A stretch of DNA of 64,000 nucleotides from NCBI GenBank assembly GCA_014381745.1, contig JACNLA010000018.1, forward strand, positions 1 through 64,000. The letters are read 5' to 3'. Of the stretch, positions 1-64,000 are shown piece after piece (position 1 is the stretch's first letter; the number at the start of each line of letters is the position of its first letter). The DNA is from Actinomycetota bacterium. Its GTDB lineage: Bacteria; Actinomycetota; Acidimicrobiia; Acidimicrobiales; MedAcidi-G1. The translations under genes and the position numbers were made by a program. A model generated the notes under the pieces. The model ran no database searches and was not told where the DNA came from. It saw only the letters and a program-made list of their open reading frames with translations.

Positions 1-457
1 CCAGCCATTTCGTTCACCGGTTCACAAGAAACGGGCCTGCGGCTGGGTGTCGGGTGCTCCGAAGGCCCCCCTGGTCAACCGAATCTGTTGAGCCGCCAGC
101 CATATCACCTGCCGACCCCCGGGAAACAGAGACGGACGGGTGTCGGGTATGGCGGAGGCGAACGTCCTGTGAGCCGCAGCCATGCTCGGCGACCGGCCAG
201 AACCGGACAGCAGTGGAGGAACGACAGGTTGACAAGGGCGAAGGGCGGCGCGACAGTGAGGTCAGCACGTTCGGTAGTCACCACCGACAGGAGGACAGAC
301 CGTGCGAGAAGACCGGTACGAGGAGCGCAGCCGAGCCCCGCCTGGCGGGTGAGACCGAGGCCCGCGACCGAGCCGGTCCCCTCACGTTCTCGCGACCAAT
401 GCCCTGCTGGGCCATGGAGAACGTTGACGCGCGACGACCCGATCACGGACTCAGAGG
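1..457. other. No gene seen; intergenic or possible structured RNA
   Basis: I see no convincing coding region here. The long open frames crossing it on the plus strand run through the downstream hairpin and antisense into the hydrolase gene, and their composition is Arg/Pro-rich, as expected of chance frames in GC-rich DNA. The left part contains a two-copy direct repeat described separately. I compared it by eye with tmRNA, SRP RNA, RNase P RNA and common riboswitch cores and found none of their conserved blocks. A short RNA remains possible because a strong hairpin follows at 458-490. Confidence 0.4.
45..183. repeat. Two-copy imperfect direct repeat
   Basis: The block GGGTGTCGGGT followed five bases later by G(A/G)AGGC occurs at 45-66 and again at 138-158. 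Each copy is followed by GAGCCGC(C)AGCCAT, at 90-103 and 171-183. The two units are therefore about 59 and 46 bases long with diverged middles. The segment GCCATA near 100 can also pair with TATGGC near 148-153. This could be duplicated regulatory DNA or two similar RNA domains; the sequence alone does not decide. Confidence 0.45.
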
Positions 458-490
458 AACGGCGCCCTCCCGGTCGGGACGGGCGCCGTT
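458..490. terminator. Hairpin terminator, possibly bidirectional
   Basis: A perfect 10-bp inverted repeat AACGGCGCCC / GGGCGCCGTT flanks a loop that can itself pair as TCCCG/CGGGA. It lies 21 bases after the stop of the minus-strand alpha/beta hydrolase, so it most simply ends that transcript. On the plus strand the right arm runs into TTT, so it could also end a plus-strand RNA from the left. Confidence 0.6.
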
Positions 491-510
491 TCGCGTTGCA
501 GTCCGGTGTT

Positions 511-1335
511 TCAGGAACCCAGGTGCTCCAGGAGCCTCGGCAGCAGGTCCTTCAGGCAGGCGTCCGGGACCTCGTGACCGAGACCCTCAACCAGCCAGAG
601 GCTGGCGTCGGGGATCCCCTCCGCCAGAGCAAGGGCGTGATCGACCGGAAAGACCGGATCTGCCGTGCCGTGCACCACAAGGGTCGAAACGGTGACACCA
701 CCGAGCCGGTCCAGACGTGAGGGTGAAGCTCCGACCGCCGGTCCGTGACCCGACTCGGGGTACCAGCAGCGCTCAACCTCGATTTCGGCGGCCGACCTGG
801 CCGACGCCTCGTCGAACGGGTAGCGGGGGCCGGCAAAGAGACGGTCCAACTCGACGACCCAGGCCACCCGTTCAGCGTGGCTGACCGGAGGTGGAGCGAA
901 CAGGCGTTCAGACATCTTGTCGACTAGCCAATCAGATGCAGGAGGAAGTCGTTCGTCTCCCAGGCCGGGTGACGAACACAGCATCGTGAGCGAGCGAACG
1001 CGGTTCGGGTTCTCAAGGGCGAGTACCTGACCGACCATGCCCCCCATTGACCGACCGATCACATGGGCTTCGCTGATCGAGAGGTCATCCAGAACTGAGA
1101 CGGCGTCGGCCGCCATGTCGGCGAGGGTGTAGCCGACATCGGAGGGAACCTTCGTGGACAGCCCGCTGTCCCTGTTGTCAAAACGCACGACCCTGTAGCC
1201 GGCATCCACGAGGGGATCGATGAGAGCTGGAGTCCAGCGGGTGCAGTGGGCATCTGCACCGGAAATGAGCAGAACCGCTTCGCCGTCATCGCCAAACGAC
1301 TCGGCAAACAGGTCGATCTCGATTCCCCCCGGCAT
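511..1335 (-). CDS. Alpha/beta hydrolase
   Basis: The 274-residue product has the alpha/beta-hydrolase layout. A strand and oxyanion loop lie near residues 21-33 (VLLISGADAHCTRW). The nucleophile elbow GRSMGG places Ser96. HGTADPVFP gives the acid Asp226, and GLGHEVP gives the catalytic His254. There is no signal peptide, so it should be a cytoplasmic esterase, lipase-like or haloperoxidase-like enzyme; by pattern it resembles RdmC-type methylesterases. The substrate cannot be told from the sequence. It is divergent from the thioesterase gene that follows. Confidence 0.8.
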   Translation of the reverse strand: MPGGIEIDLFAESFGDDGEAVLLISGADAHCTRWTPALIDPLVDAGYRVVRFDNRDSGLSTKVPSDVGYTLADMAADAVSVLDDLSISEAHVIGRSMGGMVGQVLALENPNRVRSLTMLCSSPGLGDERLPPASDWLVDKMSERLFAPPPVSHAERVAWVVELDRLFAGPRYPFDEASARSAAEIEVERCWYPESGHGPAVGASPSRLDRLGGVTVSTLVVHGTADPVFPVDHALALAEGIPDASLWLVEGLGHEVPDACLKDLLPRLLEHLGS

Positions 1336-1412
1336 GGGAGCGGAGGCTAGCCACGCATCGCCTGCATCGACCCGGCCATGGCCCTCGGCGACAAAGCACT
1401 AGCGTCGTTCAG

Positions 1413-1826
1413 GTGCCGCAACACCTGCATCCTGTAAAGGTCCGCTTCTACGAGTTGGACCCGTACGGGCACCTCAACCACTCCGTCTACGTACAGCTCT
1501 TTGAGACCGGACGAATCGAGTTGCTGGAGGCCGTAGGCCTGGGCCTGAGCAGCCTTGACGAACAGGGCTACCGGTTCGTTGTCACCAACATCGAGACATC
1601 ATTCGTGAAATCGGTCGAGGCCGGCGATTCCCTCATGGTTGAGACCGAGGTGCTCGAGACCCGGCGGGCGTCCTCAATTTGGCGACAACGCATCCTCCGC
1701 GGCGACGAGGTCATGGCCACCCAGCAGGTCCGGGCCGCAATCACCAACTCGAACGGACGGCCAACCCGGGCCCCGGCCGAGCTGGCAGAGGCACTGGCCC
1801 CGTTCACTGCGGACACCGACACGTGA
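1413..1826 (+). CDS. Hotdog-fold acyl-CoA thioesterase (YbgC/FadM type)
   Basis: This 137-residue protein has the 4-hydroxybenzoyl-CoA thioesterase signature near its start, RFYELDPYGHLNHSVY, containing the catalytic Asp (here DPYGHLN) and the long central helix of the hotdog fold. Length matches the family. It should hydrolyse acyl-CoA in the cytoplasm; chain specificity is unknown. The GTG start is chosen because a TAGCGT box at 1400-1405 sits seven bases upstream with no Shine-Dalgarno, suggesting a leaderless mRNA. The stop overlaps the next gene's GTG (GTGA), so the two are translationally coupled. Confidence 0.82.
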   Translation: MPQHLHPVKVRFYELDPYGHLNHSVYVQLFETGRIELLEAVGLGLSSLDEQGYRFVVTNIETSFVKSVEAGDSLMVETEVLETRRASSIWRQRILRGDEVMATQQVRAAITNSNGRPTRAPAELAEALAPFTADTDT

Positions 1827-2734
1827 CCGGATACCGCCGTGCGGCGGTGCACCTGCTCCGCGGCCTGAGCATGGGTGCCGCCGACGTGGTCCCAGGAGTA
1901 TCGGGTGGGACAATCGCACTGCTTCTGGGAATCTACGACCGTCTCATCGGCTCGATCCGGGAAGGCTCACGAGCACTCGGCCTGTTGATCAGGGGTGACC
2001 TGCGGGGTTCGCTCGCTCGTGCAGGGTCCGTGGAGTGGACGTTCCTGCTCCCCCTGCTCGCCGGGGTGGCCGTGGCGGTTACCGCTCTTGCGGGACCGAT
2101 CGAGGCCGGTCTCGCCGACCATCCGCAACCCATGGCAGGACTGTTCCTGGGGCTTGTGCTGGCGTCGATCGTGATCGCCTGGCGGATACCAGGATCCTGG
2201 ACCCCTGGTCGCATGGGCCTGACGGCCGTAGTTGCCATGGTCTTGTTCATGGCGTTGGGCTGGCAGACCGGGCCGGTCACGAATCCCTCGGCCCCAGCCC
2301 TGTTCGCATCCGGGGCTGTCGCCATATGCGCCATGATCCTCCCGGGGATCTCAGGCGCCTTCCTATTGTTGATGCTCGGCATGTACGGACACGTTCTTGG
2401 AGCGGTAGACGACAGGCTGTTTGGAGACCTGGCCCTGTTCGGCCTCGGCGCCATCGCCGGCCTTGCCATGTTTTCGACCCTGCTGGGCCGCCTGTTGGAA
2501 CGCCACCACGACCTGGTGCTGGCGGCTCTGATCGGCCTGATGGTTGGCTCTCTACGAGTTCTCTGGCCCTGGCCCAACGGTGTGGGTGTGATCAACCGGG
2601 AGAGTTCCGAGGTGGTCTCAGGTTCAGCCCTGGGGTGGCCCTCAGCCACGGAATTTCAGGTGCCTCTTCTGCTCGCAGTATCGGCCATGGCAATAGTCCT
2701 GGGCCTTGACTCCCTGTCCCGCAGGCGCCCCTGA
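1823..2734 (+). CDS. DUF368 membrane protein, likely undecaprenyl-phosphate translocase (PopT family)
   Basis: The product is about 303 residues and very hydrophobic, with roughly eight membrane spans. It begins with the DUF368 hallmark RGLSMGAADVVPGVSGGT and has the second conserved re-entrant-like segment ILPGISGAFLLLMLGMY mid-protein. DUF368 proteins were identified as C55-isoprenyl phosphate translocases that recycle the lipid carrier used for peptidoglycan and teichoic acid; assignment here is by family. The open frame extends upstream, but that part is an out-of-frame shadow of the thioesterase. GTG at 1823 overlaps the thioesterase stop as GTGA and immediately precedes the conserved motif. 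Confidence 0.85.
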   Translation: MTGYRRAAVHLLRGLSMGAADVVPGVSGGTIALLLGIYDRLIGSIREGSRALGLLIRGDLRGSLARAGSVEWTFLLPLLAGVAVAVTALAGPIEAGLADHPQPMAGLFLGLVLASIVIAWRIPGSWTPGRMGLTAVVAMVLFMALGWQTGPVTNPSAPALFASGAVAICAMILPGISGAFLLLMLGMYGHVLGAVDDRLFGDLALFGLGAIAGLAMFSTLLGRLLERHHDLVLAALIGLMVGSLRVLWPWPNGVGVINRESSEVVSGSALGWPSATEFQVPLLLAVSAMAIVLGLDSLSRRRP

Positions 2735-2756
2735 CCCACGCACCTAGGCTGCTTCG

Positions 2757-3143
2757 GTGACCGCAGCTGCCTACCTCTCGCCTGAATGGATAGAGGCTCT
2801 CGACGAGGCAGCCGGGCAACACCCCGGAATACCTGCCGACAGGGGCGACCTTCCGGTGACGATCGCCTACCGAATCGTCGACGGCCCAGCCTGGTACATG
2901 GTCGTGGGACGTGACCGGACCCGTGTCCTCGCTGGCAGCGTGTCATCGCCGGATGTCTGGTTCAGCACCGATTCGACAACCGCCGGCGAGATCCACTCTG
3001 GGAACAGAGACCCGCTCAGGGCGGTCATCGACGGGGACCTGACCGTTGGCGGTGACCCACGAATGCTGGTCTCAAACCAGGATGTTCTGGCAGCCCTCGG
3101 CGACCTGTTTGCCTCTGCCAGGTCAGGTGTCGGCGACCTGTAA
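2757..3143 (+). CDS. SCP2 sterol-binding-like domain protein
   Basis: A 128-residue single-domain protein with the SCP2 lipid-transfer pattern: a strand pair giving VTIAYRIVDGPAWYMVV, an acidic middle, and the C-terminal IDGDLTVGGDPRMLV segment typical of the family. It likely binds a hydrophobic ligand in the cytosol, but no ligand can be named. The GTG start follows a TAGGCT box (2745-2750) by six bases, fitting leaderless expression independent of the DUF368 gene 22 bases upstream. It converges with mdh, whose stop is 12 bases away. Confidence 0.72.
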   Translation: MTAAAYLSPEWIEALDEAAGQHPGIPADRGDLPVTIAYRIVDGPAWYMVVGRDRTRVLAGSVSSPDVWFSTDSTTAGEIHSGNRDPLRAVIDGDLTVGGDPRMLVSNQDVLAALGDLFASARSGVGDL

Positions 3144-3155
3144 CCAGGACCGGGC

Positions 3156-4145
3156 TCAGATCAGACCGAGTCCCCTGACCATGTCGCGTTCCTCGGCCAA
3201 CTCGGCTACCGAGGCATCGATTCGGGTCTGTGAAAAGTCGTCGATCTCGAGGTCCTGGACCACCGACCATGCTCCTCGGGAACAGGTCACCGGGAAGGAG
3301 GAGATGAGACCGTCAGGTACGCCGTAGCTGCCGTCGGACGGAACACCCATCGACACCCAGTCACCCTCCGGTGTGCCCAGCATCCAGTCGTGTACATGGT
3401 CGACAGCGGCGTTGGCGGCCGATGCAGCGCTCGATGCTCCACGAGCCTCGATGATCGCCGCTCCGCGCTTTTGGACCGTGGGAATAAAGTCGTTCTCCAA
3501 CCAGGTCTGGTCGTCGATAGTCGCCGCGACAGACGAACCGGCCACCTCACATCGAAACAGGTCCGGGTACTGGGTTGCCGAGTGGTTTCCCCAGATTGTC
3601 ATCCGTGAGACGTCGTTCACCGACACGCCCAGCTTTCCGGCCGCCTGAGTGAGGGCCCGGTTGTGGTCGAGTCGGGTCATCGCAGTAAACCGCTCGTCAG
3701 GGACATCGGGTGCGTTGTTCATGGCAATCAGGCAGTTGGTGTTCGCCGGGTTTCCGACAACCAGCACCCGCAGGTCATCAGCCGCGTTCTCGTTGAGCGC
3801 CTGCCCCTGGACCGTGAAGATGGCGCCGTTTGCCTCGAGCAGATCCTGACGCTCCATGCCCTTGGTGCGGGGTCGGGATCCCACCAAGATGGCCACCTCG
3901 GCACCGTCGAATGCGACACCCGCCTCATCGCTCAGGTTCATCCCGGACAACAACGGAAAGGCACAGTCGTCCAGCTCCATCGCAACTCCCTCAAGCGCGC
4001 CCATTGCCGGAGAGATTTCCAGAAGGCTCAGGGAAACTGGCTGATCAGGGCCCAGCAGTTGTCCGCTGGCAATGCGAAAGACGAGGCTGTAACCGATCTG
4101 GCCGGCTGCACCGGTGACTGAGACACGAACTGGCGGGTTGGACAC
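3156..4145 (-). CDS. mdh: Malate dehydrogenase
   Basis: This 329-residue protein interconverts malate and oxaloacetate with NAD. The nucleotide-binding loop is near residue 11 ([12 protein letters not shown]). [16 protein letters not shown] carries the mobile-loop arginines that bind the dicarboxylate. TRLDHNRA and [12 protein letters not shown] contain the Asp and the catalytic His. Length and motifs match the type with the extended N-terminus seen in actinobacteria and chloroplast/cytosolic-like MDH. The GTG start is preceded by AGGAG. With icd and sucCD nearby, three TCA-cycle steps sit within 12 kb, although not in one operon. Confidence 0.95.
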
Positions 4146-4258
4146 GAGGACTCCTGATCGGCCGACGGGGTGCCTCCGAGGGTACCGAGGTGCCGAACCC
4201 GTACCGCCACCGCATCATGTGACCATTGGCTCGGGCTGGCCCGGCAACCACCGGTGCG

Positions 4259-6097
4259 TCAGGAACTCTGCGAACGGGTATTGCCCAACCATGAGGCATA
4301 GAGGCCTTCGTAGATCCCACCTGCCACAGCCAACTCGGCATGAGGCCCCCTTTCGACAATGAGGCCACGATCGAATACGAGCACAGTGTCGGACCGCTCC
4401 GCAGTCGAAAGCCTGTGTGCAACGCTGACCGTGGTGCGACCCTCGGCAAGGTGCTCGAGTGCCCTTTCCAGGGTCTGTTCGGTCTCGGGATCTACCGCTG
4501 AGGTGGCCTCATCCAGAATCAAGAGGCCGGGATCGGCGAGTTGGGCCCTGACCAGCGCAACGAGCTGTCGCTCTCCGACGGACAGCGACGACCCGCGCTC
4601 TCCGACCCGGGTTTCCAGCCCCAAGGGGAGACCCGACACCCACGACCCGAGACCCAGCTCTGCAACTGCATCCTCCACATCCGAGTCTGTTGCACCGGTG
4701 CGGCCGAACCTGATGTTGTTGCCGACGGTCGTGTCAAAGAGGAAGCCATCCTGTGGAACCATTCGGACCGATCCCCTCCGGTCCTCAGCTGAAACCGACC
4801 TCAGGTCGACACCACCCAACAGAACCCGACCAGAGGTTGGATCGGCCAGCCGGGCCAGCAGCATGGCGAACGTCGTCTTGCCTGATCCGGTCTCGCCGAC
4901 AACTGCCACCGATGAACCTGCTTCCAGATCCACGTCGATCCCGTGGAGGACCCTGTCGCTTCCCCGGTAGGAGAACTCCACATCCTCAGCCACCACCGCC
5001 AGCGCTCCCACAGGTAGTGGTCTGACATCACCGGCCGAGGGCTCAGCCACCTCCACCTCGGTGTCCAACACGTTCAGGATCTTCCACCAGCCGGCCAGGG
5101 CCGTCTGAGTCTGGTCAAGGGTCTCACCCAGGGAGGTGATCGGGGTCACCAGCATGTTTACGAGGAACACGAACGCCACCAGCTCGCCGGAGGTGACACC
5201 CCAGCCGGTTCCCCAGTAGACGCCGCTGCCGATCACTGCCGCCACCGCAGCCACACCGAAGATGTCGGTGCTCGGCAGCACAAGGGAGAAGTACCTGGCT
5301 GCCCGCATCTGCTGGCGGTACTGGCTGTCAATGACCTTGTGGAGACGACCCCGCACAGCTTCACGCTGCCCGTACGTCCGAACCACCTCGAGCCCGTGGA
5401 CGGTCTCGGCCACAACCCCCATCGTCTCCCCCACCCGCGTACGCAAGATGTCGTAGGCACGCAACTGCCGCCTCTGCATGTCGCGCAGCACGGGCAGCAA
5501 TGGCAGATGGACGACCAACGTCACGAGGGTCAGTTGCCACGAGTAGACGGCCATGACGACGATCACCCCGACAATCTGCACGGAGTTCACGATCCAGGAG
5601 ATGGCCCCCCACTGGGCGAACTTGGCCAGCGCCTCCACGTCGCTCGTAACACGTGCCGTGAGCACGCCCGTCTTCGCCGAAGTGTGCTCGGCCAGGCTGA
5701 GGCGGTGCAGGTGGGCAAAGGTCCGAAGTCGGAGCCCCAACAGGACCGCCTCGGCCACCCCAACCAGTCGGCGATACACAATCTGGGATACGAAAATTGA
5801 GGCAACAGTGAGAAGGAGTGCTCCACCGGCCGCAATCACGACAAGTCCAAATCGCACCGCCCCTCCGACAAAGCCGCGATCCAGGACGAACTGAATTACC
5901 AGCGGCACGATGAGACGTCCTCCCGCCACGGACAGCGTCATCAGTGCCGAGAGGGACAGACCGGCACGAAGTTCCGGAGATGCCGCCATCCCCCTCCTCA
6001 GAACCGACAGGGCGCCAGCACCTGCGATGTCGTCGAGAGCCCTTGGCTCCGGCTCGTCTCCCGGCCCGAGGACATCGTGCCCGTCGAAGCTGGTCAC
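4259..6097 (-). CDS. ABC exporter half-transporter, consensus-ATPase subunit
   Basis: A 612-residue type-I exporter half: a six-helix membrane domain in the first ~350 residues, then an ATPase domain with Walker A GETGSGKTT, Walker B LLILDEATSAVD with the catalytic Glu present, and H-loop VAHRLST. The signature motif is degenerate, LSVGE instead of LSGGQ. Its start overlaps the stop of the preceding half-transporter gene by four bases (ATGA). The pattern of good and degenerate motifs in the two proteins is complementary, so they should form one heterodimer. The substrate is unknown; lipids and drugs are both exported by relatives. Confidence 0.88.
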   Translation of the reverse strand: MTSFDGHDVLGPGDEPEPRALDDIAGAGALSVLRRGMAASPELRAGLSLSALMTLSVAGGRLIVPLVIQFVLDRGFVGGAVRFGLVVIAAGGALLLTVASIFVSQIVYRRLVGVAEAVLLGLRLRTFAHLHRLSLAEHTSAKTGVLTARVTSDVEALAKFAQWGAISWIVNSVQIVGVIVVMAVYSWQLTLVTLVVHLPLLPVLRDMQRRQLRAYDILRTRVGETMGVVAETVHGLEVVRTYGQREAVRGRLHKVIDSQYRQQMRAARYFSLVLPSTDIFGVAAVAAVIGSGVYWGTGWGVTSGELVAFVFLVNMLVTPITSLGETLDQTQTALAGWWKILNVLDTEVEVAEPSAGDVRPLPVGALAVVAEDVEFSYRGSDRVLHGIDVDLEAGSSVAVVGETGSGKTTFAMLLARLADPTSGRVLLGGVDLRSVSAEDRRGSVRMVPQDGFLFDTTVGNNIRFGRTGATDSDVEDAVAELGLGSWVSGLPLGLETRVGERGSSLSVGERQLVALVRAQLADPGLLILDEATSAVDPETEQTLERALEHLAEGRTTVSVAHRLSTAERSDTVLVFDRGLIVERGPHAELAVAGGIYEGLYASWLGNTRSQSS

Positions 6098-7803
6098 GGT
6101 GTGGCCTCCTCGTACGCGCGCGCCAGAGCTGCGTATCCGGGCACACCGAGGAGTTGTTCATGGCTCCCCTCGGCGGTGATCCGGCCATCCTCCAAGAGAA
6201 GCACCCGGTCGGCCAGGCGTATGGTCGCCAGGCGATGCGCTACCACAAGGAGGGTTCTCCCCCTGTGGGCTCTCAGGTTGTCCAATATGGCGGCTTCGAC
6301 CACCGGATCAACGGCTGAGGTGGCATCGTCGAGCACCATCAGGTGGGGTCTCCGTAGGAGGGCTCTGGCAATGGCGAGTCGCTGCCGCTGCCCACCCGAG
6401 AGGGTCACTCCCCGCTCTCCGATGATCGTCTCCGGGCCATCAGGCAACTCGTCCACGAAGCCCTCGGCAGCCACGAGCCTCAGCACCCTCCGCAGCTCGT
6501 TGTCTGATACATCCACGTCGAGGGCCAGATTCGCCCGGATTGTGTCAGCAAACAGAAAGGTCTCCTGAAGCACCGGTGCAACAAGTTGAGCCACTCCATC
6601 CGGACCCAGGTCGGCTACGTCGACCCCGCCGATTGATATCCGGCCGCTGCTGACCGGCATCAGGCCTGACAGCAGGGCGACAATCGTGCTCTTGCCCGAG
6701 CCGGTGGCACCGACAAGGGCAACCACCTCGCCGGGAGCAATGCTCAGGGACAACTCGTCGAGCACACGGGTTCCGTCCGGGTATGCGTACGTGACGTCCT
6801 GGAACTGGACCTCCACCGATTCTGGAACAGCCGACATTGCCAGGTTCGGATCAGGTCGATGCTCAGGCTCGACGCCCAACACCCCGTCGATCCGGTCCAT
6901 GGCTACGACCGATCTGGGCATCTCCTGGAACAGGAACCCGAGTATCTGAACCGGCAGCCAGAGGATGCCGAACAGGGTCATCGCCTGCACCACCTCGCCG
7001 ATCGTCACTGCACCGCGCCCAACCAGCCACACCCCGAGCAGAAGGAGAACCAGCACACCGATTCCCGGAAGGGAGTAGAGGATGGGGTCAAACCGGGCCC
7101 GGAGATCACCCACCGCGAGCCGCTCCCTTCGCAGCTCCTCAGATGCCTCGGAGAGGCGCTCCACCTCTGCTGCCTCCCGACCGAGGGTCTTGACGACCAA
7201 CACCCCTTCAAGGCTCTCATGGGCGATTCCGGACACCAGGCCGATCATCGCCTGGGCCCTCGCAGCGGGCGCCTCCACAGCGCGTGTGTAGATCTGGTTC
7301 AACACCGCGAGTGTCGGAAACAGCAGCAGGGCCACAAGGGCGAACAGCGGATGGACAATGAGAAGGCTGGCCACAGCCAACACGACCAGCACAACCACGG
7401 TCACCGCGAACGCCAACGGCATGAGCATCGACGAGGCCGCCTCGATGTCGGCGTCGGCATGGGCCAGCAACTCGCCGACTGACCGGGACCGGTAAAAGTT
7501 GAGGGGTGCATCCAGGTAACGGTCGACGATCGCCAGACGCCAAGTGCGCTGGGTGAGCATCGCCCCCATGAAGTTGAAGAACCGCCTGACCATTACGGAA
7601 AGGCCGCGGACCAGCCCAACCAGGGCCACTAGGGCCACGGCCACCCAGATGTCACGGCCGGCGACGCTCCCGGGGTCATCAAGGCCCGGGATAATCACGT
7701 CATCGGTCACCCTCCCAACGACGATCGTGAACCCGACCACGGTCGTTGCGAACGCCGTGCCACCCGTAATACCGCCCGCGTGGGCCCACGGATGAGCGCG
7801 CAA
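6094..7803 (-). CDS. ABC exporter half-transporter, degenerate-site subunit
   Basis: A 569-residue half-transporter with a six-helix domain followed by an ATPase domain: Walker A GATGSGKST, a canonical signature LSGGQ, Walker B LMVLDDATSAVD, and H-loop VAHRLAT. The catalytic Glu after Walker B is Asp, as in the degenerate subunit of TM287/288-like heterodimers. Thus its Walker motifs pair with the partner's poor signature, and its good signature completes the partner's active site. The start is a TTG at 7803; a slightly later GTG is possible. It is the first gene of a two-gene operon. Confidence 0.87.
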   Translation of the reverse strand: MRAHPWAHAGGITGGTAFATTVVGFTIVVGRVTDDVIIPGLDDPGSVAGRDIWVAVALVALVGLVRGLSVMVRRFFNFMGAMLTQRTWRLAIVDRYLDAPLNFYRSRSVGELLAHADADIEAASSMLMPLAFAVTVVVLVVLAVASLLIVHPLFALVALLLFPTLAVLNQIYTRAVEAPAARAQAMIGLVSGIAHESLEGVLVVKTLGREAAEVERLSEASEELRRERLAVGDLRARFDPILYSLPGIGVLVLLLLGVWLVGRGAVTIGEVVQAMTLFGILWLPVQILGFLFQEMPRSVVAMDRIDGVLGVEPEHRPDPNLAMSAVPESVEVQFQDVTYAYPDGTRVLDELSLSIAPGEVVALVGATGSGKSTIVALLSGLMPVSSGRISIGGVDVADLGPDGVAQLVAPVLQETFLFADTIRANLALDVDVSDNELRRVLRLVAAEGFVDELPDGPETIIGERGVTLSGGQRQRLAIARALLRRPHLMVLDDATSAVDPVVEAAILDNLRAHRGRTLLVVAHRLATIRLADRVLLLEDGRITAEGSHEQLLGVPGYAALARAYEEATP

Positions 7804-7941
7804 TGAGCGCCTTACGAGACTCCAGCCGCGGCGGTAGACACCTGAACCTGTGGCGGAGACCGCCAGCTGGTCAACTGCCGTCGCGTCAGATGACAGTGGA
7901 ACTACCGCTGGGAAGCAACGAGCACAGCGGGTGAGGCCGAC

Positions 7942-9138
7942 TCAAAGCCGGTCGACGATCGCATGGGCGAACTCGGAGCACTTCACCTCGGTGGCTCCGT
8001 CCATGAGCCTGGCGAAATCGTAGGTAACTACCTTGTCGCCGATCGTGGCCTCAAGCGCTGCAACGATGTCGTCGGCGGCCTCCTGCCATCCGATGTGTTC
8101 GAACATCAAGACACCGGACAGCAATACCGACGAGGGGTTGACCTTGTCCTGGCCCGCGTACTTGGGTGCGGTTCCGTGGGTGGCCTCGAAGATTCCGTGA
8201 CCGGTCACATAGTTGGCATTTCCGCCCGGGGCGATGCCGATTCCGCCAACCTGGGCAGCCAGTGCGTCAGACAGATAGTCGCCGTTCAGGTTCATTGTCC
8301 CGATCACCTCGAACTCCGCCGGCCGGGTCAGCACCTGCTGGAGGGCGATGTCGGCGATGGCGTCCTGAACGAGGATCTTGTCGCCGGCATCACCACCACA
8401 GTCGGCCCAGGCGACCGCGACATCGGCGTACTCCTCGCGCACCAGCTCATAGCCCCACTTCTGGAAGGCGCCCTCGGTGAACTTCATGATGTTGCCCTTG
8501 TGGACCCAGTGGACACGAGACTTGCCCTTGGCCACGGCGTAGTCGAGTGCCGCTCGCTGGAGCCGCTGCGATCCGGTCTTTGAGATGGGCTTGATGCCGA
8601 TGCCGGAGTCCTCGCGGATCTTCCAGCCGAATGCGTCCTCAAGAAGGGTGCGGAGCTTGAGGGCCTCGGGCGACATTGCCTCGACCTCGAGGCCTGCGTA
8701 GATGTCCTCGGTGTTCTCGCGGAAGATGACCATGTCGACAAGTTCGGGTGCCTTGACAGGTGACGGCACCCCCTTGAACCAGCGGACCGGTCGTAGGCAC
8801 ACGTACAGGTCGAGAATCTGACGGATTGCCACGTTGAGGCTCCGGAAGCCACCACCGATGGGTGTTGTCAGCGGCCCCTTGATTCCGATCAGGTGCTCGT
8901 CGAATGCCTCGATGGTCTCCTGTGGCAGCCAGTCGCCGACCTCGTTGTAGGCCTTCTCGCCTGCCAGCACCTCGCGCCAGTCGACGCTGCGACCGTGCTT
9001 GGCGGCCGCTGCATCAAGCACCAGCCTGGCAGCCGGCCAGATGTCGACACCGGTGCCATCGCCTTCGATGAAAGGAATGACAGGTTCTTCGGGGACGACA
9101 AGCGTGCCGTCCGGACTCATCTTGATCTTTTCACCCAT
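7942..9138 (-). CDS. icd: Isocitrate dehydrogenase, NADP-dependent
   Basis: The 398-residue protein oxidatively decarboxylates isocitrate to 2-oxoglutarate. It resembles the E. coli-type homodimeric enzyme. It has IEGDGTG at the N-terminus, the substrate and phospho-regulatory loop [21 protein letters not shown], and the cofactor segment [17 protein letters not shown], whose Lys-Tyr pair is the usual NADP determinant. A TAGGGT box at 9145-9150 lies six bases before the ATG with no Shine-Dalgarno, suggesting a leaderless transcript. It stands alone between the ABC exporter and metF. Confidence 0.95.
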
Positions 9139-9210
9139 GCTCCGACCCTATCCACAAGCCGCTCGTGTCCCAGCCCCGGGAACTCCGGCCGGCGCGGCAA
9201 TACCCGGTAT

Positions 9211-10116
9211 TCAGGCAGCGACCCTGAAGTAGCCGTCCCCCAGCCGGTCGAGGACCCCCTCTGCCGCTTCGGGCACATTGAGCGAATACAGGTGGACTCC
9301 CGGCACACCCATGTCCACAAGATCTGAGATCAGCGATGCTGCCTGGTCACAGGCGATCCGGAGCCGTTCATCTGTGTCGGCGGCCTCCAGGCGGTTCCAC
9401 AGGTCCTCGGGTACATGGGTGCCGTTCATGTGAGCAAACCGCTTCACCGACTGCGGGTTGGTAACCGGCATGACCCCGGCCAGAACTGGTGTCGTACAGC
9501 CCAGGTCGGTCAGCTCATCAGCCATGCGTCGGTAGTGCTCAGGCTCGAAGAAGAACTGGGTGATTCCAAAGTCAGCCATGTCCAGCTTGGCTGCCAGATG
9601 TCTCCTGTCGGTCCTTCGATCAGGTGAGTCCGGATGCAACTCGGGAAAGGCAGCCACACCTATGGAGAAGTCGGTCTCAGACCGGACAAACTCTACAAGG
9701 TCGGCTGCATACCGAAAATCACCGACGGGTTCACCAGGACGCGGGTCGCCGGCCAGTGCCAACAGGTTTCGGACCCCCACTTCGGTATGGTCGGAAAGGA
9801 GCGCCCTGACCTCTGCCCTGGTGTGACCGACACCCGTCAGATGGGGTACCACCGGGCAGCGATGACGACCCGAAACATGCCCGAGTGCGATGTGGGCGAC
9901 CATTTCACGGGTTCGCCCCCTGTCGCCGCCACCAGCCCCATAGGTGACGGACACGAAGTCCGGATGTCTTCGGGCCAGCCTCGTTGCAGTCTGTAGAGCG
10001 CGCTGTCGGGAATCAAGCGTTGCCGGTGGAAAGTACTCGAAGCTGAGCGTCCGTCCTGCCGCCAACCGCTCCGGAACTCCAGCCATGCACGCAAAGGGTA
10101 TTGGTCCGCCCAACAT
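9211..10116 (-). CDS. metF: 5,10-Methylenetetrahydrofolate reductase
   Basis: This protein of about 301 residues reduces methylene-THF to methyl-THF for methionine synthesis, using FAD. It has the TIM-barrel start FEYFPPAT with the catalytic Glu, VSVTYGAGGG, the NLLALAGDPR phosphate-binding region, and ITQFFFEPEHY. I chose ATG at 10116 because GAGGG lies a few bases upstream; a later in-frame ATG at 10086 would also leave the whole domain. It lies downstream of folD, forming a one-carbon block with folD, purH and purN. Confidence 0.92.
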   Translation of the reverse strand: MLGGPIPFACMAGVPERLAAGRTLSFEYFPPATLDSRQRALQTATRLARRHPDFVSVTYGAGGGDRGRTREMVAHIALGHVSGRHRCPVVPHLTGVGHTRAEVRALLSDHTEVGVRNLLALAGDPRPGEPVGDFRYAADLVEFVRSETDFSIGVAAFPELHPDSPDRRTDRRHLAAKLDMADFGITQFFFEPEHYRRMADELTDLGCTTPVLAGVMPVTNPQSVKRFAHMNGTHVPEDLWNRLEAADTDERLRIACDQAASLISDLVDMGVPGVHLYSLNVPEAAEGVLDRLGDGYFRVAA

Positions 10117-10235
10117 CGAACCCTCGGTTCGTGGCAATCGTCACGCTGTTGTCACCTGTCAGTCAACAGGCGGGTTCTGAGACACCCGAAGTCCCGCATC
10201 GCGGCATGTGAGACCGTTCTCTACGCACCCGAAAG

Positions 10236-11093
10236 TCAAGCGGTGGCAAGCTCGGCGGCCTCGACTGTGTTTCGCAGGAGCATTGCAACGGTCGTCGGCC
10301 CGACTCCTCCGAGGCGCGGTGTGACCCACGAGGCGACCTCGCCCACGGACTCGTCGACGTCGGCGAGCAGACGCTTTCCATCCCAGGAGATACCACCGCT
10401 CACGACGACGGCTCCGGGCCGGACCATGTCGGGGGTGACGAACGACGGAATGCCCACGGCGGCCACAACGATGTCGGCGGTCCGGGTCAGGTCGGCCAGG
10501 TTCGGTACCGCTGAGTGGACGACGGTCACGGCGGCATTCGCGCCTGGCGCCTTGGTGGTGAGGAGCAGTGCCAGCGGTCGACCCAGGGTGGGGCCCCTGC
10601 CAATAACGACGACGTGCCTGCCGGACACCTCGATCCCGTAGTGCACGAACATGGCGAGGATGCCTGCCGGTGTGCACGGCACAGGTCCGTCCTCCTGGAG
10701 AACCAACTTCCCCAGATTCGTCGGGTGGAGGCCGTCGGCGTCCTTGGCCGGATCCATCGCTGAAAGGGCGGAAGCAAAGTCGAAGCCATCGGCGACCGGA
10801 TGTTGAATTATGTATCCGTGGATACCCGGGTCCGAGTTGAAGGTCGCAACGGCCTCGTCCAGCGCCGCCGGTGGTGCGTCTGCGGCAACATGGATGTTGT
10901 GAGATGCCATTCCCACGGCCTCGCAGGTCTCGTGCTTCTTGCGGACGTAGCCGGCGCTGGCCCCGTCGTCACCGACCAGGATGGTTCCAAGCCCCGGGGT
11001 CACCCCCACAGCCTTCAACCGCTCAACCCGGATACGGACGTCTTCAAGAACGGATTCTGCTACCGGTCCACCGGCCAGAAGTTGTGCTGACAT
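10236..11093 (-). CDS. folD: Bifunctional methylenetetrahydrofolate dehydrogenase/cyclohydrolase
   Basis: A protein of about 285 residues that interconverts methylene-, methenyl- and 10-formyl-THF. Diagnostic elements are GYVRKKHETCEAVGM with the Tyr-x3-Lys catalytic pair, GYIIQHPV for the usual substrate segment, DGLHPTNLGKL, CTPAGI, and the Rossmann loop VVIGRGPTLGRPLALLL. I start at ATG 11093 rather than an upstream frame extension, because the extension would run into purH and because a TAGCCT box sits eight bases upstream. It supplies the 10-formyl-THF consumed by the adjacent PurH and PurN. Confidence 0.94.
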   Translation of the reverse strand: MSAQLLAGGPVAESVLEDVRIRVERLKAVGVTPGLGTILVGDDGASAGYVRKKHETCEAVGMASHNIHVAADAPPAALDEAVATFNSDPGIHGYIIQHPVADGFDFASALSAMDPAKDADGLHPTNLGKLVLQEDGPVPCTPAGILAMFVHYGIEVSGRHVVVIGRGPTLGRPLALLLTTKAPGANAAVTVVHSAVPNLADLTRTADIVVAAVGIPSFVTPDMVRPGAVVVSGGISWDGKRLLADVDESVGEVASWVTPRLGGVGPTTVAMLLRNTVEAAELATA

Positions 11094-11115
11094 GGGAGCG
11101 AAGGCTACCGGTGGC

Positions 11116-12618
11116 TCAGTGCCTGAAATGCCTCTCACCGGTAAAGACCATGGCGATTCCAGCCTCGTCAGCTGCCGCTACCACCTCGTCGTCCCGGACG
11201 GATCCACCTGGCTGGATGACGGCGGTGGCCCCAGCGTCTGCGGCAGCCTCCAGACCGTCACGGAACGGAAAGAAGGCATCGCTGGCGCATGCGCCGCCAA
11301 CAGCCCGGCCGTCGGCCTTCTGGGCTGCTATCCGGCCGGCATCCCGACGGTTCTGCTGCCCAGCGCCTATTCCCACCGCGCAGAGGTCCTTGGCAAGGAC
11401 GATGGTGTTGGATGAGACCCGGGCAGCCACCCTCCAAGCAAACTCCAGATCGGCCCACTCAGGGTCAGAAGGTGACCTCCTGGTCGGCACCGTCCACGTC
11501 GACCTGTCGAGCGACACCACGTCGGCTGTCTGCACGAGAAGGCCGGCGTCGATGCTCCGAACCTCGTAAGCGGGCCGGTGGGGAGCAGATGCCTCAAGGA
11601 TCCTGAGGTTCTTCCTGCCCTGCAGGAGGGCCAGGGCGTCGGGCTCGTAGCCGGGAGCAACCACCACCTCGGTGAACACCTCGGTGAGCGGCTCGGCCAT
11701 GGCAAGGGTGACCGTGCCGTTGACTGCCACTATCCCACCAAAGGCAGAAACCGGATCGCACTCGTGGGCAGCCAGGTAGGCCGCCGCAACGTCTGCTCCG
11801 ATGGCCGCACCACACGGGTTGGCGTGCTTGATGACGACCGCGGCCGGGTCGTCGCCGAGGCTGTGCACGAGCTGCCACGCGGCCTCTGTGTCGAAGATGT
11901 TCAGGTACGACATGGCCTTCCCGCCGTGAATGACCGCCTCATCCCACCAACCGGACTGTCCGGCCTCCCTGTACCTGGCCCCGATCTGGTGCGGGTTCTC
12001 TCCGTAGCGGAGGTCCTGTACCCGTTCAAGGGACAGATGAATCGACTCAGGAAGTGCATCGTCGGCGGCTTCGTCGAACCAGCCCACAATCGAAGCGTCG
12101 TAGGTGGCCGTGTGGGCGAACGCGCATCTGGCCAGGCGACGGCGGGTGCCATCGGACAAGACACCCTCGGATCTCAGCTCGGCCAGAACCGGGCCGTAGT
12201 CGGACGGGTCCACAACGACCCCGACATGAGCGTGGTTCTTGGCCGCGGCCCTCACCATGGTCGGTCCACCGATGTCGATCAGCTCAATCGACGGCTCCGA
12301 GGTGAACGGATACAGGTTGGCGACCACCAGATCGATGGGTGCAATATCCCGTCCTTCAAGGTCGGCCAGGTGATCCGGGTTGGACCGGTCGGCCAGAATG
12401 CCACCGTGGATATCGGGATGCAGGGTCTTGACCCTCCCGCCCAGCATCTCAGGGGCTCCGGTTACCTCGGCCACCTCGGTGACCGGCACACCGTCGTCGG
12501 CCAGGAGGCTGGCGGTTCCTCCGCTCGAGACCAGCTCCCAGCCAAGGTCCACGAGTCCTCTGGCAAGGTCCACGATGCCCGCCTTGTCATAGACAGAGAT
12601 CAGCGCTCGGCGGCTCAT
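11116..12618 (-). CDS. purH: AICAR formyltransferase/IMP cyclohydrolase
   Basis: The 500-residue bifunctional enzyme does the last two steps of IMP synthesis. The N-terminal cyclohydrolase domain shows ALISVYDKAGI, SSGGTA and LGGRVKTLHPDIHGGIL. The C-terminal transformylase domain shows RYGENPHQ, VIKHANPCG with the catalytic Lys-His, and a closing GGSVRDDEV and FTGERHFRH. The start overlaps the purN stop by four bases (ATGA), so the two are one operon reading purN then purH. Confidence 0.97.
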   Translation of the reverse strand: MSRRALISVYDKAGIVDLARGLVDLGWELVSSGGTASLLADDGVPVTEVAEVTGAPEMLGGRVKTLHPDIHGGILADRSNPDHLADLEGRDIAPIDLVVANLYPFTSEPSIELIDIGGPTMVRAAAKNHAHVGVVVDPSDYGPVLAELRSEGVLSDGTRRRLARCAFAHTATYDASIVGWFDEAADDALPESIHLSLERVQDLRYGENPHQIGARYREAGQSGWWDEAVIHGGKAMSYLNIFDTEAAWQLVHSLGDDPAAVVIKHANPCGAAIGADVAAAYLAAHECDPVSAFGGIVAVNGTVTLAMAEPLTEVFTEVVVAPGYEPDALALLQGRKNLRILEASAPHRPAYEVRSIDAGLLVQTADVVSLDRSTWTVPTRRSPSDPEWADLEFAWRVAARVSSNTIVLAKDLCAVGIGAGQQNRRDAGRIAAQKADGRAVGGACASDAFFPFRDGLEAAADAGATAVIQPGGSVRDDEVVAAADEAGIAMVFTGERHFRH

Positions 12619-13193
12619 GCAGATTCTCCAATCAGGATCTTCCCGCTTTCCAGAACGGTCCGAATCGTTTCTGGATAGATCCTTCGTTCAACTTCCTTGA
12701 TTCGCTCGTGCAGGCTCTCCTCGTCGTCGTCGGGGAGGACAGGCACGGCCTCCTGGGCGAGGATCGGGCCCGAGTCGACCTCGAGGGTCGCTATGTGCAC
12801 GGTGCACCCCGTGACCTTCACACCGTGGGCCATGGCGTCTGCGACGCCGTGCCAACCGGGGAAGGCAGGTAGTAGGGCCGGGTGGGTGTTGAGAATGCGA
12901 CCGGCGAACCGGTCATACGCGGGCTGGGCCAGGATCGTGCCGAACCCGGCCATGGCGACCAGGTCGATCTCGGCGTCTGTCAGGACCTTGACAAGACCCA
13001 GGGTGTAGGCCTCGCGGTTGAAGTCGTCGCCGAAGGAGTCTCGCTCGACGACCATCACCGGTATCCCCAGAGATTCGGCGAGATCCACAGCCCTGCACGG
13101 CCTGTCTGTCACCACCAGGTGCACCGGGAGGCCCGCATCCACGATCGCCTCGAGGATCGACCCGGTTCCCGAAGCCAACACAGCCAGACGCAT
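12615..13193 (-). CDS. purN: Phosphoribosylglycinamide formyltransferase
   Basis: A 192-residue GAR transformylase using 10-formyl-THF. The protein starts with LAVLASGTGSILEAI (phosphate-binding loop) and contains ILNTHPALLPAFPG with the catalytic Asn and His, and EVDSGPILAQ with the catalytic Asp. A TACGGT box at 13201-13206 is seven bases before the ATG with no Shine-Dalgarno, so the purN-purH transcript is probably leaderless. Confidence 0.95.
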   Translation of the reverse strand: MRLAVLASGTGSILEAIVDAGLPVHLVVTDRPCRAVDLAESLGIPVMVVERDSFGDDFNREAYTLGLVKVLTDAEIDLVAMAGFGTILAQPAYDRFAGRILNTHPALLPAFPGWHGVADAMAHGVKVTGCTVHIATLEVDSGPILAQEAVPVLPDDDEESLHERIKEVERRIYPETIRTVLESGKILIGESA

Positions 13194-13233
13194 GTCGGCG
13201 ACCGTACCAGCGGCCTGCGGGTCCGAAACCGGC

Positions 13234-14118
13234 CTAGAGGCCAGCGACGATCTCTGCCATGAGCTCGCCCGCCTCGGTCGGGTTCAACCCGACCCTCACC
13301 CCGGCATCCCTGAGTGCATCCATCTTGGCGGCAGCGGTCCCCTTGCCCCCGGAGACGATGGCTCCGGCATGGCCCATTTTCTTGCCCGGTGGCGCCGTGA
13401 CACCAGCGACGTAGCTCGACACAGGCTTGGTCATGCTCTCTTTGATGAAGGCTGCGGCCTCCTCCTCGGCTGAGCCGCCGATTTCGCCGATCATCATCAC
13501 GGCCTTCGTCTCGGGATCTTCCTCGAAGGCGGCCAGACAGTCAATGAACGATGTTCCCGGAACCGGATCACCGCCGATGCCTACACACGTGGTGCATCCG
13601 ATTCCCTTCTGCTTCAACTCGTAGAGGGCCTGATAGGTGAGGGTCCCCGAACGGCTGACTATGCCTACCGGCCCTCCCGGGAGGGCAATGTGGCCGGCAG
13701 TGATCCCGATGTTGCACTTTCCCGGCGAGATGATCCCCGGGCAGTTGGGGCCCAGCAGCCGAACATCGGCGAAGTCACGCTTCAGACGGTTGTAGAATCT
13801 CGCCTCGTCGTGTGCGGGTACTCCCTCGGTGACGGACACGATGAACTCCACGCCACCCTCGGCTGCCTCGATGACGGCATCGTGTACACCGGGTGCCGGT
13901 ATGAAGATGCACGAGGCCGTCGCACCGGTCTCGGCGACCGCATCGGCAACCGAGGCGAATATGGGGATGCCGTCGATGTTCTGGCCTGCCTTGCGGGGGT
14001 TGGTTCCGGCCACGACCTGTGTGCCGTATTCCCTGTTGAGCAGGCCGTAGTAGCGGCCCTGGCTGCCGGTAAGGCCCTGATAGACGACCTTTGTGGTCTC
14101 GTCAACGAAGATGCTCAT
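13234..14118 (-). CDS. sucD: Succinyl-CoA synthetase, alpha subunit
   Basis: The 294-residue alpha subunit carries the CoA-binding Rossmann domain (YQGLTGSQGRYYG, near residue 12) and the ligase domain with the phosphohistidine segment GHAGAIVSGGKGT. CVGIGGDPVPGTSF is also characteristic. It makes succinate and nucleoside triphosphate from succinyl-CoA together with SucC, encoded three bases upstream, in the usual sucC-sucD order. Confidence 0.96.
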   Translation of the reverse strand: MSIFVDETTKVVYQGLTGSQGRYYGLLNREYGTQVVAGTNPRKAGQNIDGIPIFASVADAVAETGATASCIFIPAPGVHDAVIEAAEGGVEFIVSVTEGVPAHDEARFYNRLKRDFADVRLLGPNCPGIISPGKCNIGITAGHIALPGGPVGIVSRSGTLTYQALYELKQKGIGCTTCVGIGGDPVPGTSFIDCLAAFEEDPETKAVMMIGEIGGSAEEEAAAFIKESMTKPVSSYVAGVTAPPGKKMGHAGAIVSGGKGTAAAKMDALRDAGVRVGLNPTEAGELMAEIVAGL

Positions 14119-14121
14119 TGG

Positions 14122-15279
14122 TCAGATCCCTTCCTGTCGGGCGGCAGCCAGCTCCACGGCCCGTTCAGCCGCCTCGAGCATGGTGGATGCCATCTGGAGC
14201 GAGTCCGAGAAGTGGGGTTCCAGGATCTGCCGCCCCTCGTCGGCGTTTGTGCCATCCAGTCGAATCACGATCGGAGAGTTGATCTCCACCCGATCGAGGG
14301 CTTCGACGATTCCGTGTGCGACCACCTCTCCACGGGTGATTCCACCAAAGATGTTGATGAAGATGGAGCGCACGGCAGGATCGTTGTTGATCACCTCGAG
14401 CGCCCCAGCCATGGTGTCGACGTCTGCGCCGCCACCGATGTCGAGGAAGTTGGCTGCGCCTCCGCCGACCTGGCTGATGACGTCGACGGTGGACATGGCA
14501 AGGCCTGCTCCGTTGGCGATTACGCCCACCGAGCCATCAAGGCCAACGTACTGAAGGCCGATTGCGTGTGCCGCCGTTTCGCGTTCGTCGCGGGACTGGG
14601 TCTCATCAAAGGCCGCATAGTCCTCGTGGCGGAACACCGAGTTCCCGTCAAGGGTGACCTTGGCATCCAGTACGTGGACGACACCGTCCGGGGTGAGGAT
14701 CAGTGGATTGATCTCGACCATGTCGGCGTCACCGTCGACGTAGGCCGTGTAGAGCTGCAACAGGATCTCGACGGTTCCCTCGACGGCTGCCTCGGGAAGG
14801 CCGGCGGCCGCCACCCACTCACGGCACCCGGGTTCGCTCAGGCCATCGACAGGGTCTATCCAGATCTTGGCGATCGCATCCGGGTTCTCGTCGGCAACCG
14901 TTTCAATCTCGACGCCGCCCTCAACCGAGAGCATCCCCAGGTGCTTTCTGGCCGAACGATCCAACGTGAAGCTGGCGTAGTACTCCTCAGCGATGTCTGA
15001 AGCCTTTTCAATCCAGACCCGGCCGACCACGTGGCCCTTGATGTCGAGACCCAGGATCGCCGACGCGTGCATCCTGACATCTTCGATGGTGGCTGCGAAC
15101 TTGACGCCGCCAGCCTTCCCGCGTCCACCGGTGTGAACCTGGGCCTTGACCATTACCGGGGTTCCCAACCGCTCTGCGGCGGCAACTGCCTCATCGACGG
15201 TGAAGGCGATCTCGCCGGGTGACACCGGCATGCCGTAGCCGGCGAAGAACTGCTTGCCCTGATACTCGAACAGATCCAC
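14122..15279 (-). CDS. sucC: Succinyl-CoA synthetase, beta subunit
   Basis: The 385-residue ATP-grasp beta subunit starts with MDLFEYQGKQFF. It has the nucleotide-binding strand PVMVKAQVHTGGRGKAGGVK and the metal-site segment VEINPLILT. The C-terminal flavodoxin-like ligase domain contains IFGGITRGEVVAHGI. The GTG start follows GGAGG closely. It is the first gene of sucCD and diverges from the AlaX-like gene. Confidence 0.96.
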   Translation of the reverse strand: MDLFEYQGKQFFAGYGMPVSPGEIAFTVDEAVAAAERLGTPVMVKAQVHTGGRGKAGGVKFAATIEDVRMHASAILGLDIKGHVVGRVWIEKASDIAEEYYASFTLDRSARKHLGMLSVEGGVEIETVADENPDAIAKIWIDPVDGLSEPGCREWVAAAGLPEAAVEGTVEILLQLYTAYVDGDADMVEINPLILTPDGVVHVLDAKVTLDGNSVFRHEDYAAFDETQSRDERETAAHAIGLQYVGLDGSVGVIANGAGLAMSTVDVISQVGGGAANFLDIGGGADVDTMAGALEVINNDPAVRSIFINIFGGITRGEVVAHGIVEALDRVEINSPIVIRLDGTNADEGRQILEPHFSDSLQMASTMLEAAERAVELAAARQEGI

Positions 15280-15428
15280 CTCGGAGGCCTCCTGTGACCG
15301 TCTCTAAACCCACCCGCGGGCCGACTCCACCGACTACCGAGGTCTCAGGCGATACTAGGCAGGTCATGTGGCCGTCCCACCCGTTGGGACCGTGCCATCA
15401 CCTTGGCCACCAACAACGGGAGCAGCCA

Positions 15429-16142
15429 GTGACCGACCGCCTCTACCTGCGTGACGCCGACCTGAGGTCCTTTGAGGCCACGGTCGTGTCAGTCCACGAC
15501 GACCGGGTCGAACTGGACCGTACGGCCTTCTACGCCACCAGCGGAGGCCAGCCACACGACACGGGTCACATCACATGGGATACGGGAGCAGCCTCGGTGG
15601 TTGACGTACGTTCGGACGGTGCCCGGGTTCTCCACCATCTGGCAGGTCCGGTTCCAGCCGTCGGCACGGTAATCACAGGAGAGGTCGACAACGAGCGACG
15701 CCACCAACTGATGCGGACCCACACCGCCATGCACGTTCTGTGCGGTGTGATCTGGCGGGAATGGCACCGGCCGGTGACAGGCGGGAACATGGAGCCTCTC
15801 CAGGCACGGATGGACTTCGAGTTGACGGAGTTGCCCGAAGACTTCAAGGAACGGGTCGAACAACTCTGCAACGCCGAGGTCGCTGCGGACCGACCCATTG
15901 AGGTGTCGTTCCTGGCCAGAGGTGAGGCTCTCAGCGACGACGACCTGATCCGCACAAAGGTGAACCTGATCCCCGAATCGGTCACCCAGATCCGGGTGGT
16001 CGACATCGTCGGCCTGGACCGTCAGGCGGACGGTGGCACCCACGTGTCCTCAACAGGTCAGGTGGGGCGCCTCGAGGTGGTGAAGACCGAGTCCAAGGGC
16101 AAGGGCTTCAAGCGGGTACGCATCAGGCTTCACGACGCCTGA
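15429..16142 (+). CDS. Free-standing alanyl-tRNA editing protein, AlaX-like
   Basis: About 237 residues related to the editing domain of AlaRS, which hydrolyses Ser- or Gly-tRNA(Ala). The N-terminal AlaX beta-barrel is visible (AFYATSGGQPHDTG), followed by the zinc-binding HTAMH (His98, His102) and GGTHVSSTGQVG near residue 202. The usual zinc ligand Cys before GGTH is Asp201 here, so the metal site is altered. The GTG start is taken because GGGAG lies six bases upstream. An ATG at 15366 would add 21 residues outside the conserved domain. Confidence 0.82.
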   Translation: MTDRLYLRDADLRSFEATVVSVHDDRVELDRTAFYATSGGQPHDTGHITWDTGAASVVDVRSDGARVLHHLAGPVPAVGTVITGEVDNERRHQLMRTHTAMHVLCGVIWREWHRPVTGGNMEPLQARMDFELTELPEDFKERVEQLCNAEVAADRPIEVSFLARGEALSDDDLIRTKVNLIPESVTQIRVVDIVGLDRQADGGTHVSSTGQVGRLEVVKTESKGKGFKRVRIRLHDA

Positions 16143-16166
16143 GCGGACAAGGCCTGCCGATGCCCC

Positions 16167-16364
16167 TCAGGCAACGTCGAAGCCCGCCTCATCGATGGCC
16201 GCAACCACGGCGGCATCGTCGCCGCCGGTGACCGTGACGGTCTTGGCATCCAGGTCGATCTTCAGGTCCGTCACCCCGGCCAGAGGGGTGATCTGACCGG
16301 TTATCGCCTGAACACAGTGATCACAGCTCATATCTGGAACTGAGTACACGCGGGTATCTGTCAT
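16167..16364 (-). CDS. copZ: Copper chaperone, heavy-metal-associated domain
   Basis: A 65-residue ferredoxin-like HMA domain with the metal motif MSCDHC near residues 12-17 and the typical closing IDEAGFDVA. It should bind Cu(I) in the cytosol and hand it to the ATPase. Its ATG overlaps the copA stop as ATGA, so the two are co-translated. The longer frame extending upstream is only the copA 3' end in another frame. Confidence 0.9.
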
Positions 16365-18574
16365 CTGCTCACCATTTCTCTGGTTTGTGTAGTGGTCCGA
16401 CTGGTTCCTGGGCCTCGGTAACCGGCAAAGCGCCTCAGGCGGAGGCTGTTGGTCACCACGAACAGGGACGACACACCCATGGCGCCGGCAGCGATCATCG
16501 GGTTCAACACACCGCTGGCAGCCAGCGGAATGGCGGCTGCGTTGTATGCGAATGCCCAAAAGAGGTTGCCCTTGATCGTGGCGAGGGTGCGACGTGAGAG
16601 GGCGATGGCGTCGGCGACGGCACGAAGGTCACCGGTCACGATCGTCAGGTCCGAGGCCTCCATGGCCACATCGGTGCCGGTGCCGACGGCTATGCCCAGG
16701 TCGGCCTGGGCGAGCGCCGGGGCGTCGTTGATGCCGTCACCGACCATGGCCACCCTGTGTCCATCGGCCTGCAGCCGGCGGACCTCTGCGGCCTTGTCGT
16801 CGGGGAGGACCTCTGCGATCACGCGGTCGGCCCCTACAGCTGCACCCACGAACTCAGCTGTCCGCCGGTTGTCGCCGGTGAGAAGGGTCACGCTGAGGCC
16901 CTGGTCATGGAGGGCGGCGACAGCTGCCACCGAGGTCTCCTTGATCCGGTCCGACACCACGAGGATCGCCTCAGCCGTCGGACCCCGGCCGGTGAACACG
17001 ACCGTGGAACCGGTTGCCTCAGCTGCCAACGCCAGACCCTCGACATCAGAGGGAACATCATCAAACAACTGCCGCCGGCCAACGCGTACCTCGGTCCCCT
17101 CCACGATGCCCGTTACGCCGATGCCCGGGGTGTTCAGGAAGTCCGTGACGCTGCCAGGGTCGGATACTGCTCTGCTCACGGCCTGCGCAATGGGGTGCTC
17201 GGATCGGGCTTCCAGGGAGGCCGCCAGGCGGAGCATCTCGTTCGTATTCGCAGTCGGGGCGAGAACCTCGACGAGCTCCATGTGCCCCTCGGTGACGGTG
17301 CCGGTCTTGTCGACTATCACGACGTCGACGGCCCGGGTGTCCTCGAGGACCTCGCCGCCCTTGATGATCACACCCAACTGTGCGCCCCGACCCGTACCGA
17401 CCATTATCCCCATGGGTGTGGCCAGGCCAAGTGCGCAGGGGCAGGCGATGATCAGCACCGCTACCGCCGCGGTGAACGCCGAGTCTGCAGAGTTGCCCAG
17501 CAGGAACCAGGCGGCCAGGGTGGCAATCGCCGTTCCGATAGCCACCGGAACGAAGACCGCCGACACACGATCAGCCAGGCGCTGGACCTCGGCCCGACTG
17601 CCCTGGGCCTCGTCCACCAGGCGGATGATCTGTGCCAGGACGGTGCCGGATCCGACCCGCGTGACCTCAACGATGAGGGAGCCATTGGTGTTGATGGTGG
17701 CGCCTATGACCTCGTCACCGACGGTGACATCCACGGGGACCGGCTCACCTGTAACCATCGAGGCATCCACCGCAGAGCGGCCGTCCACGACAGTCCCGTC
17801 GGTGGCAATCTTCTCCCCCGGGCGGACCACGAAGCGCATTCCCACCACGAGGTCATCGAGGGCGACCTCGGTGCCGTCCTCCAGACGTGCCGTGCGGGCT
17901 CCAAGGTCGGCAAGCGCCCGGATTGCATCTCCTGATCGCCGCTTTGCCCTCACCTCGAACCACTTGCCGAGCAGGATGAGCGCCACGATCACCATGCCTG
18001 TCTCGTAGTAGACGTGGCCGCCATCGACGTCACCTACGAGGACAACCGTCGACCACAACCATGCCGAGAGGGTGCCCATCGACACGAGCGTGTCCATCGT
18101 CGTTGAACCGTGCCGCAGGTTCATCCATGTGGCCCGGTGGAAGGTCCAGCCTGACCAGAAGATGACGGGTGTGGCGAGGACAGCAACCAGCCACTCCCAG
18201 CCGTCGAACTGGAGCGGGGTGAACATCGAGAGAAGAACCACGGGTACTGCCAGCACCGCTGCCACCACGAAGCGGCGAAGGAGCTCAGCGGCCCGGCGTT
18301 CCTCGGAGTCATCTGCCTCGTCCGTATCGACGATTCCGTAGCCGAGCCCCTCGATTACCGACCTGAACTCAGCCTCACCCGTGCCGGAGCCGTATAGGAG
18401 GGTCGCTCGACCGGTGGCGAAGTTGACCTGTGCGTCATCGACACCATCCAGCTTGCCGAGGGCCCGCTGGATCCGGTTGGCGCATGCAGCACATGTCATG
18501 CCCTCGATCGACAGGTCTGACCGGGCCGCAGCGGGGGGCTGTCCGGTGGGTTGGTCGACGGTATCGATGCTCAT
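16361..18574 (-). CDS. copA: Copper-translocating P1B-type ATPase
   Basis: A 737-residue Cu(I) exporter. One N-terminal HMA domain holds GMTCAAC (residues 25-31). Eight membrane helices surround the CPC transport motif in [11 protein letters not shown]. The catalytic core has the phosphatase loop MVTGEPVPV, the phosphorylation motif DKTGT, nucleotide-domain SEHP and hinge GDGINDAP. The last helix has [16 protein letters not shown], the MxxSS pattern of subgroup 1B-1. The promoter box TAGGAT lies six bases before the ATG, so the mRNA is probably leaderless. The operator and MerR-family gene upstream indicate copper induction. Confidence 0.95.
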
Positions 18575-18580
18575 GCGGCG

Positions 18581-18612
18581 ATCCTAAACCTTCCATTCGA
18601 CTGGAATGTCAA
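18581..18612 (-). promoter_or_regulatory. copA promoter with MerR-type operator dyad
   Basis: On the minus strand TTGACA (18612-18607) and TAGGAT (18586-18581) are separated by 20 bp, the over-long spacer typical of MerR-activated promoters. The spacer holds the dyad TTCCA-N6-TGGAA. The -10 box is six bases from the copA ATG. The same dyad recurs before the regulator gene, supporting it as that regulator's binding site. Confidence 0.85.
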
Positions 18613-18644
18613 GGGCCTGTTCCAACAATCTTGCAGCCTGCTGG

Positions 18645-19058
18645 TCAGGAACTGACGGAGGTGATTACCTGACACCTGTTCGGGTCGGTGCACGACGATG
18701 GATCCAGGGCCGCAGCACGACCTGCAAGTGTCGCCAGATCCTCTCTGGCCTGCTGGAGTCGCAGTATCTGCTCGTCGAGTTCGGTCATATGGCGTTCGAG
18801 GAGAGCCGCCGTGTGGCTGCACGATGTCGAGCCTGTGTCCTTCAACTCCAGGACCGACGCAATCTCGGCGAGCGAGAGGCCCGTCGCCTGGGCGTCACGA
18901 ACGAAACGCAGCCGCTGCACGGCGTCAGAGTCATAGTCCCGGTAACCCGAAGCGGTCCGTGCCGGCTCTGCGAGCAGACCTATCGACTCGTAGTACCGAA
19001 CCGTCTTAGCGGAGACACATGCCAGATCGGCCAACTCACCTATCTTCACGTCCACCAC
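18645..19058 (-). CDS. MerR-family metal-responsive regulator (CueR-like)
   Basis: About 137 residues. The winged-helix domain starts KIGELADLACVSAKTVRYYE and continues through GYRDYDSDAVQRLRFV and LSLAEIASVLEL. A dimerization helix follows (LDEQILRLQQAREDL), with a Cys at SCSH and a C-terminal SCTDPNRC pair that could be metal ligands. Position next to copA-copZ suggests copper sensing. The start is uncertain. GTG at 19058 or 19055 precedes the domain directly, whereas ATG at 19079 would place the start inside the operator dyad. Confidence 0.85.
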   Translation of the reverse strand: MVDVKIGELADLACVSAKTVRYYESIGLLAEPARTASGYRDYDSDAVQRLRFVRDAQATGLSLAEIASVLELKDTGSTSCSHTAALLERHMTELDEQILRLQQAREDLATLAGRAAALDPSSCTDPNRCQVITSVSS

Positions 19059-19071
19059 GCTACCGGAAGGT

Positions 19072-19095
19072 CCTTCCATCCGGCTGGAAGGTCAG
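19072..19095 (-). promoter_or_regulatory. Second MerR-type operator dyad, upstream of the regulator
   Basis: CCTTCCA-N6-TGGAAGG, a perfect dyad, followed outward by CTGACC on the minus strand in the same register as TTGACA at the copA promoter. I do not see a matching -10 box at 19-20 bp, so it may be an autoregulatory operator rather than a full MerR promoter. Confidence 0.6.
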
Positions 19096-19105
19096 TGGAC
19101 TCGGG

Positions 19106-20164
19106 TCACCTGATCGACGGCAGGTCCAGGAAGAGCGCCTGAAGCATGAGTGCCTCATTCGGATTCCGACGCAACTCCCCGGTCGCCTCCGTGATCCGTA
19201 CGGTTGCCCCCAGGCCCACATCGCTGCCTCCGTCGGTGACCCAGTCCAGATAACGGCGGCTGAGGGTCGCCAGACCGAACCTGAGCTCATCGTCGCGCAA
19301 CCTCCTGACCTCGCGGCGCTGGCGCTCAACCAGGTCACGCCGCCCCGAACCCCTCACCCCGAGGTTCTTCTCGCGCTCGTCCAGATCCTCCAACTCGGTC
19401 TTGTGGCGGTCCGAAAGCGGCGCCTGCGAGCCGTTGATCATCTCCTCAAGCTCGGCCACAAGCACCGCAACCGCAGCCCCGGTTCCATCAAGGCGATCCG
19501 GAACCGAATGCCAGGCGTCGCGACGCCCCATAAAAGCCGGGTCGACCGCCAGGAGACGCGCCCGGTCCAGCCTCCCACCGGCAGCCCCGGCGATAGCAGG
19601 GGCAAGCTCCTCGCTGACCGAGTCGGCGATCAGGGCCATGATCACCACATCGTCAGTCAGGGGCGGAAAGTCAACCCGCACACAGCGGGAAGCAACCGTG
19701 ACGTGCGCCTCAGACACCTCCTCAGCCAACAAGATGAAGACCGTGGAGGCAGGTGGCTCCTCGATGGTCTTGAGCAGGCCAGCGGCAGCTTCGGGTTCAG
19801 CTGTCTCAAAGCGGTCAACCACCACCACCTTGCGAGAGGCCTCCACCGGCGACCTCGAACCCTCCCTAATTATGGCTGCGGTCTCGGCAACAAGCAGCGC
19901 CCTGCCCTCAGGTTGGATGAGGACCAGATCGGGATGTCGACCCTCAGATGCCAGACGCCTGTGCCGATCATCTCCCCCTCCGCCGGAATCGTCCGGACTC
20001 TGTGCAAACAACGACCCGGCAAACGCCCTGGCCGCCTCCATGCGGCCAGTACCGGGAGAACCCACGAACATGTAGGCGTGAACCGGAGAGTCAGCAGCCG
20101 CCCGAAGCAGGGCCACCGCAGCCGGTTGCCCGACCACGGTCTCCCAGAGTTCGTCACCGTTCAC
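19106..20164 (-). CDS. holB: DNA polymerase III delta' subunit
   Basis: A 352-residue clamp-loader subunit. It begins ELWETVVGQPAAVALLRAA, then a modified P-loop GSPGTGRMEAA in which the Walker Lys is Arg, as is usual for non-ATPase delta'. VVVVDRFETAEPEAAAGLLKTIEEPP is the AAA+ core, and ASRCVRVDFPPLT corresponds to the SRC motif. The canonical Zn-binding Cys cluster is not obvious. It overlaps tmk by four bases (ATGA), the tmk-holB arrangement common in Gram-positive bacteria. Confidence 0.9.
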   Translation of the reverse strand: MNGDELWETVVGQPAAVALLRAAADSPVHAYMFVGSPGTGRMEAARAFAGSLFAQSPDDSGGGGDDRHRRLASEGRHPDLVLIQPEGRALLVAETAAIIREGSRSPVEASRKVVVVDRFETAEPEAAAGLLKTIEEPPASTVFILLAEEVSEAHVTVASRCVRVDFPPLTDDVVIMALIADSVSEELAPAIAGAAGGRLDRARLLAVDPAFMGRRDAWHSVPDRLDGTGAAVAVLVAELEEMINGSQAPLSDRHKTELEDLDEREKNLGVRGSGRRDLVERQRREVRRLRDDELRFGLATLSRRYLDWVTDGGSDVGLGATVRITEATGELRRNPNEALMLQALFLDLPSIR

Positions 20165-20766
20165 GTCGACGAAAAGTGCCCGGCAACAGCAACGGCAACC
20201 CGATCCGCCACCTCCTCAACCGAACCATTGCCATCCACCACGAGCCAACGCTCCGGCTCGGACCGAGCCATCGCCCTGTAGGCATCCACAACCCGGTGCC
20301 TGAAATCGTCGCCAGCCTGCTCAATACGATCCAGGGCCCCGCCGAGACGGCTCCTCGCGGTCTCGTCGTCGACATCGATCACCACCACGAGGTCGGCGAC
20401 CAAACCATCGGTGGCAAAGGCCGAAACCGCCGCAACCTCCTCTGCGCCGAGACCACGACCATGGCCCTGATAGGCGACGGAGGACTCGATGAACCGATCG
20501 GTGACTACATCCCGGCCGGACTCGAGAGCGGGCCTCACCACCTCGGCCACGTGCTGGGCCCTCGCTGCCGCTATCAGGAGTGCCTCGGCGCGATCAACCG
20601 GGCCAACACCATCAGGGTCCAGAACCATTGACCTGATCGCCTCACCCAGCGGCGTACCGCCGGGCTCACGGGTCAGGACAGCACCGAGACGATCCGCCAG
20701 CAGGCGGGCCTGAGTGGACTTACCGGAGCCATCAGCACCCTCAACTGCAATAAGCCGCCCCGTCAT
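20161..20766 (-). CDS. tmk: Thymidylate kinase
   Basis: About 201 residues that phosphorylate dTMP to dTDP. It has P-loop EGADGSGKSTQ near residue 9, TREPGGTPLGE, the DR(F/Y) motif in VVTDRFIESSVAYQG, and a LID region with arginines. The frame is open for 60 more codons upstream, but that extension lies inside the MFS gene. The ATG at 20766 overlaps the MFS stop (ATGA) and immediately precedes the P-loop strand. Confidence 0.95.
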   Translation of the reverse strand: MTGRLIAVEGADGSGKSTQARLLADRLGAVLTREPGGTPLGEAIRSMVLDPDGVGPVDRAEALLIAAARAQHVAEVVRPALESGRDVVTDRFIESSVAYQGHGRGLGAEEVAAVSAFATDGLVADLVVVIDVDDETARSRLGGALDRIEQAGDDFRHRVVDAYRAMARSEPERWLVVDGNGSVEEVADRVAVAVAGHFSST

Positions 20767-22259
20767 CGCCCATCCTCTCCATCGGAGCCACCCGCAGCAG
20801 CGGCAGCAATGCCTGAGATGCCAGAACGGAGGGAAGCCACCGAGACCGCACCCGAGGCCAAAATGATGAGAGCAGCAAGCCACAGGGTCAACCGGACACC
20901 AGGTACGTCGATACCGAACCCGAAGAGGTCGATGTGCCGGTCCCACAAGACGCTGGACAACCGGTCCAGGAGGTCCTCAATCAGCGGACCCACTACAAGG
21001 GCGAGCAGCACGCAGGCTCGAACCAGCAGGTAGAGCGTTGAGAAGATGCGCCCGCGTAGATGGTCCTCGACGTTCTCATGGAGGAGCGTGAAGCCCAGCA
21101 CGTACACGGCCCCTGCACAGACACCGATGCCGAACACCATAGAGATCGATATATGGACCTGACCGATGGATGCCGCCGCTGCCAGAAAGCCACCTGCACC
21201 AAACAGCGCCCAGGTGAACAGGCGGGGCCTGTCGACACGTCGCTGCAACCAAGAGAGAAGCATCACCCCCGCAGCGACACCGACGCCGAGAGCTGAGATC
21301 AACACGCCGAGGCCCGACTTGCCTGCGCCCAGAACCTCGTCGGCGTAGATGGCCCCCAGCGGAACCAGCATCCCGCCGCCGATGAGGCCCGTGGCGAGGC
21401 CCATGTTCACGGTACGGACCACCGGGTTGATGAAGATGAACTGCCAGCCCTCGCGCAACTCGGCGATCGGATCCGCAAGCTTCGCCTTGCGCAACTTCGC
21501 CGCGTCCCTCTCGGACTTCGGGCGCCGCGGCAACGCCAGAGTCCAGATCAGGTATCCCGCAACGGCGAACGAGAGGGCGTTGAAGTAGAACGCCAGACCC
21601 ATGTCGTCGAGCCTCAGGTTGTCAGCCCATGCAGAGCTGAACAGGGCGCTCGAGAGCCGCCCGAACAGGGCCATCAGGGCCGCCCCCACCGGGAACGTCC
21701 CGTAGGCGGCAACCAGGGAGAGCGAGTTGGCGCGCGCCAGCTGCTCGGCCGGAACAAGGTTGGGAACCGACGCCTCCTTGGCCGGCGACCAGAGCATCGT
21801 GAGCGCCTCGAGCACGAGGGATGCGAGGAACAGGCCCCACAACTCCTCAACGAACGGAAGGCTCAACATCACCAGTGCCCGACCGACGTCGCAGGTGACC
21901 ATGACCCGTTTGCGGTCCCACCGATCCACGAGCACGCCGGCGATGGGCCCGAAAAAGAAGCCCGGCACAATCCGTGCAGCCAGAACCAGGCTCAGGGCCG
22001 CACCCTCGGACCCTGTTCCGAGGCGGATAGCCAGGATGCTTATGGCCAGGAGCCCAAGCCAGTCACCGGTTGCGGACACCACCTGGGCGAACCAGAGTCG
22101 AGCGAACTCCGGCGATCCGAACATACGAATATGCAGGTCAGGCCTGTCCGCATCAGGAGCCGGCCAGTCCTCGTCCAGATGCAGGAGGCTTACGAACTCG
22201 TCACCCGGCTTCGGTTCGTCCCCCGGGTGCTGCGATTCGCCGCCCGTCGCTTCGGTCAC
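20763..22259 (-). CDS. MFS transporter, EntS/MFS_3-like
   Basis: A 498-residue protein with a hydrophilic N-terminus of about 45 residues and about 12 membrane spans. The loop GVLVDRWDRKRVM fits the MFS motif A, and SPAKEASVPNLVPAEQLARANS is typical of the MFS_3/EntS group. The transported compound is unknown. A TAGAGT box (22271-22266) lies six bases before the GTG start without a Shine-Dalgarno. It heads the MFS-tmk-holB unit, whose genes overlap by ATGA. Confidence 0.85.
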   Translation of the reverse strand: MTEATGGESQHPGDEPKPGDEFVSLLHLDEDWPAPDADRPDLHIRMFGSPEFARLWFAQVVSATGDWLGLLAISILAIRLGTGSEGAALSLVLAARIVPGFFFGPIAGVLVDRWDRKRVMVTCDVGRALVMLSLPFVEELWGLFLASLVLEALTMLWSPAKEASVPNLVPAEQLARANSLSLVAAYGTFPVGAALMALFGRLSSALFSSAWADNLRLDDMGLAFYFNALSFAVAGYLIWTLALPRRPKSERDAAKLRKAKLADPIAELREGWQFIFINPVVRTVNMGLATGLIGGGMLVPLGAIYADEVLGAGKSGLGVLISALGVGVAAGVMLLSWLQRRVDRPRLFTWALFGAGGFLAAAASIGQVHISISMVFGIGVCAGAVYVLGFTLLHENVEDHLRGRIFSTLYLLVRACVLLALVVGPLIEDLLDRLSSVLWDRHIDLFGFGIDVPGVRLTLWLAALIILASGAVSVASLRSGISGIAAAAAGGSDGEDGR

Positions 22260-22312
22260 CCTCCCACTCTAGGAGTGCAGATGGGCACCAACCCGGTCAC
22301 CGGACGGATCGC

Positions 22313-25300
22313 CTACTTCCTCCGCGACGAACGCTTCTTCTTCGCGGCCGGACCCTTGGCGCGTCGCTCAGCCAGGAGTTCAGCAGCACGCTCGTCGGTC
22401 AGCTCCTCGACCGCGTCTCCACGCCCCAGAGAGGCGTTGTACTCGCCGTCGGTCACATACGGACCCCAGTTGCCGTCCTTCAAGATGATGGTCCTACCGC
22501 TCTCAGGGTCCACCCCAAGTTCACGTAGTGGCGGTTTCGCGGCTGCCCTGCCCCGTCGCTTGGGCTGGGCCAACAGGGTCAGGCACTCATCAAGGGTGAT
22601 GGTCAGCAACTGCTCCTCGTTGGTGAGGCTCCGGCTGTCGCTGCCCTTCTTCAGATAGGGGCCGAAGCGGCCGTTCTGGACGGTTATCTCGACACCGTCA
22701 GCGGGATCAACTCCGACCGTCCTCGGCAGGCTGAGAAGGTCAAGGGCGTCCTCAAGCGTGATCCGCTCGAGGGTCATGGTCTCAAACAGCGAAGCGGTCT
22801 TCGGTCTGGGCCGCTCATCGACCGCCGTCAGCTCGTCGATCTGTCCCAGCATCCCCTCGAGATCGTCGAAACCGGCAACGGCGGACACCAGGTTCTCGAG
22901 GTTCTGTACACGCTCCGATTCATCTTCACCGGCGGCCCTCAACTCCTTGAGGTAGCCAGAATCATCGAGTGCGGCCCGCAGCACGGTCGCTGGTTGGTCA
23001 GAGCCCTGAGCAGCGAGCGACCGCCGCATCTTCAGGAAGGACCGGACTCCAGCCAACGGCTTTCCGGTCACACCCGCTTCGTCAGCACGGGCAAGGGCAT
23101 CCACGAACCCGATCTCCTCACGCTCAGCCAACTCCTTGACCCGGTCGAGGGCACCCTTGCCGATTCCTCTCCGCGGTACGTTCACCACCCTCAATACCTC
23201 AGCCTCGTCGCCGGACCCGGCGGCAAGGCGCAGATACGCGAGGGCCACCTTCATCTCCTTGCGGCGCAGCGGCAGTGCCATGAGGGCGGCCATTTCGTCA
23301 GTCAACTTGATCCGCTCGGGAGGCCTACCAAGGGAGACATATGGTCCGAAACGACCCGACCTGGCGATGACCGGCAACTGGGTCCCAGGATCGTCTCCGA
23401 GAACCCTCTCAGCCGGTATGTCTATGAACCCAAGGGCCCGTTCCACGGTCAACTCGTCAGGCGCCAGGTCATCGGGGATCGAGGCGGTCTTCTCTCCAAT
23501 CTGGACATAGGGGCCGAACTTGCCGAACCGTGCCACGACCTCCTCACCATCAGAGGTAACACCGAGAGAAATCGTGCTGACGGCCCGGGCATCAATGTCG
23601 CCGAGACGTTCCGTCACCTTCTCAAGCAGGCCGATGTCGTCGTCTGACCCGAAGTAGAAGCTCCGCAACCACGGAACCTTCTCGGCTGTTCCAGCGGCAA
23701 TGCCATCAAGGTCCGATTCCATCGAAGCGGTGAAGTCGTAGTCGACCAACCGGGGGAAGTGGGATTCCAGCAACGTGGTCACGGCAAAGGCACTCAGCGT
23801 CGGAACCAGCGCTGAACCCTTCTTCCACACATAGTCGCGCCCCTGAATGGTCTCCATAATCGATGCGTACGTGGATGGCCTGCCCACCCCCAGCTCCTCG
23901 AGACGCTTTACCAGCGAGGCTTCGGTGAATCGTGACGGGGGCTGCGTCGTGTGGCCCTCGGGTGTCACCTCGACGACCGCCACAGGGTCACCGACCGCCA
24001 CGGGGGGAAGCAGCCCTTCATCGGCATCAGGGTCGGCGTCCCTGTCATCGACCTCCTCGACATAGACGCGTCGAAAACCCTGATGGGTGATAACGGTCCC
24101 ACTCGATGCAAACGTGACCTCCCTTGAAACCCCGGCTCCATCAGAGATCCCGGTGATACGGATCTGGACGGTCTCGCCGACGGCATCGTTCATCTGGGAG
24201 GCCACGGTTCGTTGCCAGATCATCTCGTAGGCCCGGGCCTCAGATCGCGGCAACTCCCCAGCCACCTCATCTGGATGCCTGAAGCTGTCCCCTGCAGGAC
24301 GGATCGCCTCGTGGGCCTCCTGAGCGTTACGCACCTTCTTGCTGAAGGTGCGGGGGGCATCGGGCAGGTAGTCGTCGCCGAACTGCTTCCTGACCTCGGC
24401 ACGGGCAGCCCTAACAGCCGTATCCGACAGGGTCGTGCTGTCGGTCCGCATGTAGGTGATGTACCCCTTCTGGTACAGGCCCTGAGCGGCGTGCATCGCC
24501 ATCGAGGCCGACATCTTCAGACGCCGCCCGGCCTCCTGCTGGTAGGTAGACGTGATGAACGGCGCTGCGGGTCGGCGCCGGTAGGGCTTGGCCTCGACGG
24601 ACCTGACCTCTAGAGACCGGTCCAGCAGTCCCGATGCCAGGCTGTTCGCCGCGTCCTCGTCGAGAACGATCGCTCCCTCCCGTCCCAGTGTGCCGTCATC
24701 ATCAAAATCGCGGCCGGTGGCGACGCGGGAGCCGTCCACCTCAATAAGCGACGAGGCGAACGTCTCAGAGTCATCGGTTGACATCCGACCCTTCAGATCC
24801 CAGTAACCGGCAGCCAGGAAGGCCATGCGTTCACGCTCACGCTCGACGACGATCCGCGTGGCGACGCTCTGCACCCGGCCCGCCGAGAGGCCCTTGGAGA
24901 TCATCTTCCAGAGCACCGGCGACAACTCGTAGCCGTAGAGGCGATCCAAAATCCTGCGGGTCTCCTGGGCGTCGACAAGACCCTCATCAATGTCTCGGGT
25001 CTGCCCGAGAGCATCGGTTATCGCCCTGCTGGTGATCTCATGGAAGACCATCCGATGAACCGGGACCTTGGGCTTCAGGACCTCGAGCAGGTGCCAGGCG
25101 ATCGCCTCGCCCTCACGGTCCTCATCTGTCGCCAGATAGAGCTGGTCCGCGCCCTTCAACAACGTCTTCAGCCTGCCGATCTGGTCCTTCTTGTCCCTGG
25201 ACACGATGTAGAGGGGCTCAAAGTCGTTCTCGACGTCGATTCCAAGCTTCGCCCACTTCTTGTCACGGTGGCCGGCGGGGATATCGGCGGCCCGCATGGG

Positions 25301-25411
25301 CAGGTCCCGGACATGGCCGATCGACGACTCAACCCTGAAACCCTCGCCCAGGTAACCGGCGATGGTCTTTGCCTTAGCGGGTGATTCGACAATCACCAGC
25401 GAGTAGGACAT
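22313..25411 (-). CDS. topA: DNA topoisomerase I with an inserted helicase-like segment
   Basis: A 1032-residue type IA topoisomerase. The Toprim domain covers roughly 1-140 (LVIVESPAKAKTI, ATDEDREGEAIAWHL). The cleavage domain follows, with GYITYMRTDST giving active-site Tyr320. C-terminal repeats carry FGPYV near 633, 689 and 918 and NWGPYV near 982. A basic tail ends it (KKKRSSRRK). Compared with actinobacterial TopA as I know it, about 170 residues (698-868) interrupt the C-terminal repeats between YVSLGRPPE and RPKTASLFETM. This piece resembles UvrD domain 2B. The gene is otherwise complete and in frame. Confidence 0.95.
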   Translation of the reverse strand: MSYSLVIVESPAKAKTIAGYLGEGFRVESSIGHVRDLPMRAADIPAGHRDKKWAKLGIDVENDFEPLYIVSRDKKDQIGRLKTLLKGADQLYLATDEDREGEAIAWHLLEVLKPKVPVHRMVFHEITSRAITDALGQTRDIDEGLVDAQETRRILDRLYGYELSPVLWKMISKGLSAGRVQSVATRIVVERERERMAFLAAGYWDLKGRMSTDDSETFASSLIEVDGSRVATGRDFDDDGTLGREGAIVLDEDAANSLASGLLDRSLEVRSVEAKPYRRRPAAPFITSTYQQEAGRRLKMSASMAMHAAQGLYQKGYITYMRTDSTTLSDTAVRAARAEVRKQFGDDYLPDAPRTFSKKVRNAQEAHEAIRPAGDSFRHPDEVAGELPRSEARAYEMIWQRTVASQMNDAVGETVQIRITGISDGAGVSREVTFASSGTVITHQGFRRVYVEEVDDRDADPDADEGLLPPVAVGDPVAVVEVTPEGHTTQPPSRFTEASLVKRLEELGVGRPSTYASIMETIQGRDYVWKKGSALVPTLSAFAVTTLLESHFPRLVDYDFTASMESDLDGIAAGTAEKVPWLRSFYFGSDDDIGLLEKVTERLGDIDARAVSTISLGVTSDGEEVVARFGKFGPYVQIGEKTASIPDDLAPDELTVERALGFIDIPAERVLGDDPGTQLPVIARSGRFGPYVSLGRPPERIKLTDEMAALMALPLRRKEMKVALAYLRLAAGSGDEAEVLRVVNVPRRGIGKGALDRVKELAEREEIGFVDALARADEAGVTGKPLAGVRSFLKMRRSLAAQGSDQPATVLRAALDDSGYLKELRAAGEDESERVQNLENLVSAVAGFDDLEGMLGQIDELTAVDERPRPKTASLFETMTLERITLEDALDLLSLPRTVGVDPADGVEITVQNGRFGPYLKKGSDSRSLTNEEQLLTITLDECLTLLAQPKRRGRAAAKPPLRELGVDPESGRTIILKDGNWGPYVTDGEYNASLGRGDAVEELTDERAAELLAERRAKGPAAKKKRSSRRK
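22817..23266 (-). other. UvrD/PcrA 2B-like domain inside topA
   Basis: These bases encode TopA residues 716-865. The order of motifs matches UvrD-family subdomain 2B: RRKEMKVALAYLRLAAG (UvrD has a similar RKEIKDALAYLRL), VVNVPRRGIGKGALDRV (UvrD NTPPRGIG), then FLKMRRSLA and LRAALDDSGYLKEL, and finally SERVQNLENLVSAVAGF (UvrD RIENLEELV). Helicase motifs I-III, V and VI are absent, so this is a binding or regulatory domain, not a helicase. The match is from memory of the family, not an alignment run. Confidence 0.75.
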
Positions 25412-25462
25412 CAGCAGCCTCGATCATCTCGGACATGTTCGACGGCGTGAACCCCGGGATGG

Positions 25463-26824
25463 CTAGTCGGAGCCTCCGCCTACCGGGGGTGAAACCGTCG
25501 ACCGGGCACCGTACAGGATTGCCGTGCCGATCAGGGCGGCAACCGCAGAAGCCACAAGGATCCCGATCTTGGCCTCGTCCTGAAGCGCCGGCGAGTCGAA
25601 GGCCAGGCCGGTGATGAACAGCGAGACCGTGAAGCCGATTCCCGCCATCGCCGAGATGCCTACAACGTGCCTGCTGGAAGCCCCCGCTGGGAGCGAGCAG
25701 AGGCCCAACCGCACGGCAACCAGGGTAAACGCTGACACGCCGACGAGCTTCCCGAACACGAGGCCAACTGCTACACCGATGCTGATTCCAGATGACATGG
25801 CAGCGGCGACCGAGTCACCGCTGATCTCAACTCCGGCATTTGCCAGGGCGAACAGCGGAAGGATGAAGAAACCGCTGACCGGGTGGAGCAGGTTCTCCAG
25901 CCGCTCCGTGACCGGCACGGTCTCGCTGAGGTGGAACTTAGCCAACTTGACGGTGGCGACGTCACCCTCGCCGGCGATGACCGGACCGACCGCCTCAGAG
26001 GCATGGTCGCCTTGCAAAAGGGGCACGGCCGGCGCCAGAAGACCCATGACCACGCCGGCAATCGTGGTGTGAACGCCCGACATGAACACCGAATACCAGA
26101 GAACGACCCCCAGAGCGACGTACAACGGTGCATATCTGATCCTGGCGCGGGCCATCGCAATCACACCGATGATGGCTATCCCACCAAGGAAGAGCCACCC
26201 GGGTTCGAGGCTTGACGTATAGAAGAGAGCTATAACCAAAATGGCGCCGATGTCATCGACGATGGCGAGGGTCAGGAGGAAGACCTTCAGGGGCGTCGAC
26301 ACACGGTTCCCGAGCAGCGAGACGACTCCGACCGCGAATGCAATGTCTGTGGCCATCGGAATACCCCACCCGGCCGATGCGTCACCCGAATCGGCAAAGG
26401 CCAGGTAGACGAGTGCGGGAACGATCATTCCGCCCAAAGCTGCCAATGCAGGTAACAGTGCCGCCCTGAAACGCCTCAACTCACCGGTTACGAGCTCTCG
26501 CTTGATCTCGAGGCCCACCACGAAGAAGAAGATGACCATCAGGACGTCGTTCACGAACTGGCCCAGGGTGAGAGGGTGACCGTTGTGTTCAAGAGCAATC
26601 AGATCACCCAGCCCCATCTTGACCTCGGTGTCCCACAGGGCGTGGTAGGACGTGGACCACGGTGAGTTGGCCCAGAAAAGGGCCACCATGGATGCCACAA
26701 TCAGCAAGATGCCACCGGCAGCCTCGATGCCGAGGAACCGCATCATCGGCCGTCCGACAGACCGCGCCAGTGGCCTGTCGCTCCCCAGCCAGGTGTGCTG
26801 GGTGTGTTGGTTGGAACCTGCCAT
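25463..26824 (-). CDS. nhaA: Na+/H+ antiporter NhaA
   Basis: A 453-residue antiporter that exports Na+ for protons. Hallmarks are FFFVVGLEIKREL, WGIPMATDIAFAVGV, and LAIVDDIGAILVIALFYT with the paired Asp that bind ion. About 12 membrane spans are visible. The N-terminus is somewhat extended relative to E. coli. It stands between topA and the RsbW/STAS pair. Confidence 0.95.
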   Translation of the reverse strand: MAGSNQHTQHTWLGSDRPLARSVGRPMMRFLGIEAAGGILLIVASMVALFWANSPWSTSYHALWDTEVKMGLGDLIALEHNGHPLTLGQFVNDVLMVIFFFVVGLEIKRELVTGELRRFRAALLPALAALGGMIVPALVYLAFADSGDASAGWGIPMATDIAFAVGVVSLLGNRVSTPLKVFLLTLAIVDDIGAILVIALFYTSSLEPGWLFLGGIAIIGVIAMARARIRYAPLYVALGVVLWYSVFMSGVHTTIAGVVMGLLAPAVPLLQGDHASEAVGPVIAGEGDVATVKLAKFHLSETVPVTERLENLLHPVSGFFILPLFALANAGVEISGDSVAAAMSSGISIGVAVGLVFGKLVGVSAFTLVAVRLGLCSLPAGASSRHVVGISAMAGIGFTVSLFITGLAFDSPALQDEAKIGILVASAVAALIGTAILYGARSTVSPPVGGGSD

Positions 26825-26937
26825 TGGTGACCACCGGGTCGGGAAAGGGGTTTCAGAGACAGTAGTGGTCGTCAGATGAGTTACAACCGTCCCGCTCCAG
26901 AAGGGGATTTATTACCCAGGTCCCGGGTATCCAGCAC

Positions 26938-27363
26938 CTATTTGCCGAAGTGGACGATCAGGCGTACAGCTGTTCCATCGGCACCGGACTCCACGATCGT
27001 CTCGTCGGTCAGATGGTGCATCAACGACACCCCCAGGCCGGACTCGTACCTGAGCCGCTCCGGCGAATCCACTCCCGGCAGAGACGGGAGGGAATCCGGG
27101 TCGAATCCGGAACCGCGGTCCGTCACCTCCACCTCGATCCACCTGTCGGAGAGGTCGCAACGGATGACGACACGATCCTCGACCTCGGACAGGCCATGGG
27201 CCTCCATGGCGTTGGCGACGGCCTCAGAGACGGCCAAACGCAGGTCGGCTACACGATCGGGGGTCAGGTCGGCTCCGGAACCGGCAGCCGCACCGACAAC
27301 GGACCGGACCATCTGAAGGTACTCGGGCAGCGCCGGTACCCGAAGTTCCACGATGCCCGTCAT
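26938..27363 (-). CDS. RsbW-like anti-sigma factor/serine kinase
   Basis: A 141-residue GHKL ATPase domain. The N box is LAVSEAVANAMEAHG and the G1 box is DRGSGFD, followed by GLGVSLMHHL as G2. This is the compact RsbW/SpoIIAB layout that binds a sigma factor and phosphorylates a STAS antagonist. Its ATG overlaps the stop of the STAS gene (ATGA), the classical antagonist-then-kinase order. No partner sigma gene is adjacent; one sigma-70 factor is encoded 6 kb away. Confidence 0.85.
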   Translation of the reverse strand: MTGIVELRVPALPEYLQMVRSVVGAAAGSGADLTPDRVADLRLAVSEAVANAMEAHGLSEVEDRVVIRCDLSDRWIEVEVTDRGSGFDPDSLPSLPGVDSPERLRYESGLGVSLMHHLTDETIVESGADGTAVRLIVHFGK

Positions 27364-27713
27364 GCTCGCACCCGAACGGGGGTAGCGACAGCGGAGTCGA
27401 CGTCGGCGTAGAACGAGAAGACACGATCCAGATCACACATCTCGAACACACGCAGGAGTCGCTGTTCGAAACAGACCAGCAGCAGATCGCCCCCATGGGC
27501 CCGCACCCGGCGCAGAGCACCAATAATCGCCCCCAGTCCCGCCGAGTCGATGAAATCCACGGATGAGAGGTCGACCACAAGATGGCTGTTGCCATCGGCC
27601 ACCTCGGCCACCACTGCCTGGTGCAGCCGGGGAGCACTTCCGAGGTCCAGCTCGCCGCTCATCGCCAACACGACCCACTGGTCCCTCACGGAACGGCGGA
27701 AATCGGAGAGCAA
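27360..27713 (-). CDS. STAS-domain anti-sigma factor antagonist
   Basis: A 117-residue STAS domain with SSVDFIDSAGLGAIIGAL, the Ser in DSAGL being the usual phosphorylation site. It is partner to the overlapping RsbW-like kinase. The TTG start is supported by AGGGAGG a few bases upstream. It follows the tadE gene by about 80 bases and may be the distal part of the pilus transcript. Confidence 0.86.
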   Translation of the reverse strand: MLSDFRRSVRDQWVVLAMSGELDLGSAPRLHQAVVAEVADGNSHLVVDLSSVDFIDSAGLGAIIGALRRVRAHGGDLLLVCFEQRLLRVFEMCDLDRVFSFYADVDSAVATPVRVRA

Positions 27714-27791
27714 CGGACCTCCCTGTCGTCATGTGGCCACCGTCCACGCTAGACGACGACGAGGGAAATCCATGGACTGGACCGTGCACGC

Positions 27792-28169
27792 TCAGCCGGC
27801 CTCACGCCGCATCGTGACGGTGGCGGAAAGGGTGACCTCAGGCAGCAACGGTCCCACCATCGGAACCTCGGTACGGGCAGTGTGCACGACCTTCACCGTT
27901 ACCTTGTCGCCGTCGACGGTCCTCGTGATCTGGCTGTCACGGGGAGACAAGCCACTTGAGCCGATAACGGCATCCTCGACCTGACGGGTGGAACCACCGG
28001 TGGCGGCTACCCGGACACCCTCGCGGGCCGCGTGCTGGACCAGCACGGCAGAGCGCACAACCAACCCGACCTGAATGAGGCCCAGAGCCAACACGACCAC
28101 AACGGGAAGAACCAGAGCCAACTCGACGGTGGCCTGACCGCTATCGGGGCTGCGGCTGTGGTCTCTCAC
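27792..28169 (-). CDS. tadE: TadE-like pseudopilin
   Basis: About 125 residues. After a short leader, the processing site is SGQATVELALVLPVV, with Gly before the cut and Glu at +5 of the hydrophobic helix, as in Tad pseudopilins. The rest is beta-rich (DGDKVTVKVVHTART). GTG at 28169 overlaps the flp stop as GTGA. It likely sits at the pilus base in the cell envelope. Confidence 0.82.
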   Translation of the reverse strand: MRDHSRSPDSGQATVELALVLPVVVVLALGLIQVGLVVRSAVLVQHAAREGVRVAATGGSTRQVEDAVIGSSGLSPRDSQITRTVDGDKVTVKVVHTARTEVPMVGPLLPEVTLSATVTMRREAG

Positions 28170-28363
28170 GCAACCTTGTCGATCAGGGAGTTGAGGACCT
28201 TGTCGAACAACCCGGTGATCTTGTCCGTGCCGGTTGCCCAGCTCGTCACGAGGATGGCAATGGTCGCCGCACCCAGGATCAACAGTACGTACTCGGCAGT
28301 TGTCTGACCCCTGTCGTCGAGGGTCAGCAGGTGAACATGGAATCGGATGAACAGACGCTGCAC
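28166..28363 (-). CDS. flp: Flp-family major pilin
   Basis: A 65-residue pilin precursor with processing site RGQTTAEYVLLILGAATIA: Gly, then Gln as mature first residue, with the Glu-Tyr pair typical of Flp pilins, and one hydrophobic helix. GGAGGT lies a few bases before the GTG start. The size after cleavage is about 45 residues, normal for Flp. It lies between tadC and tadE. Confidence 0.88.
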   Translation of the reverse strand: MQRLFIRFHVHLLTLDDRGQTTAEYVLLILGAATIAILVTSWATGTDKITGLFDKVLNSLIDKVA

Positions 28364-28432
28364 AGGGCACCTCCGTCTTGTTGTTCTGTCTGGCGATACC
28401 GGCCCGAAATGGCGAATCGCGATTGGGTACAC

Positions 28433-29206
28433 CTAGAGGTCGAGCTCCAGTTGGGAGAGAGCGTCTCCAACCATTGGGACGACCGACAACAGGATGAACG
28501 CCGGCAGGATGCAGGTGACAAGTGGAAAGAGCATTCTCACCGGCACCTTGCGGGCACGCACCTCAGCGCGCCGCCGGGCACGCAACCTGAGGTCGGCTGC
28601 CGCCGACTCCAGAGCAGGCCCAACAGGTGCACCGTGCCTGATGGCGGCAACCAGCGCAGCAACAAGAGGCCGCCCGGGCTCACCCAGAACGGGTCGTAGA
28701 CCGTCGACAGCATCTGCCAGCGACATGCCCTGTTCGGTTCTGCGAACCGCACCCAACACGGCAGACGAAGCGGGGCCAGCTCCTCTGGCCGCCGCCTCAG
28801 CGAGGGCCCGGCCGACAGGAAACCCGGCGCCCACACCCAGACGAATCAGACCCGCCAGCCAGGGCAGCTCATCGACGACCGCCTCTGCCTCAGCACGCTC
28901 GGTCCTGCGCCGTCTCCACCACGGCAGAACCCACGCCAGACCACCGACGAGGACGGCAAGGAAGGGCTGCACAGGAAGCAGGGGAACCGAGAGTGCGACG
29001 GCTCGTCCAAGACGCCTGTCCAGTGCGCTGTCATCGGGACGCTGGAACCGCGTCCGCAGATACCGCCCGAGTCGATCCAGCAGACCTGCCTGATCGGGCC
29101 TGATGGCAATGGCCGCCCTGGAACCGGCGAGTCGGTGTGCCGGCCTGCGGAAGCGCCAGGCTACGACCATCACCACCGTCACCCAGCTCAAACCCACGAG
29201 GCTCAT
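28433..29206 (-). CDS. tadC: TadC-like inner-membrane assembly protein
   Basis: A 257-residue T2SS_F-family protein. The cytosolic T2SSF domain is seen from LPWLAGLIRLGVGAGFPVGRAL (in part) to LRLRARRRAEVRARKVPVRMLFPLV, with a hydrophobic segment at the N-terminus, about two mid-protein and one at the C-terminus. It pairs with TadB, whose stop it overlaps (ATGA). Confidence 0.85.
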   Translation of the reverse strand: MSLVGLSWVTVVMVVAWRFRRPAHRLAGSRAAIAIRPDQAGLLDRLGRYLRTRFQRPDDSALDRRLGRAVALSVPLLPVQPFLAVLVGGLAWVLPWWRRRRTERAEAEAVVDELPWLAGLIRLGVGAGFPVGRALAEAAARGAGPASSAVLGAVRRTEQGMSLADAVDGLRPVLGEPGRPLVAALVAAIRHGAPVGPALESAAADLRLRARRRAEVRARKVPVRMLFPLVTCILPAFILLSVVPMVGDALSQLELDL

Positions 29207-29883
29207 CGGTCAGCCGCCGTGAGACGCCACATCCACCAGAGCCCGATGGCATCGAGGGTGAGTCCGACAATCACGATCACCAACCCTGACCCTGACTCGA
29301 TGAAGCCCGAAGACCGGAACGGGGTCATTATCACCGCGAAGGCGAGAGGGGCCAGAGCAACGACTCCAGCGGAGGCCCGTGCCTGGGTCGCGAGTGCCTG
29401 GGCCTCCTCGGCAACGGCCTCTTCGTCTCGCAGGGCCTCGGCCAACGACCCCAACAGGCCCGCTAACTCCCCACCGGCCATCGTTGCCAGGTCGACTGCT
29501 GCAACTACGAGGCCGACACGAGTACCCGGCCTGCGGTCCCTCCAGCGTTCAAGAGCCGTCCCGACCGGTGCCCCAGCCCTCAGATCACCCGTAAGGGTCT
29601 TCAGGTCCGCACCCAACGGACCGCCACCACCCGCGGCCTCCGAAAGAGACGATGTGAGCGTGGCGCCCGACTGAAGGGACCGGACCAACTCGTCGAGCAT
29701 GTCCGGAAGAGCCGCGTCGACCCGCCGAGACTGAGATCGCCACCTGTCCAGGAACTGACCAGGGAACCCGGATGAGCCCTCCCGCCAAGGTCGACGGGTC
29801 GCCTGCGGTGGCGGAACGAGCGCGGAGGCCGCCGCCAGAACAGATGCCACGAGGAGCCAGCCGGGCGAGACAGGCAACGACAT
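29203..29883 (-). CDS. tadB: TadB-like inner-membrane assembly protein
   Basis: About 226 residues with an N-terminal membrane anchor (PGWLLVASVLAAASALV) and a T2SSF domain (LPDMLDELVRSLQSGATL; ALATQARASAGVVALAPL) followed by C-terminal spans. I start at ATG 29883; the longer frame overlaps the end of tadA. The order tadZ-tadA-tadB-tadC is conserved. Confidence 0.85.
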   Translation of the reverse strand: MSLPVSPGWLLVASVLAAASALVPPPQATRRPWREGSSGFPGQFLDRWRSQSRRVDAALPDMLDELVRSLQSGATLTSSLSEAAGGGGPLGADLKTLTGDLRAGAPVGTALERWRDRRPGTRVGLVVAAVDLATMAGGELAGLLGSLAEALRDEEAVAEEAQALATQARASAGVVALAPLAFAVIMTPFRSSGFIESGSGLVIVIVGLTLDAIGLWWMWRLTAADR

Positions 29884-29903
29884 GGCTACGGAGTAGGGGT
29901 AGA

Positions 29904-31028
29904 TCACCGACCCCACCGCTCTCCGCTGGGTGGAACCCCGGCACCCACGACTACGCCGTCGGAGACAAGGGGCCTGCAAGCCGGCGTCTCGCCGGCCGGC
30001 CTCACCTCGAGCACATCGCTCACGTTGCGGGAGACCCCGTCCCGGGCCATGTGAACGATCAGGTCAACGCTCCCGGCAACCATCGCCTCAGCCACCGCTG
30101 ATGAGAGACCCGGCGCCGCCAGCAGGACCATGTTGGCAAGCCTCTTGAGGGCGTCATCGGCGCTGTTGGCATGGCAGGTCGACAGGGAACCGTCGTGTCC
30201 TGTGTTGAGCGCCTGAAGCATGTCGAACGCCTCCGCACCACGAACCTCTCCCACAACGATCCGGTCGGGCCGCATTCGAAGGGAGTTGCGGACGAGTTCC
30301 CTGACCGTGACCTCGCCCACGCCCTCACAGTTGGGGGGCCGTGCCTCAAGCCGGACCACATGTGTGGCGTCAAGCGACAGTTCGGCCGCATCCTCAACGG
30401 TTACGAGGCGCTCGGTCGGGTCGACAGCTCCGGCCAGCGCGCCCAGAAGGGTGGTCTTTCCAGACCCGGTTCCGCCGCTGACCACCAGATTGCATCGGAG
30501 TTGCACGGCTCGCCGCAGCAGGTCAGCGACAGAGGAAGATGCCATGTCGTCGAGGCCGAACCGGACGTTTCCGAAGCGGCGGATGGTGATACAGGGACCA
30601 TCCACGGCAATGGGCGGCACCACCACGTTCACCCTGGATCCGTCCAGAAGGCGACCGTCAGCCCAGGGGCTGGACCGGTCCACTCGACGACCCGTCGGTG
30701 CCACCACCCTCTCAACCAGCCGATCCAGCTCCTGAGATTCAAGCCTCACCTCGGTCCGCTCCAGGATCCCCCGGCGTTCCACGTAGACGGCGTCGGGACC
30801 GTTGACCATCACCTCGGTCACCGACCCGTCGGCAAAGAGAGATTCGAGAGCTCCGAGACCAGATATTCGGGCCAGGACATCGTCGACCACCTGCTTGCGG
30901 GCCACCGGCCCCAATAGAGGTTCTCTCCTGGCTACAACGGCTTCGACCAGTGCAAGTGGGTCGCCAACGGAATCGGATCCGAGCAGATCGAGGACCTCGC
31001 TGTGGACCGCCGTAACCATGCCGGTCAT
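29904..31028 (-). CDS. tadA: TadA/CpaF pilus assembly ATPase
   Basis: A 374-residue secretion ATPase. It shows EVMVNGPDAVYVERRG, Arg-rich SRVNVVVPPIAVDGPCITIR, Walker A SGGTGSGKTT, the Asp box VTVEDAAEL, Walker B with RIVVGEVRG, and the His box GHDGSLSTCHANS. It powers Flp pilus extension at the cytoplasmic face. It overlaps tadZ by ATGA. Confidence 0.95.
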   Translation of the reverse strand: MTGMVTAVHSEVLDLLGSDSVGDPLALVEAVVARREPLLGPVARKQVVDDVLARISGLGALESLFADGSVTEVMVNGPDAVYVERRGILERTEVRLESQELDRLVERVVAPTGRRVDRSSPWADGRLLDGSRVNVVVPPIAVDGPCITIRRFGNVRFGLDDMASSSVADLLRRAVQLRCNLVVSGGTGSGKTTLLGALAGAVDPTERLVTVEDAAELSLDATHVVRLEARPPNCEGVGEVTVRELVRNSLRMRPDRIVVGEVRGAEAFDMLQALNTGHDGSLSTCHANSADDALKRLANMVLLAAPGLSSAVAEAMVAGSVDLIVHMARDGVSRNVSDVLEVRPAGETPACRPLVSDGVVVGAGVPPSGERWGR

Positions 31029-31702
31029 CTCGCGGCCCCGACTGCCCTCAGGAGCGAGCGAGGAGCCCGTCTGGCCAACAGGCCCGAATCGACTGCGCGG
31101 GCGACTGCAGGATCCACAAGGACCTGGGTTGACACGGCTGCGCCGACGACTGCTTCGACGTCGGCCCGGTCGAGGGCTCGACCCGGTTCAACCACGAGGA
31201 CCACCTCGCTCGGCCTGCGCACCTGGCGCCCGACCCTCCGCAGTGCCAGATAGCAGGCCCTGGTGACGAGGACCGAGCGTGAGGCCAGGTCGAGCAGTGG
31301 GTCAACAAGGGCGGGCGGCGGTCCGCCGGGCGGGAGTGACGTCCAGATGTCGCCTGCATCCACGACCACGGTCTCGGTTCGCTCACCCAGGTGCTCAACA
31401 AGCGTGGCCAACCGGTTGGGATCCGCTGATCCCCACTCAGCGCTACCGCGCCCGACGACCCGGGCGCCGCCAGGGACGTCGATGGCGAGACCATCGAGGG
31501 CCTCTGTGCCGGCACCACCGGTGGCAGAACACCAGTCAACGATCCCCGAACCAGTTCCGTCCACCCCGAGCACCGCCGGTAGATCACCGGCAAGGTCGAC
31601 GAGCAGAGGGTTTTCGCCTCGACGGCAAGCTTCGAGGGCTATCGCAGCAGACACCACCGTGGTGCCCACCCCGCCCTTGAGGGACCAACAGACAACCACC
31701 AT
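31025..31702 (-). CDS. tadZ: TadZ/CpaE-like MinD-family ATPase
   Basis: A 225-residue deviant-Walker ATPase with CWSLKGGVGTTVVSAA at the N-terminus, LLVDLAGDLPAVLG, and VVVDAGD. The receiver-like N-terminal domain of CpaE is missing, so this is a short form. It probably marks the polar or cell site for Tad assembly. It is the first gene of the operon. Confidence 0.8.
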   Translation of the reverse strand: MVVVCWSLKGGVGTTVVSAAIALEACRRGENPLLVDLAGDLPAVLGVDGTGSGIVDWCSATGGAGTEALDGLAIDVPGGARVVGRGSAEWGSADPNRLATLVEHLGERTETVVVDAGDIWTSLPPGGPPPALVDPLLDLASRSVLVTRACYLALRRVGRQVRRPSEVVLVVEPGRALDRADVEAVVGAAVSTQVLVDPAVARAVDSGLLARRAPRSLLRAVGAAR

Positions 31703-31847
31703 GACGCCTCCCGACGTGTTGAACCACAGCGGGGGAGGCTGAAATCACGAACCGAAGGTCGTGTTCGAACGCTACCGGGTGCCGGCCAGACAGCCAACGG
31801 TGCAGTCGAGGCGTCGGGCGACGCTGACCTCTCTCCTGTCGACACCT

Positions 31848-31864
31848 GTGACGGCCACCGTCAC
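31848..31864. promoter_or_regulatory. Perfect 17-bp palindrome in the tadZ/HAD divergent region
   Basis: GTGACGG-CCA-CCGTCAC, immediately upstream of the HAD gene's TAGGAT box. It may be an operator shared by the divergent tad operon and HAD gene or a hairpin; no regulator is evident. The rest of 31703-31881 shows only a short CACGA/TCGTG dyad. Confidence 0.4.
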
Positions 31865-31881
31865 GTCGTAGGATCATCGTC

Positions 31882-32661
31882 GTGGAGGCGGCATTTTTTG
31901 ACCTCGACAAGACGATCATCGCCCGGGCCTCGATGGCCGCCTATGTCCCTGCGCTTCGGCGAGCCGGATACCTGAACGCCCCAATGGCCGTACGTGCCGC
32001 ATGGGGCCAGGTGCTGTTCCGCTTCTTCGGAGCCAACGATGAGAAGATGAACAAGGCCATGACCACGGCTCTGAAGCTGGCTGCCGGATGGGAACAGGAG
32101 GGTCTCCGGCGCATAGCCAGCGAGCACCTCACCGAGTTGATTGAGCCGATCGTCTACGACGAGGCGCTCGACCTTCTCGATCACCACAGGGCCGAGGGTC
32201 GCATGCTCGTACTGGTCTCAGCCGCACCGATCGAAATTGTGGAACCAATGGCAGCCCACCTGCACATCCCGAAGGCAATAGCCACGACGCCGCTCGTCGA
32301 CGCTGACGGTTGTTACACCGGTGAGGTCGAGTTCTACGCTCACGGCACCGACAAAGCCGCCGCCATCAGGAAACTCGCAGACGAAGAGGACTTGGACCTT
32401 GAAGGCTCATGGGCCTATTCGGACTCAGCAACCGACCTGCCGATGCTGGAGTCGGTCGGTCACCCGGTGGCGGTCAACCCCGACCGGGAGTTGCGTCGCG
32501 AGGCGGCAAGGCGAGAGTGGCCGGTTTTGGAGTTCGAGAACCCCGTTCCCCTCGGTGACCGTATTCCGATCGACCGGAACTGGGTCGTTGCAACCGTCCT
32601 CACCTTTGCCGTGTTCTTCGGGTTGACGTCGGTGATCCGACGGATGCGGCGCCGAGCCTGA
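31882..32661 (+). CDS. HAD-IB phosphatase with C-terminal membrane anchor
   Basis: A 259-residue SerB-like HAD protein. Motif I is FFDLDKTII, motif II VLVSAAP, the Lys is in GTDKAAAIRKLA, and motif III is AYSDSATDLPML. The C-terminus has one hydrophobic span (VVATVLTFAVFFGLTSVI) and a basic end, so the enzyme should be tethered to the membrane with the active site in the cytosol. The phosphoester substrate is unknown. A TAGGAT box at 31869-31874 is seven bases before the GTG start. Confidence 0.85.
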   Translation: MEAAFFDLDKTIIARASMAAYVPALRRAGYLNAPMAVRAAWGQVLFRFFGANDEKMNKAMTTALKLAAGWEQEGLRRIASEHLTELIEPIVYDEALDLLDHHRAEGRMLVLVSAAPIEIVEPMAAHLHIPKAIATTPLVDADGCYTGEVEFYAHGTDKAAAIRKLADEEDLDLEGSWAYSDSATDLPMLESVGHPVAVNPDRELRREAARREWPVLEFENPVPLGDRIPIDRNWVVATVLTFAVFFGLTSVIRRMRRRA

Positions 32662-32686
32662 CCCTGCTGATGGCCGGTTGAACCGG

Positions 32687-32761
32687 TCAGATGGAGCGAA
32701 CCTTGCGCACGGCAACAGCCACGAGAGCCGCCAGCGCTGCGAGCATCACAAACTTCTTCAT
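32687..32761 (-). CDS. Tiny membrane peptide, DLW-39-like
   Basis: A possible 24-codon gene encoding MKKFVMLAALAALVAVAVR plus a short basic end. It resembles the actinobacterial DLW-39 microproteins (Met-Lys-Lys, Leu/Ala helix, Arg-rich tail) but lacks the DLW tail. No Shine-Dalgarno is visible. Convergent with the HAD gene; could be chance. Confidence 0.35.
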   Translation of the reverse strand: MKKFVMLAALAALVAVAVRKVRSI

Positions 32762-32863
32762 GACGGGAATGATAGGGCCAGGTTGCCCGGTCGGGACCAG
32801 CCGAACCTTCAATAGGCGTCCGGACCGTGTGCAAACGTCTCCCGGTCGCCTACCGTCACCATC

Positions 32864-32959
32864 GGAGGTGTCTGAGTACCTGGTGGGCTCCCCCGCCTTC
32901 AAAGCGGGTGGGACGGGCGATCCCCGTCCGGCGGGTTCGATTCCCGTCCACCTCCGCCA
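32864..32959 (+). tRNA. selC: tRNA-Sec (anticodon UCA)
   Basis: A 96-base selenocysteine tRNA. The acceptor GGAGGTG pairs with CACCTCC, followed by G and an encoded CCA. The anticodon arm CCCGC-CTTCAAA-GCGGG has TCA at 32899-32901. A long variable arm, GGACGGG with CCCGTCC, and the T arm GCGGG-TTCGATT-CCCGT complete it. The eight-base acceptor stem ends in a T/C mismatch. Together with selA and selB 13 kb away it indicates UGA decoding as selenocysteine. Confidence 0.95.
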
Positions 32960-33014
32960 CGCCTGGCCGGCTGAGGCTGGGCGAGCCGTCGTCTCCGCCG
33001 ACCAGCCGGGCCGG

Positions 33015-33953
33015 TCAGACCGCCAGAAGGTCTCGTGCCCCGGTGTCGCTGCTCGGATGGCGCAGCTTGGACATGGCCCTGGCCTCGATCTGACGGATGC
33101 GCTCCCTGGTCAGCTCGAAGTGGTCGCCGACCTCCTCGAGGGTGCGGGGCTCGCCGCGGTCGAGGCCGAAACGCAGCTTCAGGATCTCTCGCTCGCGGCT
33201 GTCGAGGGGCGCCAGCAGACGGCTGATCTCCTCTGGGAGGAGCGCCGTGGCGGCAACCTCGAAGGGTGAGTCGGCCGACCTGTCCTCGACCACGTCTCCC
33301 AGTTCGGCATCACCGTCCTCACGGAGTGGCTCGCTGAGAGACAGAGGCTCAGCTGCGAAGCGGAGAGCCTCGGTGACCTTCTCTTCGGTCATCTCGACCT
33401 CGACAGCCAGCTCGGCGAGGGTCGCCGGGCGACCGAAACGAAGTTCCAGACGGGAGCGGGCCTTTTGAAGACGTGCCAGGGTGTCGCCGGCGTGCACCGG
33501 GAGCCTGATTGTTCGGCCCGTGTTGGCGATTCCGCGGGTGATCGCCTGACGGATCCACCAGGTTGCGTAGGTCGAGAACTTGAAGCCCTTGCGCCAGTCG
33601 AACTTCTCGACGGCGTGCATGAGGCCCAGGTTTCCCTCCTGGATCAGGTCCAGAAGCGGCAGCCCCGAAGCCTGATACTTCTTGGCAATGGACACCACGA
33701 GGCGCAGGTTGGATTGCACGAACGTTCGAACGGCCTCGTCGCCACGGCGGAGATTGCGTCGCATCTCGCGCCTCCGTGCCGGTGTGAGACCATCGCCCGT
33801 CTTATCGAGTTCCTCTCGGGCTGCGGCACCCTTCTCGATCTGCTGGGCGAGCCGGACCTCGCCCTCCTTGGTCAACAGTGGGTACTGACCTATGTCTGTG
33901 AGATAAAGCCTGACGAGGTCTTCCTCGTCCCGTTCGACCCGCTCCTTGGCCAC
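33015..33953 (-). CDS. RNA polymerase sigma-70 family factor, group 1/2
   Basis: A 312-residue sigma factor without the long acidic N-terminus of primary sigmas. Region 1.2 is DLVRLYLTDIGQYPLLT. Region 2 has NLRLVVSIAKKY, DLIQEGNLGLMHAVEKFD and KFSTYATWWIRQAI. Region 3 lies around TIRLPVH. Region 4.2 helix-turn-helix is TLEEVGDHFELTRERIRQIE. It could be the housekeeping sigma in a short form or a group-2 paralog. The GTG start has GGAGGAG upstream. A CRP-like box lies about 180 bases upstream. Confidence 0.92.
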   Translation of the reverse strand: MAKERVERDEEDLVRLYLTDIGQYPLLTKEGEVRLAQQIEKGAAAREELDKTGDGLTPARRREMRRNLRRGDEAVRTFVQSNLRLVVSIAKKYQASGLPLLDLIQEGNLGLMHAVEKFDWRKGFKFSTYATWWIRQAITRGIANTGRTIRLPVHAGDTLARLQKARSRLELRFGRPATLAELAVEVEMTEEKVTEALRFAAEPLSLSEPLREDGDAELGDVVEDRSADSPFEVAATALLPEEISRLLAPLDSREREILKLRFGLDRGEPRTLEEVGDHFELTRERIRQIEARAMSKLRHPSSDTGARDLLAV

Positions 33954-34129
33954 CCTTGCGTCTCCTCCTGCCGGGGCAGCACCTTCAGCGGCTTCGCCAT
34001 CTCGCCGCCTCGGATGCTCACCGAGTTCTGATCGCCTGTTCGTGTACCGGGGGAGCTTTGCAACAGCAGTCCTGCCCGCCCCGATTGCGGGTCACCCTAT
34101 CGACCGGTTCGTCATCCACCACACGAAAT

Positions 34130-34145
34130 TGTGACGCCCGTCACC
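34130..34145. promoter_or_regulatory. CRP-like palindrome
   Basis: TGTGA-N6-TCACC, one base off the CRP/FNR consensus TGTGA-N6-TCACA, with a 14-bp perfect core GTGACGCCCGTCAC. It lies in the 229-base gap between nadE's stop and the sigma gene's start, where it could act on the sigma promoter. Nothing else clear is seen in that gap. Confidence 0.4.
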
Positions 34146-34182
34146 AGAGCCAGCGAGGCCGAGTTGAGCGGCTCAAACGGCC

Positions 34183-35874
34183 TCAACCGCTGTAGCGGTT
34201 GACCACCGGGAGACGCCGATCCCTACCGAAACCCTTGCGGCTGACCCTGGTTCCGGGAGGCGTCTGGCGCCGCTTGAACTCGGCCGCATCGACGAGTTGG
34301 GTGATCCGGTCGACCATCTCGCCGTCGAAACCGTCGGCCACCAGCTCGGCCCGGGTCAGGTCGCCCTCTATGTAGGCCTCCAGCATCGGATCCAGAACCT
34401 CGTATGGAGGGAGGCTCTGGTCGTCACGCTGGTCGGGTCGCAACTCGGCGGACGGTGGCTTGGAGATGATTCCCTCCGGGATCACCGGACCGTCAATCTG
34501 GGCGTTGCGCCACCGTGCCAGCTCGTAGACGGTCAGCTTGTAGATGTCCTTGATCACAGCGAAGGCTCCTGCCGTGTCGCCGTAGAGGGTCGAATAGCCG
34601 ACCGCAGATTCGCTCTTGTTTCCGGTGGTAAGCACAAGCCATCCGAGGGAGTTTGCGTGTGCCATCAACAGGACTCCCCGAATGCGGGCCTGAAGGTTCT
34701 CGTCGGTCGGCCCGGTCGGAACTGTTCCCAACGACCCTTCCAGAAGTCCCACAAGAGAGGCGTGGGCGTCCTCGATGTGGATCGTCCGATGGTCGATACC
34801 GAGCGTCGTAGCAAGTTCTGTGGCGTCAGACACCGAGTGTCCACTCGAGTAACGGGACGGCATGAGCACCCCGTGTACGTGGTCCGGGCCGAGGGCATCG
34901 GCTGCGATCGTCGCTACCAGAGCCGAGTCGATGCCACCGGAGAGGCCGAGGCAGATGTCGGTGAAACCGCTCTTGGTCACGTAATCGCGGGTGGCGGTCA
35001 CAAGGGCCCCGTACAGCTCGGCTAGAGGGTCCAGAGGGTCTAGAGGCGTGGCCACCACATGGTCGGGTCGATCGACCTTGTCCGAAACCCCTATGACCGG
35101 AAGGCCGGTCTCAGCGACCGGAACGTGTGTGACGTCGATGTCAACGATGACCACGGCTTCATCGAACCTTGGTGCCCTGGCGATGATCTGCCCGGCTGGG
35201 TCGGCGACCATTGATCCGCCGTCGAACACCAGCTCATCCTGGCCTCCGACCAGGTTCACGTAGACGACGGGGACACCGGAGGAGGCAGCCGTTGCAACCA
35301 CCACCGCCTCTCGTTCGGCCAACATGCCTCTGTGAAACGGGGATCCGTTGATGGCAACCAACAACTCGGCGCCACCTTCCACGAGACCGCCTACAGGGCC
35401 ATCAGCCACCCAGAGATCCTCACAAACCACGAAGCCGACCCGGATCCCTCCGATCTCGTAAAGCTGCAGTGGCTCCACGCCCGACACGAAGTGGCGTGCC
35501 TCGTCGAACACGTCGTAGTTCGGTAGCGCACGCTTGTGGTAGACGCCGACAAGCCCGCCTTCGTGGCACACCGCAGCCGCGTTCTGTACCCCACCGGAGG
35601 CAGAACCCTTTGGGGCCCCGTCGGGAAAGCCGATTACGAGGGCACAACTGCCGCTGGAACCTGCCACGACCTCGACAGCAGAGCGACAGTCGGTGACGAA
35701 TCCGGGTTTCAGGACGAGGTCCTCAAGGGGATAACCGGCGACGGTCATTTCGGGAAAGACCGCCAGGTCACACCCGTCTACCTGGTCGAGCACGCTACGG
35801 ATGCGCTCCACATTCCCGTCCAGATCGCCTACAACCGAGTTGGTCTGGACCATGGCGACTCGCACCCGGCTCAT
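34183..35874 (-). CDS. nadE: Glutamine-dependent NAD synthetase
   Basis: A 563-residue enzyme making NAD from deamido-NAD. The N-terminal nitrilase-type glutaminase domain has Glu in VFPEMTVAGYP, Lys in VYHKRALPNYDVF and Cys in FVVCEDLW. The C-terminal synthetase domain has the ATP pyrophosphatase loop LGLSGGIDSALVATI, then LMPSRYSSGHS and TTGNKSESAVGYSTLYGD. A TACGCT box six bases before the ATG suggests leaderless expression. Confidence 0.96.
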   Translation of the reverse strand: MSRVRVAMVQTNSVVGDLDGNVERIRSVLDQVDGCDLAVFPEMTVAGYPLEDLVLKPGFVTDCRSAVEVVAGSSGSCALVIGFPDGAPKGSASGGVQNAAAVCHEGGLVGVYHKRALPNYDVFDEARHFVSGVEPLQLYEIGGIRVGFVVCEDLWVADGPVGGLVEGGAELLVAINGSPFHRGMLAEREAVVVATAASSGVPVVYVNLVGGQDELVFDGGSMVADPAGQIIARAPRFDEAVVIVDIDVTHVPVAETGLPVIGVSDKVDRPDHVVATPLDPLDPLAELYGALVTATRDYVTKSGFTDICLGLSGGIDSALVATIAADALGPDHVHGVLMPSRYSSGHSVSDATELATTLGIDHRTIHIEDAHASLVGLLEGSLGTVPTGPTDENLQARIRGVLLMAHANSLGWLVLTTGNKSESAVGYSTLYGDTAGAFAVIKDIYKLTVYELARWRNAQIDGPVIPEGIISKPPSAELRPDQRDDQSLPPYEVLDPMLEAYIEGDLTRAELVADGFDGEMVDRITQLVDAAEFKRRQTPPGTRVSRKGFGRDRRLPVVNRYSG

Positions 35875-35909
35875 GGGTGCAGCGTACAGAACGAGCCGTA
35901 GAACGGCCG

Positions 35910-35937
35910 AGGCCCCCGGTGGGGGAACCGGGGGCCT
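35910..35937 (-). terminator. GC-rich hairpin after the His/Met-rich gene
   Basis: AGGCCCCCGGT / ACCGGGGGCCT, 11 bp perfect with a six-base loop, 25 bases after the stop of the secreted protein gene. No T-run follows on the minus strand, so it is either a U-tract-less actinobacterial terminator or a 3' stabilizer. Confidence 0.6.
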
Positions 35938-35961
35938 GGCGGGGGAGTGTTGTTTGGGAGG

Positions 35962-36651
35962 TCAGGCGCCGTGGCCCTGACTCCCATGATCCATGCCACC
36001 CATACCGCCCATGTCGCCCATACCGCTCATGTCGCCCATGCCGCTCATGCCGCTCATGCCGCCCATGCCGCCCATACCGCCGGGGCGCATTCCGCCCATA
36101 CCGCCCATGCCGCCGGGCATCTCACCGTTCATTCGTGCCGTGATCCGCTCACTCAGCCCCGACAACATCTCGTCTGCCTTAGCCTGATCGATCTTGCCGT
36201 CGGCAACTGCCTGGCCGATGTGCTCACCTGCAAACTCCACCTGCTGTGTGATCAGACCGTCCAGGTCATCACCAGCCAGTTCGGCGATGGTTGCTCCATC
36301 TTTCAGCTGGGACCTCAGGCCCTCACTGTCGAGTCCCAAGAACTCGGCTGTTGCAGCAAGACGCTCACCATGGCCGCCGGCACCAGGAGCCACGGCCCCG
36401 TCATGACCGGCACCACCATGACCGCCGGCACCAGGAGCCATAGCCCCGTCATGACCGGCACCACCATGACCGCCGGCACCAGGAGCCACGGCCACATCAT
36501 GTTGATGCTGGGCCGCCGGCACCTCGGTTTCGGCCTCGGTCTGGGCGCCTGCCACCGTGACCAGCGACACGACCATCGAGGCAGCCGCCAGAACCACCGA
36601 TCCGACAACCAGACCGGCTGTCGTTCCTCCACTCAAGTTGATCTTCTTCAT
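35962..36651 (-). CDS. Secreted His/Met/Gly-rich repeat protein
   Basis: A 229-residue export substrate. A basic start and hydrophobic segment (AGLVVGSVVLAAASMVVSLV) form a signal or anchor ending near AGA. It is followed by about 2.5 copies of a 16-residue repeat, APGAGGHGGAGHDGAM. A helical middle, TAEFLGLDSEGLRSQL to ADEMLSGLSERI, recalls small helical repeat domains in other secreted actinobacterial proteins. The C-terminus is built of Met-Gly-Gly and Met-Ser-Gly steps with His-Gly at the end. His and Met clusters suggest binding of copper or another soft metal outside the membrane; this is inference. GGAGAG precedes the ATG. Confidence 0.8.
   Translation of the reverse strand: MKKINLSGGTTAGLVVGSVVLAAASMVVSLVTVAGAQTEAETEVPAAQHQHDVAVAPGAGGHGGAGHDGAMAPGAGGHGGAGHDGAVAPGAGGHGERLAATAEFLGLDSEGLRSQLKDGATIAELAGDDLDGLITQQVEFAGEHIGQAVADGKIDQAKADEMLSGLSERITARMNGEMPGGMGGMGGMRPGGMGGMGGMSGMSGMGDMSGMGDMGGMGGMDHGSQGHGA
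36376..36493. repeat. 48-bp in-frame tandem repeat
   Basis: The unit beginning GCCGGCACCAGGAGCCA on the plus strand recurs at 36376, 36424 and 36472, exactly 48 bp apart; the third copy is partial. It encodes the 16-residue His/Gly repeat of the secreted protein. Near-identical copies imply recent duplication and likely copy-number variation between strains. Confidence 0.9.
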
Positions 36652-36755
36652 CTGCGGACTCTCCTGTCCTCGGGTACAGGTAGATGTTCGCTAGACGAGA
36701 TGATTCCCCTGAGATGGACGTGTTAGGGATCTGTGATCGACTTCGGGGTACGCGC

Positions 36756-36784
36756 GAGGGCCCCGGGTGCAACCCGGGGCCCTC
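36756..36784 (-). terminator. Terminator hairpin after glnII
   Basis: A perfect 13-bp stem GAGGGCCCCGGGT / ACCCGGGGCCCTC with a three-base loop, 18 bases after the glnII stop. Very stable; no T-run on the minus strand. Confidence 0.75.
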
Positions 36785-36802
36785 ATAGCGAATGCTCCGT
36801 GG

Positions 36803-37819
36803 CTACCCAGCGAGAGCCTCACAACATGTGTTGGTGATCAGGCGGGTTACCACATAGGGGTCCATGTTGGCGTTGGGCCTGCGGTCCTCGATGTAGCCCT
36901 TCTGCTCCAGGGCCACCTGCCAGGGAATCCGGACCGATGCGCCACGGTCCGAGACCCCGTAGTTGTACTGGTCGTAGCGCTGGGTCTCGTGCTCGCCGGT
37001 GAGGCGCTCCTCAGAGCCATGGCCATAGCCGGCCAGGTGTTCGGCAACCTTGCCGTCCGCACCCAGGGACTCGCACGCTGTGATGATCGGGTCGTAGCCC
37101 TCGCGCATTGCCTTCGTCGAGAAGTTGGTGTGGGCGCCCGCACCGTTCCAGTCGCCCTTGATGGGCTTGGCGTCGATCGAAGCGTCGACCCCGAACTCCT
37201 CGGCGATCCGGTAGAGCAGGTAGCGGGCCATCCAGACCTGGTCGCTGACCGACACGGTGTCGCACGGGCCGATCTGGAACTCCCACTGGCCAAGCATGAC
37301 CTCGGCGTTGGTCCCGGAAATCTCAAGACCGGCATCCATGCAGGCCTGTGTGTGGGCCTCGACGATCTCACGGCCGGCGATCTCGATGGAACCCACCCCG
37401 CAGTAGTAGGGGCCCTGTGGAGCCGGATAGCCCTCGACCGGCCATCCCAGCGGGCGGCCCTCCTGGAAGAAGGTGTACTCCTGTTCGATCCCAAAGATCG
37501 GTTCCTGGTCGCCGTACCGCTCTAGCGACTCGACGCAGGCAGCCCGTGTGTTCGTCGGGTGGGGGGTCATCTCGCCATCGGGCAAGCAGACCTCACAGAG
37601 AACCAGCACGTCGTCTCCGCCGCGGATGGGGTCAGGGCAGGAGAAGACCGGCCGTAGGACACAGTCGGAGTTGTCTCCGGGAGCCTGGTTGGTGCTGGAT
37701 CCGTCGAAACCCCAGATCGGGTAGTCGACGGTCCCGTCGGCAAGGATCCTGGTCTTGGAACGGACGTACGGCAACGGTGTGGTGCCGTCGATCCAGATGT
37801 ACTCAGCCCTGATGGCCAT
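36803..37819 (-). CDS. glnII: Glutamine synthetase type II
   Basis: A 338-residue GSII, the eukaryote-like class found in actinobacteria and rhizobia. It has AEYIWIDGTTPLPYVRSKTR, IWGFDGSSTNQAPGDNSD, GIEQEYTFF with metal-binding Glu, GPYYCGVGS, KPIKGDWNGAGAHTNFST and DRGASVRIPWQVA. It makes glutamine from glutamate, ammonia and ATP. ATG 37819 is chosen because GGAGAG lies about eight bases upstream; a GTG three codons earlier is less well placed. Divergent from glnA across a 190-base control region. Confidence 0.95.
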   Translation of the reverse strand: MAIRAEYIWIDGTTPLPYVRSKTRILADGTVDYPIWGFDGSSTNQAPGDNSDCVLRPVFSCPDPIRGGDDVLVLCEVCLPDGEMTPHPTNTRAACVESLERYGDQEPIFGIEQEYTFFQEGRPLGWPVEGYPAPQGPYYCGVGSIEIAGREIVEAHTQACMDAGLEISGTNAEVMLGQWEFQIGPCDTVSVSDQVWMARYLLYRIAEEFGVDASIDAKPIKGDWNGAGAHTNFSTKAMREGYDPIITACESLGADGKVAEHLAGYGHGSEERLTGEHETQRYDQYNYGVSDRGASVRIPWQVALEQKGYIEDRRPNANMDPYVVTRLITNTCCEALAG

Positions 37820-37943
37820 TGGTTGCACTCTCCATGTAGACCGCCCGTGAGGTACGGCGAGGTTGATTGAACGGTTCGTCCGGCAGGATACGCCGGGTCA
37901 CCACCACGATGCCGCTATGGGGTTTCGGTGCTGTTGCCCAACT

Positions 37944-37970
37944 GTGAACGGCGTGTGAACGACCCGAAAC
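37944..37970. promoter_or_regulatory. 11-bp-phased GTGAAC repeats between glnII and glnA
   Basis: GTGAAC occurs at 37944 and 37955, followed by GAAAC at 37966. On the other strand this reads GTTTCGG, GTTCACAC, GTTCACAG. Such 11-bp direct repeats are the form of both PhoP boxes (GTTCACC-like units) and GlnR sites (GTnAC-N6-GaAAC) in Streptomyces, where both regulators act on glnA and glnII. The GlnR-like gene lies downstream of glnA. Confidence 0.6.
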
Positions 37971-38009
37971 CGGCTGGCGATCGTCGGCCTGCTCCTCCAT
38001 GCTGGTGGC

Positions 38010-39362
38010 GTGGATGAGACCAGCTTCGAACGACAGTCGGGCCAGCAGGACTACGTGCTGAGAACCATCGAGGAACGCGGGGTCCGGCTCGTGCGGCTCT
38101 GGTTCACCGATGTGTTGGGTCGACACAAGTCGGTAGCCATCTCACCAGCCGAACTTTCGACCGTGTTCGAGGAGGGTCTGCAGTTCGACGGATCCGCAAT
38201 CGACGGATTCAGCAGGGTTCAAGAGAGCGACGTGCTGGCACGTCCCGATGCCAGCACCTTTGAGTTGCTCCCGTGGGCCTCGCCCGACGAACCGTCCGGC
38301 ACGGTCTTCTGCGACATCACCAACCTGGACGGCTCACCCTTCGAGGGCGACCCTAGACAGGTCCTGCGCCGCAATCTGGAGAGTGCCCACGCCGCCGGCT
38401 TCGAGATGTTCTGTGCACCGGAGATCGAGTTCTTCTACCTGGCCCAAAACACCGGAGAACCGGTTCTGCTCGACCAGGCCTCATACTTCGACCTGACAAC
38501 AACCGACGTCTCGTCAGACCTGCGCAAGCGCACTCTCCACATGCTCGAAGCACTGTCGATCCCAGTCGAGTACTCCTTTCACGAGGACGCCCCCAGCCAG
38601 CATGAGATCGACCTCCAGTACACAGACGCCCTGACAATGGCCGACTCGGTTATGACGCTCCGTCTGGCCGTCAAGAAGATCGCCATGGAAGGTGGTGTCT
38701 ACGCCACGTTCATGCCGAAACCGGTGAACGGAATCCAGGGATCGGGGATGCACACCCACCTGTCGCTGTTCCGCGATGGAACAAACGCCTTCTACGACGG
38801 CGACGATGAACACGGCCTGTCGGCTACCGCCCGGTCGTTCATCGCCGGCCTGTTGCACCACTCCCGGGAGATGACGGCGGTAACCAACCAGTTGGTCAAC
38901 TCCTACAAGCGAATCAACGAGGGCTACGAGGCACCCCGCTACGTGTCGTGGGCCCGCAACAACCGTTCGGCGCTCGTTCGGGTTCCGGTCACCAAGCCGG
39001 GAAAGCCCGACTCGACCCGCGTCGAGTACCGGGCCCTTGATCCGGCATGCAACCCTTATCTGGCGTTCTCGGTTCTCCTGGCGGCTGGGCTCCGCGGTGT
39101 CGAAGAGGGATACGATCTGCCCAAAGAGGCCGCTGTGAGCCTCGACGAGTTGAGCCGCTCCGAACAACGGGACCTCGGGGTGGCGGGCCTTCCAACCAAC
39201 CTCGCCGAGGCGCTTGATGAGATGGAGGAGTCCAAGTTGGTTCGCAATGCCCTCGGTGACCACATCTTCGAATGGTTCCTACGCAACAAGCGCGCCGAGT
39301 GGTCCGACTACGAGCGTCAGGTGACTCCATTCGAGTTGGAGCACTACCTGCCCAACTGGTGA
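38010..39362 (+). CDS. Glutamine synthetase type I, GlnA2-like
   Basis: A 450-residue GSI with LVRLWFTDVLGRHKSVAI, EGLQFDGSAIDGF, CAPEIEFFYL, GSGMHTHLSLF and NNRSALVRVP. The C-terminus, FEWFLRNKRAEWSDYERQVT, is that of the GSI-alpha/GlnA2 group, not the adenylylated GSI-beta group. It may make glutamine or, like some GlnA relatives, gamma-glutamylate another amine. The GTG start at 38010 has no clear Shine-Dalgarno. The regulator gene follows by eight bases. Confidence 0.93.
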   Translation: MDETSFERQSGQQDYVLRTIEERGVRLVRLWFTDVLGRHKSVAISPAELSTVFEEGLQFDGSAIDGFSRVQESDVLARPDASTFELLPWASPDEPSGTVFCDITNLDGSPFEGDPRQVLRRNLESAHAAGFEMFCAPEIEFFYLAQNTGEPVLLDQASYFDLTTTDVSSDLRKRTLHMLEALSIPVEYSFHEDAPSQHEIDLQYTDALTMADSVMTLRLAVKKIAMEGGVYATFMPKPVNGIQGSGMHTHLSLFRDGTNAFYDGDDEHGLSATARSFIAGLLHHSREMTAVTNQLVNSYKRINEGYEAPRYVSWARNNRSALVRVPVTKPGKPDSTRVEYRALDPACNPYLAFSVLLAAGLRGVEEGYDLPKEAAVSLDELSRSEQRDLGVAGLPTNLAEALDEMEESKLVRNALGDHIFEWFLRNKRAEWSDYERQVTPFELEHYLPNW

Positions 39363-39369
39363 CAGCCAG

Positions 39370-40050
39370 ATGAACCCACTTCTTGTCTTTCCGGATCCGC
39401 CACCGCCTGAGCTAACCCAGTGCCTCGACCTCGGAGGCTGGGCATGGAAGGCAATCGACGATCCTGAGCGTGCCGTTTCAGACGAACCCGACGAGGGTTG
39501 GGCCGGAGCGATCGTGTCCGCCGACACGGACCCTGACGGGGCAATGGGGATGTGCCGTCGCCTGCGGAGTGGAGAAATGCCTCTGGAGCCACTGCTGTTG
39601 CTGCTCGGTGGCGCCCAGTTGGCCGACCTTGATTCGCGCTACGACCTGTTCGACGACTTCTGCCTGATGCCCGTTAGGCCCGCCGAGCTTGAAGCCCGCC
39701 TCCAGCACCTCTTCTGGCGTTCCGGTCGGGGTACCCGACCGGAGTTGGTGGAGTACGGGCCGCTAGCCCTGAACCTGGAGACCTATCAGGCCGTTGTCGA
39801 CGGCCAACCACTGGACCTCACCTACATGGAGTACGAGCTACTCAAGTTCCTGGCGTCAAGTCCCGGCAAGGTCTTCACCCGCGAGACCCTGTTGAGCAGG
39901 GTCTGGGGTTACGACTACTACGGAGGAGCACGGACCGTCGATGTCCACGTCCGTCGGCTGAGAGCCAAGTTGGGTGAAAAGCACGCAGGCCTGATCCACA
40001 CGGTCAGGTCTGTCGGCTACCGGTTCGGGCAGTCCCGCTGGGGGATCTGA
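39370..40050 (+). CDS. GlnR-like atypical OmpR-family regulator
   Basis: A 226-residue protein with a receiver-like domain (1-118) and a winged helix (about 125-222). The DNA-binding domain is standard: LDLTYMEYELLKFLASSPG, FTRETLLSRVWGYDYYG, TVDVHVRRLRAKLG, IHTVRSVGYRFG. The receiver lacks the phospho-acceptor: the Asp position is Ala51 in AIVSADTDPDG, and the conserved Lys before Pro is Met100. No kinase is adjacent. Actinobacterial GlnR is a known orphan phosphorylation-independent regulator of nitrogen genes, and location eight bases after glnA supports that role. Confidence 0.8.
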   Translation: MNPLLVFPDPPPPELTQCLDLGGWAWKAIDDPERAVSDEPDEGWAGAIVSADTDPDGAMGMCRRLRSGEMPLEPLLLLLGGAQLADLDSRYDLFDDFCLMPVRPAELEARLQHLFWRSGRGTRPELVEYGPLALNLETYQAVVDGQPLDLTYMEYELLKFLASSPGKVFTRETLLSRVWGYDYYGGARTVDVHVRRLRAKLGEKHAGLIHTVRSVGYRFGQSRWGI

Positions 40051-40058
40051 GACCAGGG

Positions 40059-40247
40059 TCAGCTTGAGGAGGGGCCCGCCCAGGGGTTTGCCTCGCTGAC
40101 CCCAAGCAACTCGGAGTCCTCGTGCGCTGAGTCGACGCCACCCTTCAGCAGACGACCCAGGGCTGCTGCCCCCACTGCACCGCCGACGAGAATTCCGACC
40201 GGGATGAGGACGACCAGCACGATGATCATGATCACTGCTCCAACCAT
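40059..40247 (-). CDS. Small single-span membrane protein
   Basis: 62 residues: a hydrophobic N-terminus rich in Val, Ile and Gly (GAVIMIIVLVVLIPVGILVG) and a hydrophilic acidic tail. I do not recognise a family. It is convergent with the GlnR-like gene. Confidence 0.5.
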   Translation of the reverse strand: MVGAVIMIIVLVVLIPVGILVGGAVGAAALGRLLKGGVDSAHEDSELLGVSEANPWAGPSSS

Positions 40248-40302
40248 GACGTCAGTCTGTCACCAGAGTCAGGTGTCCGCGCACATCGGTCCTGGCGACA
40301 CC

Positions 40303-40650
40303 TCAGCCGACGTGGGCCCATGCCTCCACCTCGACGCGCGCGCCGAGCGGAAGGGCCGCTACGCCGAATGCCGAGCGGGCCGGCCTGTGGTCACCAAAGG
40401 CCTCGCAGTAGAGCTCGTTCATGCGTGCGTAGTCGTCCAGGTCAGCGAGAAAGACCATCGTCTTCACCACATCTCCCAGCGACGCTCCCTCAGATTCAAG
40501 CAATGCCCGCATGTTCGCCATCGCCTGGGGCAGCTCTGCCTCGAGACCGCCCTCGACCAGACGGCCCTCAGAGATGCCGATCTGACCAGAAAGGACGAGC
40601 ATGTCGCCAGCACGAACTATCGGTGTGTACGGGGCAGGTGTCGGAGACAT
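40303..40650 (-). CDS. ridA: RidA-family enamine/imine deaminase
   Basis: A 115-residue RidA/YjgF protein. It has LVLSGQIGI, the intersubunit-site Arg92 in RPARSAFGVAALPLGA, and VEVEAWA with Glu108. It hydrolyses reactive 2-aminoacrylate-type intermediates from PLP enzymes. Complete at normal length. Confidence 0.9.
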   Translation of the reverse strand: MSPTPAPYTPIVRAGDMLVLSGQIGISEGRLVEGGLEAELPQAMANMRALLESEGASLGDVVKTMVFLADLDDYARMNELYCEAFGDHRPARSAFGVAALPLGARVEVEAWAHVG

Positions 40651-40734
40651 CGCACTTCTTTCATTTGGAGTGATCCGGGGACTCCATGATGATCGCGCAA
40701 TATCGGTGCCAGAACGTGTCCGGGTGACAGACGG

Positions 40735-42300
40735 TCAGATTCCGGCCGGCCAGTCAGGTGGGGTCCCTAGATGGATCCATGTAGCGGCGGCAACGGCCGC
40801 GAACACCGCTTCTGATCCGTTGCGGGGCTCTGGATCATTGTCGGGCTCGATGGTTACGTCGATTCGTGGTGTCTCTGTGGCCCTCACGATCCCGAAGGAC
40901 CTGATGGTCAGGTCGGAGACCACGCCGGACGCATCAACGGCAAGAGACTCGGAGGTGACCCAACTCCAGGCCATGTGGGCTGCACCAATGCAGTAGGAGC
41001 GCAGAACCGTGGCGTCCAGAGGATCGCCACATCGAACCGAAACGCTGATCCGGCCGGGCTCCACCTCTGCTTCGGCGACTGCTCCGTCAGGCGACACGAC
41101 CGGACCCGTGTACCCGCGTGCGCCGGCGAGCAACACGACGGCCTCGGCCCAGCCAGCTGCCCGGATGGTGATCGAGGTCGGCGGACCCGCAACATCGACC
41201 TCCTCAACCTTCAAACCAGGTGCCAGCCTGTTGATCGCATCGCTGACCCCAGGGGTTCTGACGACCCGCATGATTCCGGTTCCGTCAGCCATTGCCCCGC
41301 CGGCAACCGGTGGTCTCTTGGGCCCAGTTTGAACGGTGTCCTCCCGGGACATCATCGCCACCACCGTGCGGCCGTGCTCATCGGCCAACCTTCTTGCCGC
41401 ATCGGAAACTGGAGAGTCTGTTTTTGCGCCGAACGCACCGCCGTTGGCGAGGGGGCTTGACGGCTCCCCTCCCGGTTCACACCATGCCGTATCGGTTTCG
41501 AGGTAGGCGGGTTCAACCCAGGCGGTGCGCAGCACCACGTCCCAGTCACCCGGTGGTGCATCCAGCGGCGGTACGGCATCGACGGTCGTGCGCCTCCCCT
41601 GGACCTTGCCGGCGACGCGGCGGGCCTCCTGAATCGTCTCGGCTACAGCCCAACCGCCTGACGCGTCTGGAACCGCCACCAGGGCATCAACCGGTGCAGT
41701 ATCGGCGGCAAAACCGCCCTGGCCCAGGGCGATGGCTCTGGCCACAGCCTGGTGTGAACGACCCTCGATGAACGCCCTCCGGTTGGCCCCCTCGCCGGAA
41801 CATGGCTTCGGAGTCTTCCCATATGCGTCCCACGCCTCGAGCACGGTCTGCCACCCGGTGCAACGGCAGAGGTGTGCATGCAGAGACCTCGCCACACGGT
41901 CGGGGTCGGTCACCCCGTCCGCACGAAGCCCGGCGAACCTCATGATGATCCCCGGCGTACAAAAGCCACACTGGCTGCCACCGGTTCCGGTGAAGGCATC
42001 CGCCCAACGGGACCTCTCGTCGGGATCCAGGCCGTCGAGGGTCGTGATGGAGCGACCCGCCATCCGCCTCACCGGTGTCACACACGAAACTCGCGGCTGC
42101 CCGTCGACGAGGACCGTGCAGCAACCGCACTGTCCCTGCGGGCTACACCCGTCCTTCGGGGAGGTAGCCCCGAGATAGCCCCGCAATGCATCCATAAGGT
42201 TCCCGTCGCTGTCCGGGATCACCACCTCATCACCGTCAACCCAGAAGGTCAGACCGTCGGTTTCCTCCCCGCCGTGTGGCTTGCTCGACCCGTTCATCAT
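40735..42300 (-). CDS. Compact 2Fe-2S / molybdenum-hydroxylase-like fusion
   Basis: A 521-residue protein. Residues 15-165 are the iron-sulfur subunit of xanthine-dehydrogenase/CO-dehydrogenase-type enzymes: GCSPQGQCGCCTVLVDG (Cys52, 58, 60/61, 73) and the all-helical second cluster SQCGFCTPG with CRCTGW (Cys111, 114, 145, 147). The remainder resembles pieces of the Mo-subunit, such as NGGAFGAKTDSPVSDAARRL, MMSREDTVQ, and RSYCIGAAHMAWSWV to TIRSFGIVRATETPRIDV. At about 350 residues it is half the usual Mo-subunit, and most of the cofactor-binding part is missing. No FAD subunit is adjacent. Substrate unknown. Confidence 0.75.
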   Translation of the reverse strand: MMNGSSKPHGGEETDGLTFWVDGDEVVIPDSDGNLMDALRGYLGATSPKDGCSPQGQCGCCTVLVDGQPRVSCVTPVRRMAGRSITTLDGLDPDERSRWADAFTGTGGSQCGFCTPGIIMRFAGLRADGVTDPDRVARSLHAHLCRCTGWQTVLEAWDAYGKTPKPCSGEGANRRAFIEGRSHQAVARAIALGQGGFAADTAPVDALVAVPDASGGWAVAETIQEARRVAGKVQGRRTTVDAVPPLDAPPGDWDVVLRTAWVEPAYLETDTAWCEPGGEPSSPLANGGAFGAKTDSPVSDAARRLADEHGRTVVAMMSREDTVQTGPKRPPVAGGAMADGTGIMRVVRTPGVSDAINRLAPGLKVEEVDVAGPPTSITIRAAGWAEAVVLLAGARGYTGPVVSPDGAVAEAEVEPGRISVSVRCGDPLDATVLRSYCIGAAHMAWSWVTSESLAVDASGVVSDLTIRSFGIVRATETPRIDVTIEPDNDPEPRNGSEAVFAAVAAATWIHLGTPPDWPAGI

Positions 42301-42350
42301 GTGAGTGTGCCCCAGAGTCCGACCAGAGACGAACCGGTACCCTCGGGAAC

Positions 42351-43244
42351 ATGACCGTGCCGCAACGACTGCTGAGCCGCCGTCAGGTTCTAACGGGCAT
42401 TCTTGGAGCCTCAGGCGGTCTCGTTCTCATCGCCTGTGGGGCCGAGGACGCGGCTGCTCCAACAGCTACCGCACCGACCGGCGGTCTCTCCCTCGGGGCC
42501 CGGTTCGCAGACGGATTCCAGGCACCCACCGTGATCACTGCCGGAACACCTCAGAGGGCCCCCTACGTGCTCATCGGAAGCGACGGCTGGCCCGCTACAG
42601 ACGTGCCGGACCAGATCCAGTTGACCGTGACAAGTGGCGACCAGGTCGTCTTCGCCGGCCCCGTGGACCGTCACGGCGAACCGAACGCCATCCCCTACTT
42701 TCCGCTTGTCTTTACACCGCCGTCCACGGGCGACTACTCGGTCCGTGGAGCCGGCCTGCCAGGTCGCCACAGGCTCCGGGTCACCGACGCCGCGAAGTTG
42801 GGGCTCATCCAGGTCGGCGACCCGATGAGGCCCGTCGATTCACCGACGCTCGACGACCCACACGGTGTAGACCCCATCTGCACCAGGCCGAACGGCCCGT
42901 GCCCGCTGCACAAGGTGACCGTCGCCGAGGCCATCAACCTCCCGGGTCCTACCGCAATGCTGATCTCGACGCCGCGGTTCTGCCAGACCGACGTCTGTGG
43001 TCCGGCACTCGAGGTGCTGATTGCCGCAGCTGGCGACCTCGACCCCTCATGGTCGGTGATCCATGCCGAGGTCTATGTGGCACCAGAAGACAACGACTTC
43101 ACCCTGACCCCCACCGTGGGCGCCTACGACCTCTCGTTCGAGCCCAGCCTCGTCGTGGCCGATGCCGACGGGATCGTGACGGCCGTGCTGCACTTCACGA
43201 TGGACACGCCCGAGGTGAGCGCCGCTCTCGAATCTGCAACCTGA
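42351..43244 (+). CDS. Lipoprotein with thioredoxin-like CxxxxC motif
   Basis: A 297-residue exported protein starting LLSRRQVLTGILG, a twin-arginine signal, followed by lipobox LIAC. The middle is beta-rich and the C-terminal part contains ISTPRFCQTDVCGPALEVL, the pattern of SCO1/thioredoxin-like folds with Cys-x4-Cys. It may bind copper or do thiol redox work on the outer face of the membrane. Divergent start next to the Mo-hydroxylase-like gene; the two ATGs are 50 bases apart. Confidence 0.7.
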   Translation: MTVPQRLLSRRQVLTGILGASGGLVLIACGAEDAAAPTATAPTGGLSLGARFADGFQAPTVITAGTPQRAPYVLIGSDGWPATDVPDQIQLTVTSGDQVVFAGPVDRHGEPNAIPYFPLVFTPPSTGDYSVRGAGLPGRHRLRVTDAAKLGLIQVGDPMRPVDSPTLDDPHGVDPICTRPNGPCPLHKVTVAEAINLPGPTAMLISTPRFCQTDVCGPALEVLIAAAGDLDPSWSVIHAEVYVAPEDNDFTLTPTVGAYDLSFEPSLVVADADGIVTAVLHFTMDTPEVSAALESAT

Positions 43245-43273
43245 CCGTGCCCACCGGGGTGGACAGCTCTGGT

Positions 43274-43594
43274 CTAGGAGAAGCTCTTCCCGCAGCCGCA
43301 GGTGCTCTGCGCGCTGGGGTTGTCGATGGAGAACCCCGCATCGGTGAGGCCGTCCTTGTAGTCAAGCGTTGCACCCACGAGCAACTCGGCACTTGACGGG
43401 TCAACCACGACCCTCACATCACCAAAGACCGCCTCGACGTCATCGCCGGACGTCTCCGAATCGAAGTACATCTCGTAGCTGTTGCCTGAACAACCTCCGG
43501 GCCGCACGGTGACGCGAAGCACCATCCCGGCCTCTTCCTCGGCGGCGATCAACTCGCCGACCTTGGTGGTTGCAGTGTCAGTAAGCGCAATCAT
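43274..43594 (-). CDS. erpA: A-type iron-sulfur carrier (ErpA/IscA)
   Basis: 106 residues with the three conserved cysteines: Cys35 in RPGGCSGNSY, and Cys99 and Cys101 in STCGCGKSFS. It transfers Fe-S clusters to target proteins. Convergent with the lipoprotein gene and divergent from mrp, which is also an Fe-S factor. Confidence 0.92.
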   Translation of the reverse strand: MIALTDTATTKVGELIAAEEEAGMVLRVTVRPGGCSGNSYEMYFDSETSGDDVEAVFGDVRVVVDPSSAELLVGATLDYKDGLTDAGFSIDNPSAQSTCGCGKSFS

Positions 43595-43736
43595 CGTGTC
43601 CCCGTTCGTGATCAGATTGGTCTCTGGAAAAAACCAATCGGGCCGTCAACCCGGTTGTTGAAGACAGCCTAACAACGAGTCCCCCTCGAACCCAGCGTCG
43701 AATCACGAGTGTGCAGTACCGACCTAGGCTTGAGGC

Positions 43737-44945
43737 ATGCGTGACACCCGCGCCGACAAGCCCCAGCCAGAGGACAGCCCGGTACCGGACATTCCATCCG
43801 AGGACCGGATCTTCGACCTGTTGCGTGGCGTCATAGACCCGGAGCTGGGTTCCAACATCGTGGAACTCGGAATGGCCAAGGCCGTGACCGTGACGTCCGA
43901 CGGACTGGTCGACGTGACCATCGCACTCACTACCTCCGGCTGCCCGCTGCGCGCCCAGATTCAAAGAGATACCAGGTCCCGAATCGAAGGCCTACCGGGC
44001 GTCACGAAGGTGCACATCACCTGGACCGAGTTGACCGCTGAGGAGAAGGCCGCCACCATGGCCAAGGCCCGCTGGAACGTCAGCCGCGACGCACCGGATA
44101 CCGAGATTCCAACCACCACCAGGGTCCTCATGGTCGCCTCCGGCAAGGGTGGCGTAGGCAAGTCGTCGGTGACCGTAAACCTGGCGGCCTCCCTGGCGGA
44201 ACGGGGCTTCACGGTAGGCGTGATGGACGCCGACATCTGGGGGTTCTCCATCCCACGGATGCTCGGTATCGAGGGCCGCCTGGGGGGGTCCCCAGAGGTC
44301 GGCAAGATAGACCCCATTCAAATGCCGGTCGGCGAGGGCGTTCTCAAGGTGGTCTCCATGGGCTTCCTCGTGGAACGGGAGGAAACCGCTCTCATGTGGC
44401 GCGGCCTGATGCTGAACCGGGCCGTTCAGCACTTCTGCGAGGACGTGGCATGGGGCCCGATGGACTACCTGATCATCGACATGCCGCCAGGTACCGGAGA
44501 CGTCCAGATGGGTCTTGCCAGGATGCTGCCCCGAGCGGAAATGATCATCGTCACAACACCCGCCCTCGCGGCACAAAAGGTCGCAGTACGTGTGGCCGCC
44601 ATGGGACGCAACAACTACCTGCGGATTGTCGGCGTGATCGAGAACATGAGTGCCTTCGTCGCCCCCGATGGTGCCAGGCACATGCTCTTTGGAGAAGGTG
44701 GCGGCGAGTCCCTGGCCGACGACATCGGTGCTGCCCTTCTCGGCAGCATCCCCCTAGACACGGCGGTAGCCCTAGGCGGCGACACCGGCAGGCCCGTGGC
44801 TCTCGCCGACGGTCCGGCGGCCGAGGCCTACAGGTCCATCGTCGACCTGATCGTGACCGAGGCTGCACCACCGATCGAGATGGCCGGTTGCAGCGCACGC
44901 CTGCTGGAGGCAGCCGAGCAGGCGCTGGACGAAGCCGGCGCCTGA
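43737..44945 (+). CDS. mrp: Mrp/ApbC-type Fe-S carrier ATPase
   Basis: A 402-residue protein: an N-terminal MIP18/DUF59 domain (DRIFDLLRGVIDPELGSNIV) and a MinD-like ATPase with MVASGKGGVGKSSVTVNLA, VMDADIWGFSIPRMLG, DYLIIDMPPGTGDVQ and GVIENMSAF. The usual CxxC of Mrp is not apparent at its normal place. A TAGGCT box six bases before the ATG suggests leaderless expression. It probably works with ErpA. Confidence 0.93.
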   Translation: MRDTRADKPQPEDSPVPDIPSEDRIFDLLRGVIDPELGSNIVELGMAKAVTVTSDGLVDVTIALTTSGCPLRAQIQRDTRSRIEGLPGVTKVHITWTELTAEEKAATMAKARWNVSRDAPDTEIPTTTRVLMVASGKGGVGKSSVTVNLAASLAERGFTVGVMDADIWGFSIPRMLGIEGRLGGSPEVGKIDPIQMPVGEGVLKVVSMGFLVEREETALMWRGLMLNRAVQHFCEDVAWGPMDYLIIDMPPGTGDVQMGLARMLPRAEMIIVTTPALAAQKVAVRVAAMGRNNYLRIVGVIENMSAFVAPDGARHMLFGEGGGESLADDIGAALLGSIPLDTAVALGGDTGRPVALADGPAAEAYRSIVDLIVTEAAPPIEMAGCSARLLEAAEQALDEAGA

Positions 44946-44957
44946 CGGCCTGAGGCA

Positions 44958-45506
44958 TTACTGCTCGCCGGAAGGTCCCAGCTCTCCCTGACCACCGTCA
45001 ACCTCGGTGGACTGCGCATCCACGATGTTCCCGCCGCCTCTGTAGCCGAAGTGCCACGAGACCGGTTGGCTCGATGCCGCACGGTTACCCAGAGCCCGCG
45101 AAGCCACACCGCGGATGATGGCCCTCGTTGGTGGAAAGAGCAGCGACAGCCCCAGTGCATCTGTGGCAAAGCCGGGCGTGAGCATCAAGATCCCGGCGAA
45201 GAGAACCAACAGGCCGTCGACCAACTCACGGCTGGGAACCCTGCCAAGGGCCAACTCCGCCTGCGCCCTGGCCAGAATGCCCATTCCCTCACGCCGCACC
45301 ATCGCAGCGCCCACAACGCTCACGAAAACCAACAGTGCGACGGTGTTGAGGCCACCGACCACGTCGGCCACCCGCACTATCAGGTAGATCTCGGCTATCG
45401 GGGTCGCGACGAACAACAGGAACAGGATCAGGAACACGGCCGCAATGCTACGAGGCCAACTGCCCGAGGGGCACGCGCCGCCCGTGGGGGGCGCAGCGGC
45501 GCTCAC
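44958..45506 (-). CDS. fxsA: FxsA-family membrane protein
   Basis: 182 residues with FxsA topology: FLLFVATPIAEIYLIVRVAD, then VGAAMVRREGMG, GLLVLFAGILMLTPGFATDALGL (in part) and LFPPTRAIIRG. Function in actinobacteria is unknown; E. coli FxsA titrates phage F exclusion by PifA. The GTG start lies only 20 bases from the divergent selA start, so their promoters must overlap. Confidence 0.85.
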   Translation of the reverse strand: MSAAAPPTGGACPSGSWPRSIAAVFLILFLLFVATPIAEIYLIVRVADVVGGLNTVALLVFVSVVGAAMVRREGMGILARAQAELALGRVPSRELVDGLLVLFAGILMLTPGFATDALGLSLLFPPTRAIIRGVASRALGNRAASSQPVSWHFGYRGGGNIVDAQSTEVDGGQGELGPSGEQ

Positions 45507-45526
45507 GGTCGTATCCTCGCCCCATC

Positions 45527-46837
45527 ATGGCCGCTCCTGATGAGAACAGCCCAGACACCTCGACCGCGCCGGTACCCCGACCGCCCTCGGTCGACAGGTT
45601 GGCCCGGGCCATCGCCGACGTGAACCTGCCCCACCCCCTTCTGGTCGATGCCGCACGAACAGCGGTCGCATCGGGCGACCCGGAGACAGCTGAACAGCGG
45701 GCCCGCGATATCGCCGCGGAACAGGCGCGCAGCCTCCTCACCGGGGTGGTGAACGCCACCGGTGTCCTGCTCCACACCAACATGGGACGTTCCCCCTGGA
45801 CCGACCTTCCCGAGGACGCCTCCGACCGCTATTCCAGCCTGGAGTTGGATCTCGACTCGGGTGAGCGGGGCTCCCGCCAGGACAGGGCGCCACGCCTGCT
45901 TGCCCGCGTATGTGGCGCCGAGGCGGCCATGGTCGTGAACAACTGTGCTGCCGCCGTCCTGTTGACGTTGAGTGCCCTTGCCCACGGGAAGGGGGTCGTC
46001 GTCTCACGCGGTGAGCTGGTTGAGATTGGTGGCGGCTTCCGTATCCCCGAGGTGATGGCACAGTCAGGTGCCCACCTGATCGAGGTCGGCACAACCAACC
46101 GAACCCGCCTGGCCGACTTCGAAACCGCTGTCCAAGGTGGAGACATAGCGTTGGCATTGAGCGTGCACCGCTCCAACTACCGGATCACCGGTTTCACCGA
46201 GAGCGTTGCCGCTTCGGCAATGACAGGCCTCGGGGTACCGGTCGTGGCCGACATTGGATCAGGGTTGGTGGACTCGGCCTGCCCATGGCTCACAGATGGT
46301 CCACCTCCGTGGCTTGAAGGTGAACCGGCGGTGCGACAAACCCTCGAGGCAGGGGTCGACCTGGTGACCTTTTCCGGCGACAAGCTTCTGGGTGGCCCAC
46401 AGGCCGGGATCATCGCAGGTAGGGCCGACCTGGTGGCCCAGTGTGCGGCGCATCCACTCGCCAGGGCTCTCCGGCCCGGAAGCCTCATCATGGGCTCTCT
46501 GCAGCAGTTGGCCCTCGCCTACCTGGCCCGCGACGGCCTGACCATTCCGTTCTGGAGAATGGCAACGGTGCCAGTTGACGAGTTGCGGCAGAGGGCGTCG
46601 GCAATCTCGCCGGACCATGCCGCTGACACGATCGCCGTGCCCGGTGGTGGCACGCTTCCCGGCGTGGAGATCCCATCGGCCGGCCTGGTTGTGCAGGGAG
46701 ACCACGTAACCGAGTTGCGAACCGGTACACCACCGGTGATCGCCCGGGTGCACGACGGCTCGACCGTGATAGACCTGCGGACCGTCCACCCCGACGACGA
46801 CGACGTGATCCGTACCGCAGTCGACCGGCTCACGTGA
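45527..46837 (+). CDS. selA: L-seryl-tRNA(Sec) selenium transferase
   Basis: A 436-residue PLP enzyme that converts Ser-tRNA(Sec) to Sec-tRNA(Sec) using selenophosphate. Family motifs: NATGVLLHTNMGR, RLLARVCGAEAAMVVNNCAA in part, GELVEIGGGFRIPEVM, EVGTTNRTRL, VADIGSGL, and the PLP Lys in FSGDKLLGGPQAG. A TATCCT box lies nine bases before the ATG. The selB start is eight bases after the stop, forming a selA-selB operon. SelD, which supplies selenophosphate, is not in the window. Confidence 0.95.
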   Translation: MAAPDENSPDTSTAPVPRPPSVDRLARAIADVNLPHPLLVDAARTAVASGDPETAEQRARDIAAEQARSLLTGVVNATGVLLHTNMGRSPWTDLPEDASDRYSSLELDLDSGERGSRQDRAPRLLARVCGAEAAMVVNNCAAAVLLTLSALAHGKGVVVSRGELVEIGGGFRIPEVMAQSGAHLIEVGTTNRTRLADFETAVQGGDIALALSVHRSNYRITGFTESVAASAMTGLGVPVVADIGSGLVDSACPWLTDGPPPWLEGEPAVRQTLEAGVDLVTFSGDKLLGGPQAGIIAGRADLVAQCAAHPLARALRPGSLIMGSLQQLALAYLARDGLTIPFWRMATVPVDELRQRASAISPDHAADTIAVPGGGTLPGVEIPSAGLVVQGDHVTELRTGTPPVIARVHDGSTVIDLRTVHPDDDDVIRTAVDRLT

Positions 46838-46844
46838 AGAGACA

Positions 46845-48572
46845 ATGCACGTAGTCGCCACGGCCGGGCACGTGGACCACGGCAAGTCCACGCTCGTTCA
46901 GGCGCTGACCGGCACCGACCCCGACAGGTTCTCCGAGGAAAAGGCGAGGGGACTGACAATCGACCTGGGGTTCGCCATGACCACCCTTCCCTCAGGTGTG
47001 ACCCTCTCGCTGGTAGACGTTCCCGGGCACATCCGGTTCATCAAGAACATGCTGGCCGGAGTCGGCGCTGTCGATGCCTGCCTCTTCGTCGTGGCAGCCA
47101 CCGAGGGTTGGAAACCGCAGTCCGAGGAACATCTCCGAATCCTTGAACTGCTCGGCGTGGGTCACGGCGTCGTCGCCCTGACCAAAGTCGGTCCGGCAGA
47201 ACCTGACCTCACTGACCTGGCGCGGCTGGAGATCGAAGAACAGGTGGCAGGTACCTTCCTCGAGGGCGCCCCTGTCATTGCGGTCGACTCCCCTACCGGT
47301 CTGGGCCTGGCCGATCTTGTGTCGGCGATCGACGAGATGCTCGCCTCGACGCCGGCGTCTATTGACCATGACCGGCCACGGCTCTGGATCGACAGGGCCT
47401 TTGCTGCCACCGGAGCCGGGACCGTCGTCACCGGCACGCTCACCGGCGGACATCTGCAGGTCGGAGATGAGCTGGAGTTGAACCCCGGAGGCAGGAAGGT
47501 CCGGGTGCGGAGCCTCCAGAGCCACCACGCCGAGCACGGTGAGCTTCCACCCGGAACACGGTGCGCCGTGAACCTTGTAGGCGTCTCCCACGATGAGGTG
47601 GTCCGGGGTGACGTGTTGACACGACCGGGCCAGTGGCACATGACAACCGTCGTGGACGCCTCGCTACAGGTCCTGGGCCGCCTCGACCACCCTGTCTCAC
47701 GCCGAGGCGCCCACGTCGTCTACCTGGGTGCCGGCGAGCACCCGTGCAGGCTGAGGGTTCTGGGCCCCGACAAGATCGAACCTGCATCGACGGGATCGGT
47801 GCGCCTGTTCCTCCCGCGGCCCCTTCCGCTCCTCCCGGGCGACAGGTTTGTACTGAGGGAGAGTGGCCGATCCGAAACCCTCGGTGGGGGAGAGATCCTT
47901 GACGTCGATCCACGTGAGCGCGCCTCCAGGGCAAGGCCCGACAGGTCGGTCGACAGGGTTATCAGCGAGAGAGGCTGGGTCTCGACCGAAGATCTGCTTC
48001 GTCTGACGGGCACGAGCCGGGAGCCGACCGTGGCCAACTGGGTGGTCGACCCAACCGTCTTGAGCGACACGCTTGAGCGGCTCAGGGAGGCAGTGGACGA
48101 GGCCGGACCGCTGGGACTCGACATTGCCGCCCTCGATGAACACGAGCGGGCTGCCGCCGAGATGCTGTCTGGTGCCGTCCTGGACGGCGGACGGCTGACG
48201 GCAGCGGGTGCAGCAGATCCGCTGGCAGACCATCCCTTCGCCCAACTCCTGGCTGCTTCACCCTTCGCTCCACCCACACCCGATGGGGTCGACAGGGCCG
48301 AACTGCGCGAGATGGTCAGGCGGGGGGTGGTGACCGAACAGGACGGTGTGTTCTTCGCCGCCTCAGCCGTGGATGATGCCGCGATGCTTGCGGCACGGCT
48401 GCTGGTCGAATCACCCGAAGGGTTCACCGTGTCCGCCTTCAGGGAGGCCGCCGGGAACACCCGCAAACACGCAATGCCGCTACTCGCCCGGCTTGATGGA
48501 ACTGGAATCACGCGACGGCGAGGCGATGTTCGGGTTGCCGGACCGCGCCTACCCGTGACCGGCGACGGCTGA
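46845..48572 (+). CDS. selB: Selenocysteine-specific elongation factor
   Basis: A 575-residue EF-Tu-like GTPase with C-terminal winged helices, which delivers Sec-tRNA to UGA codons next to a SECIS hairpin. G1 is GHVDHGKST, switch 1 KARGLTIDLGFA, and G3 DVPGH. G4 reads ALTKVGPAE, so the guanine-specifying Asp of (N/T)KxD is Gly. Domains II-III follow, and the last ~230 residues (from about SERGWVSTEDLLRLTG) form the winged helices. Complete at near-normal length. Confidence 0.94.
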   Translation: MHVVATAGHVDHGKSTLVQALTGTDPDRFSEEKARGLTIDLGFAMTTLPSGVTLSLVDVPGHIRFIKNMLAGVGAVDACLFVVAATEGWKPQSEEHLRILELLGVGHGVVALTKVGPAEPDLTDLARLEIEEQVAGTFLEGAPVIAVDSPTGLGLADLVSAIDEMLASTPASIDHDRPRLWIDRAFAATGAGTVVTGTLTGGHLQVGDELELNPGGRKVRVRSLQSHHAEHGELPPGTRCAVNLVGVSHDEVVRGDVLTRPGQWHMTTVVDASLQVLGRLDHPVSRRGAHVVYLGAGEHPCRLRVLGPDKIEPASTGSVRLFLPRPLPLLPGDRFVLRESGRSETLGGGEILDVDPRERASRARPDRSVDRVISERGWVSTEDLLRLTGTSREPTVANWVVDPTVLSDTLERLREAVDEAGPLGLDIAALDEHERAAAEMLSGAVLDGGRLTAAGAADPLADHPFAQLLAASPFAPPTPDGVDRAELREMVRRGVVTEQDGVFFAASAVDDAAMLAARLLVESPEGFTVSAFREAAGNTRKHAMPLLARLDGTGITRRRGDVRVAGPRLPVTGDG

Positions 48573-48584
48573 CCGCTCTACGGT

Positions 48585-48845
48585 TCAGGCTGAGAGACCG
48601 ATCAGCGCCCTGCGCTCGCGTTCGTTGGTGCCGCCCCAGACCCCGTGGACCTCACGGATTCCGACTGCATAGTCGAGACAACTCGTCAGCACGGGACACT
48701 GCGAACAAACGGCCTTGGCCCGCACCTCACGTCGCTGCTTCTCGTCTCGCCTCTCACCTCGGCCGGGTGGGAAGAACTCCCCGGCACCGGGCCCGCGGCA
48801 GGCGGCACTCGCCTGCCACTGGCTGCAGGTCAGATCACCAGCCAT
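48585..48845 (-). CDS. WhiB-family iron-sulfur regulator
   Basis: An 86-residue Wbl protein, actinobacteria-specific. Four cluster cysteines are at ACRG (Cys16), AVCSQC (47, 50) and TSC (56), followed by GVWGGTNERERR, the turn and basic DNA-contacting segment. The ATG at 48845 has AGGGGG six bases upstream. Convergent with selB. Which Wbl subclass it is cannot be fixed by eye. Confidence 0.93.
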   Translation of the reverse strand: MAGDLTCSQWQASAACRGPGAGEFFPPGRGERRDEKQRREVRAKAVCSQCPVLTSCLDYAVGIREVHGVWGGTNERERRALIGLSA

Positions 48846-48937
48846 GCACAACCCCCTTAGTCTGTGCCACCGAACCTAGAACGCCCGGCCTGTCGCCACA
48901 AGAGGAGGCGCTCGATCATCGCGCCAGCCGTGGCGAG

Positions 48938-50227
48938 TCAGCTCTTGGCCGCGCGCTCCCTGTGGTCGCGCGCCGCACCGACCTCCGGCTCTACCTCCAG
49001 CCACAGCCCCTCGACAGCGACGACCCTGATCGGCTCTCCCGGCTGGATCGGTGTTGCCCGGTTTGTGCGGGCCTTCCAGACAGCTCCGCGGACCTCGACG
49101 GTTCCGTTTGGCGAGAGATGATCGACCGCTGATCCGGCCTCTCCGATTATCCACTCCCGCCCAATGGTCGGGGTTGAGAACCGGGTCCGCACCATTGTCG
49201 GCATCCCGCCGGCCAGGCCCATCGCTGTCCCGACCACCCCGGCAATCAGGGCGATCCAACCAACCGGTGTCCCGTCGTACAGGAACAGGGAACCAACAAC
49301 GAGGCTGACCGTACCGATAACGGTCCATGCCCGGGGCACTCCAGCCTGGATGTCGATGGCGTAGCCGATCATGGCAAAGACCAGAATCCCGACCGCCCAG
49401 GCCCTCCCGGGAAGAACCGCAATGCCGTAGGAGGCCAACAACAGGGATGCGGCGCCGATCACACCGGCTATTCCGACACCGGCGGTAAAGAGTTCAAATA
49501 CCAGGAGCCCCATGCCGACCAGAAGGAGGAGATAGGCGACAGGTGGGCTGGCAACGGTGTGAAATACCTGGTCGACGATGCTGAGTTGTCGAAACCGGGT
49601 CCGGGTAACAGGCTCGACCATCGGCTTGTCGCCGGAGTCGTCTACCAGAACCTCGAATCCGTCGAGCCCGACGAGGTGCTCAAGCAACACCGGTGCGGAT
49701 CGGGCCAGGCCCCGGCTGACTGCCTCCTGGTAGCCGACCGTCGAACCAACCAGGTCTGAATCGGCGGGAAGGCCGAACGCTGTGCCGAACCTCTCCGGAG
49801 AAAGAGCCTGTTCACCAAGGTCTCCGATACGGGAACCCGGTGCAATCCCAATGTCGTCGCCGAGGGCCACCAGCTGCGCGGCCTGGCCAGTGACCTCAGC
49901 TCCGGCCGGTCCAATCCAGAATGACACGGTCACCGGGGAGGCAACTATCAGGTTTGCCAGGCCCGCCAGGTCGTCATCGCCGACGACAGCGCCCTGACTG
50001 TCGATCTGAAAGACCACGGCGAGCGTCGTGGCAGGGTCGGCCCCACGCAGGGTCTCGGCCATCATCTCCGTAAGCACGGGATCCAACAGACCGTTCACCT
50101 CGACCACGTCGACGGTCCTCACCTCGTGGCCATCGGCTTCGTGGCTGTCTCCGTGGGCCGCTACGGATCCGGCCAGAAAAAACTGGGCACCGATCGCGAG
50201 GAGAACAACTGCGGTAACCCGGTACAC
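48938..50227 (-). CDS. NfeD-family membrane protein with serine-less protease-like domain
   Basis: About 429 residues. Signal peptide (VTAVVLLAIGAQFFLAG), a ClpP/1510-N-like domain (VDVVEVNGLLDPVLTEMM to IGIAPGSRIGDLG), four to six membrane spans, and a C-terminal OB-fold NfeD domain (EVRGAVWKARTNRATPIQPG). In 1510-N proteases the nucleophile lies in GARAASAGTY; here the matching stretch GAEVTGQAAQLV has no Ser. It is probably a scaffold rather than a protease, near membrane microdomains. GTG 50227 is chosen because the longer frame overlaps the STAS gene. Confidence 0.8.
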   Translation of the reverse strand: MYRVTAVVLLAIGAQFFLAGSVAAHGDSHEADGHEVRTVDVVEVNGLLDPVLTEMMAETLRGADPATTLAVVFQIDSQGAVVGDDDLAGLANLIVASPVTVSFWIGPAGAEVTGQAAQLVALGDDIGIAPGSRIGDLGEQALSPERFGTAFGLPADSDLVGSTVGYQEAVSRGLARSAPVLLEHLVGLDGFEVLVDDSGDKPMVEPVTRTRFRQLSIVDQVFHTVASPPVAYLLLLVGMGLLVFELFTAGVGIAGVIGAASLLLASYGIAVLPGRAWAVGILVFAMIGYAIDIQAGVPRAWTVIGTVSLVVGSLFLYDGTPVGWIALIAGVVGTAMGLAGGMPTMVRTRFSTPTIGREWIIGEAGSAVDHLSPNGTVEVRGAVWKARTNRATPIQPGEPIRVVAVEGLWLEVEPEVGAARDHRERAAKS

Positions 50228-50243
50228 GGTGGTGGTCGGAGTC

Positions 50244-50594
50244 TCAGGTGGATTCAGGCTCGCCGAGGGCCAGCACGGCCTCCTCGACTGATTCCATGAC
50301 CGGAACGATCCGATCGAAACCCGTTGTGTGCAGCAGCCTCGTAAGCGCCGGCCTGTTGCATGCCACGGCCACATCTCCGTCGTTCTCCCGGGCCCGCCTG
50401 ATTCCGCCAATCAGTGCACCCAGCCCGGCGGAGTCCATGAACGGAACGTCGGAGAGGTCGACAAGAACGAACTTCTCCTCACCCAGCTCGGTGAGCGCCT
50501 CGCGGAACTGGGCGACGGTGTAGGCATCGAGTTCTCCCGCTGGGCGACAGAGCACATATCCGTCGTGACGTTCGACCGTGATCTCCAGCACCAT
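50244..50594 (-). CDS. STAS-domain anti-sigma factor antagonist
   Basis: A 116-residue STAS protein with LVDLSDVPFMDSAGLGALIG; the Ser in DSAGL is the expected phospho-site. The ATG at 50594 has AAGGAG three bases upstream, better than the longer frame. Unlike the STAS gene at 27.5 kb, no RsbW-like kinase is beside it; it is 16 bases before the NfeD gene and divergent from a receiver gene. Confidence 0.86.
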   Translation of the reverse strand: MVLEITVERHDGYVLCRPAGELDAYTVAQFREALTELGEEKFVLVDLSDVPFMDSAGLGALIGGIRRARENDGDVAVACNRPALTRLLHTTGFDRIVPVMESVEEAVLALGEPEST

Positions 50595-50727
50595 CGACTC
50601 CTTGTCGGTTGCGTGTACCCGCAGTCGGATCGTAGACCGGTTGAGCGCACTTGGCCCACCGTCATCAAATATTTCGGCCCGTGTCATCAGTCACCAACGT
50701 TCAGTGACGACCGATACGATCGCGGCC

Positions 50728-51102
50728 GTGTCGACAGTTCTGGTGGCCACAGCAGCCGATCACATCCACGACGAGGTGGAGGCGTCGCTCGGGGGCCGGA
50801 ACCAGATGGTGCGCGTAACAGCCGGAAGCGAGGTCCTCAAGGCGGTCCGTGAACATGACCCGGACCTCGTGGTCCTGGATCTCCAGATCGGCAACATGGG
50901 CGGGATGGCCGCCTGCCTGGACCTCAGACTCGAGCAGCGTGCTGACCGCATTCCGACCCAGCGTGTGCTGATGCTGCTTGACCGCGACGCGGACACCTGG
51001 CTAGCTGGTCAGGCCGAGGCCGACGCGTGGATCGTCAAGCCGTTGAATCCGATCGAACTTCGACAGACGGCATCTGACGTGCTGGCAAGAGACGCAACCT
51101 GA
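50728..51102 (+). CDS. Stand-alone response-regulator receiver
   Basis: A 124-residue CheY-like domain. VLVATAADHIHDEVEASLGG is beta1-alpha1, the phospho-acceptor Asp is in LVVLDLQIGNMGG, and the conserved Lys in WIVKPLNPIELR. There is no output domain. A TACGAT box at 50715-50720 is seven bases before the GTG, so it is probably leaderless. It may feed the nearby STAS protein; this is inference from position. Confidence 0.83.
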   Translation: MSTVLVATAADHIHDEVEASLGGRNQMVRVTAGSEVLKAVREHDPDLVVLDLQIGNMGGMAACLDLRLEQRADRIPTQRVLMLLDRDADTWLAGQAEADAWIVKPLNPIELRQTASDVLARDAT

Positions 51103-51178
51103 CTGTCAGAGAGTCCGCCTCCGGACACAATCCGGTCCGACAGATGAAGCCCTGCGGCGGTACCCTTCTCGACCTACA

Positions 51179-51255
51179 CGGGTAGTGGCGCAGGTTGGTA
51201 GCGCGCCTCGTTCGGGACGAGGAGGTCGTGGGTTCAAATCCCGCCTACCCGACCA
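51179..51255 (+). tRNA. tRNA-Pro (anticodon CGG)
   Basis: 77 bases including encoded CCA. The acceptor CGGGTAG pairs with CTACCCG. The anticodon arm is CCTCG-TTCGGGA-CGAGG with CGG as anticodon, and the T arm is GTGGG-TTCAAAT-CCCGC. No duplicated 3' end is seen nearby, so no integration is evident. Confidence 0.96.
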
Positions 51256-51265
51256 CCGGCCTCCG

Positions 51266-52768
51266 TCAGATTTCTGATGACTCAGGGTCGCGAAGGGTGA
51301 GCATCCCGTGGGGGGTGGCCAGACGACGGGCCAGGGTCTCGTCGTCGCTGGTCATACGCCAGTTCAGCAGTTCTGCCGCGTATCGGACCATCTCCGGGTG
51401 GTCGTGGAGCGGTCTGGTCTCGTCGGGGTCAGACTCCAGGTCGTAATAGATCGGCGGCATTCCAGCAAAGTGGACGTACTTTCCTGACCGGTCCCGGTGC
51501 ACCGCCAGGTTGCATGCGGTCAGCGGCAGGCCGGCCTCACGGGCGAACACCCTGAAGTCAAACTCCCAGTGGGTCGACGTACGCCAGCCCTCAGCACCTC
51601 CACCCTCCAGGAATGACCGTAGGGAGCGCCCCTGGCACTGGGCCGGCACGGGCAGGCCGGCCAGGTCCAGAATCGTGGGCATGAGGTCGACGTTCTCGGT
51701 GAACTCGTCAACTACCAGGCCTGCCGGCCCACTCAGGGCCGGGTACCGGACGATCAGAGGGATGTGGTACGCCTGATCGTGGAAGCCCAACTTTGACATC
51801 AGGCCGTGGTCACCCAGGAACTCGCCGTGGTCCGAGGAAAAGACCACGATCGTGTCCTCATCGACCGACAGTTCCGAGAGGGTGTCCAGCAGGCGACCCA
51901 CCTGGTGGTCGACCTCTGCGAGCATCCCGTAGTAGGTGGCCCGGAGCTGTCTCAGGTCCAGCGGATCGGCAGGCGGGTTGGTCAGGCCCCAGGTGGACAT
52001 CATCTGGAGGAACGGATGATCAGCCTCCGTGGTTGGAATCGACTCGGGCACGTCGGCCGGGTCGAACATGTCGTTGTAGGGCTCGGGAACGGTGAACGGC
52101 GGATGTGGTCTGTACAACGAAACGTGCAGGAACCACGGATCATCCTCTTCCACCAGTTCCCCGATGTGGTCTATTGCGGAATCCACCACGAATGCCGTCT
52201 CGGTCTCGTCGGCTGAGAAGGGTGGAGGCGCCCATGAGGTCCCCCTTCCGGAGGGCACCTCGACATCCTCCCTGGGACGGAGGAACCTGGTGCGGTCCGA
52301 GATGTCGTGTCCACGCCCCTCAAGCCAGTAGTACCAGGCCTCCCGGTGCTCGGGGAGGAGCAGGGTCTCCTCGTACCCCGGCAGCGGACCCTCGTAGTCG
52401 AGCAGTCGTGGGTCGTCTTCGGTGGTGGTTCGCGGATCGATGGTGGTGTCCGTGTAACCGTAGAGATGGGGCACGTAGCCGCCGGTTCTGGCCTCGAGAG
52501 CCAGGTTGGTAAGTCGGGCATCGAGAGGGGTGCCGTTGAACACGGACCTGTGGGTATGCAGGTAGGTGCCGGTGTGGATGCTGGCCCGGCTGGGCCCACA
52601 CGGCGAAGCCTGGCCGTGATGGAGTGGAAACCTCACACCCTCAGCCGCCAGCGAGTCCAACCGCGGCGTTCGCACCAGGGGATGGCCCGCAGCACCTAGG
52701 CAGTCGCCCCGCCACTGGTCTGCCACGATGAACAGGACGTTCGGGCGACGGGGTTCGGTGCCGGACAT
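51266..52768 (-). CDS. Type I sulfatase / alkaline-phosphatase-superfamily hydrolase
   Basis: A 500-residue cytosolic-looking sulfatase (no signal peptide). [16 protein letters not shown] holds the metal ligand Asp. The formylglycine motif is SPCGPSRAS, with Cys as precursor of the catalytic aldehyde. [13 protein letters not shown] gives further metal ligands. It may cleave sulfate, phosphonate or choline esters; choline-sulfatase and PMH relatives share this look. It would need a formylglycine-generating enzyme, not seen here. Confidence 0.87.
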
Positions 52769-52840
52769 CGCGGAATCATTGCAGACCCGTCGTAATGGTT
52801 CGACTTATCCGCACCGGGCGACCAGCAGTAGTGTCACCCG

Positions 52841-53743
52841 ATGGCCGCTCTCCCCTCGTTCATTCCCACGTCAGGCCGACGACTGGGGCTGCTGCTGGCG
52901 GCAACCGGAATGTTCCTCGTCTCAACCGATGCCGTGCTCATACGCCTCGCCGGCGTTGACGGTGCAACGATCGCCTTCATGAGCGGGCTCTGGTCGACAC
53001 CGGTCATGTGGGCGTTTGCCACCAGGAGCCTGGGCCGGAACCTTGGCACCCGGTTCCGTGAATACCGGAACCCCCTCGTCCTGACCGGGATCATGGGTGC
53101 GATTAGTACCACGGCGTTCGTGACCGCAATAACTAAGACCGAGGTGGCGAACGTGGTTGCGATTATCGGTGCTGCGCCGATCTTTGCCGCCGTCACAGCG
53201 CGGATCGCCCTGAAGGAACACACCTCTGGACGAACGTGGCTGGCCATTGCCGGAGCCATCTCGGGGATCCTCGTCATCGTCGGCGGATCGATGGCCGGTG
53301 GCGGCGCCACAGGAGACCTCCTTGCGATCGGTGCGATAACCGCCTTCGGGATGAACCTGACGATCTGGCGGCGGCACCCGGACATGCCACGGGTGCTGAT
53401 CGTCGCCATGACCGCTATCTGCACCGTTGCCCTGACGGCCTTCCTGGCAAACCCCTTCAGCCTCGACCGCTCGGGCCTTCTGGCCACGTTGGCCATGGGT
53501 GCCATCTTCGGGCCAACGGCCAGGTTCTGTATGACGACGGCGACCCGACACGCCTCAGCAGCCGAGGTGAGCCTCTTCACCCCGGTGGAGACCATCTCTG
53601 CGACCCTGTGGGCATGGCTGTGGTTTGACGAGGTACCGGCGACCCTCACCTTCGTGGGCGGAGCCGTTGTGCTCGCCGCTGTCTTCTACGGTATTACCGG
53701 TCCGGCCCGCGAGACCGCACCACCACCAACTGCACACACCTGA
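52841..53743 (+). CDS. EamA/DMT-family transporter
   Basis: 300 residues with ten hydrophobic segments in two EamA repeats; typical pieces are GATIAFMSGLWSTPVMW, VVAIIGAAPIFAAVTARIAL and AEVSLFTPVETISATLWAWL. Substrate unknown, likely a small metabolite exporter. A TAGTGT box six bases before the ATG suggests leaderless expression. Divergent from the sulfatase. Confidence 0.85.
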   Translation: MAALPSFIPTSGRRLGLLLAATGMFLVSTDAVLIRLAGVDGATIAFMSGLWSTPVMWAFATRSLGRNLGTRFREYRNPLVLTGIMGAISTTAFVTAITKTEVANVVAIIGAAPIFAAVTARIALKEHTSGRTWLAIAGAISGILVIVGGSMAGGGATGDLLAIGAITAFGMNLTIWRRHPDMPRVLIVAMTAICTVALTAFLANPFSLDRSGLLATLAMGAIFGPTARFCMTTATRHASAAEVSLFTPVETISATLWAWLWFDEVPATLTFVGGAVVLAAVFYGITGPARETAPPPTAHT

Positions 53744-53746
53744 TCA

Positions 53747-54244
53747 ATGGACTACACAGACGACCCGGTACTCGACCACCTGGCCACGCTCGGTGTTGAG
53801 CACGAGGTGATGGCCTGCGACCCCGACCTGGCCGACACGGCACTTTTCTGTGAGGCCTACGGTGTCGACCCTTCCGACTCGGCGAACGCCATCCTCGTGG
53901 CCGGCAGGGCCGACCCCCGCCCCCACGCGCTCTGCCTGGTTCTGGCGACTTGCAGGCTGGACGTGAACGGCGTTGTCAGGAAGCGACTCGGAACCCGTAA
54001 GGCGTCCTTCGCCGGTGCCGACGAGACCGCCGAACTGACGGGAATGCTCATCGGCGGTGTCACCCCCTTCGGCCTCCCCATCCCGGTCCCGATCTGGATC
54101 GACTCCAGGGTCATGGAACGAGCGAAGGTCGTCATAGGTGGAGGCTCACGTGACCGCAAGATCCGCCTCGCGCCGGAGTACCTACTGGCGGTGCCGGGAG
54201 CCGAGGTGGTCGAGAACCTGTCCAAGGTGACCCCGCCTGGCTGA
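53747..54244 (+). CDS. YbaK/ProX-type aminoacyl-tRNA deacylase
   Basis: 165 residues with LGVEHEVMACDPDLADTA, the Lys-centred VNGVVRKRLGTRKASFA, and GGVTPFGLPIPVPIWID, all of the YbaK/Cys-tRNA(Pro)-deacylase fold. It probably removes misacylated amino acids from tRNA in trans. Starts three bases after the EamA stop, so co-transcribed. Confidence 0.87.
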   Translation: MDYTDDPVLDHLATLGVEHEVMACDPDLADTALFCEAYGVDPSDSANAILVAGRADPRPHALCLVLATCRLDVNGVVRKRLGTRKASFAGADETAELTGMLIGGVTPFGLPIPVPIWIDSRVMERAKVVIGGGSRDRKIRLAPEYLLAVPGAEVVENLSKVTPPG

Positions 54245-54267
54245 CACGGGAAACGTCGGAACCCCGG

Positions 54268-54573
54268 TCAGGTGCTGTCGCTGCCGGTCAGGTGGGCTGC
54301 CAGGGCGTCGCGGGCTGAGCTGGCGGGAGCCGTGTCAACCATGGTGTGAAGAGACCGGGCCCTGCCCATGACCGACAGCAGGTCGGCTGCAACCGTGTCG
54401 GCCAGACAGAGCAGGTCTATGCGGGAACCCTCGGTGAGCGGGTCGGCAACCAGGCCGTCGATTGCTGGGCCGCAGGCCAGCTCGGCTCGGACCAACTTGA
54501 CGGCGGCAGCCTCCAACTCGTCGAGCGCGTCCAGCGCCCTCAGCACGTTGGTGGCCTCCGAGTCGGTCAACAT
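54268..54573 (-). CDS. Small helical protein of unknown function
   Basis: 101 residues from ATG 54573, almost all alpha-helical (LRALDALDELEAAAVKLVRA; DLLCLADTVAADLLSVMG). I do not recognise it. Codon use looks normal for the window. Convergent with the YbaK gene and divergent from the MazG-like gene. Confidence 0.45.
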   Translation of the reverse strand: MLTDSEATNVLRALDALDELEAAAVKLVRAELACGPAIDGLVADPLTEGSRIDLLCLADTVAADLLSVMGRARSLHTMVDTAPASSARDALAAHLTGSDST

Positions 54574-54651
54574 TGCCCAAAGTGTGGGCCACGGGCCACG
54601 CGCTGACAGGGATACCCCGGCCGGCATCGGACAGGCCATACGGTCCGCCGT

Positions 54652-54903
54652 ATGAAACTTTCAGAAGTACAGGAACTGGTTGAGGCCCTCTACGGCGAAG
54701 CCGACCGTGAACGTGGCATCGCCCCAACCGTGGCCTGGCTCTGCGAGGAGATGGGCGAACTTGCACAGGCTGTGCGCAAGGGCTCACCCGACGAACAACT
54801 GCACGAGTTGGGCGATGTGTTGGCCTGGCTGGCAAGCCTCGCCAACCAGATGGGCCTGTCACTCGACGACGCCATGCAGAGGTATGTAACCGACCCACCC
54901 TGA
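54652..54903 (+). CDS. MazG-like nucleotide pyrophosphohydrolase
   Basis: An 83-residue all-alpha NTP-PPase with the metal-binding pattern AWLCEEMGELAQAV and ELGDVLAWLASL (EExxE then ExxD). It hydrolyses aberrant nucleoside triphosphates. A TACGGT box seven bases before the ATG suggests leaderless expression. Confidence 0.85.
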   Translation: MKLSEVQELVEALYGEADRERGIAPTVAWLCEEMGELAQAVRKGSPDEQLHELGDVLAWLASLANQMGLSLDDAMQRYVTDPP

Positions 54904-54928
54904 CCCGCGGGTCAGCGCAACCGATTGG

Positions 54929-55999
<1,071 letters not shown>

Positions 56000-56671
56000 T
56001 CAACCCCTTGGCGACTCCAGCACGGTGTCATCGGCGGAGAACAGGTCCGAGAGGGTGTCCATGAGCGGATAGCCCGGGCCACATGAGCTCTCCACAAATG
56101 CGGACAGACGCCGAGCAGAGTGGTCAAGTACCGCACCATCGGCCACAGGAGACTCGAACATGACCGTGAACAACTCTCCACGGAGTTGATCCAGGGTGAC
56201 CGTCTCAGGGTCCATTCGGTCAAGAACCGCTCCGAGGTCGAGGTAGACACTTCTCAAGATCCCCAGGTCCACAGCCATACCAAGCGGCGCGTTCCGGACT
56301 ATCCAGTCCAGGAGATCGCCAGATGTCGACAACAGGACATGAAGGTTCCGTGCCTCATGTCCTGGGCCATCGGCGAACAGTTCTTCAATCCGAACTGTCA
56401 GCAGTCCTGTTTCGGCTGCCAGATCGGCGCAAAAGCCCACGGGCGCCTCGGGCAGGTCCGTGAACCGTTCGACCTCGACGACCTCAACAACTGTCGGCGC
56501 CGGACCAGCCGTAGTCGTCTGTGGAGGTGCGGCCGGATCAGGTCTGAACGTCGTCGTAGTTGCCACGGTGGCGAGGGTTACCCCGGTCACAGGGTCGTCG
56601 ACAACTACCGAGCTCCCACATGCCGAAGCCGCCAACAACACGACCAGCAGGCCCGCTACCCAATCTCTCAT
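56000..56671 (-). CDS. Uncharacterised lipoprotein A
   Basis: A 223-residue exported lipoprotein: signal LLVVLLAASAC with Cys18, a Thr/Pro-rich linker (TTTTFRPDPAAPPQTTTAG), and a helical C-terminal domain beginning near FCADLAAETGLL. No family recognised. It lies 25 bases after the next lipoprotein gene and shares its linker style, suggesting a co-transcribed pair. Confidence 0.7.
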   Translation of the reverse strand: MRDWVAGLLVVLLAASACGSSVVVDDPVTGVTLATVATTTTFRPDPAAPPQTTTAGPAPTVVEVVEVERFTDLPEAPVGFCADLAAETGLLTVRIEELFADGPGHEARNLHVLLSTSGDLLDWIVRNAPLGMAVDLGILRSVYLDLGAVLDRMDPETVTLDQLRGELFTVMFESPVADGAVLDHSARRLSAFVESSCGPGYPLMDTLSDLFSADDTVLESPRG

Positions 56672-56696
56672 GAACTCACCGCGGGTCCACCCATGC

Positions 56697-57782
56697 TCAA
56701 GCAGCCAGTGGGCTACCGGTAACTCCGGCGATCAAATCGAACAGGGTCGAGCCAGCCTCACCGCATCGGGAGATCACGTGTTCCCTAAGCCGCGCTGAAG
56801 CAGCGTCCAGATCGGTGCTATCGGCGGCAACCTCAGATTGGATCCTGGCAGTTGCGGCGAAGATGGCGGCGAGCACCTCATCCTCGCTGGAGTGCTCATC
56901 GACCTCGGTGAGTGCCTCGAACATGATCTCAGCGATTTGGGTGGTTGCATCCCGCACGAGCACCGCATCGGCCCGTTGTGCGGGCGGAACCTCATCTGCC
57001 AGCCAGACGAAGATGTCGTCTGACATCCCCAGGAGGTCAGCCAGAACCGAGGGGTCGGTGAGGTCTCCATCGTTCAGATCCACCGCTATCACCGAGGTCA
57101 TCATCGCCGCCACCTGGTCGGCAAGGCCAAAGCAGAAATCGGGAAGGTTGGCGCCCTGTGCAACAACCATCGCCTCAAGGCGACAACGCATGAGGTTTCC
57201 CATGATGGGTGTCTCGGCAAGCAGAACCGTCATCTCGCGATCCTGAAGGTCGAGGCCGAACGGATTCTCGAATTGGGCCTCCAGCACGGGAACAAGGTCG
57301 TCTGACGTGACGCCTTCCATAAGGCATGCCACATCGAGGACCGGAAGGTTGGAATCGTCGGCGAGCGCCTCGACCATTCCCTGCCCCACCAACGTCAACA
57401 CCAGGTCACAGGCCTCTAGGGCGGCAACGGTGAGCGCCGCCTGCTCCGGCATGGGGCCGAGCGCTGACAGGGCTAGCACCTCGTCTGGTTCGAGAGAGGC
57501 AAGAAGGTTGTCGGCCACACATCCGAGGTCGGAATCCGTCAGGCCACCAAGAACCGAATCAGAATCGCCTGCACCGGTTGCGAACTGGTCTCGAATGTCG
57601 CCGACCGCGGTGGCAGTGGTTGTCGTCAGCTCGGTGGTCGTGGCCAGTTGGGTGGTGGCTGAAACGTCCTCGACAGCAGCAGTGGAACCGGGCTCATCTG
57701 TTCCACAGGCCACGGCCATGACAGAAAGCACAGACAGCGCCATAACCACCAACCTGGCCGCTGGTGTACCGGAAGCTGACAT
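56697..57782 (-). CDS. Uncharacterised lipoprotein B
   Basis: A 361-residue lipoprotein: signal ending LSVMAVAC, a Thr-rich linker (TTELTTTTATA), then a long mostly helical region with paired cysteines (GCVADNLLA, EACDLVL, ACLMEG, RCRLEAM, FCFGLAD, SRCGEAG). The even spacing of cysteines suggests internal repeats and disulfides on the cell surface. A TACCCT box seven bases before the ATG suggests its own promoter. Function unknown. Confidence 0.72.
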   Translation of the reverse strand: MSASGTPAARLVVMALSVLSVMAVACGTDEPGSTAAVEDVSATTQLATTTELTTTTATAVGDIRDQFATGAGDSDSVLGGLTDSDLGCVADNLLASLEPDEVLALSALGPMPEQAALTVAALEACDLVLTLVGQGMVEALADDSNLPVLDVACLMEGVTSDDLVPVLEAQFENPFGLDLQDREMTVLLAETPIMGNLMRCRLEAMVVAQGANLPDFCFGLADQVAAMMTSVIAVDLNDGDLTDPSVLADLLGMSDDIFVWLADEVPPAQRADAVLVRDATTQIAEIMFEALTEVDEHSSEDEVLAAIFAATARIQSEVAADSTDLDAASARLREHVISRCGEAGSTLFDLIAGVTGSPLAA

Positions 57783-57855
57783 GTCCGGCAGGGTACGGGT
57801 GATCGGTGACGGCCCAACGGCCGCTCCCGGACCGGTCGGTGGGAGCCCTGAACGG

Positions 57856-59073
57856 TCAGTTTCCGGAGAGGCCGAAGATCTCGTGTAGCGCTACCACGGC
57901 CTCCTCGGCCCTGTCGCCGGAGACGACACAACTCACCCGAATCGCCGACGTGGAGATCATCTGGATGTTCACCCCACACTCAGCGAGGGTCTCAAACATC
58001 GTCGCAGCCACCCCGGGGTTGGTTCTCATGCCCGCACCGATCACGCTTACCCGTGCAATGGCGGAGTCGCTCGTCACGCCGGTCGCACCGATCTCGGTTG
58101 CCAGCGTTCCGGCAGTCGACATGGCCAGGTCCAGGTCACCGTGGGGCACCGTGAAGGAGATGTCGGTTACCCCCTCGGTGGACACGTTCTGGACAATCAT
58201 GTCCACGTTGATCCCGGCAGCAGCCAACTCGCGAAAGACACCGGCTGCTATTCCGGGTTGATCAGGCACACCGCTGATCGTCATCTTTGCCTCGGACGTG
58301 TCATGGGTGACCGCCGAAATAATTGCCTGTTCCATGTCGGGTTCCTCCTCATCGACCCAGGTCCCCTCCTGCCATGTGAACGCCGACCGGACGTGCAGAC
58401 GAACACCGTGGGTGCGCGCGTACTCGACCGACCGCATGGCCGGTTTGGGACAGCCTGTGGCCGTCATCTCCAACAACTCATCGAACGAGATCCGATCCAT
58501 CCTCATCGCCGTGGGGACTACCCGTGGGTCGGTCGTGAACACGCCTGTGACATCGGTGTAGAGCTCGCACACGTCGGCATCCAGCGCATGCGCCAGAGCA
58601 ACAGCAGTGGTGTCTGATCCGCCCCGCCCAAGGAAGGTCACGTCATGGTCCGTGGAGACACCCTGGGAACCGCCCACGACGGGGATCCGTCCGGCATCCA
58701 GTGCCGCCCGAACGCGGTCGGGACGGACCTCCAGGATCCTGGCGTTCTGATGCTGCGTGTCGGTCAGAAAACCGGCCTGACTGCCCGTGAACGAGTCCGC
58801 GGGAATGTCCAGATCGTGGAGGGCCATGCACAAGAGCGCCATCGTCTTGCGCTCTCCGGCCGTGATGAGCATGTCCATCTCGCGCCCCGGATGGGTGGAG
58901 GAGACGTCCTCGGCGAGGCATAGGAGGGCGTCGGTCTCCTTCCCCATGGCGGACACGACCAGCACAACCTGGTTGCCGTGTCGGACGGTTCGGGCGACGT
59001 GCTCGGCAACTGCGCGAATACGGTCGGGATCGCCGACCGCCGTACCACCGAACTTCTGTACCAGGAGAGCCAC
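57856..59073 (-). CDS. lysC: Aspartate kinase
   Basis: About 405 residues. It starts VALLVQKFGGTAVGD, then SAMGKETDALL, FLGRGGSDTTAVALA, and TDVTGVFTTDPR for ATP and aspartate binding; two C-terminal ACT domains (GIAAGVFRELAAAGINVDMI; GVAATMFETLAECGVNIQMI) give feedback control by lysine and/or threonine. GTG 59073 follows a TAGCGT box by eight bases; the longer open frame upstream is not part of the protein. Confidence 0.95.
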   Translation of the reverse strand: MALLVQKFGGTAVGDPDRIRAVAEHVARTVRHGNQVVLVVSAMGKETDALLCLAEDVSSTHPGREMDMLITAGERKTMALLCMALHDLDIPADSFTGSQAGFLTDTQHQNARILEVRPDRVRAALDAGRIPVVGGSQGVSTDHDVTFLGRGGSDTTAVALAHALDADVCELYTDVTGVFTTDPRVVPTAMRMDRISFDELLEMTATGCPKPAMRSVEYARTHGVRLHVRSAFTWQEGTWVDEEEPDMEQAIISAVTHDTSEAKMTISGVPDQPGIAAGVFRELAAAGINVDMIVQNVSTEGVTDISFTVPHGDLDLAMSTAGTLATEIGATGVTSDSAIARVSVIGAGMRTNPGVAATMFETLAECGVNIQMISTSAIRVSCVVSGDRAEEAVVALHEIFGLSGN

Positions 59074-59188
59074 GGGACACAACGCTACCTGCGACACCCC
59101 ACCTGACACCGGGCCATTTGGATCCTTTGACCTGGCAGGCCAACTCCGGCGGTCGTGATGGACCCGGCCGTTGTTAGGGTGCCGGGCC

Positions 59189-60025
59189 ATGGCACAGAAG
59201 ATTCGTCGTCCAGCCGGCCCAACAGCAGCCGAGAGGTTTCCGGCACGAACACGGATACTTGCGGGCCTTGTGGCCTTCGTGATGCTGGGCAGCCTCGTAG
59301 CCGTGACCGTCCTGAGCTTCGGCGACACCGATGACGGCGCCGGAGACGCCGCCGCTCCCGGAACCAGCCAGACTGCATCGGCCACCGCCACGACCGTTGT
59401 GCCAACAAGCTGCCCTCCACACGACAAGAGCGTCGAAAAGGTCCTCTACTTCGATCACCAGCCACAGTTCTGCCTGGAACCGTCGACTGTCTACACGGCC
59501 GTGTTCGATACCTCAGAGGGCGAGGTCCGGGTTGCGCTTGACACGACCCGCACACCCAACACGACAAACAACTTCATCGTGCTCGCCGACTACGGCTACT
59601 ACGACGACACGCTCCTGTTCCGCCTGGACCCGACCATCGCCATTATCCAGGGCGGCTCGCCACACACCAACGACTGGTCCGACCGGGGCCCCGGCTACAC
59701 GATTGCCGACGAGGGCGGCCTGTTCCAACAGGCTGGTAACGGAATGCTGGGACCGTTCACCTACGAGCCCGGGCAGCTGATCATGGCCAGGTCCGCCGGA
59801 CCCAACAGCTCGGGTGCCCAGTTCTTCTTTTCCTCCGGTCCCGAGGTCTCAAGGCTCGACGGCCAGGGCAGCTACATCGTGTTCGGCAAGGCCGATGACG
59901 CCGGCCTCAGGGTGCTTGAACAGATAATGGGCCTCTACGAACTTGACCCCGCATCTCCCTACGGTGGTGGGCCGACCCGTGAGGTCACCGTCCACTCGGT
60001 GACCATCGTCGCCACCAAGGCGTAG
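59189..60025 (+). CDS. Membrane-anchored cyclophilin-type peptidyl-prolyl isomerase
   Basis: About 278 residues. One N-terminal span (ILAGLVAFVMLGSLVAVTVL), a Thr/Ala-rich linker with two nearby cysteines, then a cyclophilin domain (DTSEGEVRVALDTTRTPNTT; IIQGGSPHTND; SGAQFFFSSG). The domain should lie outside the membrane and assist folding of secreted proteins. A TAGGGT box eight bases before the ATG. Confidence 0.88.
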   Translation: MAQKIRRPAGPTAAERFPARTRILAGLVAFVMLGSLVAVTVLSFGDTDDGAGDAAAPGTSQTASATATTVVPTSCPPHDKSVEKVLYFDHQPQFCLEPSTVYTAVFDTSEGEVRVALDTTRTPNTTNNFIVLADYGYYDDTLLFRLDPTIAIIQGGSPHTNDWSDRGPGYTIADEGGLFQQAGNGMLGPFTYEPGQLIMARSAGPNSSGAQFFFSSGPEVSRLDGQGSYIVFGKADDAGLRVLEQIMGLYELDPASPYGGGPTREVTVHSVTIVATKA

Positions 60026-60048
60026 CCCCCCCTTTCCGGGCTGAACTC

Positions 60049-60720
60049 ATGCCCATCGAACCTCCGGTGAGTGCCTGGATGTTCCCACCGGCTCACACGG
60101 CGGACGAACACGGTGTTGTCGGCATCGGAGCCGATGTCGACTCGGGAACCCTGTTGGGTGCATACCGGACCGGCATGTTCCCGATGCCGCTCGAACCCGG
60201 TGGACCTATGGCCTGGTGGTCGCCAGACCCACGAGGTGTGCTGCATCCTGGCGACCTTTCCGTCAGCCGCTCCCTGCGGAGTTCGTGTCGCGGCTATGAA
60301 ATCCGGGTCGACACCGCCTTTGAGGACGTGCTTGTGGGATGTGCCGATCCCTCCCGGGGGCAGGGCTGGATCGACGAGAGGATCATCGACGCCTACCAGC
60401 AACTCCATACTCTGGGCTGGGCCCATTCGGTCGAGGCGTGGGACGACAAGGGTTTGGCTGGAGGTCTCTACGGCGTGGCAATCGGTGGGCTGTTCGCCGG
60501 TGAGTCGATGTTCCACCAGCGAACCGATGCTTCAAAAGCTGCGCTCGTGGGGCTCGTGAACATTCTCGGAGATGGCCCCAACCGGCTCATCGACGTTCAG
60601 TGGTGTACCGAACACCTCGCTGGCCTGGGCGCCATCGAGATTCCAAGAGACGGCTACCTGGCGGTGCTGCCGGATCTGATCGGCGCCGACGGGCCCAGTT
60701 GGCCCCCGATGGGTGGTTGA
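60049..60720 (+). CDS. aat: Leucyl/phenylalanyl-tRNA-protein transferase
   Basis: A 223-residue Aat enzyme adding Leu or Phe to N-terminal Arg or Lys for the N-end rule pathway. Diagnostic parts are YRTGMFPMPLEPGGPMAWWSP in part, GWIDERIIDAYQQLH, and GLYGVAIGGLFAGESMFH. Follows the cyclophilin gene by 23 bases. Confidence 0.94.
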   Translation: MPIEPPVSAWMFPPAHTADEHGVVGIGADVDSGTLLGAYRTGMFPMPLEPGGPMAWWSPDPRGVLHPGDLSVSRSLRSSCRGYEIRVDTAFEDVLVGCADPSRGQGWIDERIIDAYQQLHTLGWAHSVEAWDDKGLAGGLYGVAIGGLFAGESMFHQRTDASKAALVGLVNILGDGPNRLIDVQWCTEHLAGLGAIEIPRDGYLAVLPDLIGADGPSWPPMGG

Positions 60721-60727
60721 CCCAAGC

Positions 60728-60931
60728 TCATCGGCTCGTTCGGCGCAGCGGTTCGGAGTCCCTGTCGAGCCACCAGCGGCCCGAGAACCTCCAGACAGGT
60801 GTAACCGCCTCAACGACTGGAACGGGTTCAGGCCAGAGTTCTCCATGAGCAATTCGGATGGCTTCCAGTTCAGCCTGGGAGGCACCGCGTGCCGTGATCA
60901 CGACCGTGTCCGGGACATCTGAATCGACCAT
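60728..60931 (-). CDS. Acyl-CoA carboxylase epsilon subunit
   Basis: A 67-residue small subunit found with actinobacterial acyl-CoA carboxylases. It has ASQAELEAIRIAHGEL and the closing WRFSGRWWLD pattern of the epsilon family. It starts two bases after the beta-subunit stop and would help couple the beta core to the biotin-bearing alpha subunit, which is encoded elsewhere. Confidence 0.8.
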   Translation of the reverse strand: MVDSDVPDTVVITARGASQAELEAIRIAHGELWPEPVPVVEAVTPVWRFSGRWWLDRDSEPLRRTSR

Positions 60932-60933
60932 TC

Positions 60934-62499
60934 CTAGAGCGGCACGTTTCCGTGCTTTCGGCGGGGAATTTCCTCGCGCTTGCTGGCCAGCATCTCCAAC
61001 CCGGTTATCAGCCTGATACGGGTGTCGGCCGGCTCGATCACGTCGTCGACGTAGCCCCGTTCAGCCGCCACGTAGGGGTTGGCGAACTTCTCCGTGTACT
61101 CCTCGAGCAGCTCATCACGGCGGGCGGCCGGGTCTGACGCCTGTTCCAGTTCTCTCCGATGGAGGATCTCGACAGCACCCTGTGGCCCCATGACGGCAAG
61201 TTCCGCTGAGGGCCACGCCAGAGACAGGTCGGAGCCCACCGACTTGGAATCCATGACGACGTAGGCGCCACCGTAGGCCTTTCGGGTAATGACCTGGATT
61301 CGTGGAACGGTGGCTTCGCAGTAGGCGTAGAGCAGCTTGGCACCGTGTCGGATAATGCCACCGTGCTCCTGATCGACACCGGGCAGGAAGCCGGGCACAT
61401 CGACGAAGGTGACCAGCGGGATGTTGAAGGCGTCGCAGGTTCTCACGAACCGGGCGGCCTTCTCGGCGGCCATCATGTCGAGCACCCCGGCGAAGCGCAT
61501 TGGCTGGTTCCCGACCACGCCGACGCTGCGGCCGTTCAGTCGGCCAAATCCGCAGACGATGTTCTGGGCCCATGAATCGTGGTACTCGAGGAGGTCGCCG
61601 TCGTCGAGCACCACCTCGATGACCGCACGCATGTCGTAGGGAATGTTGGCGCTGTCGGGCATCAGGTCGTTCAACTCGGGACAACTCCGGTCGGGATCAT
61701 CTCCGGAAGCAACCACCGGTGCGGGTTCCAGGTTGTTGGATGGAAGGTACGAGAGCAGCGTCTTGACCTCGTCAAGAACCTGCTTTTCGTCATCGCACAC
61801 GAAGGAAGCGACCCCGGACTTGGTGGCATGGCTGACGGCACCACCCAGTTCCTCGAGGGTGACCTCTTCGCCGGTGACGGTGCGCACTACATCGGGACCG
61901 GTAATGAACATGTGGGATTTCTCGCGCACCATGAAAATGAAGTCGGTCATGGCGGGGCTGTAGACGGCGCCCCCCGCACAGGGGCCAAGGATGACGCTTA
62001 TCTGGGGGATCACGCCCGATGCCTGGACATTGCGCCAGAAGATGCCGCCGTAGCCATCCAGGCTGACCACGCCCTCCTGGATTCGTGCTCCCGCTCCGTC
62101 GTTGAGCCCGATCATCGGAGCACCGACCGAGATGGCGAGGTCCATCACCTTGTGGAGCTTCTCGGCGAACACCTCGCCGAGGGCTCCACCGAAGACGGTG
62201 AAGTCCTGGGAGAACACGAACACCTTGCGGCCGTCGACGGTGCCCCAGCCGGTTATCACCCCGTCGGTGTAGGGGCGCTCCTCTATCCCGCTGTCATGCG
62301 CCCTGTGCCGTACGAGCATGTCCAGCTCGTGAAAGGAGCCGTCGTCGAGGAAGTAGTCGATCCGCTCGCGGGCGAGCATCTTGCCCTTGTCATGCTGTCT
62401 CTGGACCGCCCGCTCAGATCCTGCGTGCAGGGCAGCCTCGCGACGCTCGTTGAGGTCTTCGAGGCGTTCATCCATCGTGTGCTCGGCCATCGTGGCCAC
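60934..62499 (-). CDS. pccB: Propionyl/acyl-CoA carboxylase beta subunit
   Basis: A 521-residue carboxyltransferase. It has GKMLARERIDYFLDDGSF, FSQDFTVFGGALGEVFAEK, GLNDGAGARIQEGV, GPCAGGAVYSPAMTDFIFMV, and VPGFLPGVDQEHGGIIRHGA. The length and family fit propionyl-CoA carboxylase beta, and epimerase 1 kb upstream supports that over acetyl-CoA. The start is either GTG 62499 or ATG 62490; a TACCCT box lies nine bases before the ATG. Confidence 0.94.
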   Translation of the reverse strand: MATMAEHTMDERLEDLNERREAALHAGSERAVQRQHDKGKMLARERIDYFLDDGSFHELDMLVRHRAHDSGIEERPYTDGVITGWGTVDGRKVFVFSQDFTVFGGALGEVFAEKLHKVMDLAISVGAPMIGLNDGAGARIQEGVVSLDGYGGIFWRNVQASGVIPQISVILGPCAGGAVYSPAMTDFIFMVREKSHMFITGPDVVRTVTGEEVTLEELGGAVSHATKSGVASFVCDDEKQVLDEVKTLLSYLPSNNLEPAPVVASGDDPDRSCPELNDLMPDSANIPYDMRAVIEVVLDDGDLLEYHDSWAQNIVCGFGRLNGRSVGVVGNQPMRFAGVLDMMAAEKAARFVRTCDAFNIPLVTFVDVPGFLPGVDQEHGGIIRHGAKLLYAYCEATVPRIQVITRKAYGGAYVVMDSKSVGSDLSLAWPSAELAVMGPQGAVEILHRRELEQASDPAARRDELLEEYTEKFANPYVAAERGYVDDVIEPADTRIRLITGLEMLASKREEIPRRKHGNVPL

Positions 62500-62537
62500 A
62501 GGGTACCGAACGGATCCCTCGGCACCGAAACCACGTG

Positions 62538-63428
62538 TCAGCTCCGGTTCGCAGCCAACTGCTGGATCCGCTCAGCCACACGCGGCGCGTCGATGTGGTC
62601 ACACATCTGGCCGAGGTGGTCGAGCGGGCCTGTCCAGAGGAGGTCTTCCACGCTGTCCATGACCGGAGCGGCCAGGTCAAGCGTGGCAAGGTGCCTGTAG
62701 AGGAGGGCATCGGTGCGACGTTCCACCAACGTCGCCGCAAGGCGTTCGGCCCCTCTCACCTTTACATCCCAGTCGTCGTGGCTGTCAGGCACGTATTCGA
62801 TGTGGCTGTACCTCGAGAGAACCGCAGCCGAGGAGCGCGCTCCCCAACCGGGAAGCCCCGGAATCCCGTCTGCTGTATCGCCCACGAGGGCAAGCCAGTC
62901 AGGAATGGATGGTGGTTCGACACCGAACTTCTCGACCACACCGTTCCAGTCGTAGACGGTTTCGCGCCTTCGGTCCAACTGCACGATTCGCGAGTCAGCC
63001 GATACACACTGAGCTAGGTCCTTGTCGGGCGTGCAGATGAACACCCTGTCCACGTTCTCGTCGGCAGCTGCCTTGACAGCCGCTGCTCCCATGGCGTCAT
63101 CGGCCTCGTGTTCGACCATGGGAAACACCCGAAACCCGGCCGCCTCAAGGAGGGCCTCGAAGAGAGCGAACTGGGCGAAGAGTTCCGGTGGCGTTCCCTC
63201 GCCGGTCTTGTATCCGTCGAACAGGCGGTTGCGGAAGGAATCGATGACATGGTCTGTGGCGACCCCGACGTGGGTGGCTCCGACCTCTAACAGGCGGACC
63301 ATCGAGCCGAGTGCTGCGCGGGTGGCTGCCACCTCGATGCCCTCCCCCGTTATGTGGGAAGGAACCGCGAAGTGATGGCGGAACAGTTCGTAGGTTCCGT
63401 CAACCAGGTGGACCTCCATTGGCGACAC
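62538..63428 (-). CDS. Free-standing 5'-3' exonuclease (FEN/PIN fold)
   Basis: 296 residues equal to the N-terminal nuclease domain of Pol I without the polymerase. It retains metal-site acids: HLVDGTYELFR, VATDHVIDSFRNRLFDGYK, EHEADDAMGA, ICTPDKDLAQCV and LVGDTADGIPG. It probably processes flaps or RNA primers as a backup to PolA. The GTG start, four bases after the epimerase stop, implies translational coupling; ATG three codons on is an alternative. Confidence 0.88.
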   Translation of the reverse strand: MSPMEVHLVDGTYELFRHHFAVPSHITGEGIEVAATRAALGSMVRLLEVGATHVGVATDHVIDSFRNRLFDGYKTGEGTPPELFAQFALFEALLEAAGFRVFPMVEHEADDAMGAAAVKAAADENVDRVFICTPDKDLAQCVSADSRIVQLDRRRETVYDWNGVVEKFGVEPPSIPDWLALVGDTADGIPGLPGWGARSSAAVLSRYSHIEYVPDSHDDWDVKVRGAERLAATLVERRTDALLYRHLATLDLAAPVMDSVEDLLWTGPLDHLGQMCDHIDAPRVAERIQQLAANRS

Positions 63429-63432
63429 CCGG

Positions 63433-63840
63433 TCAGGCTGGCTCTTCGACCAGTTCGATCAGGGTGCCGAACGATCCCTTGGGGTGGACGAAGGCGACCA
63501 CGGTACCCCGGGAGCCGGGTCTGGGTTTCTCGTCGATGGCACGGCCGCCCGCCTCCACGACCGCTGCCAGCGCCGCTGCGCAGTCGTCGACCCGGTAGCC
63601 GATGTGGTGAAGGCCCTCACCGCGTCTGTCGAGAAAAGTTGCGATGGGTGAGTCGGGTCTGGTCGGCGTTGTCAGCTGGATGAAGGATCCACCTACCTCC
63701 AGGAGAGCCTCTTCGACGCCGTCACGTTCCACGACCTCGCGATGGTGAACCTCGGCTCCGAACGCCCTCCGGTAGTAGTCGATGGCAGCCTCCAGGTCAT
63801 GGACGGCAATGGCCACATGGTCGATCCGGGTTAGGAGCAC
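63433..63840 (-). CDS. mce: Methylmalonyl-CoA epimerase
   Basis: A 135-residue glyoxalase-fold enzyme converting (2S)- to (2R)-methylmalonyl-CoA. It has IDHVAIAVHDLEAAIDYYRR, SFIQLTTPTRPDSPIATFL, and GLHHIGYRVDD with metal-binding His. With PccB it serves propionyl-CoA use, between carboxylase and mutase. GTG start; 63841-64000 upstream holds the divergent promoter below. Confidence 0.92.
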   Translation of the reverse strand: MLLTRIDHVAIAVHDLEAAIDYYRRAFGAEVHHREVVERDGVEEALLEVGGSFIQLTTPTRPDSPIATFLDRRGEGLHHIGYRVDDCAAALAAVVEAGGRAIDEKPRPGSRGTVVAFVHPKGSFGTLIELVEEPA

Positions 63841-63879
63841 GCTGTCATCACAGGGCTGGCATATTCTGATTGTCCCCGA

Positions 63880-63909
63880 CTTGTCACAACCTTGTCACTG
63901 TTGTAATGT
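63880..63909 (+). promoter_or_regulatory. Sigma-70-type promoter with CTTGTCAC repeats
   Basis: TTGTCA (63881-63886) and TAATGT (63904-63909) have exact 17-bp spacing, pointing rightward out of the window. The -35 is part of an 8-bp direct repeat CTTGTCAC at 63880 and 63891, 11 bp apart, which looks like a site for a regulator binding successive helical turns. No coding start is reached before the end. Confidence 0.6.
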
Positions 63910-64000
63910 AATCGCAACACGTTGGGATATCCCCTCCACCCAACCCGGAAACGCTCCCTGACACGACCGATGTTGCCCGCACCGGCCCGGGGGGCGTTTC

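Follow-up and report, generated by a model that had tools for sequence, protein, structure and literature searches.

What becomes of an enzyme of the xanthine oxidase (XO) family when much of its molybdenum (Mo) subunit is missing? The question is raised by a gene in the window, that is, the whole stretch of DNA analysed here (64,000 nucleotides), in which the ORF at 40735-42300 on the minus strand is a single intact frame of 521 aa (below, the short gene and the short protein). The protein and its two parts are as follows:

40735-42300, minus strand: 521-aa short protein, predicted to be a [2Fe-2S]2 protein of XDH fold free of molybdenum cofactor (Moco); stop codon at 40735-40737
41806-42252, minus strand: double [2Fe-2S] module, residues 17-165, placed by Fer2/Fer2_2 and by cysteine conservation in 100 sequences
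40738-41805, minus strand: pruned Mo-subunit-derived part, residues 166-521, collinear with an 860-aa paralogue and superposing on MOP (the aldehyde oxidoreductase of Desulfovibrio) and on XDH

Every match of the short protein is to the XO family, whether in Pfam, NCBIfam, PDB sequences or structure. Pfam places Fer2 and Fer2_2 (E 4e-15) at its N-terminus, in NCBIfam the top model is TIGR03311 (selenium-dependent xanthine dehydrogenase), matched with its N-terminus over residues 19-161 only, and the PDB sequence matches are the Fe-S modules of XO-family enzymes (best 1rm6_C, E 2.3e-25). About 355 residues follow the Fe-S module, close to the 350 or so given for the Mo part by an earlier, sequence-only reading of this DNA, and here Pfam yields weak, sub-threshold matches to MoCoBD_1 (287-333) and MoCoBD_2 (412-478).

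A simple answer would be that the gene is damaged, by a strain-specific deletion, by decay into a pseudogene or by an assembly artefact; the short length speaks for this and nothing else does. Around 100 distinct short homologues of some 520-570 aa were, however, found across Acidimicrobiia, and these have a similar length and an open frame at about 40-77% identity, which makes damage of any such kind extremely improbable. The survey of relatives that the sequence-only reading had called for found the same short length kept and no full-length Mo-domain in frame. Since the relatives are short too, a deletion in one strain does not describe this gene, and a one-strain deletion or pseudogene is ruled out by the conserved homologues. 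Most genomes of the family encode the protein (59-77% identity over nearly the full length), as do 97 of the 148 sampled genomes of the order and 65 of the 198 sampled genomes of the class. At least 90% conservation in 100 distinct sequences is found at 183 of the 521 positions, in the Fe-S and Mo-derived parts alike.

The search for the distribution of the short protein covered genomes of the phylum Actinomycetota, together with one scan of named records. Within the phylum sample (about 300-400 genomes), every match at E <= 1e-50 lay inside Acidimicrobiia, and the Mo-derived part alone as query found nothing outside this class at E <= 1e-6. The named records with the short protein were mostly MAGs and single cells of Acidimicrobiales/Acidimicrobiia. 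The same scan turned up an Acidimicrobiales-type copy on a contig labelled Terriglobia (Acidobacteriota; L087); this contig is probably mis-binned, since its copy groups with Acidimicrobiales sequences. A tree of 42 proteins, which took in three poorly excised long rows (L165, L167 and L169) on artefact branches, has one branch that parts the short from the long proteins (support 89/97); the sequences from the other order form one group, and the MoaA-less ones form one group inside the short side. The simplest reading of these sequences is a single old origin of the short family, followed by largely vertical inheritance. No account of such a short XO family was found in the open-access literature searched.

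How much of the enzyme is left is indicated by an AlphaFold model of the short protein (pLDDT 92.8, pTM 0.92). The model superposes on MOP and on whole xanthine dehydrogenases over about 477 residues at an rmsd of 2.6-2.9 A; on MOP residues 1-898, in particular, Z is 23.7 for 477 residues at 2.7 A. The profile of the short family is collinear end to end with the 860-aa paralogue (hhalign probability 100). As modelled, the short protein is a pruned whole of the XDH-like fold and not half of a Mo-domain. The sequence-only reading, according to which only N- and C-terminal pieces of the Mo part are left, is at odds with the superposition of the whole model on MOP 1-898 and full XDH, and with the retention of a shortened FRGFG block.

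Two XO-family traits, the pair of [2Fe-2S] domains with eight ligand cysteines and the homologous Mo-subunit fold, are present in the short protein, the latter in pruned form. The ligand cysteines (C52/C58/C61/C73 and C111/C114/C145/C147) are each 99-100% conserved in 100 short sequences. The non-ligands C60 (99%) and C274 (97%) are the ninth and tenth nearly invariant cysteines. The cluster cysteines are indeed all intact, as had been claimed.

The cofactor-binding segments of the XO family are GGAFG, AFRGFG, GQG, GSR and GVGE, and they were placed in the paralogue by aligning it to MOP (1sij). The short protein keeps both GGxFG and the FRGFG arginine, and the remains of these segments lie as follows:

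41422-41442, minus strand: retained GGAFGAK, residues 287-293; in XO-family enzymes this is the first of the cofactor motifs
41143-41163, minus strand: RAAGWAE (R380 to E386), a remnant of FRGFG that aligns to AFRGFGANQ of the paralogue
40741-41031, minus strand: C-terminal MoCoBD_2 remnant, residues 424-520, without the catalytic GVGE

The GGAFGAK of the short family, which aligns with GGTFGYK of MOP via the paralogue, is 98-100% conserved except at position 292 (100 sequences). G288, F290, G291, K293, R380 and E386 are each present in 100 of 100 short sequences, and K328-RPP is invariant. The invariance of GGAFG, R380 and E386 means that some ligand may occupy the old cofactor cleft. The GQG and GSR motifs of MoCoBD_2, present in the paralogue and in MOP, occur in none of the aligned short members, which in the joint alignment lack the block of about 165 residues that carries both motifs in the paralogue. 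The catalytic glutamate of GVGE is absent from the aligned short members as well: the motif is deleted relative to the paralogue, and at the position nearest to it, before P492, E is found in only about 39% of 100 short sequences. Glu1261 of this motif (GVGE / GEP) is the catalytic base of bovine XDH (PMC3624778).

Another possibility, which the sequence-only reading had offered as an alternative, is that the short protein makes up one half of a split Mo hydroxylase and a second polypeptide the other. Full-length XO-family enzymes do exist elsewhere in the genome: a search for a partner Mo-subunit found the fused paralogue of 860 aa (contig C42), in which Ald_Xan_dh_C, MoCoBD_1 and MoCoBD_2 are well above cut-off, but in a separate cluster. 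No partner gene adjoins the short gene, and the model is that of a compact, complete fold. Moreover, the short gene is present without any full-length MoCoBD_1 protein in G050, G056, G058, G066, G107, G112, G117, G118, G149, G120, G276, G280 and G290 (G070, G156 and G193 have one marginal MoCoBD_1 match each, which in G070 and G193 equals the score of the short protein itself). These genomes contradict the proposed second polypeptide and rule out a split hydroxylase with a partner, so that this explanation is very unlikely.

Whether the short protein could still be a molybdenum enzyme, with a reduced or altered cofactor site, is a question on which the motifs speak both ways: the family has kept GGAFGxK, the FRGFG arginine and K328-RPP without variation but has lost the GQG and GSR segments together with the catalytic glutamate. 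Most hosts of the short gene still encode MoaA and make Moco. However, a check of 80 high-quality genomes for MoaA and MoeA found both absent from four genomes with the short gene (G120, G276, G280 and G290, 96-97% complete), two of which (G280 and G290) are also without MoaC. All four belong to family f23, and MoaA and MoeA are also missing from three more f23 genomes, which have no short gene (G069, G155 and G273), so the loss looks lineage-wide in f23. The Fe-S ligand cysteines, R380 and E386 persist in the f23 short proteins read (G120, G280 and G290), which suggests that they are kept for something other than Moco. Genomes without MoaA/MoeA and without a full-length Mo hydroxylase argue against both a Mo cofactor and a complementing Mo-subunit. 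That the short protein no longer needs Moco is well supported, although indirectly, the MoaA/MoeA losses being those of one family-level clade (f23) of draft genomes; a surviving molybdenum enzyme is quite improbable.

If not molybdenum chemistry, what does the short protein serve? Its neighbours in the window are these:

40303-40650, minus strand: RidA (enamine/imine deaminase), directly downstream of the short gene; PF01042, E 5.9e-32
39370-40050, plus strand: GlnR-type regulator, conserved neighbour; Trans_reg_C and a sub-threshold GlnR_1st match
38010-39362, plus strand: glutamine synthetase (GlnA), conserved neighbour; domain match and neighbourhoods
42351-43244, plus strand: divergent lipoprotein-like gene, in many cases separating ErpA from the short gene; without a match in Pfam or NCBIfam
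43274-43594, minus strand: A-type Fe-S carrier (ErpA/IscA-like); PF01521, TIGR00049
43737-44945, plus strand: Mrp/ApbC-type Fe-S carrier ATPase, conserved neighbour; PF10609, PF01883

Among the neighbours read there is no FAD or XdhC-type gene, which bears out the sequence-only reading, and there are no complex I genes; that reading had overlooked the A-type carrier and Mrp within three genes and RidA directly downstream. Of the 128 loci long enough to show it (near-duplicates counted), 114 have an intact-looking RidA gene as the next gene downstream in the same orientation, as a rule no more than about 150 bases away. These include the class-distant G193 and G281 and the MoaA-less G120, G280 and G290; among the members of the other order, RidA does not adjoin the short gene in G260, G251 and G299. 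The downstream gene has both the PF01042 domain and the conserved catalytic arginine, R92, which is found in 104 of 104 distinct linked RidA sequences and on which the hydrolysis of imines depends (PMC4433059). The short gene and ridA are probably co-transcribed. Known partners of RidA genes in clusters are FAD amine oxidases and PLP enzymes producing imines or enamines (PMC4433059); neither "xanthine dehydrogenase" nor "iron-sulfur" appears as a term in the text of that paper.

The A-type carrier, Mrp, GlnR and GlnA are met repeatedly in this block throughout the class; in 35 of 59 loci, the lipoprotein-like gene is close to the short gene as well. A tight run is seen in G120, G280 and G290, where ErpA comes first, followed by the short gene and RidA, and successive genes overlap or lie about 6-10 bases apart. 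In several other lineages, ErpA has a SufR-like HTH gene (below the NCBIfam cut-off) beside it. Genes for the selenocysteine machinery, SelA and SelB, belong to the same block and occupy 45527-48572 of the window; of 59 loci, 26 have SelA and 24 have SelB in the vicinity of the short gene.

One explanation of this neighbourhood is Fe-S homeostasis, with the short protein as a [2Fe-2S] reservoir, sensor or delivery protein that acts together with the A-type carrier and Mrp, and with RidA as a bystander. The conserved proximity of the two carriers is consistent with it, as are ErpA, which in G120, G280 and G290 directly precedes the short gene in the same orientation, and the SufR-like gene in the block of other genomes. 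However, in the window and in many relatives the divergent gene parts ErpA from the short gene, whereas RidA stays adjacent, and the large conserved body of the protein is left unexplained. The clusters of MOP-type proteins are, moreover, buried and stable, which again argues against such a role. Fe-S homeostasis is therefore the weaker of the two readings of the neighbourhood, below the one that involves RidA, and is unlikely.

The explanation that we consider probable is that the short protein is a Moco-free [2Fe-2S]2 protein of XO fold, of early Acidimicrobiia origin, with a redox role in a unit with RidA. Its ancestor would have been an XO-family enzyme in which [2Fe-2S]2 and Mo-subunit were fused, as in the 860-aa paralogue or the MOP of Desulfovibrio, and would have given rise to a Moco-free protein early in the diversification of Acidimicrobiia. 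Internal deletions have taken out the segments with GQG and GSR as well as the catalytic glutamate, whereas strong selection has preserved the double [2Fe-2S] module and, with it, a compact body resembling XDH. The resulting two-cluster protein most likely transfers electrons or has another redox function, its body docking a partner or a small ligand, and one step would make, meet or respond to an imine or enamine that RidA hydrolyses; the neighbouring A-type carrier and Mrp plausibly supply the clusters. The sequence-only reading had allowed for an electron-transfer protein with a non-catalytic Mo-domain, and this fits the evidence, electron transfer itself being the conjectural part of it.

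Known systems offer several comparisons. MOP (1sij, 1dgj) and the 860-aa paralogue have the same domain order, the same two [2Fe-2S] domains, GGxFG, the FRGFG arginine and the fold; the short protein differs from them in having no GQG, GSR or GVGE segments and in being kept in genomes without Moco genes, and it is about 340 residues shorter than the paralogue. CoxS, HcrC and PaoA, the stand-alone [2Fe-2S] subunits of the XO family, share its N-terminal module but bind separate catalytic Mo, and often FAD, subunits, whereas in the short protein the module continues into a vestigial Mo-body, and the short gene has no catalytic Mo or FAD partner gene beside it. NuoG (Nqo3/NDUFS1), the best-known case of Moco loss, which has been called unique in the Mo/W-bisPGD family as a member that lost Moco (PMC5123574), is likewise an Fe-S protein with a Mo-enzyme-derived domain lacking Moco. 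This comparison is one of workings only: NuoG comes from the unrelated Mo-bisPGD superfamily and is a subunit of a membrane complex (complex I), whereas the short gene is beside ridA. By this analogy, the short family looks like the same kind of event as the loss of Moco by NuoG, in the unrelated XO family; if so, a second Mo-enzyme fold has also been kept purely as an Fe-S protein. The fuller proposal, in which a Mo-free XO descendant parallel to NuoG is a new redox partner or enzyme of RidA imine detoxification, is tentative, with the odds somewhat against it. The firm linkage to ridA, glnA/glnR and the Fe-S carriers suggests that imine detoxification has a redox component in a large group of environmental bacteria, and the short gene and ridA together offer a two-gene system that can be tested directly. 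Annotations may call genes of this kind xanthine dehydrogenase subunits, though hydroxylation by their products is unlikely.

The cluster that holds the paralogue (L064, C42:30001-50000 of the same genome, G000) also encodes several amidohydrolases, a nitrilase-like protein, an FAD-subunit-like protein and other XO-family genes, and probably serves the catabolism of purines or other N-heterocycles. Within it (L064:4497-7418) is a fused XO-family protein of 973 aa whose ferredoxin-like N-terminal part is without the usual cluster cysteines, GSTSGETG, QSGYSVG and GILDRETAY replacing the CxxxxxCxxC, QCGFC and LCRCTGY motifs. Its Mo part retains GGGFGAK, AYRGYG and a C-terminal glutamate motif, which, from these motifs, is seemingly the reverse loss: the clusters lost and the Mo part kept.
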